DNA of 36,634 nucleotides from a virus, in IMG/VR virus record IMGVR_UViG_3300021960_000225, positions 1-36,634 of that record. One strand, written 5' to 3'. Of the stretch, positions 1 through 36,634 are shown one piece after another. Position 1 is the first letter of the stretch. The number at the start of each line of letters is the position of its first letter. The translations under genes were made by a program, and so were the position numbers. The notes beneath the pieces were generated by a model. The model saw nothing but the letters and a program-made list of their open reading frames with translations, had not been told where the DNA came from and searched no databases.

Positions 1-2014
1 ACACAATATCTACACTTCCTATTGAGCCAGAATTATCAGTAGTACATAAAAATATTTTATCTGCATTTGTTGAGCCTTGTTGGACAACAATCATTTGACC
101 TGCGAGTTCTTCTACTGTGTCATAATTTGTATCTCTTGATGCAGTACCAGAACTAGGACAAATATAAATACCATTCTCTGTTGCGTCTGTTTGTGATTTA
201 ACTAAAATTTTATCACCAGTAGAAAGTGAAATACCATCAATAGTATCTCCGTTTTCTAAACCATTTGTTAAATTAACATTACCTGTTGTAGCAACCTTAG
301 TAATAATTCTTGTTCTCATTCCTGCGATTGCATTATCTACATACAATTTTGAACTTGCTTCGGTGTCTGCTGTTGGCAAAGATAAACCACTTATAGCTCC
401 ACCAGTTATAGAAACATTGTTAGAAGCCTGTGTTGATATTGTGCCAAGACCAAGATTTGTTCTTGAAGTAGATGCAGAGGAAACATCACTAAGGTTATTA
501 CTTGCAGTTAGTTTACCAGTTAATTGCGTTTGTGCATCACTTGTTAAACCACCAATGTATTGAAACTCTGTGTTTGTTACACTTCCATCTGCTATTTTAG
601 TAGCATCAATTCCTGTCGCAACTGCTGTGTTACCAACACCTGCTGTTTTAATACTTACAGTACCACTTGACTCACTAAAATTATTTGAGTCAAAAGTTAA
701 TGTTCCACCAAGATTAATCGCTGTAGAATTAGAGCCATCAGAAACAGTAATATTACCATTGTCTGCTGTAATATCTCCGTTGACATGTAATTTTGTACTA
801 GGAGAAGCTGTACCTATACCAACCTTCCCAGTGCCAGTAAATCTTACTAATTCTGTAAGACCATCATAAATACCAAAATGATTATCCGTATCTTTTAAGT
901 TTAAATTTAAAACATCATCACCACCTGTTATAGAATGTCTTAATTCAAAATCTGAACCAGAACCAAAACTAATTGCTTTAGAATCTTCCATTAAAATACC
1001 ATTAGGGAAAATTGTAGTGTTAACATCTACCCCACTACCATTTACAGTTAGATAACCATTTATTTCAACCTGATCTAAAGAACTATCTACTGTAAAAGTA
1101 TCTGTATCTATTGCTAGATCGCCAGACATTGTTGTATCTCCTGTAATAGTAGGAGCATTAATAGTTTTATTTGTAAGAGTTTGTGTTCCTGTTAAAGTTG
1201 CAACTGTTGAGTCAATAGCATGAGTAACAGTAGAGCCAGTAGCCGAAGTATCAATACCTGTACCACCAGTTAAAGTTAAACTTTCACTATCAAGGTCTAT
1301 ATCAATATTACCAGAGTCAGTTGTTATATCTAAATCTTGTGCTGTAATTTGAGTATCAACATAAGCCTTAATACTTTGTTGAGAAGCAACAGCAGTAGCA
1401 CTATTAGATGACATATTATCTTCATCTTTAAAAGCTGTACCAGATAATGATGTGTTAAGAACTGGACTTGTTAAAGTTTTGTTCGTCATGGTAACAGTAC
1501 CAGACTCTACAAATGCTTTAACCGATTGCTGTGAAGGAGGCAGTATTGCACTATCCTCTGTCATGGCGTCTGTATCGATGACAGGTGTTGATGGGCCAAC
1601 GAATGTTGAACCAAGATATAAAACTGGGTTACTGTCACTTGCGTGGATTGACCCTGAGTCAAATGTTATTGTAATTGTTGTGTTTGGTGAAGAATAAGAA
1701 CTGGAAGCTATTTTACCAAAGATACCTGTTGTTGATGTATTTGCACCTGTTACTTTTACACGCCTGCCTACGTGATGACTGCTTGTAACATCAGCACCAA
1801 TAGTAACAGTTGTAGCACCTGTTCTAGTGTAAGTGTTGACAGTATTTCCGTCTCCCAAAGTAAACCATTCTTTGTCACTCCATTGTTCTTTTTGTGCAGA
1901 CATATCAGCACGAATAACGTTATTAACTAACGATGGTGCCATTCCTTCAGCAACACTTATTCCGCTTAATGTACTATTGCTACTTGCTGTTGTTGAATAA
2001 TCTTTAATTGCCAT
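1..2014 (-). CDS. Tail fibre / receptor-binding protein, N-terminal 671 residues (continues at the right end of the window)
   Basis: Probable trimeric tail fibre that contacts the host. The minus-strand frame starts at ATG 2014 (GGGAG about 10 bases upstream) and runs off base 1 with no stop. The first base of a codon lies at position 1; joined to base 36634 it completes TAT and the frame continues to TAG at 35949, giving 899 residues. The sequence is rich in Thr, Ser, Asn, Asp and Gly, with repeated TNKT/TLTNKT-like and QQSIKAYVD-like phrases and a GIGTASPSTKLHVNGDI segment typical of phage fibre shafts. The window is cut about three quarters of the way through. Fibre identity rests on composition, these motifs and position after the ejection proteins; the receptor cannot be read from sequence. 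Confidence 0.85.
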   Translation of the reverse strand, partial: MAIKDYSTTASSNSTLSGISVAEGMAPSLVNNVIRADMSAQKEQWSDKEWFTLGDGNTVNTYTRTGATTVTIGADVTSSHHVGRRVKVTGANTSTTGIFGKIASSSYSSPNTTITITFDSGSIHASDSNPVLYLGSTFVGPSTPVIDTDAMTEDSAILPPSQQSVKAFVESGTVTMTNKTLTSPVLNTSLSGTAFKDEDNMSSNSATAVASQQSIKAYVDTQITAQDLDITTDSGNIDIDLDSESLTLTGGTGIDTSATGSTVTHAIDSTVATLTGTQTLTNKTINAPTITGDTTMSGDLAIDTDTFTVDSSLDQVEINGYLTVNGSGVDVNTTIFPNGILMEDSKAISFGSGSDFELRHSITGGDDVLNLNLKDTDNHFGIYDGLTELVRFTGTGKVGIGTASPSTKLHVNGDITADNGNITVSDGSNSTAINLGGTLTFDSNNFSESSGTVSIKTAGVGNTAVATGIDATKIADGSVTNTEFQYIGGLTSDAQTQLTGKLTASNNLSDVSSASTSRTNLGLGTISTQASNNVSITGGAISGLSLPTADTEASSKLYVDNAIAGMRTRIITKVATTGNVNLTNGLENGDTIDGISLSTGDKILVKSQTDATENGIYICPSSGTASRDTNYDTVEELAGQMIVVQQGSTNADKIFLCTTDNSGSIGSVDIV

Positions 2015-2017
2015 TTT

Positions 2018-4186
2018 TTAATAACTCCCTTTTTCCATTTGGCCCATTTCAACATCCTTTTCAGGACCTTCTGTTAAATTGGTAATTGTTCCTCCATTTA
2101 AAAAGTGTGTGAACACAATTACGCCTTTTTTTGTGTTAATTCCTATGTCTCTTAATTTTGCTAATTCTTTTCTGCCTTCTGTTGTTGTAAGCATGTTAGC
2201 AAATTTAACAGCCATTTTATCTTTCTTTAAATCATCTAAGAACCCTGCTATTCGTGATGGCTGGTTCCAAATTTCTAATGTCTTAACTACTTGACCTGTT
2301 AATGATTTAGATTCATCAGCAAATTCTTTCATAGCTTGTTGCATCCATGCGGTAATACTTTCTGACTTCATTGCTTTTTGTGTGCCATTAAACACTAACA
2401 TTAAGTCTGCAAAGTCACGAGCAAAGTTAGGATTGTTGCTCATAGCTTCTAACATCATGGCACGTTGTTTTTCATTACCAAATAATTTATTGTAAAATTT
2501 ACCAGCAAGGTTATAGTTTTGACCAACTACTTCATCTTTTAATATTTTTTCAAAACTTTCTTCTAAATAAGCACCAACAATTTGATCAAATTCTTTATTG
2601 TATCCAAATTTATTAAATGCTTGTCTAACGTTTTTAATATCTGCAACACTACTTGTTTTAGAATTAAACAACATATTACCAATATCAATGTATCTGTTAG
2701 GATTTTGTTTTGCAATATATCCTACCATGCCTGTAGCGGTAGCTGTTATACTTGGCTTTCCTGCTTCGTATATACCTCTTGCTTTTGCATATTCAGGCGA
2801 AACATCGTCCATGTTTTTTAACAACATTTCTTTTAGTTTAACAAAGTTAACTGCATTTGCTGGGGCAATAGATTTGTCACTACTACCAGCTTGATTGATA
2901 ATGTCGTCTATTTCTCTTTTAACACCGTCTAATGCTTCTAAGCTAGTTTCTACAACTGATTTTTTTTGTGATGGTAAATTACCACCCATTGTAGGACCTG
3001 AAACTGGCATATCAACATCTTTAAACAACATGTTTTTTACTTTAAGTAATTGAGAAAGATTGTTGCCTTTTGCTTTACTAATTAAAGTATTTAATAATTC
3101 TAATGTTTCTGATGTATTAACATTATTATATTCGTAGGCTTTTGTATATAAGGCTTTTGCTTGATCTTTTAAAATTTTATTTTCTTTTGTAATTACTTCT
3201 CCTGCCGACTCAATGCCTGATTTATAAATTAAATTAGCCGATGCTTTATTTGTATTAAGTGTTTCAAACATATTTAACAAAGCGTTTTGTACGTCTTTAT
3301 TTCGTATGTTATAAAATGACTCTAAGATTTCATCACTACCCGAAACGCCTGCCAACATTTTTTGCATCCTAATAAGCGCTGGGTCTGAACTTATTTCTGC
3401 TGTTGTTAATTTAATGCCATGTTTATTGGATATATTTACTATTTCATCTTTTGCTTTTGTATCAAATATAGCAAACTTCTTACCCAATCTATCTGGCATT
3501 TTAGTTAAAACAGTTTTAATTGCTTTATTAAATATATTACCAGCTAATTGACCTCCGCCTTCCATTAAAGCAGATTTACCAACATAACCAACACGTTGAC
3601 CTATTGGCATTTCTTCGCCTGTATAATAATTTGATAATCCTTGTCTAATAACATCACCAGCACCACCACCAGCCACAGCAGAAGCTACGCCTGTAACGGG
3701 CCCTGTTGTCATACCTACCATGCCTGCGCCTGTTCCTGTAACAATTGGAATAGCTGGACCTGTACCACGTAAAGCAAATTCATCAATATTAGCTGGATTT
3801 TGTACTACAGCAGAAAAATTAGGCGTTGCATAATATCTTTTGTTATCTGTCCCCATATAAAATATTCTTCCATCTGCTACACCAAAACGTTTCATTGATT
3901 CTTCTAATGGCATTTCAGGAAATTTACTTTTTGCGTATGCTTGAACTGTGTAAAAACTATCACGCGGTAAAGACCCTACGGCTATACCTGAATTATCTAT
4001 GTAATTGTTTTCTAAAATTGGGGCATACATACCATCCATTTTAGAGTCATTATTACTTGAATTCATTATAGGACCAGTGTCCGCTTTCATTACTGGTGCA
4101 TTTTCAGGAATGTTATTATTTACTTTTTTTGATGTATCTGTTTTTTCATATAACATGTTAAAGAAGTCTATTGTTTGCTCACTCAT
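2018..4186 (-). CDS. Large virion protein, probable DNA-ejection (internal virion) protein, 722 aa
   Basis: Not recognised at family level. It begins with a polar Asn/Lys-rich stretch, then has a Gly/Ala/Thr-rich segment around residues 150-190 that could insert into membrane (GTGAGMVGMTTG), followed by a long Lys/Glu/Asn-rich helical region. It is the third of three consecutive large genes between the nozzle region and the fibre, the place where P22/T7-type short-tailed phages encode proteins ejected with the DNA. The start overlaps the preceding gene's stop by 4 bases, and its stop lies 3 bases before the fibre ATG, so the genes are probably cotranscribed and coupled. Function is inferred from position, size and composition. 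Confidence 0.72.
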   Translation of the reverse strand: MSEQTIDFFNMLYEKTDTSKKVNNNIPENAPVMKADTGPIMNSSNNDSKMDGMYAPILENNYIDNSGIAVGSLPRDSFYTVQAYAKSKFPEMPLEESMKRFGVADGRIFYMGTDNKRYYATPNFSAVVQNPANIDEFALRGTGPAIPIVTGTGAGMVGMTTGPVTGVASAVAGGGAGDVIRQGLSNYYTGEEMPIGQRVGYVGKSALMEGGGQLAGNIFNKAIKTVLTKMPDRLGKKFAIFDTKAKDEIVNISNKHGIKLTTAEISSDPALIRMQKMLAGVSGSDEILESFYNIRNKDVQNALLNMFETLNTNKASANLIYKSGIESAGEVITKENKILKDQAKALYTKAYEYNNVNTSETLELLNTLISKAKGNNLSQLLKVKNMLFKDVDMPVSGPTMGGNLPSQKKSVVETSLEALDGVKREIDDIINQAGSSDKSIAPANAVNFVKLKEMLLKNMDDVSPEYAKARGIYEAGKPSITATATGMVGYIAKQNPNRYIDIGNMLFNSKTSSVADIKNVRQAFNKFGYNKEFDQIVGAYLEESFEKILKDEVVGQNYNLAGKFYNKLFGNEKQRAMMLEAMSNNPNFARDFADLMLVFNGTQKAMKSESITAWMQQAMKEFADESKSLTGQVVKTLEIWNQPSRIAGFLDDLKKDKMAVKFANMLTTTEGRKELAKLRDIGINTKKGVIVFTHFLNGGTITNLTEGPEKDVEMGQMEKGSY

Positions 4187-5601
4187 AAATTTAATATATC
4201 CGAATAATTAACATCATATTGTGATGTATCTTTTGTTGTTCCAATTTTTGCTTCTAAATCTGTTGTAACTAAATCTATTAATTGTTGATCAGTGTAACTA
4301 TCGTATGCTTCATCTTTTCTTAAATCTTGAAACATTTGATTACCAATTTTATTAAATGTACTTTGGACATCTGCTAAAATCATAAACTGTTCTGGTACAA
4401 ATTTACCATTACTATTGTAAGCATCAAAACCTGAAGCTAACAATAGGTTACTACGAATAATTGATAGCCTAGCATTTTTCATTACACCCTCTAATTTAGA
4501 TTGGTATTCTGTTGGTGAACCACTAAATGTTCTTGGGTCTGGTAAAGCGCGCATAATTCTTTTTGCTTCTGCTTCACTCATTTGTGCACCTGTAATAGCT
4601 TTAATGTATTGATTTGTTACGTCCCATGCTTGTTGTTCCCATGCATAATAATCAGCCATTAACTGCTTATCTTTTTCAGAAATATCACCAAATACATTCC
4701 AATCACCTAATGAGTCTTTAAAAGAATTCCAACTCATACCTAGTCTTGTTGGTATTTCTGAAAATTCTGGTCGCCATGCATTTTGTAATCTTTCAAATGC
4801 TTGATAATTTTTTGTATTTAAAACAATTTCTTTTTCTAAATCTTGTTTAGTTTTTGGTTGCATTGATTGACCATCGCCACCAATAGTAAATGTTGTGTTT
4901 CCACTATCATCTGTTGTAACACTAATTTTCTTTTCATTGCCGTTCATTACAGCCATGATGTATTTTTGTTTTTCTTCAAATGATAATTGACGGCCTAATA
5001 AATTTTCAAAGTCACGGATATTTTTAGCATAGGTTCCTTCTTTATCTGGTATTTGATATTTACTTGGATTAGCTAAAATATCTTTAACACTGACATATTC
5101 TCTTAATGGTGAACCATCTTCTTTTAATACGGGTGTATTAGTTTCCGTATTCATTACTATCATTTCTTTTACACTAGGAACTTTATCTAAATTTTTTTGT
5201 TTATTCATGTAAAGATCAGCAATAAATTTAGCGCCTTTTTCATGTCCTAATGTTAAAGCAAATGCTTTTTCTTCGTCATTTAAAAAATCACTTGCAATTA
5301 AACTATTAAAAGTGTCTTTTGCTTGTACTTCACTATTTAAAGCGGTTGTTGTTTGTAATTGTTGTGTTGCTCTATTAATTGAATTATCATAAGTATTCAT
5401 TCCTGACTCTACGCCAGCTTGTAAAATCATTGCAGGATTAATATTTTCTGTTGCTGGTCTTTTACCAGCTAAAGCTGTCATTTTTAATCCAGCATCTAAT
5501 AACCCTCTCCCTCTTGCTCGTCTTACTGCATCAATACCTAGTAAATTTGCTGTAGGATTATTTGTTAAATCAGGAAATAATAATTTTTCTAATGCACCCA
5601 T
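4183..5601 (-). CDS. Probable DNA-ejection / internal virion protein, 472 aa
   Basis: Mostly hydrophilic and predicted helical, with an N-terminal segment rich in Ala, Gly and Arg (RRARGRGLLDAGLKMTALAG, residues about 27-46) and many Gln/Asn/Lys residues after it. No enzyme motif is visible. It is the middle of three consecutive large virion genes upstream of the fibre and overlaps both neighbours by 1-4 bases (TAATG/ATGA type), indicating translational coupling. By analogy with P22 gp7/gp20/gp16 or T7 internal core proteins it is most likely carried in the capsid and delivered with the genome, but this rests on position and composition only. Confidence 0.7.
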   Translation of the reverse strand: MGALEKLLFPDLTNNPTANLLGIDAVRRARGRGLLDAGLKMTALAGKRPATENINPAMILQAGVESGMNTYDNSINRATQQLQTTTALNSEVQAKDTFNSLIASDFLNDEEKAFALTLGHEKGAKFIADLYMNKQKNLDKVPSVKEMIVMNTETNTPVLKEDGSPLREYVSVKDILANPSKYQIPDKEGTYAKNIRDFENLLGRQLSFEEKQKYIMAVMNGNEKKISVTTDDSGNTTFTIGGDGQSMQPKTKQDLEKEIVLNTKNYQAFERLQNAWRPEFSEIPTRLGMSWNSFKDSLGDWNVFGDISEKDKQLMADYYAWEQQAWDVTNQYIKAITGAQMSEAEAKRIMRALPDPRTFSGSPTEYQSKLEGVMKNARLSIIRSNLLLASGFDAYNSNGKFVPEQFMILADVQSTFNKIGNQMFQDLRKDEAYDSYTDQQLIDLVTTDLEAKIGTTKDTSQYDVNYSDILNL

Positions 5602-6425
5602 TATGCAAAACTTCCTAATCCGCCTAGTAAAGCACCACCCATTAAGTATGGATTAGCCGAACCTGTAGCATTAATCATATCGTAAATACCAGCACCACTA
5701 GAAGCACCGCCTAGTATTCCCATAATAGGATTTCTTGTCATTGGTGTTATGGTAGATTGTGATGTTCCAAAAGGACCACCAACACTTGCTTGATACTCTC
5801 GTAGTTTTTCGTATGGTTTACGTTGCTCAAATTCAAATCGTTTCATCGCATCACCAAGTTGTCTTTCTGCTAATTCTTCTCTAGCACTACCGACAGTTTG
5901 TAATTTAGCTATATCGTTGTAATCCATTTCACCAAGTTGCGGTGCTCTCATAGACATAGAGTCCATAACAGCACGTTCTCTGTTATAGTTATCGGCATAC
6001 ACTTGATTAGCTAAGTTACCTAAAGAGTCTGCTACCATTCCAGTATGTGCAGGGGAACCATAACGTCCAGCTTGTGCTACGTTGGAATTAACGCCTGCGG
6101 TTACTTTATTCGACATAGTATTAAATAAATTATTTAAATACGGGTTTGTTGATGGATTAAGAAAAGCACCACTCATTACATTGTCTGCGTAAGTTTGTGA
6201 TTTATTAAGTAATGGATTACCTTGTGTTGCTCTTGCTTTTGCTAATTGTAACGCTGTCTCTGTTTCATTGGCAAAAGGAACATATGTATCATTAGGGTAA
6301 TAATTAGGTACATCAGAATTAAATAATTCTTCCGCGCGTTGAAATCCTTTTTCTAAATACGGTGCTTGTACTTGCCAAGGTTCCGTAATTTGTTGTGTTG
6401 TTTGCGTTCCTGCACTTTTACTCAT
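5601..6425 (-). CDS. Probable DNA-ejection / tail-associated protein with Gly-rich hydrophobic C-terminus, 274 aa
   Basis: The protein starts with a TQTTQQITEPWQVQAPYLEKG-like N-terminus, a style common in marine short-tailed phages for the gene preceding the large ejection proteins. The middle is helical and polar (RAEELF, REELAERQLGDAMKRFEFEQ). The last 45 residues are Gly/Ala/Leu-rich and hydrophobic (MGILGGASSGAG, MGGALLGGLGSF), compatible with membrane insertion during DNA delivery. It is the first of the three ejection-type genes. The start overlaps the preceding acetyltransferase-like gene by 4 bases and its stop overlaps the next ATG by one base. Role is by analogy. Confidence 0.7.
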   Translation of the reverse strand: MSKSAGTQTTQQITEPWQVQAPYLEKGFQRAEELFNSDVPNYYPNDTYVPFANETETALQLAKARATQGNPLLNKSQTYADNVMSGAFLNPSTNPYLNNLFNTMSNKVTAGVNSNVAQAGRYGSPAHTGMVADSLGNLANQVYADNYNRERAVMDSMSMRAPQLGEMDYNDIAKLQTVGSAREELAERQLGDAMKRFEFEQRKPYEKLREYQASVGGPFGTSQSTITPMTRNPIMGILGGASSGAGIYDMINATGSANPYLMGGALLGGLGSFA

Positions 6426-6877
6426 TTTAATTCCTTTGTCATAACAATATGTTTAGCTTCATAATCCTTTAATTTTTTTATCCATCCTTTACGTCCGACT
6501 AATTCGATACGTTTACAGTTATTTTCTTTGGCCCAATCTTCTACTTGTGATGTCATTTGATCTAACCATTTTTTCATATTAGAACCACCAGCTAAGAACC
6601 AACGACATACTTTAAATTTAGGATACTCTATTATTTGCGTTAGAACGGCCGACTCTACTTTATGTGTCCAACTTATCCATAATTGCATATCTTTTTGCAA
6701 AATACCGTCTAATAAGTTTTGACCATTATACGAAAAGTCATCATACATGACCGCTTTCAATAATAACGGTTCTACTTGCCCCCATATAATATGAACATTC
6801 TTAGGAGGAACATAAGAAATTATTCTATCCGATGATGATGTATTTGTACGTTCTATCTGTTTGACCATTGTTTGCAT
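6422..6877 (-). CDS. GNAT-like (acetyltransferase-fold) phage protein
   Basis: About 151 residues. The C-terminal half follows the pattern of GNAT-like proteins that often sit between the nozzle and ejection genes of short-tailed phages: a beta segment AVLTQIIEYPKFKVCRWFLAGG, a WAKENNCKRIELVGRKGW block, and a final strand. The acetyl-CoA loop is not classical, so the substrate is unknown. The 5' end overlaps the preceding gene by 53 bases and no clear ribosome-binding site precedes ATG 6877 or 6868, so the true start is uncertain. The stop overlaps the next gene's ATG. Confidence 0.65.
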   Translation of the reverse strand: MQTMVKQIERTNTSSSDRIISYVPPKNVHIIWGQVEPLLLKAVMYDDFSYNGQNLLDGILQKDMQLWISWTHKVESAVLTQIIEYPKFKVCRWFLAGGSNMKKWLDQMTSQVEDWAKENNCKRIELVGRKGWIKKLKDYEAKHIVMTKELK

Positions 6878-7151
6878 GCGTTAGTGTTGCGGTTTGTTTT
6901 CCTTGTGCGGACACATACAAGCTAGTTATTCCTGCCGACGCGTTTGACGTTGTTGGCATAAATACAATAACGCTATCACCACCTAAACGTTTATCATTTA
7001 ACGTTGTTGTCGTTGTTGACGCGGTTAAGGTTATTGAGCCTGTACTGTTTAATTTTCCATCTAAGGAGTTGTTTGTAACAATGGCTATTTGTCGTCGATG
7101 ATCTTCTTCTACTGGATTAGATAACGGGACAGCCTGAAATTGGCCAGCCAT
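6825..7151 (-). CDS. Small beta-rich virion-associated protein, 108 aa, unknown function
   Basis: Not recognised by name. The sequence is a run of Thr/Ser/Gly-rich strands (ITLTASTTTTTLND, KQTATLTHANNGQ), suggesting a small beta-sandwich such as a decoration or tail-decorating protein. It begins where the nozzle gene stops (1-base overlap) and is followed by the GNAT-like gene in another frame. A similar small gene often follows the nozzle gene in this kind of phage, so it is probably a real virion component. Confidence 0.6.
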   Translation of the reverse strand: MAGQFQAVPLSNPVEEDHRRQIAIVTNNSLDGKLNSTGSITLTASTTTTTLNDKRLGGDSVIVFMPTTSNASAGITSLYVSAQGKQTATLTHANNGQTDRTYKYIIIG

Positions 7152-8635
7152 TATCGTTTTCCTTCGGGTCTTGCTTCGACATCAACACCCTGCATATTCG
7201 TAAAATTTCCATTTACGATAACTCTTAATCGGTGATACCTTGAATTAGTACGTAAAGGACAATCACCAGATGCTTTTACGGTTACGGCACTTCCTGTAGT
7301 TAAACTATCTGCTTGGGAGGAACGAGAGATTGGCGTAACTGTTATTGTCGTGTTTTCTCCATTCGCGTCAACAATTGGACGTGCGTTAATTAACGTTGAT
7401 CTTTTTCCTTCAGCACCTTCAAACTCTGTTGTATCGACGGTAGCGGTCATTGACCCACCCATAAATTTACCAAACTTTTTAGCGCTTGAAAATCCTGCTA
7501 AACCAAGGACACCTTCTTGATAAAAATAAGAGTCTAATGGTCTAGGTAAATCATCTAATGACCCTAGTACATCTAAACTTTCTAATGTTGTAAATGCTTC
7601 TTGGGAAGCTGTACCTATAAAATCTAAATCTTGTCCTGAACAAGTTGACCATGAGTCAGTTGCGTAATTATAAACAAGCATTTTATTATTAATTGTACTA
7701 GAACCAGTAGCACCAGAACCACGATAAGAAACAACATATAAACTGTTGTTAGTATCAATAGCCGAACATATTCCGTCAAAGTTACTTGATAAGTCCTCGA
7801 AAAAAAATTCATCAATTTTACCTTTAGATATGGGTGTAATTTTTGAACCGTTAGTAATTTTATAAAATCCATCTTGTGATAAAAAGAATACATCACTACC
7901 TACACTTGCAATTGATTTGGGTGCAAAGGCCCCAATATTATCTGCTACTTTAGAAAATTGAAAGACCAACGGTGCACCAATAAAGTCTGCTCTAAAAATT
8001 GCTTTATCTGTAAAGATAACACCAAAACTTTCACCTCCTACTATTCCTTGTATATTACCTGAGTCTGGTAAATCTTGGGAGTCAGAAAGAGTAGTCTGTG
8101 ATGGGGTAAACGTGGTAGGGTCATTTATCCCTGACCATTTTACGCGGTTTGAGTATGTGGTGCCACTTTCATTTGTGTATCCAGCAAAAACAAAGTCTCT
8201 TATAACAGCAACATATTTAGCTTTTAGTGAAACTAAATCGGCAAAAGCAGTAGATGTTCCTTCTACAAAAGACTGAATATTATCAGCAAAGTTAGTAGCA
8301 ATAACTCTGTTACCAAATTGGCAAAAGGACCAAAAGTCACGAGCATTTTCTGTAGTTGAGTTATTGTAACCTCCTGATATGGATTTATCGACAAAAACAA
8401 TACTAGAATTCATTTGATACAATTTTGTTGCATCACCGCAATAGTTCGTTGTACCTGATGCACTTAATTGCGTATGTAATCCTACGGCTGGTCCTGTCAA
8501 AGCTGTTGTTGTTAATTCTGTAAATGATGGAAAAGATTTATACCCTTTCGCTAAAGGAATAACATTGTCCACTTTCATGCTTCCTCTATTTTGAAAAGAA
8601 GGCATGTCAGACATTAACTGACCGAACTCAATCAT
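7151..8635 (-). CDS. Tail nozzle / packaged-DNA stabilisation protein (P22 gp10-like), 494 aa
   Basis: The protein resembles the beta-propeller nozzle proteins of short-tailed phages: an N-terminal GYKSFPSFTEL segment, repeated four-stranded blades (FCQFGNRVIATNFADNIQSF, FVFAGYTNES, FGVIFTDKAIFRADF, VGSDVFFLSQDGFYKITNGS), and a C-terminal beta domain. The blade wording 'SGINDPTTFTPS' is typical of this family. It would close the portal channel below the adaptor and keep packaged DNA in place. It follows the adaptor gene with a 4-base overlap, the order seen in SU10 and P22-like phages. Confidence 0.8.
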   Translation of the reverse strand: MIEFGQLMSDMPSFQNRGSMKVDNVIPLAKGYKSFPSFTELTTTALTGPAVGLHTQLSASGTTNYCGDATKLYQMNSSIVFVDKSISGGYNNSTTENARDFWSFCQFGNRVIATNFADNIQSFVEGTSTAFADLVSLKAKYVAVIRDFVFAGYTNESGTTYSNRVKWSGINDPTTFTPSQTTLSDSQDLPDSGNIQGIVGGESFGVIFTDKAIFRADFIGAPLVFQFSKVADNIGAFAPKSIASVGSDVFFLSQDGFYKITNGSKITPISKGKIDEFFFEDLSSNFDGICSAIDTNNSLYVVSYRGSGATGSSTINNKMLVYNYATDSWSTCSGQDLDFIGTASQEAFTTLESLDVLGSLDDLPRPLDSYFYQEGVLGLAGFSSAKKFGKFMGGSMTATVDTTEFEGAEGKRSTLINARPIVDANGENTTITVTPISRSSQADSLTTGSAVTVKASGDCPLRTNSRYHRLRVIVNGNFTNMQGVDVEARPEGKR

Positions 8636-9255
8636 CCTACACTCTTAGCTGTCATTTGTAATGGGCCCGAAGAATGTCGCCCAGACTCATCAGATGTATT
8701 CGCTACTCTTACAGCTTCCCTATATAATTCTGCCCAAACACCTAATCGTTCATCTTGCATTAAAAAAGGTGCACTTTCTAATAACGATGCATATAAATAT
8801 AAATCAGGATGGTTTGTTAAAATAGCATTAGTTGTATTGTCATCACTTAACGCTGTTGGTTTAGAATAATAGGCCCACTCAATAGAATACGAACTATCAG
8901 GTTTAGGACCAAAGTATAATTTTTCACCTATAATTGTTTGATAGATAGGTTCTCCACTTGTAACACCACCATAATTTTTTGTTAATTCAAAAGGTGACAT
9001 ATATCGTAAAACTATTTTTGGTGATGTATTTAACGCAACATATCTAAACTCTAAAAAGTTAGTTGGTAAATCAATATAGTTTTGACCACCTGTTGCTGTT
9101 GATGTACCAACACTTTCCATAATACGTAAACGTAAATCTCTACCGTGTCTTGCTTCTGCTAATGCAATAAAATCAGGTATGTAAGATGTAAGATCATCGC
9201 GGTTTAAATAATTTGCTATTGATGTTTTTAAATTTGCAAATGTATCTAATGCCAT
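8632..9255 (-). CDS. Head-tail adaptor protein (SU10/P22 gp4-like), 207 aa
   Basis: The N-terminus MALDTFANLKTSIANYLNRDD followed by IPDFIALAEARHGRDLRLRIME is the usual helical opening of the SU10-type adaptor family. The body carries the beta segment YIDLPTNFLEFRYV and GEKLYFGPKPD, and the C-terminus has the helical LYLYASLLESAPFLMQDERLGVW region. It would attach beneath the portal dodecamer and hold the nozzle. It lies between a 107-residue protein and the nozzle gene with 1- and 4-base overlaps. Family assignment is from remembered pattern, not alignment. Confidence 0.78.
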   Translation of the reverse strand: MALDTFANLKTSIANYLNRDDLTSYIPDFIALAEARHGRDLRLRIMESVGTSTATGGQNYIDLPTNFLEFRYVALNTSPKIVLRYMSPFELTKNYGGVTSGEPIYQTIIGEKLYFGPKPDSSYSIEWAYYSKPTALSDDNTTNAILTNHPDLYLYASLLESAPFLMQDERLGVWAELYREAVRVANTSDESGRHSSGPLQMTAKSVG

Positions 9256-9578
9256 TAAATTTCTCCGTGATGTGTTCTAAAATACATAAATTCGTTACTG
9301 TTTAATTTTTGTTTTATTTTTGGCCAATCGTTTTTATCAAAAAAATTTATTCCTTCTTTACGCCATTGATCAATTACTATTCTAGGAATACAAGCAACAT
9401 GTTTCATTATATCACCGCTTTGATCGATGTGGTTCATTTCTATTTTATTCATATTTAAAATAGGTTCCACATCTTGCGTTTTATAAATAATAGACTTGTC
9501 CTCCGCTTCGTCATAATGAAAGAATTCTTGCACATCGGCTGGATTAAAGGCTTGGTTAAATTTAGTAAAATTTGGCAT
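9255..9578 (-). CDS. Conserved-looking small phage protein, 107 aa, unknown function
   Basis: No recognised domain. It contains many aromatic and charged residues (NPADVQEFFHYDEAEDKSII, IPRIVIDQWRKEGINFF) and is probably a compact alpha/beta protein. It lies directly before the adaptor gene (1-base overlap), where short-tailed phages often have a small head-completion or connector gene. It is the first minus-strand gene after the plus-strand island 9660-10353, and no strong minus-strand promoter is visible in the 81 bases between them, so it probably depends on read-through from the capsid genes. Confidence 0.65.
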   Translation of the reverse strand: MPNFTKFNQAFNPADVQEFFHYDEAEDKSIIYKTQDVEPILNMNKIEMNHIDQSGDIMKHVACIPRIVIDQWRKEGINFFDKNDWPKIKQKLNSNEFMYFRTHHGEI

Positions 9579-9623
9579 ATTTCCTAGGTTTTTTAGGGTT
9601 AAAAATTATTTTTATTTATTTAT

Positions 9624-9662
9624 TTGACATATAACATTGTTATAGGGTATAACATTGTTATG
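9624..9662 (+). promoter_or_regulatory. Promoter with two palindromic operators; second operator contains -10 box and start codon
   Basis: TTGACA lies at 9624-9629. The 15-mer TATAACATTGTTATA (9630-9644) follows directly, then GGG, then TATAACATTGTTATG (9648-9662). The -35 to -10 spacing is 18 if TATAAC at 9648-9653 is the -10 box. The last three bases of the second copy are the ATG of the next gene, 7 bases after the -10 box, so the transcript should be leaderless. The same architecture recurs at 18896-18934. A protein bound to either palindrome would block polymerase. Confidence 0.75.
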
Positions 9663-9968
9663 AACAAATATACAAAACAATTAAAAGATTTAGCAAAACA
9701 ATTAGGTATTGCTAAATTAAAATGTCGTGTTGAAACTAATCATGCTGGCGAATGGTTAGGTGCTACAAGCAAGTGCTTAGAACTTACAGAAGAAGAAATC
9801 AATAATTATGAAAATAAAATTAATGAAATTTATTCTGAAACAATTAATCGCTACAAACAATGGGGTACTACTACAAAATATGCTGTTCCTAGAATTTGTA
9901 AAACAGATTTTGTTTATGACAACAAAAGATTAGTTATGTTTGCCATAGGTTGTAACCATTTTAATTAA
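9660..9968 (+). CDS. Small protein of an inserted plus-strand island, 102 aa, unknown
   Basis: Starts MNKYTKQLKDLAKQLG and is Lys/Asn/Glu-rich with four Cys, of which C19 and C96 (in IGCNH) flank the protein; no family is recognised. An upstream in-frame TTG at 9624 would translate the promoter itself, so ATG 9660 is chosen. No Shine-Dalgarno sequence precedes it, consistent with leaderless translation from the promoter at 9624-9653. It is opposite in direction to the surrounding head and tail genes and followed 16 bases later by 9985-10353. With its own promoter and a hairpin beyond the second gene, the pair looks like a moron. Confidence 0.7.
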   Translation: MNKYTKQLKDLAKQLGIAKLKCRVETNHAGEWLGATSKCLELTEEEINNYENKINEIYSETINRYKQWGTTTKYAVPRICKTDFVYDNKRLVMFAIGCNHFN

Positions 9969-9984
9969 ACAAAAGGATAAAACG

Positions 9985-10353
9985 ATGTTAAATACTAAAG
10001 AAAAAATTAATACTAACATTTTTGTAGGTCAAGGTGTTACATATTCAATTGGTAGTGATAGTTATGCTATGACTGTTATTAAATATGAAAACGATGTTGT
10101 AACTGTTCAACATGATAAAGATATTCCAACAAATAATTACGATGTTTACGGTGAACAAAAAAATCTTTATGTCCCTGATGAAAACGGTCGTATTGAACAT
10201 TATAAACAATACAATTGGTACGATGGACCAAGATGGTTTAAAGTTAAATATAATTCTAAAACTAAAAGATGGATAAAAAATAATATATTTGGTCGTCATC
10301 CAGCTACAATACATTTTGGTTTTAGAAAAACATATAGGGACCCTAGTTTTTAA
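9985..10353 (+). CDS. Second gene of the plus-strand island, 122 aa, unknown
   Basis: An ATG start with AAAAGGAT upstream follows the 102-residue gene after 16 bases, so the two are likely one operon. The N-terminal half is a beta-rich pattern (NIFVGQGVTYSIGSDSYAMT, ENDVVTVQHDKD) that could form a small barrel; the C-terminal half is basic and aromatic (GPRWFKVKYNSKTKRWIKNN). No family is recognised. It ends 3 bases before a strong hairpin and converges on the major capsid gene. It may be expressed in the prophage or be a host-interaction factor; nothing in the sequence decides this. Confidence 0.7.
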   Translation: MLNTKEKINTNIFVGQGVTYSIGSDSYAMTVIKYENDVVTVQHDKDIPTNNYDVYGEQKNLYVPDENGRIEHYKQYNWYDGPRWFKVKYNSKTKRWIKNNIFGRHPATIHFGFRKTYRDPSF

Positions 10354-10356
10354 AAA

Positions 10357-10376
10357 GAGGGGGTTTATACCCCCTC
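10357..10376 (-). terminator. Rho-independent terminator downstream of the major capsid gene
   Basis: GAGGGGGT (10357-10364), a TTAT loop, and ACCCCCTC (10369-10376) form an 8-bp GC-rich stem. Read on the minus strand the hairpin is followed by TTTTTAAAAA, the classic intrinsic terminator layout, 14 bases beyond the capsid gene stop. On the plus strand it is followed only by CCCTTAATTAAAATTT, so it may also weakly end the plus-strand island transcript. Confidence 0.75.
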
Positions 10377-10390
10377 CCCTTAATTAAAAT

Positions 10391-11347
10391 TTACGAAGTA
10401 GTTAAATCAAATACACCACCACTAGCTTTTTCATTTTCACTAACAAGTGTGTACTCAACGATTAGTTGTGATTTTTGAGAGTCACCTGTTACTGATAAAT
10501 CTTGTGTAGTGAATGGTCTTAAATAACCAATCGCCCATTTATCAGACTCTAGGATTAGACAATCTCTTGATCTTACTAATCTGTTTGGAATAACTTTTAA
10601 TGTACCGTAGTCACCTCGGTAAACATCAAAGTAATCATTGATCATACCGTTGTTATCGATAACACTTCTATTAGCGTCTGCTCTACCAGTAAAAGCGTTC
10701 ATTTTTCTTTTGTTAAAACTTCCAACATGAACAGTGTCAGGATTACCACCAGACTCAAAAATTAAGTCTAAGGCATTAGTAAACATTGTTTCAGTGAAAA
10801 CTGCTTGGGTACCATCAGTTCTTGCATCAGTACCGTTTCCAGTAGGTGATGCTGGTGAACCTGCCGAACCCATGATGTCGTTAGTTGCAATCCAGCTTTG
10901 ACAAGAACCTAGTTCTCTTGCTGTTGAACCGTTACCAGCAACTTGGCCATTGTTTAGACCTATCATTGCGTGTTCCATGTCCTTTTTTAATTCTTTGGAC
11001 TTGTGTAACATTTGGAAGGCTTTTTCTTTTTTTCTGCCTGCTCTGTTAACCGCATCTAAAGTGTTTGATACTACAACAGTTTTATCAGAAATCTGCGTGT
11101 AGTTACCTACTCTAGCGGTAGTTAGAGAAGCGTCTAAAGTTGCTTCGTCACCCTCTATTACTTTGTTATCAGCAACACTACTTAAAGCTAGTGTCTGCCA
11201 TTCATGGTATGTGGAATTAATATTTTGAGTCTTTAATGACGAGAGGAAAGGCGTCTCAGTAACCGCAACGAGGCTAATTAAATTCTGAAGATCTTCTCTA
11301 TTTCCTACACTGTCATAAGAGTCAAAAGTATTTGTTGGCTGTGCCAT
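10391..11347 (-). CDS. Major capsid protein, SU10-like (DUF5309-type), 318 aa
   Basis: The sequence follows the SU10-type major head protein family: N-terminal NREDLQNLISLVAVTETPFL, then THEWQT-like YHEWQTLALSSV, the helical RKKEKAFQMLHKSKELKKDMEHAMI spine, GNPDTVHVGSFNKRKMNAFTG and a C-terminal beta region with VIPNRLVRSRDCLILESDKWAIGYLRP. This would be an HK97-fold coat subunit. It follows the probable scaffold gene by 18 bases with AGGAGAATATAT upstream of ATG, a good ribosome-binding site for a highly expressed gene, and is followed by a terminator. Confidence 0.85.
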   Translation of the reverse strand: MAQPTNTFDSYDSVGNREDLQNLISLVAVTETPFLSSLKTQNINSTYHEWQTLALSSVADNKVIEGDEATLDASLTTARVGNYTQISDKTVVVSNTLDAVNRAGRKKEKAFQMLHKSKELKKDMEHAMIGLNNGQVAGNGSTARELGSCQSWIATNDIMGSAGSPASPTGNGTDARTDGTQAVFTETMFTNALDLIFESGGNPDTVHVGSFNKRKMNAFTGRADANRSVIDNNGMINDYFDVYRGDYGTLKVIPNRLVRSRDCLILESDKWAIGYLRPFTTQDLSVTGDSQKSQLIVEYTLVSENEKASGGVFDLTTS

Positions 11348-11365
11348 ATATATTCTCCTATATAG

Positions 11366-12364
11366 TTAGTTGATTACGTTCATAAACGCATCTAGCATGT
11401 CCTCTGACTTGCCAGATTTAGCACGTTTAAAACTTGTGCGACGAGTTTCGTAATTAACATCTTCTTTAGAAGTAGGAACACCAGCTTTAGAAACTTTAGG
11501 AACCTTGTTTACTTTTTTTCCATCTAACTTAGCTTTCTTTAATTGATTATATTTCATACCTTCTATCGCTACCATAACAGTACGATGATCGGTTAACATG
11601 CTCAATTCTTGATCACTAAATCCAATATTATTTAAGTAATTCTTTACACTTAATTTTAGCTTATCACCTTTTACGGGGTCAGCATACTCAGGTACTTTTT
11701 CCTGTAACAAAGCAGACTGGGAAGTTACATACTGTTTGTATTTATCTTCTGTTTCTGCTTTTTGTTTTGCTTCTATTTGCTTTAGTTCTGCTTCCGCTTG
11801 TTGACGTACTTCTTTCTTTTTATCAGACTCAGCTTTTTGTCGAACGTATTCAATCGGGTCGTCTCTATACAATTGGTCCCAATCAATCTTTTCTTCTGTG
11901 TCTTGTTTAATAAAAGATTTTAGTTTTACTGCGTAGTCATCGCGTTCTTTTTTGACCGCTTCCATTTCAGCTTGCGTTTTAGTTCGTTCGGTTTCTAAAC
12001 CTCTACGTTCTTCTGCTAACTGATGTGTTTTAGTCGAGTAATCTTTTTGCCTACTATATCCTGCAAGAAGTTCATTAAGGTTAACTTTTTCTTCTAAGCC
12101 GTTTACTTTGACTGTATAAAGTTCCTCATTAGCTTCTGCTGGGGAGTTGTCGTCAATTTCCTCTAGTTCCAAATCGTCGGGAGTTGGTTCACTTTCGGTT
12201 GCGTCTGGTTGTGCTTTCGCGTCCTGTTCAGCCGATTGTGTTGGTGCTTCGTTCTCTGCGGTTATAAAGTTCTCGAATTCACCTAATAAGTTTTTTTGTG
12301 CTACTGGTTCTTGAACCGTAGCGTCGTCAGTAACCGCTGTTTCCTGTGTAGGATTGTCAGCCAT
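11366..12364 (-). CDS. Probable head scaffolding protein, 332 aa
   Basis: A highly charged, acidic N-terminal third (EDDATVQEPVAQ, DLELEEIDDNSPAE) precedes a YTVKVNGLEEKVNLNELLAGYSRQKDYSTKTHQLAEE motif widely found in phage scaffold-like proteins immediately before the capsid gene. A long coiled coil of Lys/Glu/Gln follows (residues about 120-230), then a basic tail. Composition, coiled coil and the place between portal and coat genes all fit a scaffold that guides procapsid assembly and leaves the head. No protease motif is visible. Confidence 0.8.
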   Translation of the reverse strand: MADNPTQETAVTDDATVQEPVAQKNLLGEFENFITAENEAPTQSAEQDAKAQPDATESEPTPDDLELEEIDDNSPAEANEELYTVKVNGLEEKVNLNELLAGYSRQKDYSTKTHQLAEERRGLETERTKTQAEMEAVKKERDDYAVKLKSFIKQDTEEKIDWDQLYRDDPIEYVRQKAESDKKKEVRQQAEAELKQIEAKQKAETEDKYKQYVTSQSALLQEKVPEYADPVKGDKLKLSVKNYLNNIGFSDQELSMLTDHRTVMVAIEGMKYNQLKKAKLDGKKVNKVPKVSKAGVPTSKEDVNYETRRTSFKRAKSGKSEDMLDAFMNVIN

Positions 12365-12371
12365 ATTTTAC

Positions 12372-12605
12372 CTATTCTTTAAGTATTGTTCCCGTTTCCA
12401 TTATGGATTGTATTCGGGTTTGTACGGAATCAAGCATCTTTACCATCATGTAAATTTTTTCTCTTGCTTCCGTATCACGAAGGGGAGTATCTAATAATTC
12501 ATTGATTAACTCTTTTCGTAATTCTGTGTATGACTCTTGATAAAGCGGATTGTCAATAATTGCTTTAGCGTCATTAGATCGTTGTATTTCTTGTTCTGGG
12601 GTCAT
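12372..12605 (-). CDS. Small helical phage protein between portal and scaffold genes, 77 aa
   Basis: The sequence is helical and charged: RSNDAKAIIDNPLYQESYTELRKELINELLDTPLRD then AREKIYMMVKMLDSVQTRIQSIMETG. This pattern (NPL(Y/F)xExxxxLKxxLL, then a KxLLDxVxxxLxxxxETG helix) recurs in small proteins beside head genes of many phages, function not known to me. It overlaps the previous gene by 4 bases (ATGA type) and is 8 bases before the scaffold gene. Confidence 0.7.
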   Translation of the reverse strand: MTPEQEIQRSNDAKAIIDNPLYQESYTELRKELINELLDTPLRDTEAREKIYMMVKMLDSVQTRIQSIMETGTILKE

Positions 12606-13486
12606 CTACCTTTTGCCCTGTAAGAGTAAGTTCCTTTTTTACCTTGATCTTGTGCGTAAGATTTTTCTCTATCTCTTGTTTGTGCTGGTGAAAAATACCC
12701 ATCTTGTTTTCTAAATTCATTAATAAATTTACCTGTACTTATATTTTTAAATTCATCTTTTAAATCTTCTTGTTTTTTTGAATTTAAATATGAATTTACA
12801 TCTATATTACCAATATATGCATTACTTATTGGCGTTCCTTTAGTTTCTTTATAAGGTTTAACACCATCATTAATCATTAACAAACCACCTTGTGTTCTAT
12901 CTGCGTTTGTTTGACCACTACCAGTTATATCAAATCGTAAACCACCATCAGGTTCAAATATAGGGTTAGCAGGCAAATCACCTAAGAAGCCACGTTTTTT
13001 TAATTCTTGTAATATTTTATTTCTTTTTGCTTCTTGTAATTTACCAAATGCTAAAGTGAAATAAGGACTCATAGGCATTTGACCTGTTCGTAATTTAACC
13101 ATGTTACCTTTACTTGGTAAATACCCAAGTATAGAATTACTTAGTCGTCCTCTATCAACAAGATTTTGAATGTATTCTTCATTTGTCATGTTTGCTATTT
13201 CTTCATCTGTTGGAAGGTATAATTCTTCTGCTCGTTCTTCTTCAAAAGTTTTTCCATTATCATTTTGAACACACATTGGATGATTGGCATTAGCTGGCAT
13301 GGAACAAAATACTCCCATGTCAAAATCACTTTCTGGTGTATCTGGTTCAGGAATTATAGGGTCTGAACTAAATTTAAAAGGTGTTGCTGTTGCAAAAGTC
13401 ATAGGGACTGCACCTAAAGGTGTACCACCTCCACTTGCAATAGTAGAAAATAAAGATGACTCGCCAAAAGGTGTAAACTGTACCAT
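12602..13486 (-). CDS. Unknown protein between portal and scaffold, 294 aa
   Basis: No family recognised. The N-terminus is Gly/Thr/Pro-rich (TPFGESSLFSTIASGGGTPLG), followed by an acidic linker (PEPDTPESDFDMG), a FCSMPANANHPMC segment with two Cys, a helical middle, and a basic, Gln-rich C-terminus. The start codon overlaps the portal stop (TAATG) and its stop overlaps the next ATG, so it belongs to the head operon. It could be a minor head component. Confidence 0.65.
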   Translation of the reverse strand: MVQFTPFGESSLFSTIASGGGTPLGAVPMTFATATPFKFSSDPIIPEPDTPESDFDMGVFCSMPANANHPMCVQNDNGKTFEEERAEELYLPTDEEIANMTNEEYIQNLVDRGRLSNSILGYLPSKGNMVKLRTGQMPMSPYFTLAFGKLQEAKRNKILQELKKRGFLGDLPANPIFEPDGGLRFDITGSGQTNADRTQGGLLMINDGVKPYKETKGTPISNAYIGNIDVNSYLNSKKQEDLKDEFKNISTGKFINEFRKQDGYFSPAQTRDREKSYAQDQGKKGTYSYRAKGR

Positions 13487-15501
13487 TATAAAGTTCCCAT
13501 CTGTGCTTTTCTATTCATCTTTTCTCTTTCCATTTGTAACTCTGCTAACATTTCTTGTTTTTTTAATTCTAACTCGGCTACTTGTTCTTGTTTTTTTAAT
13601 TCAAGTTCAGCTTCCATCTTTTCTTTTTTCAATTGCAATTCAGCAATGTTCTTTTCTCGGTCAGCTTGTATTTGTTGTTGTGTAGCGATAAGCAACGGGT
13701 TTTCTTGCATTGGGTCTTTAGGCTGTTCAGGTGGAAGTGTTTCAGGATTTGTAAAAAATTCCTGCGGGGATTTAAACCCAGCATTATGAACCATGCGCTC
13801 TAACGTATTGTAGATGTTTTGTTCATTTGCTAATTTACTACCTGACATCATTATTTTTTCTTGAATGCCTAATATTTGACCTAATATTTGTAACCGTTGC
13901 TCATGGCTACCCGTTCCTAACCCCACGTTTATTGTTAAATTAAATTTATTTTTCCACTCTCTTGGGTCTATTGGAACGTAATTGTTTCTAATCTTTATTA
14001 CTTTTTTATAATCTTGATATTGTGTTGTTAATTTTAACAAACAATTCATTAAATCTTTAATACCTGTTTCGGCAAACACTCTAGCAATTGTTTCAATACG
14101 CTGTCCAGCCGATGCCATAGCTTCTTTAACACCTGTAGCTGTAGTATGTGACTTCTGAATTGTGTTAGGGTCCAAACCTTGTTGCATCCTACTAATGCCT
14201 GAACGTTGTTCTTTTATTTGATCAACTTTCTCCATCATTGCCAAACCTTCTTGCATAAAGTTTTGTGCTTGTAATGGAACAACAGCATTAGGTGATTTAA
14301 CTCTTACAATGTTGCCTGCGCGCGATTGTAATAAGTCATCAAGATTTACTTGTGAGTCAACAGCTAATACGCGTGAATTGTTCATTAGGAAAGCGTTGTC
14401 GAGTAACTGTCTTAAAAGTACACTTTTAATTTGTTGCAAATCCATAACAAGGTCTGCAACACTCATTCCAAATAAACGATGCGGATTAATAATCGGTGTA
14501 ATAGTAGAAAAAGGAATATATGATATTTCTTCTACATGTAAAATTTCGTTTGTATCTCCTACGGTACAAACTTTTAATAGTTCTGCTACACCATCATTAT
14601 CAATATCTGTTCTTATATAATTTTCATAATATAAAACTTCGCGCATAGAAGGGTCAGCGCTTTCATCCATGTAACTTTCTTCATCAAATAAGTTACGACT
14701 TAGCGACTCCTCATTCCATGTTGAGTTTGCGTATGATGGTATATCTTCTATTTTTTTTCTATCGTACCCTTCCCCAATTAAATCACTAACCGTTTTTTTT
14801 AATCGGTGTGCAATGTAAGGCGCATCAGCTAAAGTTTTGGTACGTTTAGAAACTAGCATTTCTTCGGGAGGAACGTTTTCAATGCAAATTTTACCTGATG
14901 ATGATTTACGTCGAACATCAACGTTAAAGACAGTTTGGGTGTCTGCCATTTCGCCTTGTTCAGTCATCACCATTTTTTCTTCAATGACTTCTTCAACGTC
15001 AACTACTTCAACAGCATCATCTATCAATAAAGCCTGATATTCTATCTCTGTAAGGCCTTTATAAGACTCTTTGAGGAATTCATCCTCGTATTTGTAATAA
15101 TGTTTTATAAACCCGTTTTTTTGGATTAATGCATCTTTGAACCACGTATAAAATATTTTCCAGCCGTCATTTTCTTTAAATATTATATGATTAATATATT
15201 CTGTAGCTTGTTTAGATGCTTCTTCATCTTCAGGACCTACAGGTTCGAATTTAACAATATCGTCTCCTGCGGTAAAAATACGTAATAAACTTGGAAGCAC
15301 ACTTTCTACGGCTTCTAAAACATCACTACTTATAACTTGTGATCTGCCTTCTACTTCATTACCAAATGGTTCCGAATTGTAATAATCTAAGGCTAGAGAA
15401 CGTTCTTGAACCAGTTTACCGTTTTGATAGCCTAAAGCATCAGTTATTTCGCGTGTAATTGTGCCTTTTAGTTCTTGTTCTTTTTTTTTGTTTAATTTCA
15501 T
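13486..15501 (-). CDS. Portal protein (P22-like large portal), 671 aa
   Basis: The N-terminus includes LALDYYNSEPFGNEVEGRSQ followed by VISSDVLEAVESVLPSLLRIF and GDDIVKFEPVGPEDEE, the signature opening of large portal proteins of P22/SU10-like short-tailed phages. The middle includes IPFSTITPIINPHRLFGMSVADLV and QQGLDPNTIQKSHTTATGV, also typical. The C-terminus, from about residue 600, is a coiled coil of near-repeats (LELKKQEQVAE, LELKKQEMLAE) resembling the portal barrel. It would form the dodecameric DNA entry vertex. Its start is 34 bases from the divergent HTH gene. Confidence 0.9.
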   Translation of the reverse strand: MKLNKKKEQELKGTITREITDALGYQNGKLVQERSLALDYYNSEPFGNEVEGRSQVISSDVLEAVESVLPSLLRIFTAGDDIVKFEPVGPEDEEASKQATEYINHIIFKENDGWKIFYTWFKDALIQKNGFIKHYYKYEDEFLKESYKGLTEIEYQALLIDDAVEVVDVEEVIEEKMVMTEQGEMADTQTVFNVDVRRKSSSGKICIENVPPEEMLVSKRTKTLADAPYIAHRLKKTVSDLIGEGYDRKKIEDIPSYANSTWNEESLSRNLFDEESYMDESADPSMREVLYYENYIRTDIDNDGVAELLKVCTVGDTNEILHVEEISYIPFSTITPIINPHRLFGMSVADLVMDLQQIKSVLLRQLLDNAFLMNNSRVLAVDSQVNLDDLLQSRAGNIVRVKSPNAVVPLQAQNFMQEGLAMMEKVDQIKEQRSGISRMQQGLDPNTIQKSHTTATGVKEAMASAGQRIETIARVFAETGIKDLMNCLLKLTTQYQDYKKVIKIRNNYVPIDPREWKNKFNLTINVGLGTGSHEQRLQILGQILGIQEKIMMSGSKLANEQNIYNTLERMVHNAGFKSPQEFFTNPETLPPEQPKDPMQENPLLIATQQQIQADREKNIAELQLKKEKMEAELELKKQEQVAELELKKQEMLAELQMEREKMNRKAQMGTL

Positions 15502-15536
15502 TGATAAATATATTGTTGTAGTGTAACAGTGTTATA
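15501..15536 (+). promoter_or_regulatory. Candidate operator/weak promoter of the HTH gene
   Basis: TGTAACAGTGTTATA (15522-15536) matches the 15-mer TATAACAATGTTATA at 13 positions, and its last base is the A of the HTH gene's ATG. A TTGATA at 15501-15506 and a degenerate TATATTGTTGTA (15509-15520) lie upstream. If TGTAAC is the -10 box the transcript would begin at or within a few bases of the ATG, as at 9660. The region also holds the portal start on the other strand. The promoter is weaker by eye than those at 9624 and 18896. Confidence 0.5.
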
Positions 15537-15772
15537 TGACTAAATTTCAATTTAGAAAATTATTAAAATTTCTTGGTATATCCCAAGGGAAGCTGGCGAA
15601 GGAAGTCGGTATTACCCGAACAGCCGTCGGTAATTATTACAATGGCCGTAGGCCCGTGAATAACCAGTTGGCTTGGGGTCTAAATCTCAAAGAACAGATT
15701 GTCGAAAAAGATAAACGTATTGCCTTTTTAGAAAAAAAGGTTTCTAAATTATCCCAGAAGGCCCGTAATTAA
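15536..15772 (+). CDS. Small HTH (XRE/Cro-like) DNA-binding protein with C-terminal coiled coil, 78 aa
   Basis: Residues 12-45 form a helix-turn-helix (FLGISQGKLAKEVGITRTAV then GNYYNGRRPVNNQLAWG) of the Cro/CI class, in which ITRTAVGNYYNG is the likely recognition helix. Residues 50-76 (LKEQIVEKDKRIAFLEKKVSKLSQ) form a heptad-like coiled coil for dimerisation. It is encoded on the strand opposite to portal and terL, between them, and its 3' end overlaps the terL 3' end by 29 bases. A copy of the palindromic operator overlaps its own start, so autoregulation and control of the other copies is an attractive inference, untested. Confidence 0.8.
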   Translation: MTKFQFRKLLKFLGISQGKLAKEVGITRTAVGNYYNGRRPVNNQLAWGLNLKEQIVEKDKRIAFLEKKVSKLSQKARN

Positions 15773-17021
15773 GTTTACTGGACCAGTCGCTTGACTCGTT
15801 CAATCCTATACTCATATACCTCATAGCATCACATGAATTACTTTCAGGTCCGTGATGAGGTGTTGACGTTTGCTCTCCTAGTTGATTTTTCTTCCATCGG
15901 TATTGTTTTAAACAATTAATGAGGTAGTCTGTTTTATCTTTATTAAAATAACATCGTTTTAAAGACATTCGTAAAGAGTTTATTCCATCCTCTATTTTTA
16001 GTTTAGGAACAGGCTGTATAAACCATCCTAAATTAGATGCTATCTCCTGCCTGCTTTTTCCTGACCCCAACTCAGTAACCACTATGTCATGCCCAGCGAA
16101 ATGATTATCATAAGTATAGGGTAGTTCTTTTAATTTATTAGCGTAGTATTCTAAACTTTCTCCTGACCCTTCTAAATGATCAATAACATGTATAGCCGAA
16201 CCTACCTTTTGAATAAAAACAATGCTAAAAGCATCACGAAATCCAATATCGGAAAATGTTGTAACGGGTAACTCTGCGATGTGAGGAACATTAGTAATTC
16301 TATTTTCATTTTCCACCATCTGCATTGATTTTGTATAAATACCGCCAACGACTCCAGCGTCAAAATCTACCATAAACTCGGTAGCATATTCTTCAGGGGA
16401 CATCATATTCTTTAGATTGTCCAACTCGTCTTTTGGTATTATCTTTGTATCTTCTACCGTGTACTTTTTAACAAACCAATCTTTATGGCCTTTATTATTC
16501 ATATACAATTGATAGAAAAAATTATGCCCAGAGGGAGTCCCAATTGCAATTAACCAGCCAGATTTTTTATCCATCTGGTGTCTATCGACTAAAGCTGGCC
16601 GTAAAACCTTATTTAATAAATCTTTATGGAGTAACTGACACTCATCAAGAATAACACCATCCGCGAAAATTCCACGAATAGAGTCAACGCTATTTCCGTC
16701 GGCCCCTAAAAGCTGTATTCTTCTTCCCCCTACCATATCACAACGAAGTTCTGTCTCGTGATACGTAGTTCCCTTAATATTTTTTGTTAAAAATTTTAGC
16801 GTATCCCAATGTATTTTTTTTACCTGAGAATACGTAGCCGATATTATATAATACCGAGGGTTTGGAAGCTGGCACTCAAAACACTTCTTTAATGTCTCTG
16901 CCAAACAAAAATAACTTTTCCCAAATCGCCTATGTGCAGGAATGACGTTAAAGCGTTTTAGTTTACGATGTAACTGTGCTTGATGTTTCCTTGGTTTGTA
17001 CGGAATAGTATAAGTCGGCAA
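15744..17021 (-). CDS. terL: Terminase large subunit, 425 aa
   Basis: The ATPase half carries a deviant Walker A AHRRFGKS (29-36), a coupling SAT (61-63), and Walker B GVILDEC with D126/E127. The nuclease half has FSDIGFRDAF (D258), GHDIVVTELGSG (311-321) and SNSCDAMRY (395-402, D398), matching the three acidic clusters of the RNase H-like nuclease. The length is typical for TerL. It packages DNA into the procapsid with TerS and the portal. Two small basic proteins precede it, and its 3' end overlaps the convergent HTH gene. Confidence 0.92.
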   Translation of the reverse strand: MPTYTIPYKPRKHQAQLHRKLKRFNVIPAHRRFGKSYFCLAETLKKCFECQLPNPRYYIISATYSQVKKIHWDTLKFLTKNIKGTTYHETELRCDMVGGRRIQLLGADGNSVDSIRGIFADGVILDECQLLHKDLLNKVLRPALVDRHQMDKKSGWLIAIGTPSGHNFFYQLYMNNKGHKDWFVKKYTVEDTKIIPKDELDNLKNMMSPEEYATEFMVDFDAGVVGGIYTKSMQMVENENRITNVPHIAELPVTTFSDIGFRDAFSIVFIQKVGSAIHVIDHLEGSGESLEYYANKLKELPYTYDNHFAGHDIVVTELGSGKSRQEIASNLGWFIQPVPKLKIEDGINSLRMSLKRCYFNKDKTDYLINCLKQYRWKKNQLGEQTSTPHHGPESNSCDAMRYMSIGLNESSDWSSKLNYGPSGII

Positions 17022-17049
17022 TTGTTATCTTTCTACGGGAAGAAAATTC

Positions 17050-17217
17050 TTATGTAATTTTTTTTTGAATTTTTTTTGGTAATTCATTTAAATGAAATAA
17101 CGGTTTACTAGAAGCTGTATGTGTTTTGCCCGTATGTAATTTGCCGTTTGACATTTTATGATAATTTCCCTTAAATAATTTACCATCCTTAGTAAAATGC
17201 TTCATGTTTTTACCCAT
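17050..17217 (-). CDS. Small basic phage protein (KHFTKDGKL...GKLHTGKTHT type), 55 aa
   Basis: Starts ATG 17217, overlapping the previous gene's stop by one base (TAATG). The sequence MKHFTKDGKLFKGNYHKMSN and GKLHTGKTHTASSKP matches a small basic protein family repeatedly found beside terminase genes of marine short-tailed phages; its function is unknown to me. A short His/Lys-rich protein of this sort could bind DNA. It ends 29 bases before the terL start. Confidence 0.75.
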   Translation of the reverse strand: MGKNMKHFTKDGKLFKGNYHKMSNGKLHTGKTHTASSKPLFHLNELPKKIQKKIT

Positions 17218-17381
17218 TATGATAACTTCTTACTAATCCACATGTTCTTTACTAATGAAGTTTTAGAACCAAATTTTTTATCAGCCTGTGCTTTCACTGA
17301 TGCATAATTCTTTTTATTTTTATTTGTTTTAGGTTTCCCAAGGTTTTTAGGTCTAGGCTTATCCCATACTTTCGTGCTCAT
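17217..17381 (-). CDS. Small basic phage protein, 54 aa
   Basis: ATG 17381 is preceded by AGGAG at the right distance and is preferred to an in-frame start 13 codons upstream. The sequence STKVWDKPRPKNLGKPK followed by a Lys/Asn-rich helix is a style common to small terminase-adjacent phage proteins (KPRPKxLGKPKKL). It is strongly basic and suits nucleic-acid binding, but no function is known. It is coupled to the 55-residue gene by a one-base overlap. Confidence 0.72.
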   Translation of the reverse strand: MSTKVWDKPRPKNLGKPKTNKNKKNYASVKAQADKKFGSKTSLVKNMWISKKLS

Positions 17382-17683
17382 ATATCTCCTGTAAAAAAGG
17401 TCCTCGAATGGACTGTTCAAAGTGTTTGATAGACTCCCCTAATTCTTTTTAAAATTTCTTTTGGGGTGCCCTACCCTTAAATCGGCAGAAAACAGCCAAA
17501 TAATTATAAAATAGGATTATTTATCCCATATTAATGGCTAAATACTGCCATTTCTTAGTTTATTTCACAAATTTAAGTAATTTTATTAAGATTTTTAAGT
17601 TCTCGTGAGGTTATTAGACTAAAAAGACCTCAATTTTGGATTATTAGACCTATCTCACCCTATTTACCCAGTATTACAGCCAA
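17382..17683 (-). other. Non-coding stretch of about 300 bp upstream of the terL cluster
   Basis: No credible gene is visible on either strand. The stretch is AT-rich and contains two copies of GTCTAATAA on the minus strand about 30 bases apart and a weak inverted repeat GAGGT...ACCTC (around 17606-17633). It is the longest gene-free piece of the late region and lies between terS and terL, so promoter, RNA-processing or packaging-site functions are possible; nothing decisive is visible. Confidence 0.5.
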
Positions 17684-17782
17684 TTACTTCTTCTTACCCT
17701 CTTTACCTTTATTATTCTTTTTACTTACTTTTATCTCTTTTTTCTCTTTAATAGATACTTTATGTTCAATATGTCCAAGCAT
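17684..17782 (-). CDS. Possible 32-aa Lys-rich protein, or frameshifted tail of TerS
   Basis: From ATG 17782 the frame reads MLGHIEHKVSIKEKKE and then a Lys/Asn/Gly-rich tail. The same frame is open upstream through the last codons of terS and would read SDWSGLLQMLGHIEH immediately after the terS stop if the ribosome slipped +1 at AAG TGA. No ribosome-binding site precedes the ATG. It may be a tiny separate gene, the tail of a frameshifted TerS, or chance. Confidence 0.35.
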   Translation of the reverse strand: MLGHIEHKVSIKEKKEIKVSKKNNKGKEGKKK

Positions 17783-17801
17783 CTGAAGTAAACCAGACCA
17801 A

Positions 17802-18230
17802 TCACTTCTCGAAGCTAACTTTGATCTCTCCACCATCTACCCCTGATATTTCCAATTGATCTTTATTACCATATACTCTTGGTGCTAGCTTGCTTGCTCG
17901 GAAGGTTTGAAGGTTTATGTGATGTCGCATCATGTTTACATAATCTCTGTTTGTTCGGCCTGCTTTATTTTCTTCTTTTGACTCGGCCAATGCTTTCTCG
18001 GATAGTTCTGTTGTCTCTGCCATCATCCATTCAATACCATCTGCTTTTGCTTCAGTGTATCTCTTACGAAGATCAGGATACTCAGGATTGTTTAGCCACT
18101 GCCTAAATGACTCCCAGTAAACGTCGTGTTTCTTTAATGCTTTTTTAATACTGACTCCATGCGCCAATTCATTCATTATCTTATCGATTAATTCTTCTGA
18201 ATATTTGCTTGGTCGTCCTGTTTTTTCCAT
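17802..18230 (-). CDS. terS: Terminase small subunit, 142 aa
   Basis: The N-terminus RPSKYSEELIDKIMNELAHG with GVSIKKALKKHDVYWESFRQWL is the helix-turn-helix typical of TerS (DNA recognition at the packaging start). A central helical region (WMMAETTELSEKALAESKEE, TNRDYVNMMRHHINLQTFRASKLAPRVYGNK) is the usual oligomerisation core, and the C-terminus is short. It pairs with terL about 780 bases downstream. The start overlaps the preceding small zinc-finger gene by 43 bases. See the separate entry on a possible +1 extension. Confidence 0.85.
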   Translation of the reverse strand: MEKTGRPSKYSEELIDKIMNELAHGVSIKKALKKHDVYWESFRQWLNNPEYPDLRKRYTEAKADGIEWMMAETTELSEKALAESKEENKAGRTNRDYVNMMRHHINLQTFRASKLAPRVYGNKDQLEISGVDGGEIKVSFEK

Positions 18231-18394
18231 TTGTTGTCCATATGTTGACTACAATACCATGTATGCATGTAATCATTACTAAAAATGCCTATATCTCCAC
18301 AAATATGACATTTTTGATGTTCTTGTTGTTGTTCTCGGGTTTTTTCGAAAAACCACATTCCACTAATGTACTGTTTGACTCTGCGTTTCACCAT
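18188..18394 (-). CDS. Small zinc-finger-like protein, 68 aa
   Basis: CHICGDIGIFSNDYMHTWYC followed by SQH gives CxxC...C..H, a possible single zinc-binding site (residues about 29-51). A basic N-terminus (MVKRRVKQYIS) and a Gln/Lys-rich C-terminus flank it. It overlaps terS by 43 bases and the preceding 44-residue gene by 32 bases, more than most neighbours. The zinc pattern supports a real gene; function unknown. Confidence 0.5.
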   Translation of the reverse strand: MVKRRVKQYISGMWFFEKTREQQQEHQKCHICGDIGIFSNDYMHTWYCSQHMDNKWKKQDDQANIQKN

Positions 18395-18497
18395 GTAAGG
18401 CTAAAAGTTGATTAGAAAAGAGATTTGCTTCGTCATGGCTGGCAAAACCGACAATTCTGACCAAAACCGCTGGTTCTTCATCATTTGTCTCCCTCAT
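18363..18497 (-). CDS. Small protein, 44 aa, unknown
   Basis: From ATG 18497 the frame reads MRETNDEEPAVLVRIVGFAS then HDEANLFSNQLLALHGE and ends at TAG 18363-18365. The VxVxGFAS-D/EEAxxFxxxLL pattern is coherent alpha/beta protein sequence and codes in the one frame without a stop, filling the space between the flanking genes. It overlaps the preceding gene by 17 bases. No ribosome-binding site is evident; translation may be coupled. Confidence 0.55.
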   Translation of the reverse strand: MRETNDEEPAVLVRIVGFASHDEANLFSNQLLALHGETQSQTVH

Positions 18498-18786
18498 TAC
18501 TGTAAATTGTAAATTGTCTGGGTCGAAAAAAAACATTTTTAAGTAAATCCTCTGTATCTCGTAGTTTTAAGTGTCTTTGGGCCCTTAATCTGTTGTATAA
18601 GTGCACAATGTAGTCTTTCGACGTGTCGGCATAGTCAGAAACTAATTTTATGTCCTCGCTGGACATCCAATCAACGGCTTGCTGTCTAATTTTGCGATTT
18701 TGGTAATTTACCTCAGAAAATAACCCTAATGCGTCTGTAATAGCTTGGATAATCACTGACCGCCAAAGTTTAATCTCTGGTGTCAT
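18481..18786 (-). CDS. Small phage protein (LWRxVIxQAIxDA type), 101 aa
   Basis: The opening EIKLWRSVIIQAITDALGL, then RKIRQQAVDWMSSEDIKLVSDYA and SKDYIVHLYNRL, follows a small helical protein pattern often seen immediately before terminase genes (WRxVIxQAxxDA...AxxWLxSxDFxxVCxxAxxDP). Function not known to me. It is the first gene of the leftward late region, with AAGGAAAATATG at its start, and its promoter probably lies in 18800-18850. Confidence 0.72.
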   Translation of the reverse strand: MTPEIKLWRSVIIQAITDALGLFSEVNYQNRKIRQQAVDWMSSEDIKLVSDYADTSKDYIVHLYNRLRAQRHLKLRDTEDLLKNVFFRPRQFTIYSNEGDK

Positions 18787-18816
18787 ATTTTCCTTAATTT
18801 TTAACGGAATTCTAGT

Positions 18817-18850
18817 GTTATCAACGTTTTACCTTAGTTCTGCAACGTTT
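18817..18850 (-). promoter_or_regulatory. Candidate leftward (late) promoter with two CAACGTTT repeats
   Basis: On the minus strand TTGCAG (18845-18840) and GATAAC (18822-18817) are separated by 17 bases, a plausible sigma70-like pair 31 bases before the first late gene. The plus-strand octamer CAACGTTT occurs at 18822-18829 and 18843-18850, 21 bp (two helical turns) apart, covering the two boxes, so it could bind an activator or repressor. The -10 box is weak. Confidence 0.45.
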
Positions 18851-18895
18851 GTAACCCCTACATTTATAGAACATTCACTTTTTTTATAATATTGT

Positions 18896-18934
18896 TTGAC
18901 ATATAACAATGTTATACTCTATAACAATGTTTAT
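18896..18934 (+). promoter_or_regulatory. Promoter with two palindromic operators, same layout as at 9624
   Basis: TTGACA (18896-18901), the perfect 15-mer TATAACAATGTTATA (18902-18916), CTC, then TATAACAATGTTTAT (18920-18934), whose TATAAC is the -10 box at 18-base spacing. A 12-bp palindrome TGTTTATAAACA (18928-18939) overlaps the second copy and also occurs after the repressor-like gene at 22009-22020. Unlike at 9660, the gene has a leader with a good ribosome-binding site. Confidence 0.75.
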
Positions 18935-18952
18935 AAACAAAAAGGAGTTATT

Positions 18953-19201
18953 ATGAATAAATCAACTACACTACTAGATGTTTGGAGTAAACTTTTAAGA
19001 AGTAGTAATATTAATTATGTTGATAGCGTTGAAATTGAAACTAATAAAAAAGGTGACAAAGTAGGTTTTGTTAATGCTACAAATGAAAGTGAATTAACAA
19101 TTAAATTTGAAAGTCATTGTGAGGACCCAACAGCTTATTATAAATTTAATACTACTTACAAATTAGTAAAAATTGACGAAACTGTAGAAAAAATAACTTA
19201 A
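18953..19201 (+). CDS. Small protein of the second plus-strand island, 82 aa, unknown
   Basis: ATG 18953 is chosen because AAAAGGAG precedes it; an in-frame TTG at 18896 would translate the promoter. The sequence is beta-rich after a short N-terminal helix (LLDVWSKLLRSSN, DSVEIETNKKGDKVGFVNAT, ELTIKFESHCED). No family recognised. It forms an operon with 19218-19445 under the operator-bearing promoter and is flanked by leftward genes. Confidence 0.72.
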   Translation: MNKSTTLLDVWSKLLRSSNINYVDSVEIETNKKGDKVGFVNATNESELTIKFESHCEDPTAYYKFNTTYKLVKIDETVEKIT

Positions 19202-19217
19202 ACAAAAAGGAGTAACT

Positions 19218-19445
19218 ATGACCGATGACATTAGTAATTTAAAATTAGCATCGACGATAGCTTCATTAGGAAGCATTTTAGGTGGTACAAAAACTAAAGC
19301 GGAAGATATAGCTTGGAAAAAGCGTATGCTTAAAACCCAACAAGGTATAGAATTTCCTGCTGATTTTGACTTACTTCCTGAAGATGAACAATTAAAACGA
19401 TTAGATAGTGCAATTAATGTTAACTTGGATAAAGATAATCAGTGA
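19218..19445 (+). CDS. Second gene of the plus-strand island, 75 aa, unknown
   Basis: Starts ATG with AAAAAGGAG upstream, 16 bases after the previous stop. The sequence is mostly helical: SNLKLASTIASLGSILGGTK, KAEDIAWKKRMLKTQQG, FPADFDLLPEDEQLKRLDSA. The N-terminal segment could be a weak membrane or amphipathic helix. No family recognised. A hairpin terminator follows at 19504. Confidence 0.7.
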   Translation: MTDDISNLKLASTIASLGSILGGTKTKAEDIAWKKRMLKTQQGIEFPADFDLLPEDEQLKRLDSAINVNLDKDNQ

Positions 19446-19503
19446 GTTTACGCTTTGGGTTGCTTTTACTTGCTGTTTTATTTTTATTATATCTTTTGTA
19501 ATC

Positions 19504-19521
19504 TAGGGCCTTCGGGCCCTA
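19504..19521 (+). terminator. Rho-independent terminator of the plus-strand island
   Basis: TAGGGCC, a TTCG tetraloop and GGCCCTA form a 7-bp GC-rich stem, followed on the plus strand by CTTTATTTTAAAA. The TTCG loop is one of the most stabilising tetraloops. It closes the operon 18953-19445 and overlaps by 3 bases the stop codon of the convergent gene 19519-20034. Confidence 0.8.
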
Positions 19522-20034
19522 CTTTATTTTAAAATACTCGATAAGAGTATCTAAACCTTCTCTTAATTTATTTATCTTACGTCCTACTGATTGATCATTA
19601 ACACAACAATCCCAAATAATACTTTGATGTTGTATAGCAAAACGTAATGCATCATGTAACTGCTGGTAGGTATCTATTTTATCAACGGTAATACTTTCTT
19701 TACCTGAATGTACCATAGCTAGGAAGCTGGTATAATTTGGTGTTACTCTCTCCTGAATGTTTGACCTGTCGGCTAAATCTCTAATTCGAGCGCCAGCTAA
19801 ATATCGTTTGTCGTTACTTTCTCTGTTGATTGGATTTAATAATTTTCTACGTTTGTAGACTACGAGTATGTGATCGTCGATACGTTGTAAGTGTCGTTGT
19901 CCTTGGCTTGGATAGACGACGTGAAATTTAGCGTTATCAACGGGACGAATTAAAACATTATGTTTATCATCTTTAATTAGTTGGCTAGAACCAAAATCAG
20001 ATAACTCAACTTTTTTCTTTTTTCTTTTTACCAT
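19519..20034 (-). CDS. Unknown protein of the replication cluster, 171 aa
   Basis: Begins with a poly-basic stretch (MVKRKKKKVELSDFG). The RYLAGARIRDLADRSNIQER segment followed near the end by IIWDCCVNDQSVGRKINKLREGLDTLIEYF resembles the ending of a family seen in alphaproteobacteria and their phages (VCC...LxxxLDxLxxxY; DUF6456-like, from memory). Two adjacent Cys lie at about 141-142. It is the third gene after the winged-helix and initiator genes and overlaps the initiator by 7 bases. Possible regulator or antitermination-type protein; not established. Confidence 0.65.
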   Translation of the reverse strand: MVKRKKKKVELSDFGSSQLIKDDKHNVLIRPVDNAKFHVVYPSQGQRHLQRIDDHILVVYKRRKLLNPINRESNDKRYLAGARIRDLADRSNIQERVTPNYTSFLAMVHSGKESITVDKIDTYQQLHDALRFAIQHQSIIWDCCVNDQSVGRKINKLREGLDTLIEYFKIK

Positions 20035-20831
20035 GCTTTAAATTCATCTTCGGTAATTAAATTTTCTGCTTTCATTCGGTAAACCATGTCATCACTAATC
20101 GCTGTACTTCTCATTCCTTTTTTAACCCAAGGAACCCATTTTAAATAAGCATCATCTTTTTTTATTGGTATAAATTCACTTTTAGGTTCAGACATAGTAT
20201 AATTTTCCCATCGTTTTTGATTAATCCATGTCGCTACCATTGGAACACCTAAACTTTTACTTTGTTGAAAAGCAGAAAAATCATTGTACGTATCTCTAAC
20301 TTTATTTAGTAATTCAGTATCCTTAGTGTTTTTAAAAAATGTCTTAGCTTTAACGGTACTACCTTTATTTTTTCCAACGTAATTAAATGACTTCCACCAC
20401 TCCTCAAAAGCCTTTTCATCAATAGTATTATTTCCTTTATTATATCCTTTATTATGTTTGTTATCGGTTGGTGTATCGTTTGGTGTATCTTGATACTTGT
20501 CATAATGGCAGATTGTAAGGATGTCTGGCGTATCGGCTGGTGTATCGTTTGGTGTATCGGTTGAAATCGTCGAAAATTTTTTTAATTTATCTAAAAACCG
20601 TTGAACTCTAGACTTATCCCACCCCCATGCTTCGGCCATGTAAGTTAATGAACAACACAATTGACCACGTTTTAAAAAAATAGTTTTATCTTTTATGCGG
20701 TACACTCTATCAACAAAGCTAGCTTCTAATAATAACCACATAAATGCACCCTTCTCACAAAACTCTTGTCCTCGTTTTTGTAATGCAGGATGATATAAAA
20801 TACTTCTATCTATTTTGATGTAACCATTCAT
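20028..20831 (-). CDS. Phage replication initiator (O/DnaD-like winged helix), 267 aa
   Basis: The N-terminal 90 residues (YIKIDRSILYHPALQ, EKGAFMWLLLEASFVDR, RGQLCCSLTYMAEAWGWDKS, RVQRFLDKLKKF) match the winged-helix domain typical of phage replication initiators. A low-complexity linker with DTPNDTPADTP and DTPNDTPTD follows, then a C-terminal FEEWWKSFNYVGKNKGS domain that often contacts a helicase or loader. The start overlaps the preceding gene's stop (ATGA). The linker DNA carries 12-bp iterons, as the lambda O gene does at its origin. Confidence 0.75.
   Translation of the reverse strand: MNGYIKIDRSILYHPALQKRGQEFCEKGAFMWLLLEASFVDRVYRIKDKTIFLKRGQLCCSLTYMAEAWGWDKSRVQRFLDKLKKFSTISTDTPNDTPADTPDILTICHYDKYQDTPNDTPTDNKHNKGYNKGNNTIDEKAFEEWWKSFNYVGKNKGSTVKAKTFFKNTKDTELLNKVRDTYNDFSAFQQSKSLGVPMVATWINQKRWENYTMSEPKSEFIPIKKDDAYLKWVPWVKKGMRSTAISDDMVYRMKAENLITEDEFKAW
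20469..20558. repeat. Five 12-bp iterons inside the initiator gene, candidate replication origin
   Basis: TGGTGTATC occurs at 20469-20477, 20481-20489, 20538-20546 and 20550-20558, and TGGCGTATC at 20526-20534. The start points give two groups with exactly 12-bp steps (20469, 20481; 20526, 20538, 20550). The flanks are AT-rich (20410-20460 and 20573-20600). The repeats encode the DTPx linker. This is the layout of lambdoid origins, in which the initiator binds iterons within its own gene; alternatively it is only coding-sequence slippage. Confidence 0.55.
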
Positions 20832-21070
20832 AGAATTCGTATTGTCCTTTTTTTATAGCGTTGATAAGTTAACCATCCTCTGTCTTTGAGACACATAATA
20901 TATCTTGCAACTTCAGATTTATTTTTAAATCCTGCACCATCTTTAATTTCTTCAAAACTAGGTGCTAAAGAGTTGGATTGTATAAAATCAGTAATAAACA
21001 ATAAAACTCTTTTCATGTTCTTTGTTAAGGGTATTTTTTGCATATTATGATCACAGTTTGGGCATTTCAC
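20828..21070 (-). CDS. Small winged-helix protein with N-terminal CxxC, LexA-type DNA-binding domain, 80 aa
   Basis: CPNCDHN (3-9) is a single CxxC knuckle. Residues 17-78 (NMKRVLLFITDFIQSNSLAP, SFEEIKDGAGFKNKSEVARY, IMCLKDRGWLTYQRYKKRT) match the winged-helix DNA-binding domain at the start of LexA, without any peptidase domain. It is the first gene of the leftward replication cluster, divergent from the repressor-like gene at 21239, a common position for a Cro-like or antirepressor regulator. Confidence 0.75.
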   Translation of the reverse strand: MKCPNCDHNMQKIPLTKNMKRVLLFITDFIQSNSLAPSFEEIKDGAGFKNKSEVARYIMCLKDRGWLTYQRYKKRTIRIL

Positions 21071-21130
21071 TTTAAACTTTCTAAGTCCTAATTTAATTAT
21101 TGTTGGAAAAGTGGGAAAATCTTATCCAAT

Positions 21131-21216
21131 ATTTGACAAAATATATTTTTAAATAAAATTGTCAAATTATCTTTACATTGTAAAAAAGATTCTATAAATA
21201 AAATGTTTGTAAACAT
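21131..21216. promoter_or_regulatory. Divergent regulatory region of repressor-like and replication genes
   Basis: A 9-bp inverted repeat, ATTTGACAA (21131-21139) and TTGTCAAAT (21159-21167), places a TTGACA -35-like box on each strand, facing each other. CTTTACATTGT (21171-21181) follows and recurs at 21962-21972. A candidate plus-strand promoter uses TTTACA (21172-21177) and TAAATA (21195-21200). ATGTTTGTAAACAT (21203-21216) is a near-palindrome just before the gene. Overlapping promoters and operators of this kind suggest a lysis-lysogeny switch. Confidence 0.55.
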
Positions 21217-21238
21217 TTATGAATTAAGGTAGTTTTTT

Positions 21239-21961
21239 ATGCAAATGAAACTCTTAGATCAAAAAAAATATTTAATTAACTTAAATGCGTTAATTAAAGA
21301 AAAAGGTCATACACCAAGATCAATATCTTTAATGACTGCTGATGCACCTATCGGTTATGGGTCAATGTCTCATCAAACTATTTATTCAATTTTAAAAGGC
21401 GATACGGATGCCAAATTTTGGCAACTGCAAGAATTAGCTAGAGTTTTACAAGTAAAAATAAATCGTATTATCAGTGACAATATCATTAAAACAGAAATTA
21501 TTGAGAAATTTGATTATGAAAAATTTCATTTTATGCCTAGAAATTATGATGAACCAATAGAAGTTATTTATTTTTTAAATAATGCATATTTAAAACCAAC
21601 ACAAAAAGCATTTTTTTGGGGTTCTCATAAAAATAATAAAATTCCTGCTTTTTCTCTTATTGATTTTGACCACAAAAATTGGATTGAGGACAAAGAATTA
21701 AAAGAGAGATTACTTAATGTTGATGTGTTTGTTCAAAGAGAATTAAATAATATGTTTTATTTTGGTCAAGTTTTAGAATTTAACAAAGATGGCACTTGCG
21801 TTTTTCAATGGTGGCAAAGCAAAGTACAAAACAAAAAAGATGGTAAATTAAAAGATATTTCAACTATTATAAAAAATTGCCGTTTTAATGCTATTTATCC
21901 ACGAATAACTACAGCGACTTTATTTGACGAAGATTATAAAATAGAACAAATTTCTATATAA
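21239..21961 (+). CDS. Repressor-like protein with N-terminal HTH, unusual C-terminal domain, 240 aa
   Basis: Residues 10-85 read as a CI/XRE-type HTH (LINLNALIKEKGHTPRSISL, SHQTIYSILKGDTDAKFWQL, QELARVLQVKINRII), with the SHQTIYSILKG helix the probable recognition helix. The C-terminal 150 residues lack the Ala-Gly cleavage site and Ser/Lys dyad of LexA/CI peptidases; they contain aromatic stretches (KAFFWGSHKNNKIPAFSLID, CVFQWWQSK). It lies between the divergent replication cluster and the early operon, flanked on both sides by the same operator-like motifs. It is the best candidate for the immunity repressor, but the peptidase-less C-terminus means induction would differ from lambda. Confidence 0.7.
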   Translation: MQMKLLDQKKYLINLNALIKEKGHTPRSISLMTADAPIGYGSMSHQTIYSILKGDTDAKFWQLQELARVLQVKINRIISDNIIKTEIIEKFDYEKFHFMPRNYDEPIEVIYFLNNAYLKPTQKAFFWGSHKNNKIPAFSLIDFDHKNWIEDKELKERLLNVDVFVQRELNNMFYFGQVLEFNKDGTCVFQWWQSKVQNKKDGKLKDISTIIKNCRFNAIYPRITTATLFDEDYKIEQISI

Positions 21962-22020
21962 CTTTACATTGTCAAAATAACTTGACAAATCTAATTAAAA
22001 TAATTAATTGTTTATAAACA
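21962..22020 (+). promoter_or_regulatory. Candidate early promoter/operator region after the repressor-like gene
   Basis: CTTTACATTGT (21962-21972) is an exact repeat of 21171-21181. TTGTCAA (21969-21975) and TTGACAA (21982-21988) form an inverted pair with a 6-base spacer. TTGACA (21982-21987) is a good -35 box; the matching -10 is only approximate (TAATTG, 22005-22010). TGTTTATAAACA (22009-22020) is a perfect 12-bp palindrome. The region probably drives the rightward early operon and could be bound by the same regulator that binds 21131-21216. Confidence 0.5.
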
Positions 22021-22070
22021 TTAAGAAACATAAGGTTTTTTTGATGGGTTACTAATTGCTAAAAATAATA

Positions 22071-22094
22071 AAGGGGTAGCGTCAACTACCCCTT
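22071..22094. other. Strong hairpin in the leader of the early operon
   Basis: AAGGGGTAG (22071-22079), loop CGTCAA, CTACCCCTT (22086-22094) form a perfect 9-bp stem. On the plus strand there is no T-run after it, so it does not look like a simple rightward terminator; on the minus strand TATTATTTTT follows, so it could stop leftward transcription. It may be an attenuator or stability element 22 bases before the first early gene. Confidence 0.5.
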
Positions 22095-22115
22095 AAACAA
22101 AAAGGACCAAGACCG

Positions 22116-22382
22116 ATGAAATCTAAATCCCAAAAAACACCTATCACACATGATACGTTTTTACAAATACAGGGTATTAGAACACGACTAGACCTTATTT
22201 ATAAAGAGATAGATAAGATACACCGTGAATGTCCTAAAGGGTCTTTAAAGCAACAATTTGGTGAAATTTATGACTCAGGCATTGATATGCTTGATAACCT
22301 TGATGACATTATAGAAAAAAGAATTCCAACTGGTAACTCATCTTTTGCTTTAGAAAACAATAGTTACGGGGGGACGATTTAG
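22116..22382 (+). CDS. First gene of the early operon, helical protein, 88 aa, unknown
   Basis: ATG 22116 has AAAAGGACC upstream. The protein is mostly helical and charged (THDTFLQIQGIRTRLDLIYK, EIDKIHRECPKGSLKQQFGE, GIDMLDNLDDIIEKRIP). No family recognised. Its stop overlaps the GTG start of the nuclease gene, so they are coupled. Confidence 0.7.
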   Translation: MKSKSQKTPITHDTFLQIQGIRTRLDLIYKEIDKIHRECPKGSLKQQFGEIYDSGIDMLDNLDDIIEKRIPTGNSSFALENNSYGGTI

Positions 22383-23020
22383 TGCCTACTATCGCTTATA
22401 AAATAGACGGTAAACGAGTTGCTGGTGTAACGACTAAGATTGGTCGATATAAAAGCGCTGACTCATTAATTCATTGGGCATGGCAATGCGGAATGAACGG
22501 TTTAGATTATCGTGAAGAAAAGAAAAAAGCTGGTGACATAGGTACTGACCTTCATAATCTTGCAGAAGAATACATAAAAGGCAATGAACCATTTATATCG
22601 AAAGACCCTGTGGTACATAATTGTTTTCAACAATTTTTAGAATGGTGGAACAATTATGATTGTGAAGTTATTTGGACTGAAAAAACTTACACAAGTAAAA
22701 AATTAAATTGTGGTGGGTGTCCTGATCTTTTAGTTAAAAAAGATGACAAGTATATTCTAATTGATTTTAAAACTTCTAAAAATATGTACGGTGATCATCT
22801 TATCCAGCTTGGTGCCTACAGTGAGTTAATTAAACTTGAAGATGGTATTGAAGTAGATGAAGCTATCATTGTTCGTTTTCCTAAAGACGATAATCAAACA
22901 CAAATAAAAAAATATTCCAAAAAAGATTTAGCTTTGGGTTCAAAACAATTCAAAAAATATAGTGAATGTTATGAAATCGAAAAATTAATTAACAAAGTAA
23001 TGAGGAGGAAAGATGACTGA
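22382..23020 (+). CDS. PD-(D/E)XK (RecB/Cas4-like) exonuclease, 212 aa
   Basis: GTG start overlapping the previous stop, with GGGGGGAC upstream. Motifs in order: GTDLHNLAEEYI (RecB-type motif with the metal-binding His, about 53-64), GGCPDLLVKKDDKYILIDFK (about 112-131, with PD and DxK) then TSK, and the Q-x-x-x-Y motif LIQLGAYSEL. These define the PD-(D/E)XK nuclease superfamily. In phages such a nuclease next to an annealing protein resects DNA ends for recombination. It overlaps the ERF gene by 8 bases. Confidence 0.82.
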   Translation: MPTIAYKIDGKRVAGVTTKIGRYKSADSLIHWAWQCGMNGLDYREEKKKAGDIGTDLHNLAEEYIKGNEPFISKDPVVHNCFQQFLEWWNNYDCEVIWTEKTYTSKKLNCGGCPDLLVKKDDKYILIDFKTSKNMYGDHLIQLGAYSELIKLEDGIEVDEAIIVRFPKDDNQTQIKKYSKKDLALGSKQFKKYSECYEIEKLINKVMRRKDD

Positions 23021-23465
23021 AAAAGTTTTAGAAGCAATTGAATTAGCTAAAATAGATTTTGAACCATTAGAAAAAAATGGTCAAAATAATTTTTTTAAAA
23101 CACAAACTGGTGAGCCACATAAGTTTAGTACCTTGGCAGATATTAACAAGGCTTGTAAAGATGCATTAATTAAACATGGAATATCTATAAGTTATCAATG
23201 TAAATATAATGAAGGTCTAAATTTTTTAGAAACTACCATTACACATTTAACAAGTGGTCAATTTATTTCATCAACATCTATTATAGGTCATTCAAATTCT
23301 ACAGCACAGCAAATTGGTTCGGGAATATCTTATTTTCGTAGATACCATATTCAAGCAATGCTTAACTTGGAAGCTGACTTTGAAGATGACGGCAATCAAG
23401 CATCAGGCAACAAAACAAACGAGACTTACAAACAAGTAAACAAAAGTAATTATGAAAGACGATAA
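23013..23465 (+). CDS. ERF-family single-strand annealing protein, 150 aa
   Basis: The HKFSTLADINKACKDALIKH segment with GISISYQ, and the GSGISYFRRYHIQAMLNLEADFEDD block (about 108-133), are the conserved signatures of the ERF recombinase family (xAxxSYxRRYxLxxxLxLxxxxDDDGN). It would anneal complementary strands, probably to circularise or recombine the phage genome, together with the nuclease encoded directly upstream. GAGGAGGAAAG precedes the ATG. It is at the short end of the family. Confidence 0.85.
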   Translation: MTEKVLEAIELAKIDFEPLEKNGQNNFFKTQTGEPHKFSTLADINKACKDALIKHGISISYQCKYNEGLNFLETTITHLTSGQFISSTSIIGHSNSTAQQIGSGISYFRRYHIQAMLNLEADFEDDGNQASGNKTNETYKQVNKSNYERR

Positions 23466-23640
23466 TATGAATTTATCTATCAGTTCTCCTGACTATCAAT
23501 GGCGGATAGATAATGTTTGTGTTGGTTTATCACAAGCGGAATGTGTTCAATCAGGAGGGATTTGTTATTCACGGGAAGAAGCGAGTTCAACAACACATTC
23601 CAAAATTAATTTAACGAGGAGTTATAATGGAAAAGAATAA
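23452..23640 (+). CDS. Small Cys-containing protein, 62 aa, unknown
   Basis: The frame overlaps the ERF gene by 14 bases and the next gene by 14. It has three Cys (NVCVGLSQAECVQSGGICYS) in the middle, a spacing suggestive of a small metal or disulphide site. No family recognised. Starts at ATG 23452 or 23467 are both possible; neither has a strong ribosome-binding site. It is retained because it fills the space in the operon. Confidence 0.5.
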   Translation: MKDDNMNLSISSPDYQWRIDNVCVGLSQAECVQSGGICYSREEASSTTHSKINLTRSYNGKE

Positions 23641-23947
23641 AGAATTTGTATCGGGTTTATATATTAATGCGCCCAATGTAGAATTTATTGTATGTAAAAT
23701 AGGAATAGTTGTTCCTCAGTTACTAGAATATTTACAAAATTCTAAAGAAGAAAAAATTAATCTTGATGTGAAACAAAATCGAGACGGTAAATATTATGCT
23801 GAAATAAATACGTGGAAAGCAGATCAGGATAATAACCAAAATAATAATCAAGGTAATTACCAGCAAAACAATCAAGGTAATAACCAAGGCAATAATCAAG
23901 GTTATAATCAAGGTTATCAAAATAACAATAACTGGAATAACAGATAA
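23627..23947 (+). CDS. Small recombination-associated protein with Asn/Gln/Gly-rich tail, 106 aa
   Basis: Residues 1-64 form a small beta-rich domain (FVSGLYINAPNVEFIVCKIG, KINLDVKQNRDGKYYAEINT) resembling small proteins often encoded beside phage SSB or annealing proteins. Residues 66-106 are a tail of NNQGN-type repeats, like the disordered tails of single-strand-binding proteins. ACGAGGAG precedes the ATG. A ssDNA-binding role is inference. The repeats are coding and not a CRISPR. Confidence 0.68.
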   Translation: MEKNKEFVSGLYINAPNVEFIVCKIGIVVPQLLEYLQNSKEEKINLDVKQNRDGKYYAEINTWKADQDNNQNNNQGNYQQNNQGNNQGNNQGYNQGYQNNNNWNNR

Positions 23948-23997
23948 TGAGTTTCGGACCTTTTGTTTCCTCCTTTTGTGTTGGGTCCGTCAGATGA
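23947..23997 (+). CDS. Possible 16-aa coupling peptide
   Basis: The stop of the previous gene overlaps an ATG (TAATG, 23945-23949). The frame reads MSFGPFVSSFCVGSVR and ends at TGA 23995-23997, which itself overlaps the ATG of the next gene (ATGA). Both junctions fit translational reinitiation, and the next gene lacks its own ribosome-binding site. The peptide may be no more than a bridge. Confidence 0.35.
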   Translation: MSFGPFVSSFCVGSVR

Positions 23998-24269
23998 TAC
24001 CGCAAGATAAAAATTTTAAAAAAGATTTTTCTTCGGTATTGCTTGATTTAGATGACGTGTTAAAAAAGCATAGCAAAGTTTCCTCCGCTACTTTCTCTTT
24101 AGCTATATCAACTTTTTTGACGCGTCACTTAATTAAGACTGCACCAAATGATTACACCGTTGTTAGTATTTTATTAGAACCTTATTTTGCTACGAGGAAG
24201 CAACAAATACAGGATGCTAAGAAACCTAAGACAAGTAGTTTTAGAAATTACAAAGATGAAAACATATAA
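23994..24269 (+). CDS. Small helical early protein, 91 aa, unknown
   Basis: ATG 23994 is chosen since it overlaps the preceding mini-frame's stop. The protein is helical: KNFKKDFSSVLLDLDDVLKK, SKVSSATFSLAISTFLTRHL, NDYTVVSILLEPYFATRKQQ. Its N-terminal half resembles small helical regulators found in early operons but no family is certain. It has a basic C-terminus. Confidence 0.65.
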   Translation: MIPQDKNFKKDFSSVLLDLDDVLKKHSKVSSATFSLAISTFLTRHLIKTAPNDYTVVSILLEPYFATRKQQIQDAKKPKTSSFRNYKDENI

Positions 24270-24288
24270 ATATTTAAGGAGAGTTATT

Positions 24289-24447
24289 ATGAGTATTTTT
24301 ATAGAATGTGTATTAGAAAAATTTTGGCCAAGTTTTATAAATCGTAAAAATAAATACAAATGGATTGGCGTACATTCAACGAGCAATCCAAACCCAAATT
24401 ATAAAGAGTACACCATTGTTAAAAAACAAAAATTTAAAAATAATTAA
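24289..24447 (+). CDS. Small protein, 52 aa, unknown
   Basis: ATG 24289 has AAGGAGAG at the correct distance, the best ribosome-binding site in this part of the operon, and is preferred to upstream in-frame starts. The sequence has an aromatic, Cys-containing N-terminus (MSIFIECVLEKFWPSFINRK) and a basic C-terminus. No family recognised. Confidence 0.6.
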   Translation: MSIFIECVLEKFWPSFINRKNKYKWIGVHSTSNPNPNYKEYTIVKKQKFKNN

Positions 24448-24625
24448 GATTGAAAAGAAAAAACATAGTGTGCTTACTTTATATGATGACACAAAAAAAA
24501 TGGCTGATGTTGAAAATAAAACACCTGTTATTGCTTTGTGTCAAAAAAATAGAAAAGGCTTTTGGATTGTTGTTAAATCCACTGATTTAAATACGGTTAT
24601 CAATGTCAGAAATAATAATAAGTAA
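24416..24625 (+). CDS. Small Lys-rich protein, start uncertain, 69 aa
   Basis: The frame is open from before 24365. TTG 24416 (AAAGAG 8 bases upstream) gives 69 residues; ATG 24500 would give 41. The C-terminal half (TPVIALCQKNRKGFWIVVKS) is ordinary alpha/beta sequence. It overlaps the next gene by 23 bases. The start is a guess. Confidence 0.45.
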   Translation: MLKNKNLKIIKIEKKKHSVLTLYDDTKKMADVENKTPVIALCQKNRKGFWIVVKSTDLNTVINVRNNNK

Positions 24626-24920
24626 GGCTCATCAAAAACATGTTGCATCACAGCCTTGTTTTTATACGGGGGCCACAGAAGGCGTTCAATGTTGTCACGT
24701 TAAATTTCTTGGTGAAAGATTTATGATGGGTAAGCGTGTTTCAGATCAATGGACCATACCTATGCATCATTTACTCCATGAACAACAACACCAGCACAAT
24801 GAATTAGAATGGCATCTACATCGATTGATGATTAGTCCAATGGCTAAAAAGTATTGGGCAACCTCCCCTAATAAAAAAATAAGAGATATATATGAAAAAA
24901 CAAAAATTTTCCTTACCTAA
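24603..24920 (+). CDS. HNH-like / DUF968-like putative nuclease, 105 aa
   Basis: The pattern CFYTGATEGVQCCHVKFLGE (C19, C30, C31, H32), then WTIPMHHLLHEQQHQHNELE with clustered His, resembles small HNH-like recombination-associated phage proteins: a Cys/His pair, an IPLxxxHHxxxH helix, and a final EWH helix. The fold binds zinc and often cuts branched DNA. It lies in an operon with ERF and PD-(D/E)XK proteins. The exact family is from memory, not from a search. Confidence 0.6.
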   Translation: MSEIIISKAHQKHVASQPCFYTGATEGVQCCHVKFLGERFMMGKRVSDQWTIPMHHLLHEQQHQHNELEWHLHRLMISPMAKKYWATSPNKKIRDIYEKTKIFLT

Positions 24921-25266
24921 TCCATTACCTATAGACAGGGAGTTATTAGCTAAAGCTATTTTTGATGCTAATGAATATATGGGTGAATGTAAAGCTAGAG
25001 TGCATTACTTAGAAAAATATACGAAAGTTTTATTCAGTAAACTTTGCATACAAGAAAAAGGAAACAAGACAGGTAAAGAAGCTGAATGGCATGCTTTTAA
25101 TCATAGAGAATATTCAAAACATTTAGAAGATTTATGTATGGATGAAGTAGAATTATTTAGAGCCAATGCAATGGTTTTACAATTAACACATCATCAGGAT
25201 GATCTACGACAAGAAAAAGCATTAGATAGAGTTAAGATAGAGAAGGGTATCTACGATGTTACTTGA
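24892..25266 (+). CDS. Helical early-operon protein, 124 aa, unknown
   Basis: A pattern of ANEYMGECKARVHYLEKYTK, VLFSKLCIQEKG, HAFNHREYSKHLEDLCMDE and FRANAMVLQLTHHQDDLRQE indicates a helical bundle or coiled coil. Proteins with this (E)YLExYxKxLxA...AExxAxxHPxY pattern are widespread in phages beside nuclease and HNH genes; function unknown to me. It overlaps both neighbours by 11-29 bases. Confidence 0.68.
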   Translation: MKKQKFSLPNPLPIDRELLAKAIFDANEYMGECKARVHYLEKYTKVLFSKLCIQEKGNKTGKEAEWHAFNHREYSKHLEDLCMDEVELFRANAMVLQLTHHQDDLRQEKALDRVKIEKGIYDVT

Positions 25267-25771
25267 TACTATGGGGTTTCCTGACATTAATCATTCTGTA
25301 TCGCTTAATGATTTAGAAATAGAATTAGCTAAAGAGTTAGCTTATCGACGTTATCACGAATGTGAAACTAAAAATGTGGTGAACAGAAAAATGGCATCAC
25401 GAAAGACTAATAAAGAAATTGTTGAGTCAGGAACAAAATCCGAAATAGCTTTTTGTAAAATGATGAATTGCTATCCTGATTTATCCTATCATCCACGAAA
25501 AGGTTCTGCGGATTGTTATATTGATGGTGTTGCTATTGATATTAAAACAACAAAAATGAATGAGGGTCAATTGCTGGTGACTCCAAAGAAAAAATATGAT
25601 GGCGGTATAGATGTCTATGTGTTGATGACAGGATTAGATAGAAAATTTACCTACAAAGGTTGGATGAAAAGCGAAGAAGTTTATCAAGATCAAAATATGA
25701 CAGACCTTGGTTATGGTCCTACATATGCAATCAAACAACAGGAGTTACATGGAAACAACTACAGAAAATAA
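25256..25771 (+). CDS. PD-(D/E)XK-type nuclease-like protein, 171 aa
   Basis: The core includes an N-terminal Glu helix (SGTKSEIAFCKMMNCYPDL), then GSADCYIDGVAIDIKTTKMN with D and DxK (DIK, about 95-97), then LLVTPKKKYDGGIDVYVLM and a Phe/Tyr/Gly/Trp region. This is the fold of restriction-type and resolvase-type nucleases (E...D...DxK). It may process branched DNA. AAGGG precedes the ATG. It overlaps the next gene by 23 bases. Confidence 0.7.
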   Translation: MLLDTMGFPDINHSVSLNDLEIELAKELAYRRYHECETKNVVNRKMASRKTNKEIVESGTKSEIAFCKMMNCYPDLSYHPRKGSADCYIDGVAIDIKTTKMNEGQLLVTPKKKYDGGIDVYVLMTGLDRKFTYKGWMKSEEVYQDQNMTDLGYGPTYAIKQQELHGNNYRK

Positions 25772-25952
25772 AGATAGTATTATACGAGACTTAGTTAACG
25801 AGAATAGAAAACTAAAAAAAGAAAATAAAGAACTCACTACCCATAATACTTTTTTAACGGAACGATTAGATAGTTGGGCCGATAAAAATTTTGTTTTGAG
25901 AACAGAGAATGAAAAACTGAAACAAGACCAGCCAGAATTTGCAAAAAAATGA
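25749..25952 (+). CDS. Coiled-coil protein, 67 aa
   Basis: ATG 25749 follows GGAG and is preferred to the upstream in-frame start. It is almost entirely coiled coil (SIIRDLVNENRKLKKENKEL, THNTFLTERLDSWADKN, LRTENEKLKQ). Such small coiled coils are common in early operons; function unknown. The stop overlaps the next ATG (ATGA). Confidence 0.65.
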   Translation: METTTENKDSIIRDLVNENRKLKKENKELTTHNTFLTERLDSWADKNFVLRTENEKLKQDQPEFAKK

Positions 25953-26140
25953 GTACATTAGCTAGAAGATTTTCATATAAAAAATATAGAGATGAAAATT
26001 ACACAAAGATTACAAGTCCCAGTAAAAAAAATAAAGTAGTAAAAAAATGTACTTTATGCCCGTCTAATTATTATTCAAACTCAAAGTTTGATAGATTTTG
26101 TGACCCTTGTCGAAGAAGGGCAACAGGTATCATTGGTTGA
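25949..26140 (+). CDS. Small zinc-ribbon protein, 63 aa
   Basis: Two CxxC pairs, CTLCPSNYYSNSKFDRFC then DPCRR, spaced 13 residues, form a likely zinc ribbon at about residues 34-54, preceded by a basic N-terminus (TLARRFSYKKYRDENYTK). DNA or RNA binding is plausible. Coupled to the preceding gene by ATGA. Confidence 0.68.
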   Translation: MSTLARRFSYKKYRDENYTKITSPSKKNKVVKKCTLCPSNYYSNSKFDRFCDPCRRRATGIIG

Positions 26141-26250
26141 GCAATCAAGAATTAATATTGTACCACAGGTATCTCAATATCTGTTTGGAGTTAGGCTATA
26201 CGTGGCCAACAATGAAATACGACATAGAGAAAATGGTAAAAAGTGAGTGA
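26137..26250 (+). CDS. Tiny protein, 37 aa, TTG start
   Basis: The frame begins at TTG 26137, overlapping the previous stop by 3 bases, and reads SNQELILYHRYLNICLELG then YTWPTMKYDIEKMVKSE, ending at TGA 26248-26250 inside the next gene's first codons. Its protein-like composition and tight coupling on both sides support a real gene. No family recognised. Confidence 0.5.
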   Translation: MSNQELILYHRYLNICLELGYTWPTMKYDIEKMVKSE

Positions 26251-26464
26251 CCCTGTAAATCATCCTGACCATTACACATCTGGGAAAAAAGAATTCCTAG
26301 ATATTGCAAAAGATTTTCTATCTGAAGAACAATTTAAAGGTGCTTTAATATTTAATATATTTAAATATTTATTCAGATACGAAAGAAAAAACGGCATTGA
26401 GGACCTACTTAAAGCCGAGTTTTATCTAAAAAGATTGATAAAACTAAAGAAAAACAGGGGGTAA
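26243..26464 (+). CDS. DUF3310-type protein (small phage nucleotide-kinase-like), 73 aa
   Basis: GTG start. The sequence VNHPDHYTSGKKEFLDIAKD, then FKGALIFNIFKYLFRYERKN and GIEDLLKAEFYLKRLI matches the DUF3310 family, small phage proteins with an N-terminal NHPxHY motif and a KYxxRxxxKxGxxDLxKAxxYL helix. The nucleotide-kinase name is traditional and not proven. It is the last gene of the early operon, followed by a terminator. Confidence 0.85.
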   Translation: MSDPVNHPDHYTSGKKEFLDIAKDFLSEEQFKGALIFNIFKYLFRYERKNGIEDLLKAEFYLKRLIKLKKNRG

Positions 26465-26511
26465 TCCCAGTAGATAACAAAGTCCTAATCTAACTATCCC
26501 CTGCTTTTTTT
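26455..26511 (+). terminator. Terminator of the early operon
   Basis: CAGGGG (26455-26460) pairs with CCCCTG (26498-26503), followed by C and seven T (26505-26511). The loop is about 37 bases, longer than usual, so the hairpin is less certain than the T-run. It overlaps the end of the DUF3310 gene. Confidence 0.55.
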
Positions 26512-26539
26512 CCCGATATTTCACAAATGCCTTTAAAAT

Positions 26540-26587
26540 GGTAACATTGTTATATGGTTTGACAAACATAGAACATTTTTATATTGT
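26540..26587 (+). promoter_or_regulatory. Operator and promoter of the integrase
   Basis: GGTAACATTGTTATA (26540-26554) matches the 15-mer at all but its first two positions. TTGACA (26559-26564) and TATTGT (26582-26587) with 17-base spacing form the probable promoter. Here the palindrome lies just upstream of the -35 box, not over the -10, so a bound protein could repress or activate. The transcript would include the attP region before the integrase start at 26720. Confidence 0.55.
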
Positions 26588-26605
26588 ATGAAATACCTAG
26601 AAAAA

Positions 26606-26650
26606 TGGTGCCCAAGGGTGGAATCGAACCACCGACACGAGGATTTTCAG
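26606..26650 (-). other. attP core: 3' part of a tRNA-Phe(GAA) gene
   Basis: On the minus strand these 45 bases read, in order, a CTGAAAA anticodon loop (anticodon GAA), TCCTC, GTGTC, a T arm GGTGG-TTCGATT-CCACC, CTTGGGC and ACCA, the last parts of a tRNA-Phe. There is no 5' half: the bases upstream cannot form the anticodon stem or acceptor. So this is the phage copy of the host target, restoring the 3' end of the tRNA after integration. It lies 70 bases before the integrase start. Confidence 0.85.
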
Positions 26651-26719
26651 TCTCATGGCGAGGGGCAAGAGTCCTACTTAGACATCTTTTTTCTTGGTAA
26701 TAACACAAAAGGAAACAAA

Positions 26720-27691
26720 ATGAAATATACGAAAGAATACATTAAGAAAGATGGCACTAAAGTTTTCCATGTTTGTATCAGGATGCAAGGCGTGGAAATC
26801 TCTCAAAAATTTTTTGATAAAACTATAGCGGAAAAGTTTATTCATCATACTATTACGGACATAGATCGTAAGAAGCTGGATACTTACTCAGAAAATAAAT
26901 GCTTTAATGAGTTAGCTACCTTATATGAAAATGAAAAACTACCTGAACTATCTGATGAAATGGCACAGATACGGATGGTGAGGAAGCTGGTAAAAGATTT
27001 TAGATTGTTATTAAATATAAAAGAAGGACCTTTATATTTAACAAAAAAAAATGTGAAGCAATACGTTACTAGTAAAAAACATTTAGCACCTACCAGTGTT
27101 CATAAGCGTGTTAATCGTATTAAACAAATTTATGATCATGCTATTGAAGAACATGAAATGCGAATAATTAATCCTGCTGTGGAGGTGAAGAAGCCAGTTA
27201 CAGGTGATGATGCGCGTGATCGTCGTCCATCGTTTTACGAATTAAAGATGTTGTGTAAACACGGGTCATCTGAATTGTGGTCCAGCGTTAAGATTGCGAT
27301 ACTTACATGTATGCGTAAGGCGGAATGGATTAACCGTGAATATAAAATTGAGAAAACAAAGAATGGTTATTTATTAATTTTAGATGAACATAAGACGGTG
27401 AAACATATTGGTAAAAGAAAAATACCAATACCGACAAAGGCTTATAACTTAATGATGCGTAATGACTTACCTAGTTATGATGCATTAAAGAGTCAGTGGC
27501 AACGATTGATGGCTAAATTACAGTTTGATGATTTGCGTTTTAATGACATGAGACATGAAGGTATTAGTCGTTTGTTTGAAAAAGGTTTTCATATTCCCGA
27601 GGTTGCTTTAGTTAGCGGTCACAAAGATTGGAAAATGTTAAAACGATATACTAATCTTCGTCCTGAGAATTTGTTAAAGAAGTTAAATTAA
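26720..27691 (+). CDS. int: Tyrosine recombinase integrase, 323 aa
   Basis: The protein is a site-specific recombinase: an N-terminal arm-binding region (YIKKDGTKVFHVCIRMQG), a core-binding helical domain, and a catalytic domain with ILTCMRKAEW (Arg I), HKTVKHIGKRKIPIP (Lys), DLRFNDMRHEG (box II), VSGHKDW (His) and LKRYTNL (Tyr nucleophile about residue 310). ATG 26720 (AAAAGGAAAC upstream) is preferred; a start 44 codons upstream would translate the tRNA piece, giving a WCPRVESNHRHEDFQSH artefact. It would integrate the phage at a host tRNA-Phe gene. Confidence 0.9.
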   Translation: MKYTKEYIKKDGTKVFHVCIRMQGVEISQKFFDKTIAEKFIHHTITDIDRKKLDTYSENKCFNELATLYENEKLPELSDEMAQIRMVRKLVKDFRLLLNIKEGPLYLTKKNVKQYVTSKKHLAPTSVHKRVNRIKQIYDHAIEEHEMRIINPAVEVKKPVTGDDARDRRPSFYELKMLCKHGSSELWSSVKIAILTCMRKAEWINREYKIEKTKNGYLLILDEHKTVKHIGKRKIPIPTKAYNLMMRNDLPSYDALKSQWQRLMAKLQFDDLRFNDMRHEGISRLFEKGFHIPEVALVSGHKDWKMLKRYTNLRPENLLKKLN

Positions 27692-27812
27692 TTTCTTTAC
27701 CACAATCCTCACATTCATAGACCTCGGTTTTAGAAAAATCCGCATTAGAATTATTCCAATCGGGGTCTAATATTATATGAGATATATGTTTACTGCCACA
27801 TTTACACTGCAT
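27651..27812 (-). CDS. Small zinc-ribbon protein, 53 aa, leaderless start
   Basis: ATG 27812 begins MQCKCGSKHISHI and the frame carries CKC near the N-terminus and CEDCG at about 34-38, a four-Cys zinc ribbon. It ends at TAG 27651-27653, overlapping the convergent integrase 3' end by 41 bases. No Shine-Dalgarno sequence precedes ATG; instead TATAACATTGTTATG ends in the start codon, identical to the second operator at 9648-9662. It could therefore be leaderless, or coupled to the late gene that stops 8 bases upstream. Confidence 0.55.
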   Translation of the reverse strand: MQCKCGSKHISHIILDPDWNNSNADFSKTEVYECEDCGKEINLTSLTNSQDED

Positions 27813-27824
27813 AACAATGTTATA
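27810..27824 (-). promoter_or_regulatory. Operator-like 15-mer with -10 box and start codon
   Basis: On the minus strand TATAACATTGTTATG, identical to bases 9648-9662. TATAAC would be the -10 box; the ATG is the start of the 53-residue gene. No convincing -35 box lies 17-18 bases upstream. It overlaps the stop codon of the 802-residue late gene, so a bound protein could also act as a roadblock at the end of the late region. Confidence 0.55.
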
Positions 27825-30228
27825 CCATAGCTGTATTTAAAAGACCAGAATTGATTTCTTGTTTTTTTAACAGACCATCTTTAGGCATTGTATCAGCTTT
27901 AGCTAATTTTAATATATCTTTAAACCAACTTTCATTGACCATATTTTTTAATATATTAGACATTGTAGGTGCTAATCTTTTTGTAAGTTTAGGGTCAACT
28001 AAATATCCTTTTATAAAATCAGCCAATAATTCAACATCTTTATTTCTATAATAAATTTGTTCTTGATGTCGTTGTTTAACTTTATCAGGAATATCACCTT
28101 TATAAGATTTAATATGTTTATCATTCCATAAATTAGGACGCATCTTTTTTGACACTGCTTCTAATTCAGCTTTAGCTAAACTTACATTGAAATTATACCC
28201 TTGTAAAAAATCTGGTATAGTATTTTTAGATAATTGTTGATGCAATAAATGACCTACTTCATGTGATAAAGTTTCCATTTCAGAATAACTATAAGGAGGT
28301 TGTAAAAATTTATTGTTTTGTCTTACAGCTAATGTTGTCTTAACTTGATTGTCTTTTATTTCTAATAATTCATTTAATTTATTTACCTCATCAGATGTAG
28401 CCTTACCTGACTCTACTTTATTTTTTAATGCATCAATTCTATTTCTTAAACTTAATGGGGCAATTTGTGTATCTTGTACTAAACCCATTATTAATGGGTC
28501 TTTATCAAAATATTTACTCGTGCTTTTTATACTATCTGACATAATATAAGCTATTCGTTTTATTTCATTGTCTTTTAAACCTGTTTGAACTCCATCTATA
28601 TTGCCAGAAACAAATTTTGCTTCTACTGGTTTATTTCTTATTTTTCCGACAGAAGTTTCTTTTATTGGCTCTAATCCTTGCTCAACTCGTACTTTGTTTA
28701 AATCTTTTAAATCTTGCGTATCTAATTGTGCTTTAATTTTTGATTGTTCGGCCCAAGTTTCGCCTTGTGAAATTATTAATTCTCTATCTATAATTTTTTT
28801 TTGTATATTGTTTTCAAATTTACTTTGTTCTTTTGCGTTAACTTTTAAACCATGCCAAAGATTACCTTTATCATTTTCCCATGATTTTGATTTAGTGTAC
28901 CAATCATATTCATAAATAATGCCGTTTTTAGTTTCATCAGCTATATTTAAACCTTCAAACATAGGCCCTGCTTCTTCCATTGTATAACCAATAGATGCAT
29001 TTACATTTTCAAAGTTAGGGTCTTTATTAAGTAATGACTCATCAAATAAAATTACTTTTTGATCGGCAAAAGGTCTTTCGTTCTGGGGAATAAAGTCAGG
29101 GTCATTTGGTTTTGGTACCGTACCATCTTCACGTCGCATTGATTTATTATAGTTTACCCATGCGTTTTGAAATAATGTTTCATTAGCTAATGCTGGAATA
29201 GATGCATCACTATACATATTAGCGTGTGATCTAAACGCATTGTATTCACCTTTAGGACCAAACTGAAAACCATTTGGTGTGTGACCATAAAAATCATGCA
29301 CAACACGAAATACATCATTCATTATTAATTCTTGTCCGTCTAATATAATTCCTGATGGTTGTGCTAATGGGTGATCGGGAGGAAGATCATCTAAATTAGT
29401 TTTTAAAAATTTTAAACTTTTATTATTAGCAACATCATTCATCATGTGACCTGATGATACGTAAGGTTCTGGCTTACCTTTAGAACCAATATAAATTTTA
29501 GGAATAATACCACCATCAATCATGTGTTGATACTGTGCTAATGTTTCATTTATTAATGTTTCGTAAGATGCTTGTATTTTAGGATGATTAGGTTGATGCT
29601 TGGCCCCTTCATAAAAATCAGCTATCTCTTTTAAATAACTTTCTGGTGCATCAACTTTATTTGTAACTAATTGCTTGGGGTTATTAATATTTTTATTGTA
29701 TGATAAATATAATTGCTGGCTAAATTGATTTGGTTGTGTTCCAATTTTTTCAACAATTGCTTCAACAATTTCTTTTGGTGGTTTCTTACCTTGATTGGCT
29801 CTGAACCACGGTTGGAATTCTGATAGTGTAGGAAAAGCAAAAACACCTTCAACTAGATGACCATAGAATTGATCACCAAACTCGTCGGGGTCCATACTCC
29901 CCCCTGAATTATACATAAATTGTGATGTCTTAGCTTGCCAATCTTCAGGAAGCATTTCGTACACCCCTTCTGCTGTATCACCAGCAAAAGCAAAAGGTAA
30001 ATTAACTGCACCCATTCCAAGATTAAATGCTTTCTCACCAGTCTCTAATAGTCCTGTGCCTAGTGCTTTATTAAATTGTTGGAAAGGTTTTATAATTGGA
30101 TTGTCTGAAAATTCTTGGCCAGTAATAGTCTTGCCTGTATTTACTCCTAATAAATTATCAGTAAAAGGTGTTTCGCTTGCGCCTTGAAATCCTTTTATTG
30201 TTCTTAAATCAAGAAGATTGTCGGCCAT
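27820..30228 (-). CDS. Polyvalent-type phage protein with C-terminal HExxH metallopeptidase, 802 aa
   Basis: The N-terminal 130 residues look like a virion or membrane-interacting region (GAVNLPFAFAGDTAEGVYEM). Residues about 220-365 hold a conserved block with PSGIILDGQELIMNDVFRVV, HDFYGH (H311, D312, H316) and FGPKGEYNAFRSHANMYSDA, reminiscent of a domain seen in phage polyvalent and MuF-type proteins. The C-terminal part has SHEVGHLLHQQLSK (H656, E657, H660) and, 73 residues later, KDVELLADFIKGYLVDPK (E733), the layout of a gluzincin peptidase. It is probably delivered with DNA into the host. It is the last big gene of the late region. Confidence 0.7.
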   Translation of the reverse strand: MADNLLDLRTIKGFQGASETPFTDNLLGVNTGKTITGQEFSDNPIIKPFQQFNKALGTGLLETGEKAFNLGMGAVNLPFAFAGDTAEGVYEMLPEDWQAKTSQFMYNSGGSMDPDEFGDQFYGHLVEGVFAFPTLSEFQPWFRANQGKKPPKEIVEAIVEKIGTQPNQFSQQLYLSYNKNINNPKQLVTNKVDAPESYLKEIADFYEGAKHQPNHPKIQASYETLINETLAQYQHMIDGGIIPKIYIGSKGKPEPYVSSGHMMNDVANNKSLKFLKTNLDDLPPDHPLAQPSGIILDGQELIMNDVFRVVHDFYGHTPNGFQFGPKGEYNAFRSHANMYSDASIPALANETLFQNAWVNYNKSMRREDGTVPKPNDPDFIPQNERPFADQKVILFDESLLNKDPNFENVNASIGYTMEEAGPMFEGLNIADETKNGIIYEYDWYTKSKSWENDKGNLWHGLKVNAKEQSKFENNIQKKIIDRELIISQGETWAEQSKIKAQLDTQDLKDLNKVRVEQGLEPIKETSVGKIRNKPVEAKFVSGNIDGVQTGLKDNEIKRIAYIMSDSIKSTSKYFDKDPLIMGLVQDTQIAPLSLRNRIDALKNKVESGKATSDEVNKLNELLEIKDNQVKTTLAVRQNNKFLQPPYSYSEMETLSHEVGHLLHQQLSKNTIPDFLQGYNFNVSLAKAELEAVSKKMRPNLWNDKHIKSYKGDIPDKVKQRHQEQIYYRNKDVELLADFIKGYLVDPKLTKRLAPTMSNILKNMVNESWFKDILKLAKADTMPKDGLLKKQEINSGLLNTAMV

Positions 30229-30562
30229 GAATATTGTCTTGCAAAAATTTTAGGAACCAAGGATTGTCTTTAAAGACAGTCATCAGTCCGTTGGTTACTG
30301 AGTTAACAACTATTTCCTCGTTGCTATCTACACATAATACATTTCCATCTACGGTCAGGGAATGTTCATACACCACTGCATGTAACACTTCATGGAGTAG
30401 TGTATTAGAAAAATCGTTTGGCGTTAAGTCTTGTTGTATTTCTATCTTGTTTGCTCGGTGTTGATATTCCCCATAACAATCAGTTTGTTTTGTGAAATCA
30501 GAACGAACAAGGTCAATGGCAATGTCCTTGTATCCAACTTTAATTTTTGGAGGACACTTCAT
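30209..30562 (-). CDS. Small zincin-like protein with HEVLH, 117 aa
   Basis: The sequence carries TLLHEVLHAVVYEH with H57, E58 and H61 (HExxH) and a following acidic, helical segment NEEIVVNSVTNGLMTVFKDNP. The form KIKVGYKDIAIDLV...IEIQQDLTPNDFSNTLLHEVLHA is common among small SprT/ImmA-like zincins in marine short-tailed phages. A proteolytic role is inferred from motif only. It overlaps the start of the 802-residue gene by 20 bases. Confidence 0.7.
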   Translation of the reverse strand: MKCPPKIKVGYKDIAIDLVRSDFTKQTDCYGEYQHRANKIEIQQDLTPNDFSNTLLHEVLHAVVYEHSLTVDGNVLCVDSNEEIVVNSVTNGLMTVFKDNPWFLKFLQDNIHGRQSS

Positions 30563-30664
30563 TTAGAATAGTCCTGTAAAATACATTACTACTATAATAC
30601 CTAAAACAACAATAGCTATTTGATATTGTTTCTTTAAGTCTTTAAACCAATTCCAGTATTTCAT
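30563..30664 (-). CDS. Small single-pass membrane protein, 33 aa
   Basis: ATG 30664 has AGGAGATATA upstream. It reads MKYWNWFKDLKKQYQ followed by a transmembrane helix IAIVVLGIIVVMYFTG, then LF and stop. The basic, Trp-rich N-terminus would stay in the cytoplasm. It sits between the 3-TM holin-like gene and the zincin gene and could modulate lysis. Confidence 0.65.
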   Translation of the reverse strand: MKYWNWFKDLKKQYQIAIVVLGIIVVMYFTGLF

Positions 30665-30674
30665 TATATCTCCT

Positions 30675-31088
30675 TTATTTTGTAAGACCCTTGGTCTTGT
30701 CGTATGAACGTAATGCCCCCATACCCAAAAGTGCCATGACCAAAGGCATTAGTGTGCCCATGTCTAATTGAGGTAATGGCGCTGTTTCAATATTAAATGT
30801 TGCTATAAAAAACATTAAAAATTGTTTTGCAACGAACTCCCAAAATATTGCTAATGCACATGACATACCTATTAATGGTCGCCATGACCGTTGCAACATT
30901 CCAGAAATACCACCAGCTTTGCTTTGTGCATCAGCCAAATTAATATCTGATTGTGCTTTGTTTATTTGTGCTTCAATTTCTTTAAGTTTTATTTTAGCAT
31001 TATTTTTTTCTTCTTCTGATGTGTGAAGATTGTCAATGATACCACCAACATTTTTTACAATATCTCCACCTAATAATTTTCCTAACAT
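30675..31088 (-). CDS. Holin-like 3-TM protein, 137 aa
   Basis: The N-terminal half is amphipathic helix/coiled coil (KIKLKEIEAQINKAQSDINL). Then QRSWRPLIGMSCALAIFWEF, VAKQFLMFFIATF and MGTLMPLVMALLGMGALRSYDKTKG match the Holin_3TMs pattern (RPxxG...W; final GMGxxRSxEK). It would form membrane lesions that release endolysin. It begins where the SleB gene stops. Confidence 0.8.
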   Translation of the reverse strand: MLGKLLGGDIVKNVGGIIDNLHTSEEEKNNAKIKLKEIEAQINKAQSDINLADAQSKAGGISGMLQRSWRPLIGMSCALAIFWEFVAKQFLMFFIATFNIETAPLPQLDMGTLMPLVMALLGMGALRSYDKTKGLTK

Positions 31089-31489
31089 TAATCTATATCC
31101 TCATAAAAACTGTGAGTACCTATTTTTACAATAGGTGTTTTCCCTTCTGCCCACTTAGGTTCACTAATATAATCTGCATAGTAATGAGTAGCTTTACCGA
31201 CATTACTATCGTGCAATCCATCTAAAACATTATTCGCTATATCAACAAAGTCTTTTATATCTCCGTGAGTAAGCTGTTCCATTTTTTCTTTGTTCGGGTC
31301 ATTCTCATTCCAACATGAAAACTGCCATTTCTTTTTGCATACACCTTCTAAAGTATCTGCACTAAACCACCTTTTAGAGTCTAATCTATTTTTAATGACA
31401 TGAGCAATTGCATATTGTCCTTCTTTGGTTTCACCTCTTGACTCACCCCATATTGTTTGAGCCATTACTAATCTATCAGACTTGTCCAT
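31088..31489 (-). CDS. SleB-type cell-wall hydrolase (endolysin), 133 aa
   Basis: The sequence VMAQTIWGESRGETKEGQYA, IAHVIKNRLDS, GVCKKKWQFSCWNENDPN and ATHYYADYISEPKWAEG with VKIGTHSFY is the core of the SleB cell-wall hydrolase family, with E in WGESRGE as probable catalytic acid. ATG 31489 (AAGGGGA upstream) is preferred to ATG 31507. It has no signal sequence, so release needs the holin. It overlaps the phosphoesterase gene by 14 bases. Confidence 0.85.
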   Translation of the reverse strand: MDKSDRLVMAQTIWGESRGETKEGQYAIAHVIKNRLDSKRWFSADTLEGVCKKKWQFSCWNENDPNKEKMEQLTHGDIKDFVDIANNVLDGLHDSNVGKATHYYADYISEPKWAEGKTPIVKIGTHSFYEDID

Positions 31490-32183
31490 TCCATTCCCCT
31501 TGTTCATTAAGATACATTGGTTGTATCATTGGTGTTTCGTTTATCAACATACCTACTGATAAAATTGGTCGTTTAATAAATAACTTTTGGTATTTCATTG
31601 CTGGTGCTTTTGGATTAATTAAACAGCCAGTTGACATGGCAAAGTTTAAACTTGTCGGTGAGGACCACCAACTTATATTTGACTGGGTGTGAAAATGTCC
31701 CGTAATTAATGAGCAAGATAATTCTTTTGAACTACTTAATACATTAGACTTAAAGTTATGTGTTAAGAATACTTTGTGTTTGCTTGGGAGGGTTAAGATG
31801 TATTTGTCGTGCCATCGCCAGTTTGCTTTTATGTCAAAGATGTCGTTTAAATCTTTAAGCATGCTTCGAGGAATACCAAAGCGTTCGGCCTTACGTTCAA
31901 TGCGTAGATCGTGATTACCTTTAAGTATATCCATATCAGGAAATAACTTCTCCAGCTTTCGTATTTCTTTTGTTGCTTTACTAACTTCAAAGATAGGTGA
32001 CTCCACTTCTGGGTCACTTGGTCTTTCTACTTGCACAGATGCTAAATCAAAAATATCTCCGATTGAAAACACTCTAGTAAATTTCCATTTCTTATGTAGC
32101 TTTGTTAAAAAAGCTAACGCTTGTGGATGTTGATAAGGCATGTGCAAATCAGAAATTATTAACACGCGATTATTTAGTTTCAT
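31476..32183 (-). CDS. Calcineurin-like metallophosphoesterase, 235 aa
   Basis: Metal-binding motifs in order: IISDLHMPY (D12, H14), FSIGDIFD (G42, D43), KGNHDLRIERKAERFGIP (N90, H91, D92), LTHNF (H142) and ITGHFHTQS (H163, H165). These are the residues of binuclear phosphoesterases. Phage versions have been proposed to act on cyclic nucleotides or nucleic-acid ends; the substrate is unknown here. It lies inside the lysis gene group. Confidence 0.85.
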   Translation of the reverse strand: MKLNNRVLIISDLHMPYQHPQALAFLTKLHKKWKFTRVFSIGDIFDLASVQVERPSDPEVESPIFEVSKATKEIRKLEKLFPDMDILKGNHDLRIERKAERFGIPRSMLKDLNDIFDIKANWRWHDKYILTLPSKHKVFLTHNFKSNVLSSSKELSCSLITGHFHTQSNISWWSSPTSLNFAMSTGCLINPKAPAMKYQKLFIKRPILSVGMLINETPMIQPMYLNEQGEWNGQV

Positions 32184-32205
32184 GGTCCCCCTGAAACAGT
32201 CCTAG

Positions 32206-32406
32206 TTATTGACTACTAATTAACTTTAAAAATACCCAAATCCCACTGAGTACACTACCAATAAAGAGAGTAGTACGTATAGCCGACTTTCCTGTGGCCA
32301 TTTCTTCTTTTAGTTTAATTACTTCTTGTCGGTTTTCTTTAACTTCAATTTTAATTTCATTAAGTGTGTGTTGTAAATTTTTTATTTGTTGTTCCCACTC
32401 AGACAT
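32206..32406 (-). CDS. XhlA-like coiled coil plus TM protein, 66 aa
   Basis: An N-terminal coiled coil (WEQQIKNLQHTLNEIKIEVK, ENRQEVIKLKEEMA) is followed by one TM helix (RTTLFIGSVLSGIWVFLKLI). This is the haemolysin XhlA-like layout often found with holin/endolysin pairs. It overlaps the upstream gene by 8 bases. Lysis function is likely but not proven. Confidence 0.65.
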   Translation of the reverse strand: MSEWEQQIKNLQHTLNEIKIEVKENRQEVIKLKEEMATGKSAIRTTLFIGSVLSGIWVFLKLISSQ

Positions 32407-32620
32407 TTGTACTCTCCACTTGTACTTTTTCTATACAATATAAAAACATAGAAATGTTTCTGTCTTTTAAATCTTGATCAATCTCATCTACTAAAATATT
32501 TCTTTTTAATAAACATTCATCTTTCGTTTCAAAATCTACAGGTATGTATGCATTAGCTAAACACATTGGCGGTAAAGTCGATAACTGTAAAAAACAAACC
32601 GTGGCTACTATATTAAACAT
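32399..32620 (-). CDS. Small exported protein with signal peptide, 73 aa
   Basis: Residues 1-23 are a hydrophobic export signal (MFNIVATVCFLQLSTLPPMC then LANA). The mature part has YIPVDFETKDECLLKRNILV and FLYCIEKVQ with two Cys, a spacing that could form a disulphide in the periplasm. Similar small secreted proteins are common in lysis regions of marine phages. Confidence 0.65.
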   Translation of the reverse strand: MFNIVATVCFLQLSTLPPMCLANAYIPVDFETKDECLLKRNILVDEIDQDLKDRNISMFLYCIEKVQVESTNV

Positions 32621-33114
32621 TAGCCTAAAGGATTTGAGTTTTCAGTTTTAATTTCGTCAATTAAAATGTTTTGTAATTCATTTTCTTTTTGCACAATTGT
32701 AATTAATTTACTTAGTTCATTTATTAAATCTCTTAACTTACCAAACTCTTTAAATGTATCACCACGTAAATCTGATATGTTTGATTGTAATTGTTGATCT
32801 GCAATTTTTATTTCTTTTTGTAATTCTTTTATGTCTGAATTAATTCCTGCAATATCATTTAGTATATCATCAGTGCTATCATTATCTCTGTCCATCCATT
32901 CATCTTCTAATGCGGACATGCGGTCTAATATTTCTACTTCTAAATCAGAAATCTTTTCATTGATAGGAGTTAAATCTACAGTTTCATTAACAACAAATTC
33001 TTTACTTTCTATACCATCAAGGCGTGTATTAAATTCACCCCATGCATAAAAGCCACCACCAATAGCGCCTATTACTCCTATTATAGATGCGTAATTAGTT
33101 AATTTATCAATCAT
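32620..33114 (-). CDS. Membrane-anchored coiled-coil protein, 164 aa
   Basis: An N-terminal TM helix (ASIIGVIGAIGGGFYAW) is followed by a long acidic coiled coil (NEKISDLEVEILDRMSALED, GINSDIKELQKEIKIADQQL, KLRDLINELSKLITIVQKEN). This layout is compatible with an Rz-like i-spanin, a membrane protein linking envelope layers at lysis, although no spanin partner is evident. It overlaps the preceding gene by 4 bases. Confidence 0.6.
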   Translation of the reverse strand: MIDKLTNYASIIGVIGAIGGGFYAWGEFNTRLDGIESKEFVVNETVDLTPINEKISDLEVEILDRMSALEDEWMDRDNDSTDDILNDIAGINSDIKELQKEIKIADQQLQSNISDLRGDTFKEFGKLRDLINELSKLITIVQKENELQNILIDEIKTENSNPLG

Positions 33115-34466
33115 AGTAATCCTTTAAGTTTTTTTAAATCAATTAAGATTTGTAATTTTTGTACTTTTAAATCGTAAATTTTTTTGTTGTGCTGGCTAAT
33201 TGGGTCAGCATCAATGTAATTACCTAGTGTAATTCCTGTATAAATATTTTTGTAATACAGACCTAAGTCTGCTTGAATAAACAAACCGTTATTTGGTTCA
33301 GTATAAATTTGTTGTGGTTTATAAAATTCGTTTTTAGTGTAAACCTCCAAGGCGTTACTGTTAGAAAATAAAGTAATCTCTTTTATATCTACAGTGATAT
33401 TATCATTTATATCTATTTTAATATCTTTGTTAGCTACTTCTATTTCATCACTTTCTACTTCTTCTATTTCAGTAACGTCCTCGACGGTTTCAATTTCTTC
33501 TTCTAGTAACCCTTGCCCTTCCGTGGCTTCTTTTTCAACGGTATCATCTATAACCTCCTCTGTTTTTTCTTTGGCAATTTCAATCTTATCTTCTTCTTCG
33601 ATGTTGATTGTTTCTTCTTCTACCTCCATTTCTAAAGGCTGTTCTTCTATAGCTTCCTCTAATTCTTCAAAATCAATATCTTCAAATTCTTCAAAACCAG
33701 CTATAGTATCGAGAATTAAAACTTCATTAAAATTTAAATCCTCAATTTCTATAATAGTATCTTCAAAAGTTATTTCTTCAAAATTCCAAATTATTTCATC
33801 TAAAAAAATTTCATCAACAAAACTGTCATCTATAGATATGTTATTAATTTCTTCTTTAACCTCATCACTAAAAGGAGGAATAACAGTATAATTGACATTT
33901 ACAGTAACATTATCAATGTCAGGACCACAATGACCATTACAATTTGCACTATCATCAATATCTAATAATGCTTTAATATCAAAATCTGTAGCCGTGTTAG
34001 GACCTATAATAATGGTGTCAGTATAAGTTTGATAATTATTATGATTATCAGTTATAATTCTTGATTGCGTATTAACATCACCGTTATTACCTGTTACCGT
34101 TTGCGTCATAGTAACTGTATCTGTTCCGTGCCAAAACCAAATGTCTGAACTCATGGTACTATTAAAACCATTTTGCATGTCAAGACTGGTCATATTAGTT
34201 TTTTCAGATAATGTTATTGTTTGACTAATACCTCCATTATCTAAAGTAGCAAGTGAACCAGTAGTACCACATCCTGCATTTGTATAATCAGGGGAACTAC
34301 CAACACATTCATTTCCTATTTCATTATGATGTTCTTGTGTTGAACCATGATTAGTCCAGCCAGTTAATCCGTTACTAAAATCTGAATTTGTAAGTAGGTT
34401 TCCTGTTGTCTCTGCATAAGCAAAGCTAGTTATGAACGTTAATAATAGGATTTTGAACAGGTTCAT
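33111..34466 (-). CDS. Exported protein with beta-sandwich and very acidic region, 451 aa
   Basis: A signal peptide ends about residue 18 (LTFITSFAYA). Residues 20-200 have GNLLTNSDFSNGLTGWTNHG and later LSEKTNMTSLDMQNG and NVTVNVNYTV, the style of a carbohydrate-binding-module-like beta sandwich. Residues 205-345 are extremely rich in Glu/Asp/Ile (EEFEDIDFEELEEAIEEQ), then a TITLFSNSNALEVY-like domain and a C-terminal coiled coil (KIYDLKVQKLQILIDLKKLK). It overlaps the next exported gene by 41 bases. Function unknown; it should sit in the periplasm or outer surface. Confidence 0.65.
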   Translation of the reverse strand: MNLFKILLLTFITSFAYAETTGNLLTNSDFSNGLTGWTNHGSTQEHHNEIGNECVGSSPDYTNAGCGTTGSLATLDNGGISQTITLSEKTNMTSLDMQNGFNSTMSSDIWFWHGTDTVTMTQTVTGNNGDVNTQSRIITDNHNNYQTYTDTIIIGPNTATDFDIKALLDIDDSANCNGHCGPDIDNVTVNVNYTVIPPFSDEVKEEINNISIDDSFVDEIFLDEIIWNFEEITFEDTIIEIEDLNFNEVLILDTIAGFEEFEDIDFEELEEAIEEQPLEMEVEEETINIEEEDKIEIAKEKTEEVIDDTVEKEATEGQGLLEEEIETVEDVTEIEEVESDEIEVANKDIKIDINDNITVDIKEITLFSNSNALEVYTKNEFYKPQQIYTEPNNGLFIQADLGLYYKNIYTGITLGNYIDADPISQHNKKIYDLKVQKLQILIDLKKLKGLL

Positions 34467-35082
34467 TTTTAACTTTCTCTTTTATTAATTGTAAATCTAC
34501 TTGTTCCATGTATTCTAACCTTGCCATGTATTCCTCGTAGTCAGGTCTAAGTTTAGGATACTTTTCCCATAATGCTCGTGCTTCAGGACCTATAACTCCT
34601 TGAAATGGACAAGGTGTATTGGCTTCCATAAAACTTATAAAAATTTCTTTTTTTTGACAGAGCAACGTAATCGCTGGGACATTCATTTTTAGGTCCATTA
34701 ATAATTTGCTATATTTTAAGCGAATACATTCTTTATCATACACATGTTTACCTCCTGAGATACCGACAAGAGAAGATGATACAGAACCACTAACACCCAT
34801 TGAACACACATCTTGACTCATACTAGAATAAGATGGTGAGTTAGCACTGTTAACTGGTATTTGACTTGCTGTGGAGGTGTTAGTTGATGTTGAGTTTGTT
34901 GTGTTGGTTTGTCCCCCTGAATAAGTGTTGTTTGTGGTCATGTTGCCGTCGATTAACGTATTGGACCCACTTTCATTTGTTTGTGAGTTGTTAGCTAAGA
35001 CTGGGTTCGCAAGAGAAAATAAAAATAATAATATGATCAAAACAAAAAGGTTAAAAAATATTATGCGGAACAAGTATCGCAC
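34426..35082 (-). CDS. Exported Ser/Thr/Asn-rich protein, 218 aa
   Basis: A signal peptide/TM covers residues 1-31 (FFNLFVLIILLFLFSLANPVLA). The next 60 residues are Thr/Asn/Ser-rich (TNTTNSTSTNTSTAS). The C-terminal part has Cys residues (QDVCSMGVSG, YDKECIRLKYSK, LLCQKKE, NTPCPFQG) and a helical tail. It may be periplasmic, perhaps linked with lysis or superinfection. No family recognised. Its start overlaps the tiny Cys-rich gene by 22 bases. Confidence 0.65.
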   Translation of the reverse strand: MRYLFRIIFFNLFVLIILLFLFSLANPVLANNSQTNESGSNTLIDGNMTTNNTYSGGQTNTTNSTSTNTSTASQIPVNSANSPSYSSMSQDVCSMGVSGSVSSSLVGISGGKHVYDKECIRLKYSKLLMDLKMNVPAITLLCQKKEIFISFMEANTPCPFQGVIGPEARALWEKYPKLRPDYEEYMARLEYMEQVDLQLIKEKVKNEPVQNPIINVHN

Positions 35083-35144
35083 TCCTCAGGACACTTACAA
35101 TCTGCTTTTGTTGTAGCACCACAATCAGGACAAGGATTAATCAT
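35061..35144 (-). CDS. Tiny Cys-rich protein, 27 aa
   Basis: ATG 35144 overlaps the preceding stop (ATGA). It reads MINPCPDCGATTKADCKC then PEECDTCSA and ends at TAA 35061-35063. Seven Cys in 27 residues (CxxC...CxC...CxxC) suggest a minimal zinc or iron-sulphur knuckle. Short length makes it uncertain; the tight coupling and Cys spacing support it. Confidence 0.5.
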   Translation of the reverse strand: MINPCPDCGATTKADCKCPEECDTCSA

Positions 35145-35617
35145 GCACCAATTTCTAATAAAGTATAATTTGTTTCATAGTAGTCATAGTTGATACCACT
35201 ACCAGCCGCTTCATCATGATATAATTCATAAGTCACTTGGCTTGTTGTATTTGGCTCATCTAAAGAATTACAAGAAATAGTATGCCTTTTTCCTCCTGTT
35301 GCTTGATAGCCAAGTGCGTTCGCTATTTGAACAGTTGTAGTAATAGTGCTACTTATGTTTCTTCTTAAATAAACAAAAGCATATTCAGCTGTTGTTCCAG
35401 AGCCTTCAATAGTTGCTGATATTAAAACTAAAATTTTGCTACTTGTTGCAGAGGGTGTGATATTTATACTTGCATGAACAACACCGTCACCACTCATTCT
35501 TACATCTGCGTCTTTTCTATAATGAACAGCTTGAAGTATTTTTCCATTATCAGCATAATTACTTGTAGGCAAAGTACCTGTAACTCCTTGTGCTAAATTT
35601 AAAAATGTCTGTGCCAT
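35141..35617 (-). CDS. Fibre-associated beta-rich protein, 158 aa
   Basis: The start FLNLAQGVTGTLPTSNYADN is a motif often placed at the N-terminus of marine phage fibre-tip modules (LxxGVTGTLPxxN). A beta-rich C-terminal domain follows, with several Thr/Ser-rich strands (INITPSATSSKILVLISATI, TTVQIANALGYQATGG). It is two genes after the long fibre, so it is likely a second receptor-binding or tip protein. Confidence 0.7.
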   Translation of the reverse strand: MAQTFLNLAQGVTGTLPTSNYADNGKILQAVHYRKDADVRMSGDGVVHASINITPSATSSKILVLISATIEGSGTTAEYAFVYLRRNISSTITTTVQIANALGYQATGGKRHTISCNSLDEPNTTSQVTYELYHDEAAGSGINYDYYETNYTLLEIGA

Positions 35618-35937
35618 TATGGTTTACTCCAAATTGAATGTGTTAAGTTTCCTTGCTCATCACGAGCCAAGAGTAAATCGTATTGTTCTTCTGTGCCAAA
35701 ATTTTGTGGAATATCTCTAAGACTTTGACGCCAAGTTTTTATATTGTCTGGCATTGTTACATCAGAGTTAGCAAGATAATCAGTTTCCATTAATTTTTGT
35801 AATCTGATTTGTTTTATTTCTTCTAATTGTCTTTCAGCTTTTGTATCATTCCATGCTTTTTCTTGTGCATCTCTTTCAGCTTCTTCTTCTGCTGTAAATT
35901 GCACTTTTACATTATTCATCATTTTATATCTTGGCAT
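35617..35937 (-). CDS. Tail-assembly-chaperone-like (Phage_tail_APC type) protein, 106 aa
   Basis: A charged helical N-terminus (FTAEEEAERDAQEKAWNDTK) is followed by RLQKLMETDYLANSDVTMPD, then IKTWRQSLRDIPQNF, the signature of Phage_tail_APC proteins (RxxxLxxTDWxxxxD...WRxYRQxLRDIP). Such proteins commonly follow fibre genes and probably assist fibre folding or form a tip. It lies 11 bases after the fibre stop. Confidence 0.78.
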   Translation of the reverse strand: MPRYKMMNNVKVQFTAEEEAERDAQEKAWNDTKAERQLEEIKQIRLQKLMETDYLANSDVTMPDNIKTWRQSLRDIPQNFGTEEQYDLLLARDEQGNLTHSIWSKP

Positions 35938-35948
35938 ATCTAATCTCT

Positions 35949-36634
35949 CTAAGTTGGGTTGTATCCATAAATTTGATAATTGTAGGAACTAATATTTGAA
36001 CTAGCAAAAGTAATATGTAATCCATCATAATTGCCTGCTGTTTGATAATTCATAGCAAAAGTAGAATAAACAACTGCACTACTTCCAGTGTATAACATTG
36101 ATGTACCAAAAGAAGATGTATAGTTTGCACCAAAAGTTGTACTCGTAGCCATTGGATTCATAATATTCATATCAACATACTGCATATAATTACTATTATT
36201 ACTTGCTCCATTTGTACTTACTTTCCAATAAGGATTGCCCCAAGCGTTTTGTCGTGCTTCTGAATCACCAGTACTTTCAGCAATAAATCCTTTAACAACA
36301 TATCTATATTCAAAATTACCAGAATTTGAGCCACCAGACCTATAAACAAACCATAAATTCTCGCTATTATTTGTTGGTCTAAAACCACCAACAAATTTAT
36401 ATGCTTTATAAGAATTAGTAAAAACACTATCTATATTTATATTTGTAACACTAGAGCCTGTGCCAGAATCTACTAAAGTTAATCCACCACTAGGCAAATA
36501 TTGTTTCTCTACATATTTAAGATTACCACTATCGCTTGCATCAGATACTAAAAACTTATCGGTATCTGCTAGTGATGTAATTGCTGTTTGACCTGTAATA
36601 ACTGAACTAGCAACTTTTGTATTAGTGACACTAT
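35949..36634 (-). CDS. Tail fibre / receptor-binding protein, C-terminal part (continuation from base 1)
   Basis: The minus-strand frame is open to base 36634. Starting from AT at 36634-36633, which completes the codon begun at base 1, it reads SVTNTKVASSVITGQTAITS and continues to GGLTLVDSGTGSSVTNINID and the C-terminal globular domain (FRPTNNSENLWFVYRSGG, YMQYVDMNIMNPMATSTTFG, NYDGLHITFASSN) and stops with TAG at 35949. The C-terminal domain is the type found at tips of marine phage fibres and should hold the receptor site. Confidence 0.85.
   Translation of the reverse strand, partial: SVTNTKVASSVITGQTAITSLADTDKFLVSDASDSGNLKYVEKQYLPSGGLTLVDSGTGSSVTNINIDSVFTNSYKAYKFVGGFRPTNNSENLWFVYRSGGSNSGNFEYRYVVKGFIAESTGDSEARQNAWGNPYWKVSTNGASNNSNYMQYVDMNIMNPMATSTTFGANYTSSFGTSMLYTGSSAVVYSTFAMNYQTAGNYDGLHITFASSNISSYNYQIYGYNPT

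Follow-up and report, generated by a model that had tools for sequence, protein, structure and literature searches.

A modular phage protein combining a widespread HDxxGH domain, with genomic links to S-adenosylmethionine metabolism, and an interchangeable zincin-like cassette

The window, by which we mean the whole stretch of DNA that was analysed, is a single virus record of 36634 bases, and it encodes a recognisable portal (phrog_1216), major head protein, terminase and ejection-type protein. The best database matches of the portal include proteins of a Pelagibacter phage and a Methylophilales phage (~41–43% identity) and, because of this resemblance, the phage is probably a marine podovirus-like one. 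A temperate lifestyle is suggested by a tyrosine integrase with a tRNA-like sequence at its 5′ end. A gene for a protein of 802 residues closes the late genes, with the lysis cassette on one side and the integrase on the other (Table 1). It follows the genes for a holin, a hydrolase and a phosphoesterase on the same strand as the structural genes, which is the late-gene vicinity expected of polyvalent proteins, and it overlaps by 20 nt an upstream ORF of 117 residues. Both ORFs, as described in an initial annotation made from the DNA alone, are real, the larger carrying a VFRVVHDFYGH block and an HEVGH motif and the smaller an HEVLH motif. The number of HExxH motifs expected by chance from composition is 0.019 for the 802-residue protein and 0.011 for the 117-residue protein.

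Table 1. Features of the 802-residue protein gene and its surroundings in the window
Feature	Positions	Strand	Remarks
Tyrosine integrase	26588..27691	+	Convergent with the 802-aa gene; Pfam and PHROG matches
tRNA-like sequence, likely attachment site	26609..26683	-	At 5′ end of integrase ORF
802-aa modular protein: leader, HDxxGH domain, linker and zincin	27820..30228	-	
Interchangeable C-terminal module (linker and zincin), aa 408-802	27823..29007	-	
E733 (ELLAD), candidate third zinc ligand	28030..28032	-	Invariant in 7-row alignment
HEVGH, aa 656-660 (E657)	28249..28263	-	
Approximate module junction, ~aa 407	29000..29014	.	DNA identity with L002/L005 drops from ~97% to ~47%, and is ~95% at the integrase
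HDxxGH domain, aa 188-406	29011..29667	-	PHROG 3170 match at 253-364
VFRVVHDFYGH block, aa 306-316	29281..29313	-	
N-terminal leader, aa 1-187	29668..30228	-	Low-confidence helical model
117-aa HExxH protein, HEVLH at 57-61 (E58)	30209..30562	-	PHROG 1233, E 4.5e-16
Lysis genes (GTA-type 3TM holin, cell-wall hydrolase)	30675..31507	-	Upstream of 117-aa and 802-aa genes

The 117-residue protein scores 21.4 bits with the SprT-like family against a curated cut-off of 25.6. Its HExxH motif is kept in all 26 copies examined, and His67 is replaced by methionine in the more distant ones. A scan with this protein gave 27 loci, and the neighbourhoods of 18 of these were laid out. In 11 of them the small gene is located in the lysis region and is followed by ≥2.9 kb of sequence without a large protein, and in two (L183 and L184) it precedes an unrelated protein of 702–709 residues with neither HExxH nor HDxxGH motifs. 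The leader family of the 802-residue protein follows it in another two, one of which is the L007 record described below and the other of which is cut off; three loci are too short for their downstream content to be judged. The suggestion that the second zincin is a dedicated partner or processor of the large protein is thus not supported by gene neighbourhood over these 18 loci, and an opportunistic pairing of the two proteins may occur. These layouts assign the small gene to the lysis region, followed by a variable cargo slot.

This variability, together with the position of the gene next to the tRNA-like attachment site, would suit lysogenic-conversion cargo, that is, a late-operon accessory gene which helps the lysogen or blocks superinfection and whose product does not enter the virion. 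However, the 802-residue protein gene is co-oriented with the structural and lysis genes and comes directly after them, and relatives of its HDxxGH domain are found in giant proteins near virion genes, one being annotated as a structural protein. We consider the cargo explanation somewhat unlikely.

Comparison with its closest relatives reveals the modular construction of the 802-residue protein. One relative (L001) is 97% identical over the entire length and another (L006, 814 residues) is a diverged full-length relative. Four proteins of 725 residues (L002–L005) have the first ~407 residues in common with the window protein and then continue with a different zincin, which has the motif HETGH and is 33–34% identical to the zincin of the window. 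At the DNA level, the identity between the window and L002/L005 is ~96–98% over most of the N-terminal half, ~45–60% in the C-terminal module and ~91–98% in the integrase. In a further relative (L007, 570 residues) the leader and zincin are kept and the HDxxGH domain is missing. As judged from these alignments, this is cassette exchange and loss inside one gene. The motif HE(V/L/T)GH is kept in all seven viral relatives, as HEVGH, HELGH or HETGH. The HDxxGH domain and the HExGH module are distinct units within one polypeptide, each with a putative activity. The leader contains no transmembrane segment and no recognised packaging signal, and it has no relative outside its own phage group among the loci compared; its assignment as a known packaging module was rejected for want of an outside relative and of a transmembrane stretch.

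The 802-residue protein has no Pfam match above the cut-off. A weak Peptidase_M3 match at residues 647–677 lies below it, and the C-terminal module finds no solved structure by sequence. In the low-confidence model of the full protein (mean pLDDT 63.4), residues 551–772 align with catalytic-domain structures of lethal factor with Z scores of 5.1–5.9 over 108–121 residues, amid unrelated helical proteins of like Z. The likeness to the lethal-factor type consists of a weak structural alignment and an HExGH motif with a later glutamate, the comparison covering the fold of the catalytic domain only. The lethal-factor-like rows fit the kinship with lethal factor that is described for the zincins of polyvalent proteins in the accessible part of Iyer et al. 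(2017; PMC5512222). A profile of the window zincin gave no match to the other giant proteins compared.

According to the same source, in its accessible part, no domain is commoner in polyvalent proteins than the zincin, for which a role in processing them has been proposed (PMC5512222). One may then suppose that the protease is central, so that the protein is delivered with the DNA, the zincin serves to cleave host defence proteins or to process the polypeptide, and the HDxxGH domain is a passenger. The lethal-factor-type alignment and the retention of HExGH plus a later glutamate in both cassette types speak in favour of such a protein, and the mixed company of the structural matches, the low mean pLDDT and the missing sequence match to solved structures speak against it. 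Moreover, it is the zincin that varies, and the conserved HDxxGH domain is found widely in the absence of this zincin. We therefore regard a protease-centred protein as unlikely.

The initial annotation correctly noted the VFRVVHDFYGH block as conserved but treated it as a side feature, and it proved to be the most informative part of the protein. The HDxxGH block is not a peptidase motif. The domain matches PHROG 3170 (E = 1.8e-14), the family of Mycobacterium phage Sebata gp107, and the match extends over the full length of Sebata gp107, a protein of 433 residues without a counterpart of the window zincin module. The domain was found in 200 phage records by tblastn and in at least 587 viral and 134 genomic stretches by profile-guided scans, from which 80 viral and 80 genomic loci were kept for the counts of genomic context. 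In an alignment of 120 sequences (the window row and 119 others, with phage-record loci L009–L015, near-duplicates and fragments left out), the residues Tyr256, Asn304, Phe307, Arg308, His311, Asp312, His316, Gly327, His335, Glu350 and Lys391 (window numbering) are invariant. The model of the domain is compact (mean pLDDT 91.8, pTM 0.89) and has His311/His316, His335 and Glu350 on three consecutive helices, which hints at a metal site.

The window row of this domain has no Pfam match at E up to 1, the 120 members give only weak and scattered Pfam matches, and NCBIfam and PADLOC give none for the domain. A sequence search of the PDB returned only one designed protein (E = 0.012). A Foldseek search of the PDB gave nothing at E ≤ 0.001 (best 3.1), which neither assigns a chemistry nor shows a new fold, and the best Z score from VIA-align against 233 chains was 2.9, which likewise does not show a new fold. 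The viral structure library yielded 21 matches at E ≤ 0.001, some of which carry the names large polyvalent protein or ART-PolyVal-like; short proteins of T7-like phages were among its weaker matches. A profile comparison aligns the motif with the H[DE]xxGH motif of the aromatic amino acid hydroxylases (PF00351; P = 0.0013), enzymes whose metal-ligand helices occur in an order like that of His311/His316, His335 and Glu350 in the model. The kinship is unproven, since five of 60 column shuffles that retain the motif alone reach the score, and Foldseek gives no match to such an enzyme; a distant non-haem iron oxygenase of this type is very improbable.

The HDxxGH domain occurs inside phage proteins of up to >3000 residues, several of them beside lysozyme or structural genes, and Rhodococcus phage E3 gp205, which bears the domain, is annotated in its record as a structural protein. 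These neighbourhoods and this annotation could indicate a virion or ejection component in which the HDxxGH and HExxH motifs are structural remnants. Such a role is improbable in view of the invariance of the metal-ligand-type residues across 120 phage and cellular sequences, the presence of stand-alone cellular copies in metabolic operons and the deletion of the domain in L007. The initial description of a multidomain protein of the polyvalent kind is supported by the recurrence of the HDxxGH module in giant phage proteins, by the weak evidence for a C-terminal zincin and by the swapping and loss of modules as cassettes. With phage polyvalent proteins, as portrayed in the accessible part of PMC5512222, the 802-residue protein shares several unrelated domains, a putative zincin, a late-gene neighbourhood and domain exchange; it differs in being smaller than the giants and in having an HDxxGH domain without a Pfam match. 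It is probably a small polyvalent protein.

A second group of phage relatives comprises the LKA1 ORF7 family (PHROG 7806), which was found in 123 phage records by tblastn. A profile of eight LKA1 ORF7-type proteins aligns with the HDxxGH domain with a probability of 91 (P = 9.4e-7), and the score is reached by none of 60 column shuffles in which the FRxxHDxGH columns were left in place. The match of the LKA1 structure to the domain in the viral structure library has an E value of 0.013. On profile comparison, the family is assigned a homologous domain, with N..FR..HD..GH followed by GE, T..Q and DQ in the same order. It is distinguished by one residue fewer between the two histidines and by its occurrence as stand-alone early genes of ~145–195 residues. 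The gene is the first annotated one in Haage and Phi-S1 and the second in phi15, and LKA1-type copies are early genes at the left end of T7-like Pseudomonas phage genomes. In T7 and T3, the equivalent place is taken by Ocr and the SAMase, respectively.

The genomic copies add a metabolic context. At least one gene of the S-adenosylmethionine (SAM) cycle or of sulfur metabolism lies within ~6 kb in 41 of the 61 complete loci with stand-alone cellular copies, the genes sought being SAHH-like, SAHH, adenosine deaminase, homocysteine methyltransferase, Cys/Met PLP enzyme, SufS-like and DUF3293. Their names rest on Pfam matches of representatives, except for those neighbours which we take, from sequence, to be SufS-like proteins, Cys/Met PLP enzymes and homocysteine methyltransferases. 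The other 20 loci, including a Microbacterium-type group with alanine for glycine in the motif, have none of the genes sought, and the same stringent single-sequence search found none in the 80 viral loci. In the marine type, a SAHH-like gene, the HDxxGH domain and DUF3293 form a tight operon (L100, L104, L110, L114, L117 and L121); the order of these genes differs in L102 and L118, and L108 has the operon without DUF3293. Fusions also occur, of the HDxxGH domain with DUF3293 in L169/L171 and of all three parts in one ORF in L101. Shared operons of this kind suggest a common pathway, not a reaction.

A DUF3293 profile built from the cellular genes was scanned over the 80 viral and 80 genomic loci. 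Eight viral loci were found, three being near-copies and two more alike: L025–L027, L030, L034 and L036 carry the DUF3293-like domain and the HDxxGH domain in one ORF, whereas L045 and L046 have the DUF3293-like domain in the adjoining gene. Among the genomic loci there were 13, including the prophage-like L098 and L099. The neighbour in L045 matches the Pfam SAM lyase model (PF23780) with an E value of 9.4e-14 and 51.9 bits against a cut-off of 28, and the domain of L099 also passes (30.2 against 28); the other phage copies score below it. The SAM lyase model has matches in only two of 39 viral records. The accessible part of PMC7877911 gives Gly56, Tyr58, Glu69 and Gln104 as key residues of the phage SAM lyase Svi3-3, and by eye their counterparts are present in several rows of the DUF3293-like alignment, though not in all. 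A PDB search with this alignment, in which the L101 row is out of frame, gave no credible match, and we found no paper on DUF3293 in open-licence PubMed Central. The window itself has no SAM-lyase or DUF3293 domain by the DUF3293 profile, and the 802-residue protein has no match to PF23780 at E up to 1, so that it is not placed in that family.

The associations of the HDxxGH domain point to S-adenosylmethionine metabolism rather than proteolysis. As our main reading, to which we give a probability of roughly one in three, the 802-residue protein would be a modular effector whose HDxxGH domain is an early, SAM-directed counter-defence module. The best supported step is that the domain may be a metal-dependent enzyme, with His311, Asp312, His316, His335 and Glu350 all invariant; with less support than the metal site, its substrate might be S-adenosylmethionine or a product of the SAM cycle. 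The domain would act very soon after the DNA has entered, being a module of a carried-in protein in some phages and an immediate-early protein in others, and would weaken SAM-dependent host defence, for example restriction-modification. The least supported step concerns the zincin, which could trim the polypeptide or attack a variable host protein; that close relatives have exchanged this module suggests that its task changes rapidly.

A broader and more doubtful proposal is that HDxxGH proteins constitute a new class of SAM-cycle metal enzyme housed in dedicated bacterial operons. Many phages would have acquired it as a counter-defence that acts early or is delivered by the virion, alongside or replacing SAM lyases, against SAM-dependent restriction or SAM-derived immune signals, and in the window it would be joined to an interchangeable protease cassette. 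The HDxxGH domain resembles the phage SAM lyases (T3 SAMase and Svi3-3; accessible part of PMC7877911) in its proposed target pathway, in its early-gene position in T7-like Pseudomonas phages and, in a few relatives, in being fused or adjacent to such a domain. It differs in that it is not a SAM lyase and is unrelated to them in our sequence searches, and the window yielded no SAM lyase.

We consider three aspects to be new: the breadth of the HDxxGH family, its kinship with early proteins of T7-like phages and its SAM/sulfur context. No paper on any of them was found in open-licence PubMed Central, and the terms hydroxylase, HDxxGH, S-adenosyl, AdoMet and SAM are absent from the accessible part of the main text of PMC5512222. 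Among the abstracts accessible in open-licence PubMed Central, none was found that describes a link between a polyvalent protein and a SAM lyase. The domain is present in hundreds of phage contigs with conserved metal-ligand-like residues and is absent from the curated family libraries searched, and its three independent settings (giant phage proteins, early genes at the left end and SAM/sulfur operons) converge on one testable idea. If the idea is true, the T3-type SAM lyase would be joined by a second phage strategy directed at SAM, and many proteins at present labelled hypothetical would acquire a function.

Under the main reading, the 802-residue protein would have to arrive in the particle in the phage of the window, because its gene is late while the proposed role is early. 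The accessible parts of PMC7150772, PMC3079711 and the Bxz1 proteomics literature contain no virion evidence for the HDxxGH domain. Two early gene products, not named in the accessible part of the report, are present in phi15 particles (PMC3079711), and the phi15 record names not the relevant ORF2 but ORF5 and ORF7 as virion structural proteins.

The slot after the small HExxH gene, which holds the large protein in the window, has other occupants elsewhere. Two small-HExxH-gene loci carry there a protein of 702-709 aa with an IEELQSDW motif, unlike the large protein; the L183 copy has no match in Pfam at E 0.01 or in PHROG at E 0.001. The phage giants L010 and L035, which contain the HDxxGH domain, also have E-E-[IL]-Q-S-D motifs similar to IEELQSDW. 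Another gene replaces that of the large protein at six further loci, and its product, judged from sequence, presumably resembles a small heat-shock protein. The holin gene adjoining the small HExxH gene is itself exchanged for an unrelated-looking gene in the close relatives L001 and L002, making this site a further sharp break in identity between them and the window.

Coordinates of slot occupants and other features
Feature	Location	Strand	Remark
702-709 aa protein	L183:5335-7464; L184:867-2975		same slot
Other slot gene	L187, L189, L191, L193, L196, L197		about 400-874 nt downstream of small HExxH gene start
Holin gene	window 30675-31088
Holin gene counterparts	L001:2711-3091; L002:4067-4450
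Fused ORF (Actinophytocola)	L101:4711-7152		single ORF; SAHH-like, HDxxGH and DUF3293 parts
tRNA-like sequence	window 26609-26683	-	Rfam 32.4 bits

In cellular genomes, the HDxxGH gene of L122, L133, L129 and similar actinobacterial loci lies within a conserved cluster, whose other members we take from their sequences to be a SufS-like protein, a methyltransferase, a Cys/Met PLP enzyme and a homocysteine methyltransferase. Some of these loci also have, close by, genes that by their sequences are presumably for an ABC1-like kinase or TldD/PmbA-like. Such an arrangement has the look of a cluster for biosynthesis or for the methyl cycle that is still uncharted. Variants of 463-560 aa, mostly from Microbacterium (L123, L132, L135 and similar loci), have the motif FRAVHD(A/T)(I/L)AH, with G replaced by A, and none of the SAM-cycle genes sought was found beside them.

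The tRNA-like sequence, missed by ARAGORN, overlaps the integrase ORF at its 5' end and is likely to be the attachment site. Because about 45 initial residues of this ORF read through it, the integrase itself probably begins at the later MKYTKEYIKKDG.
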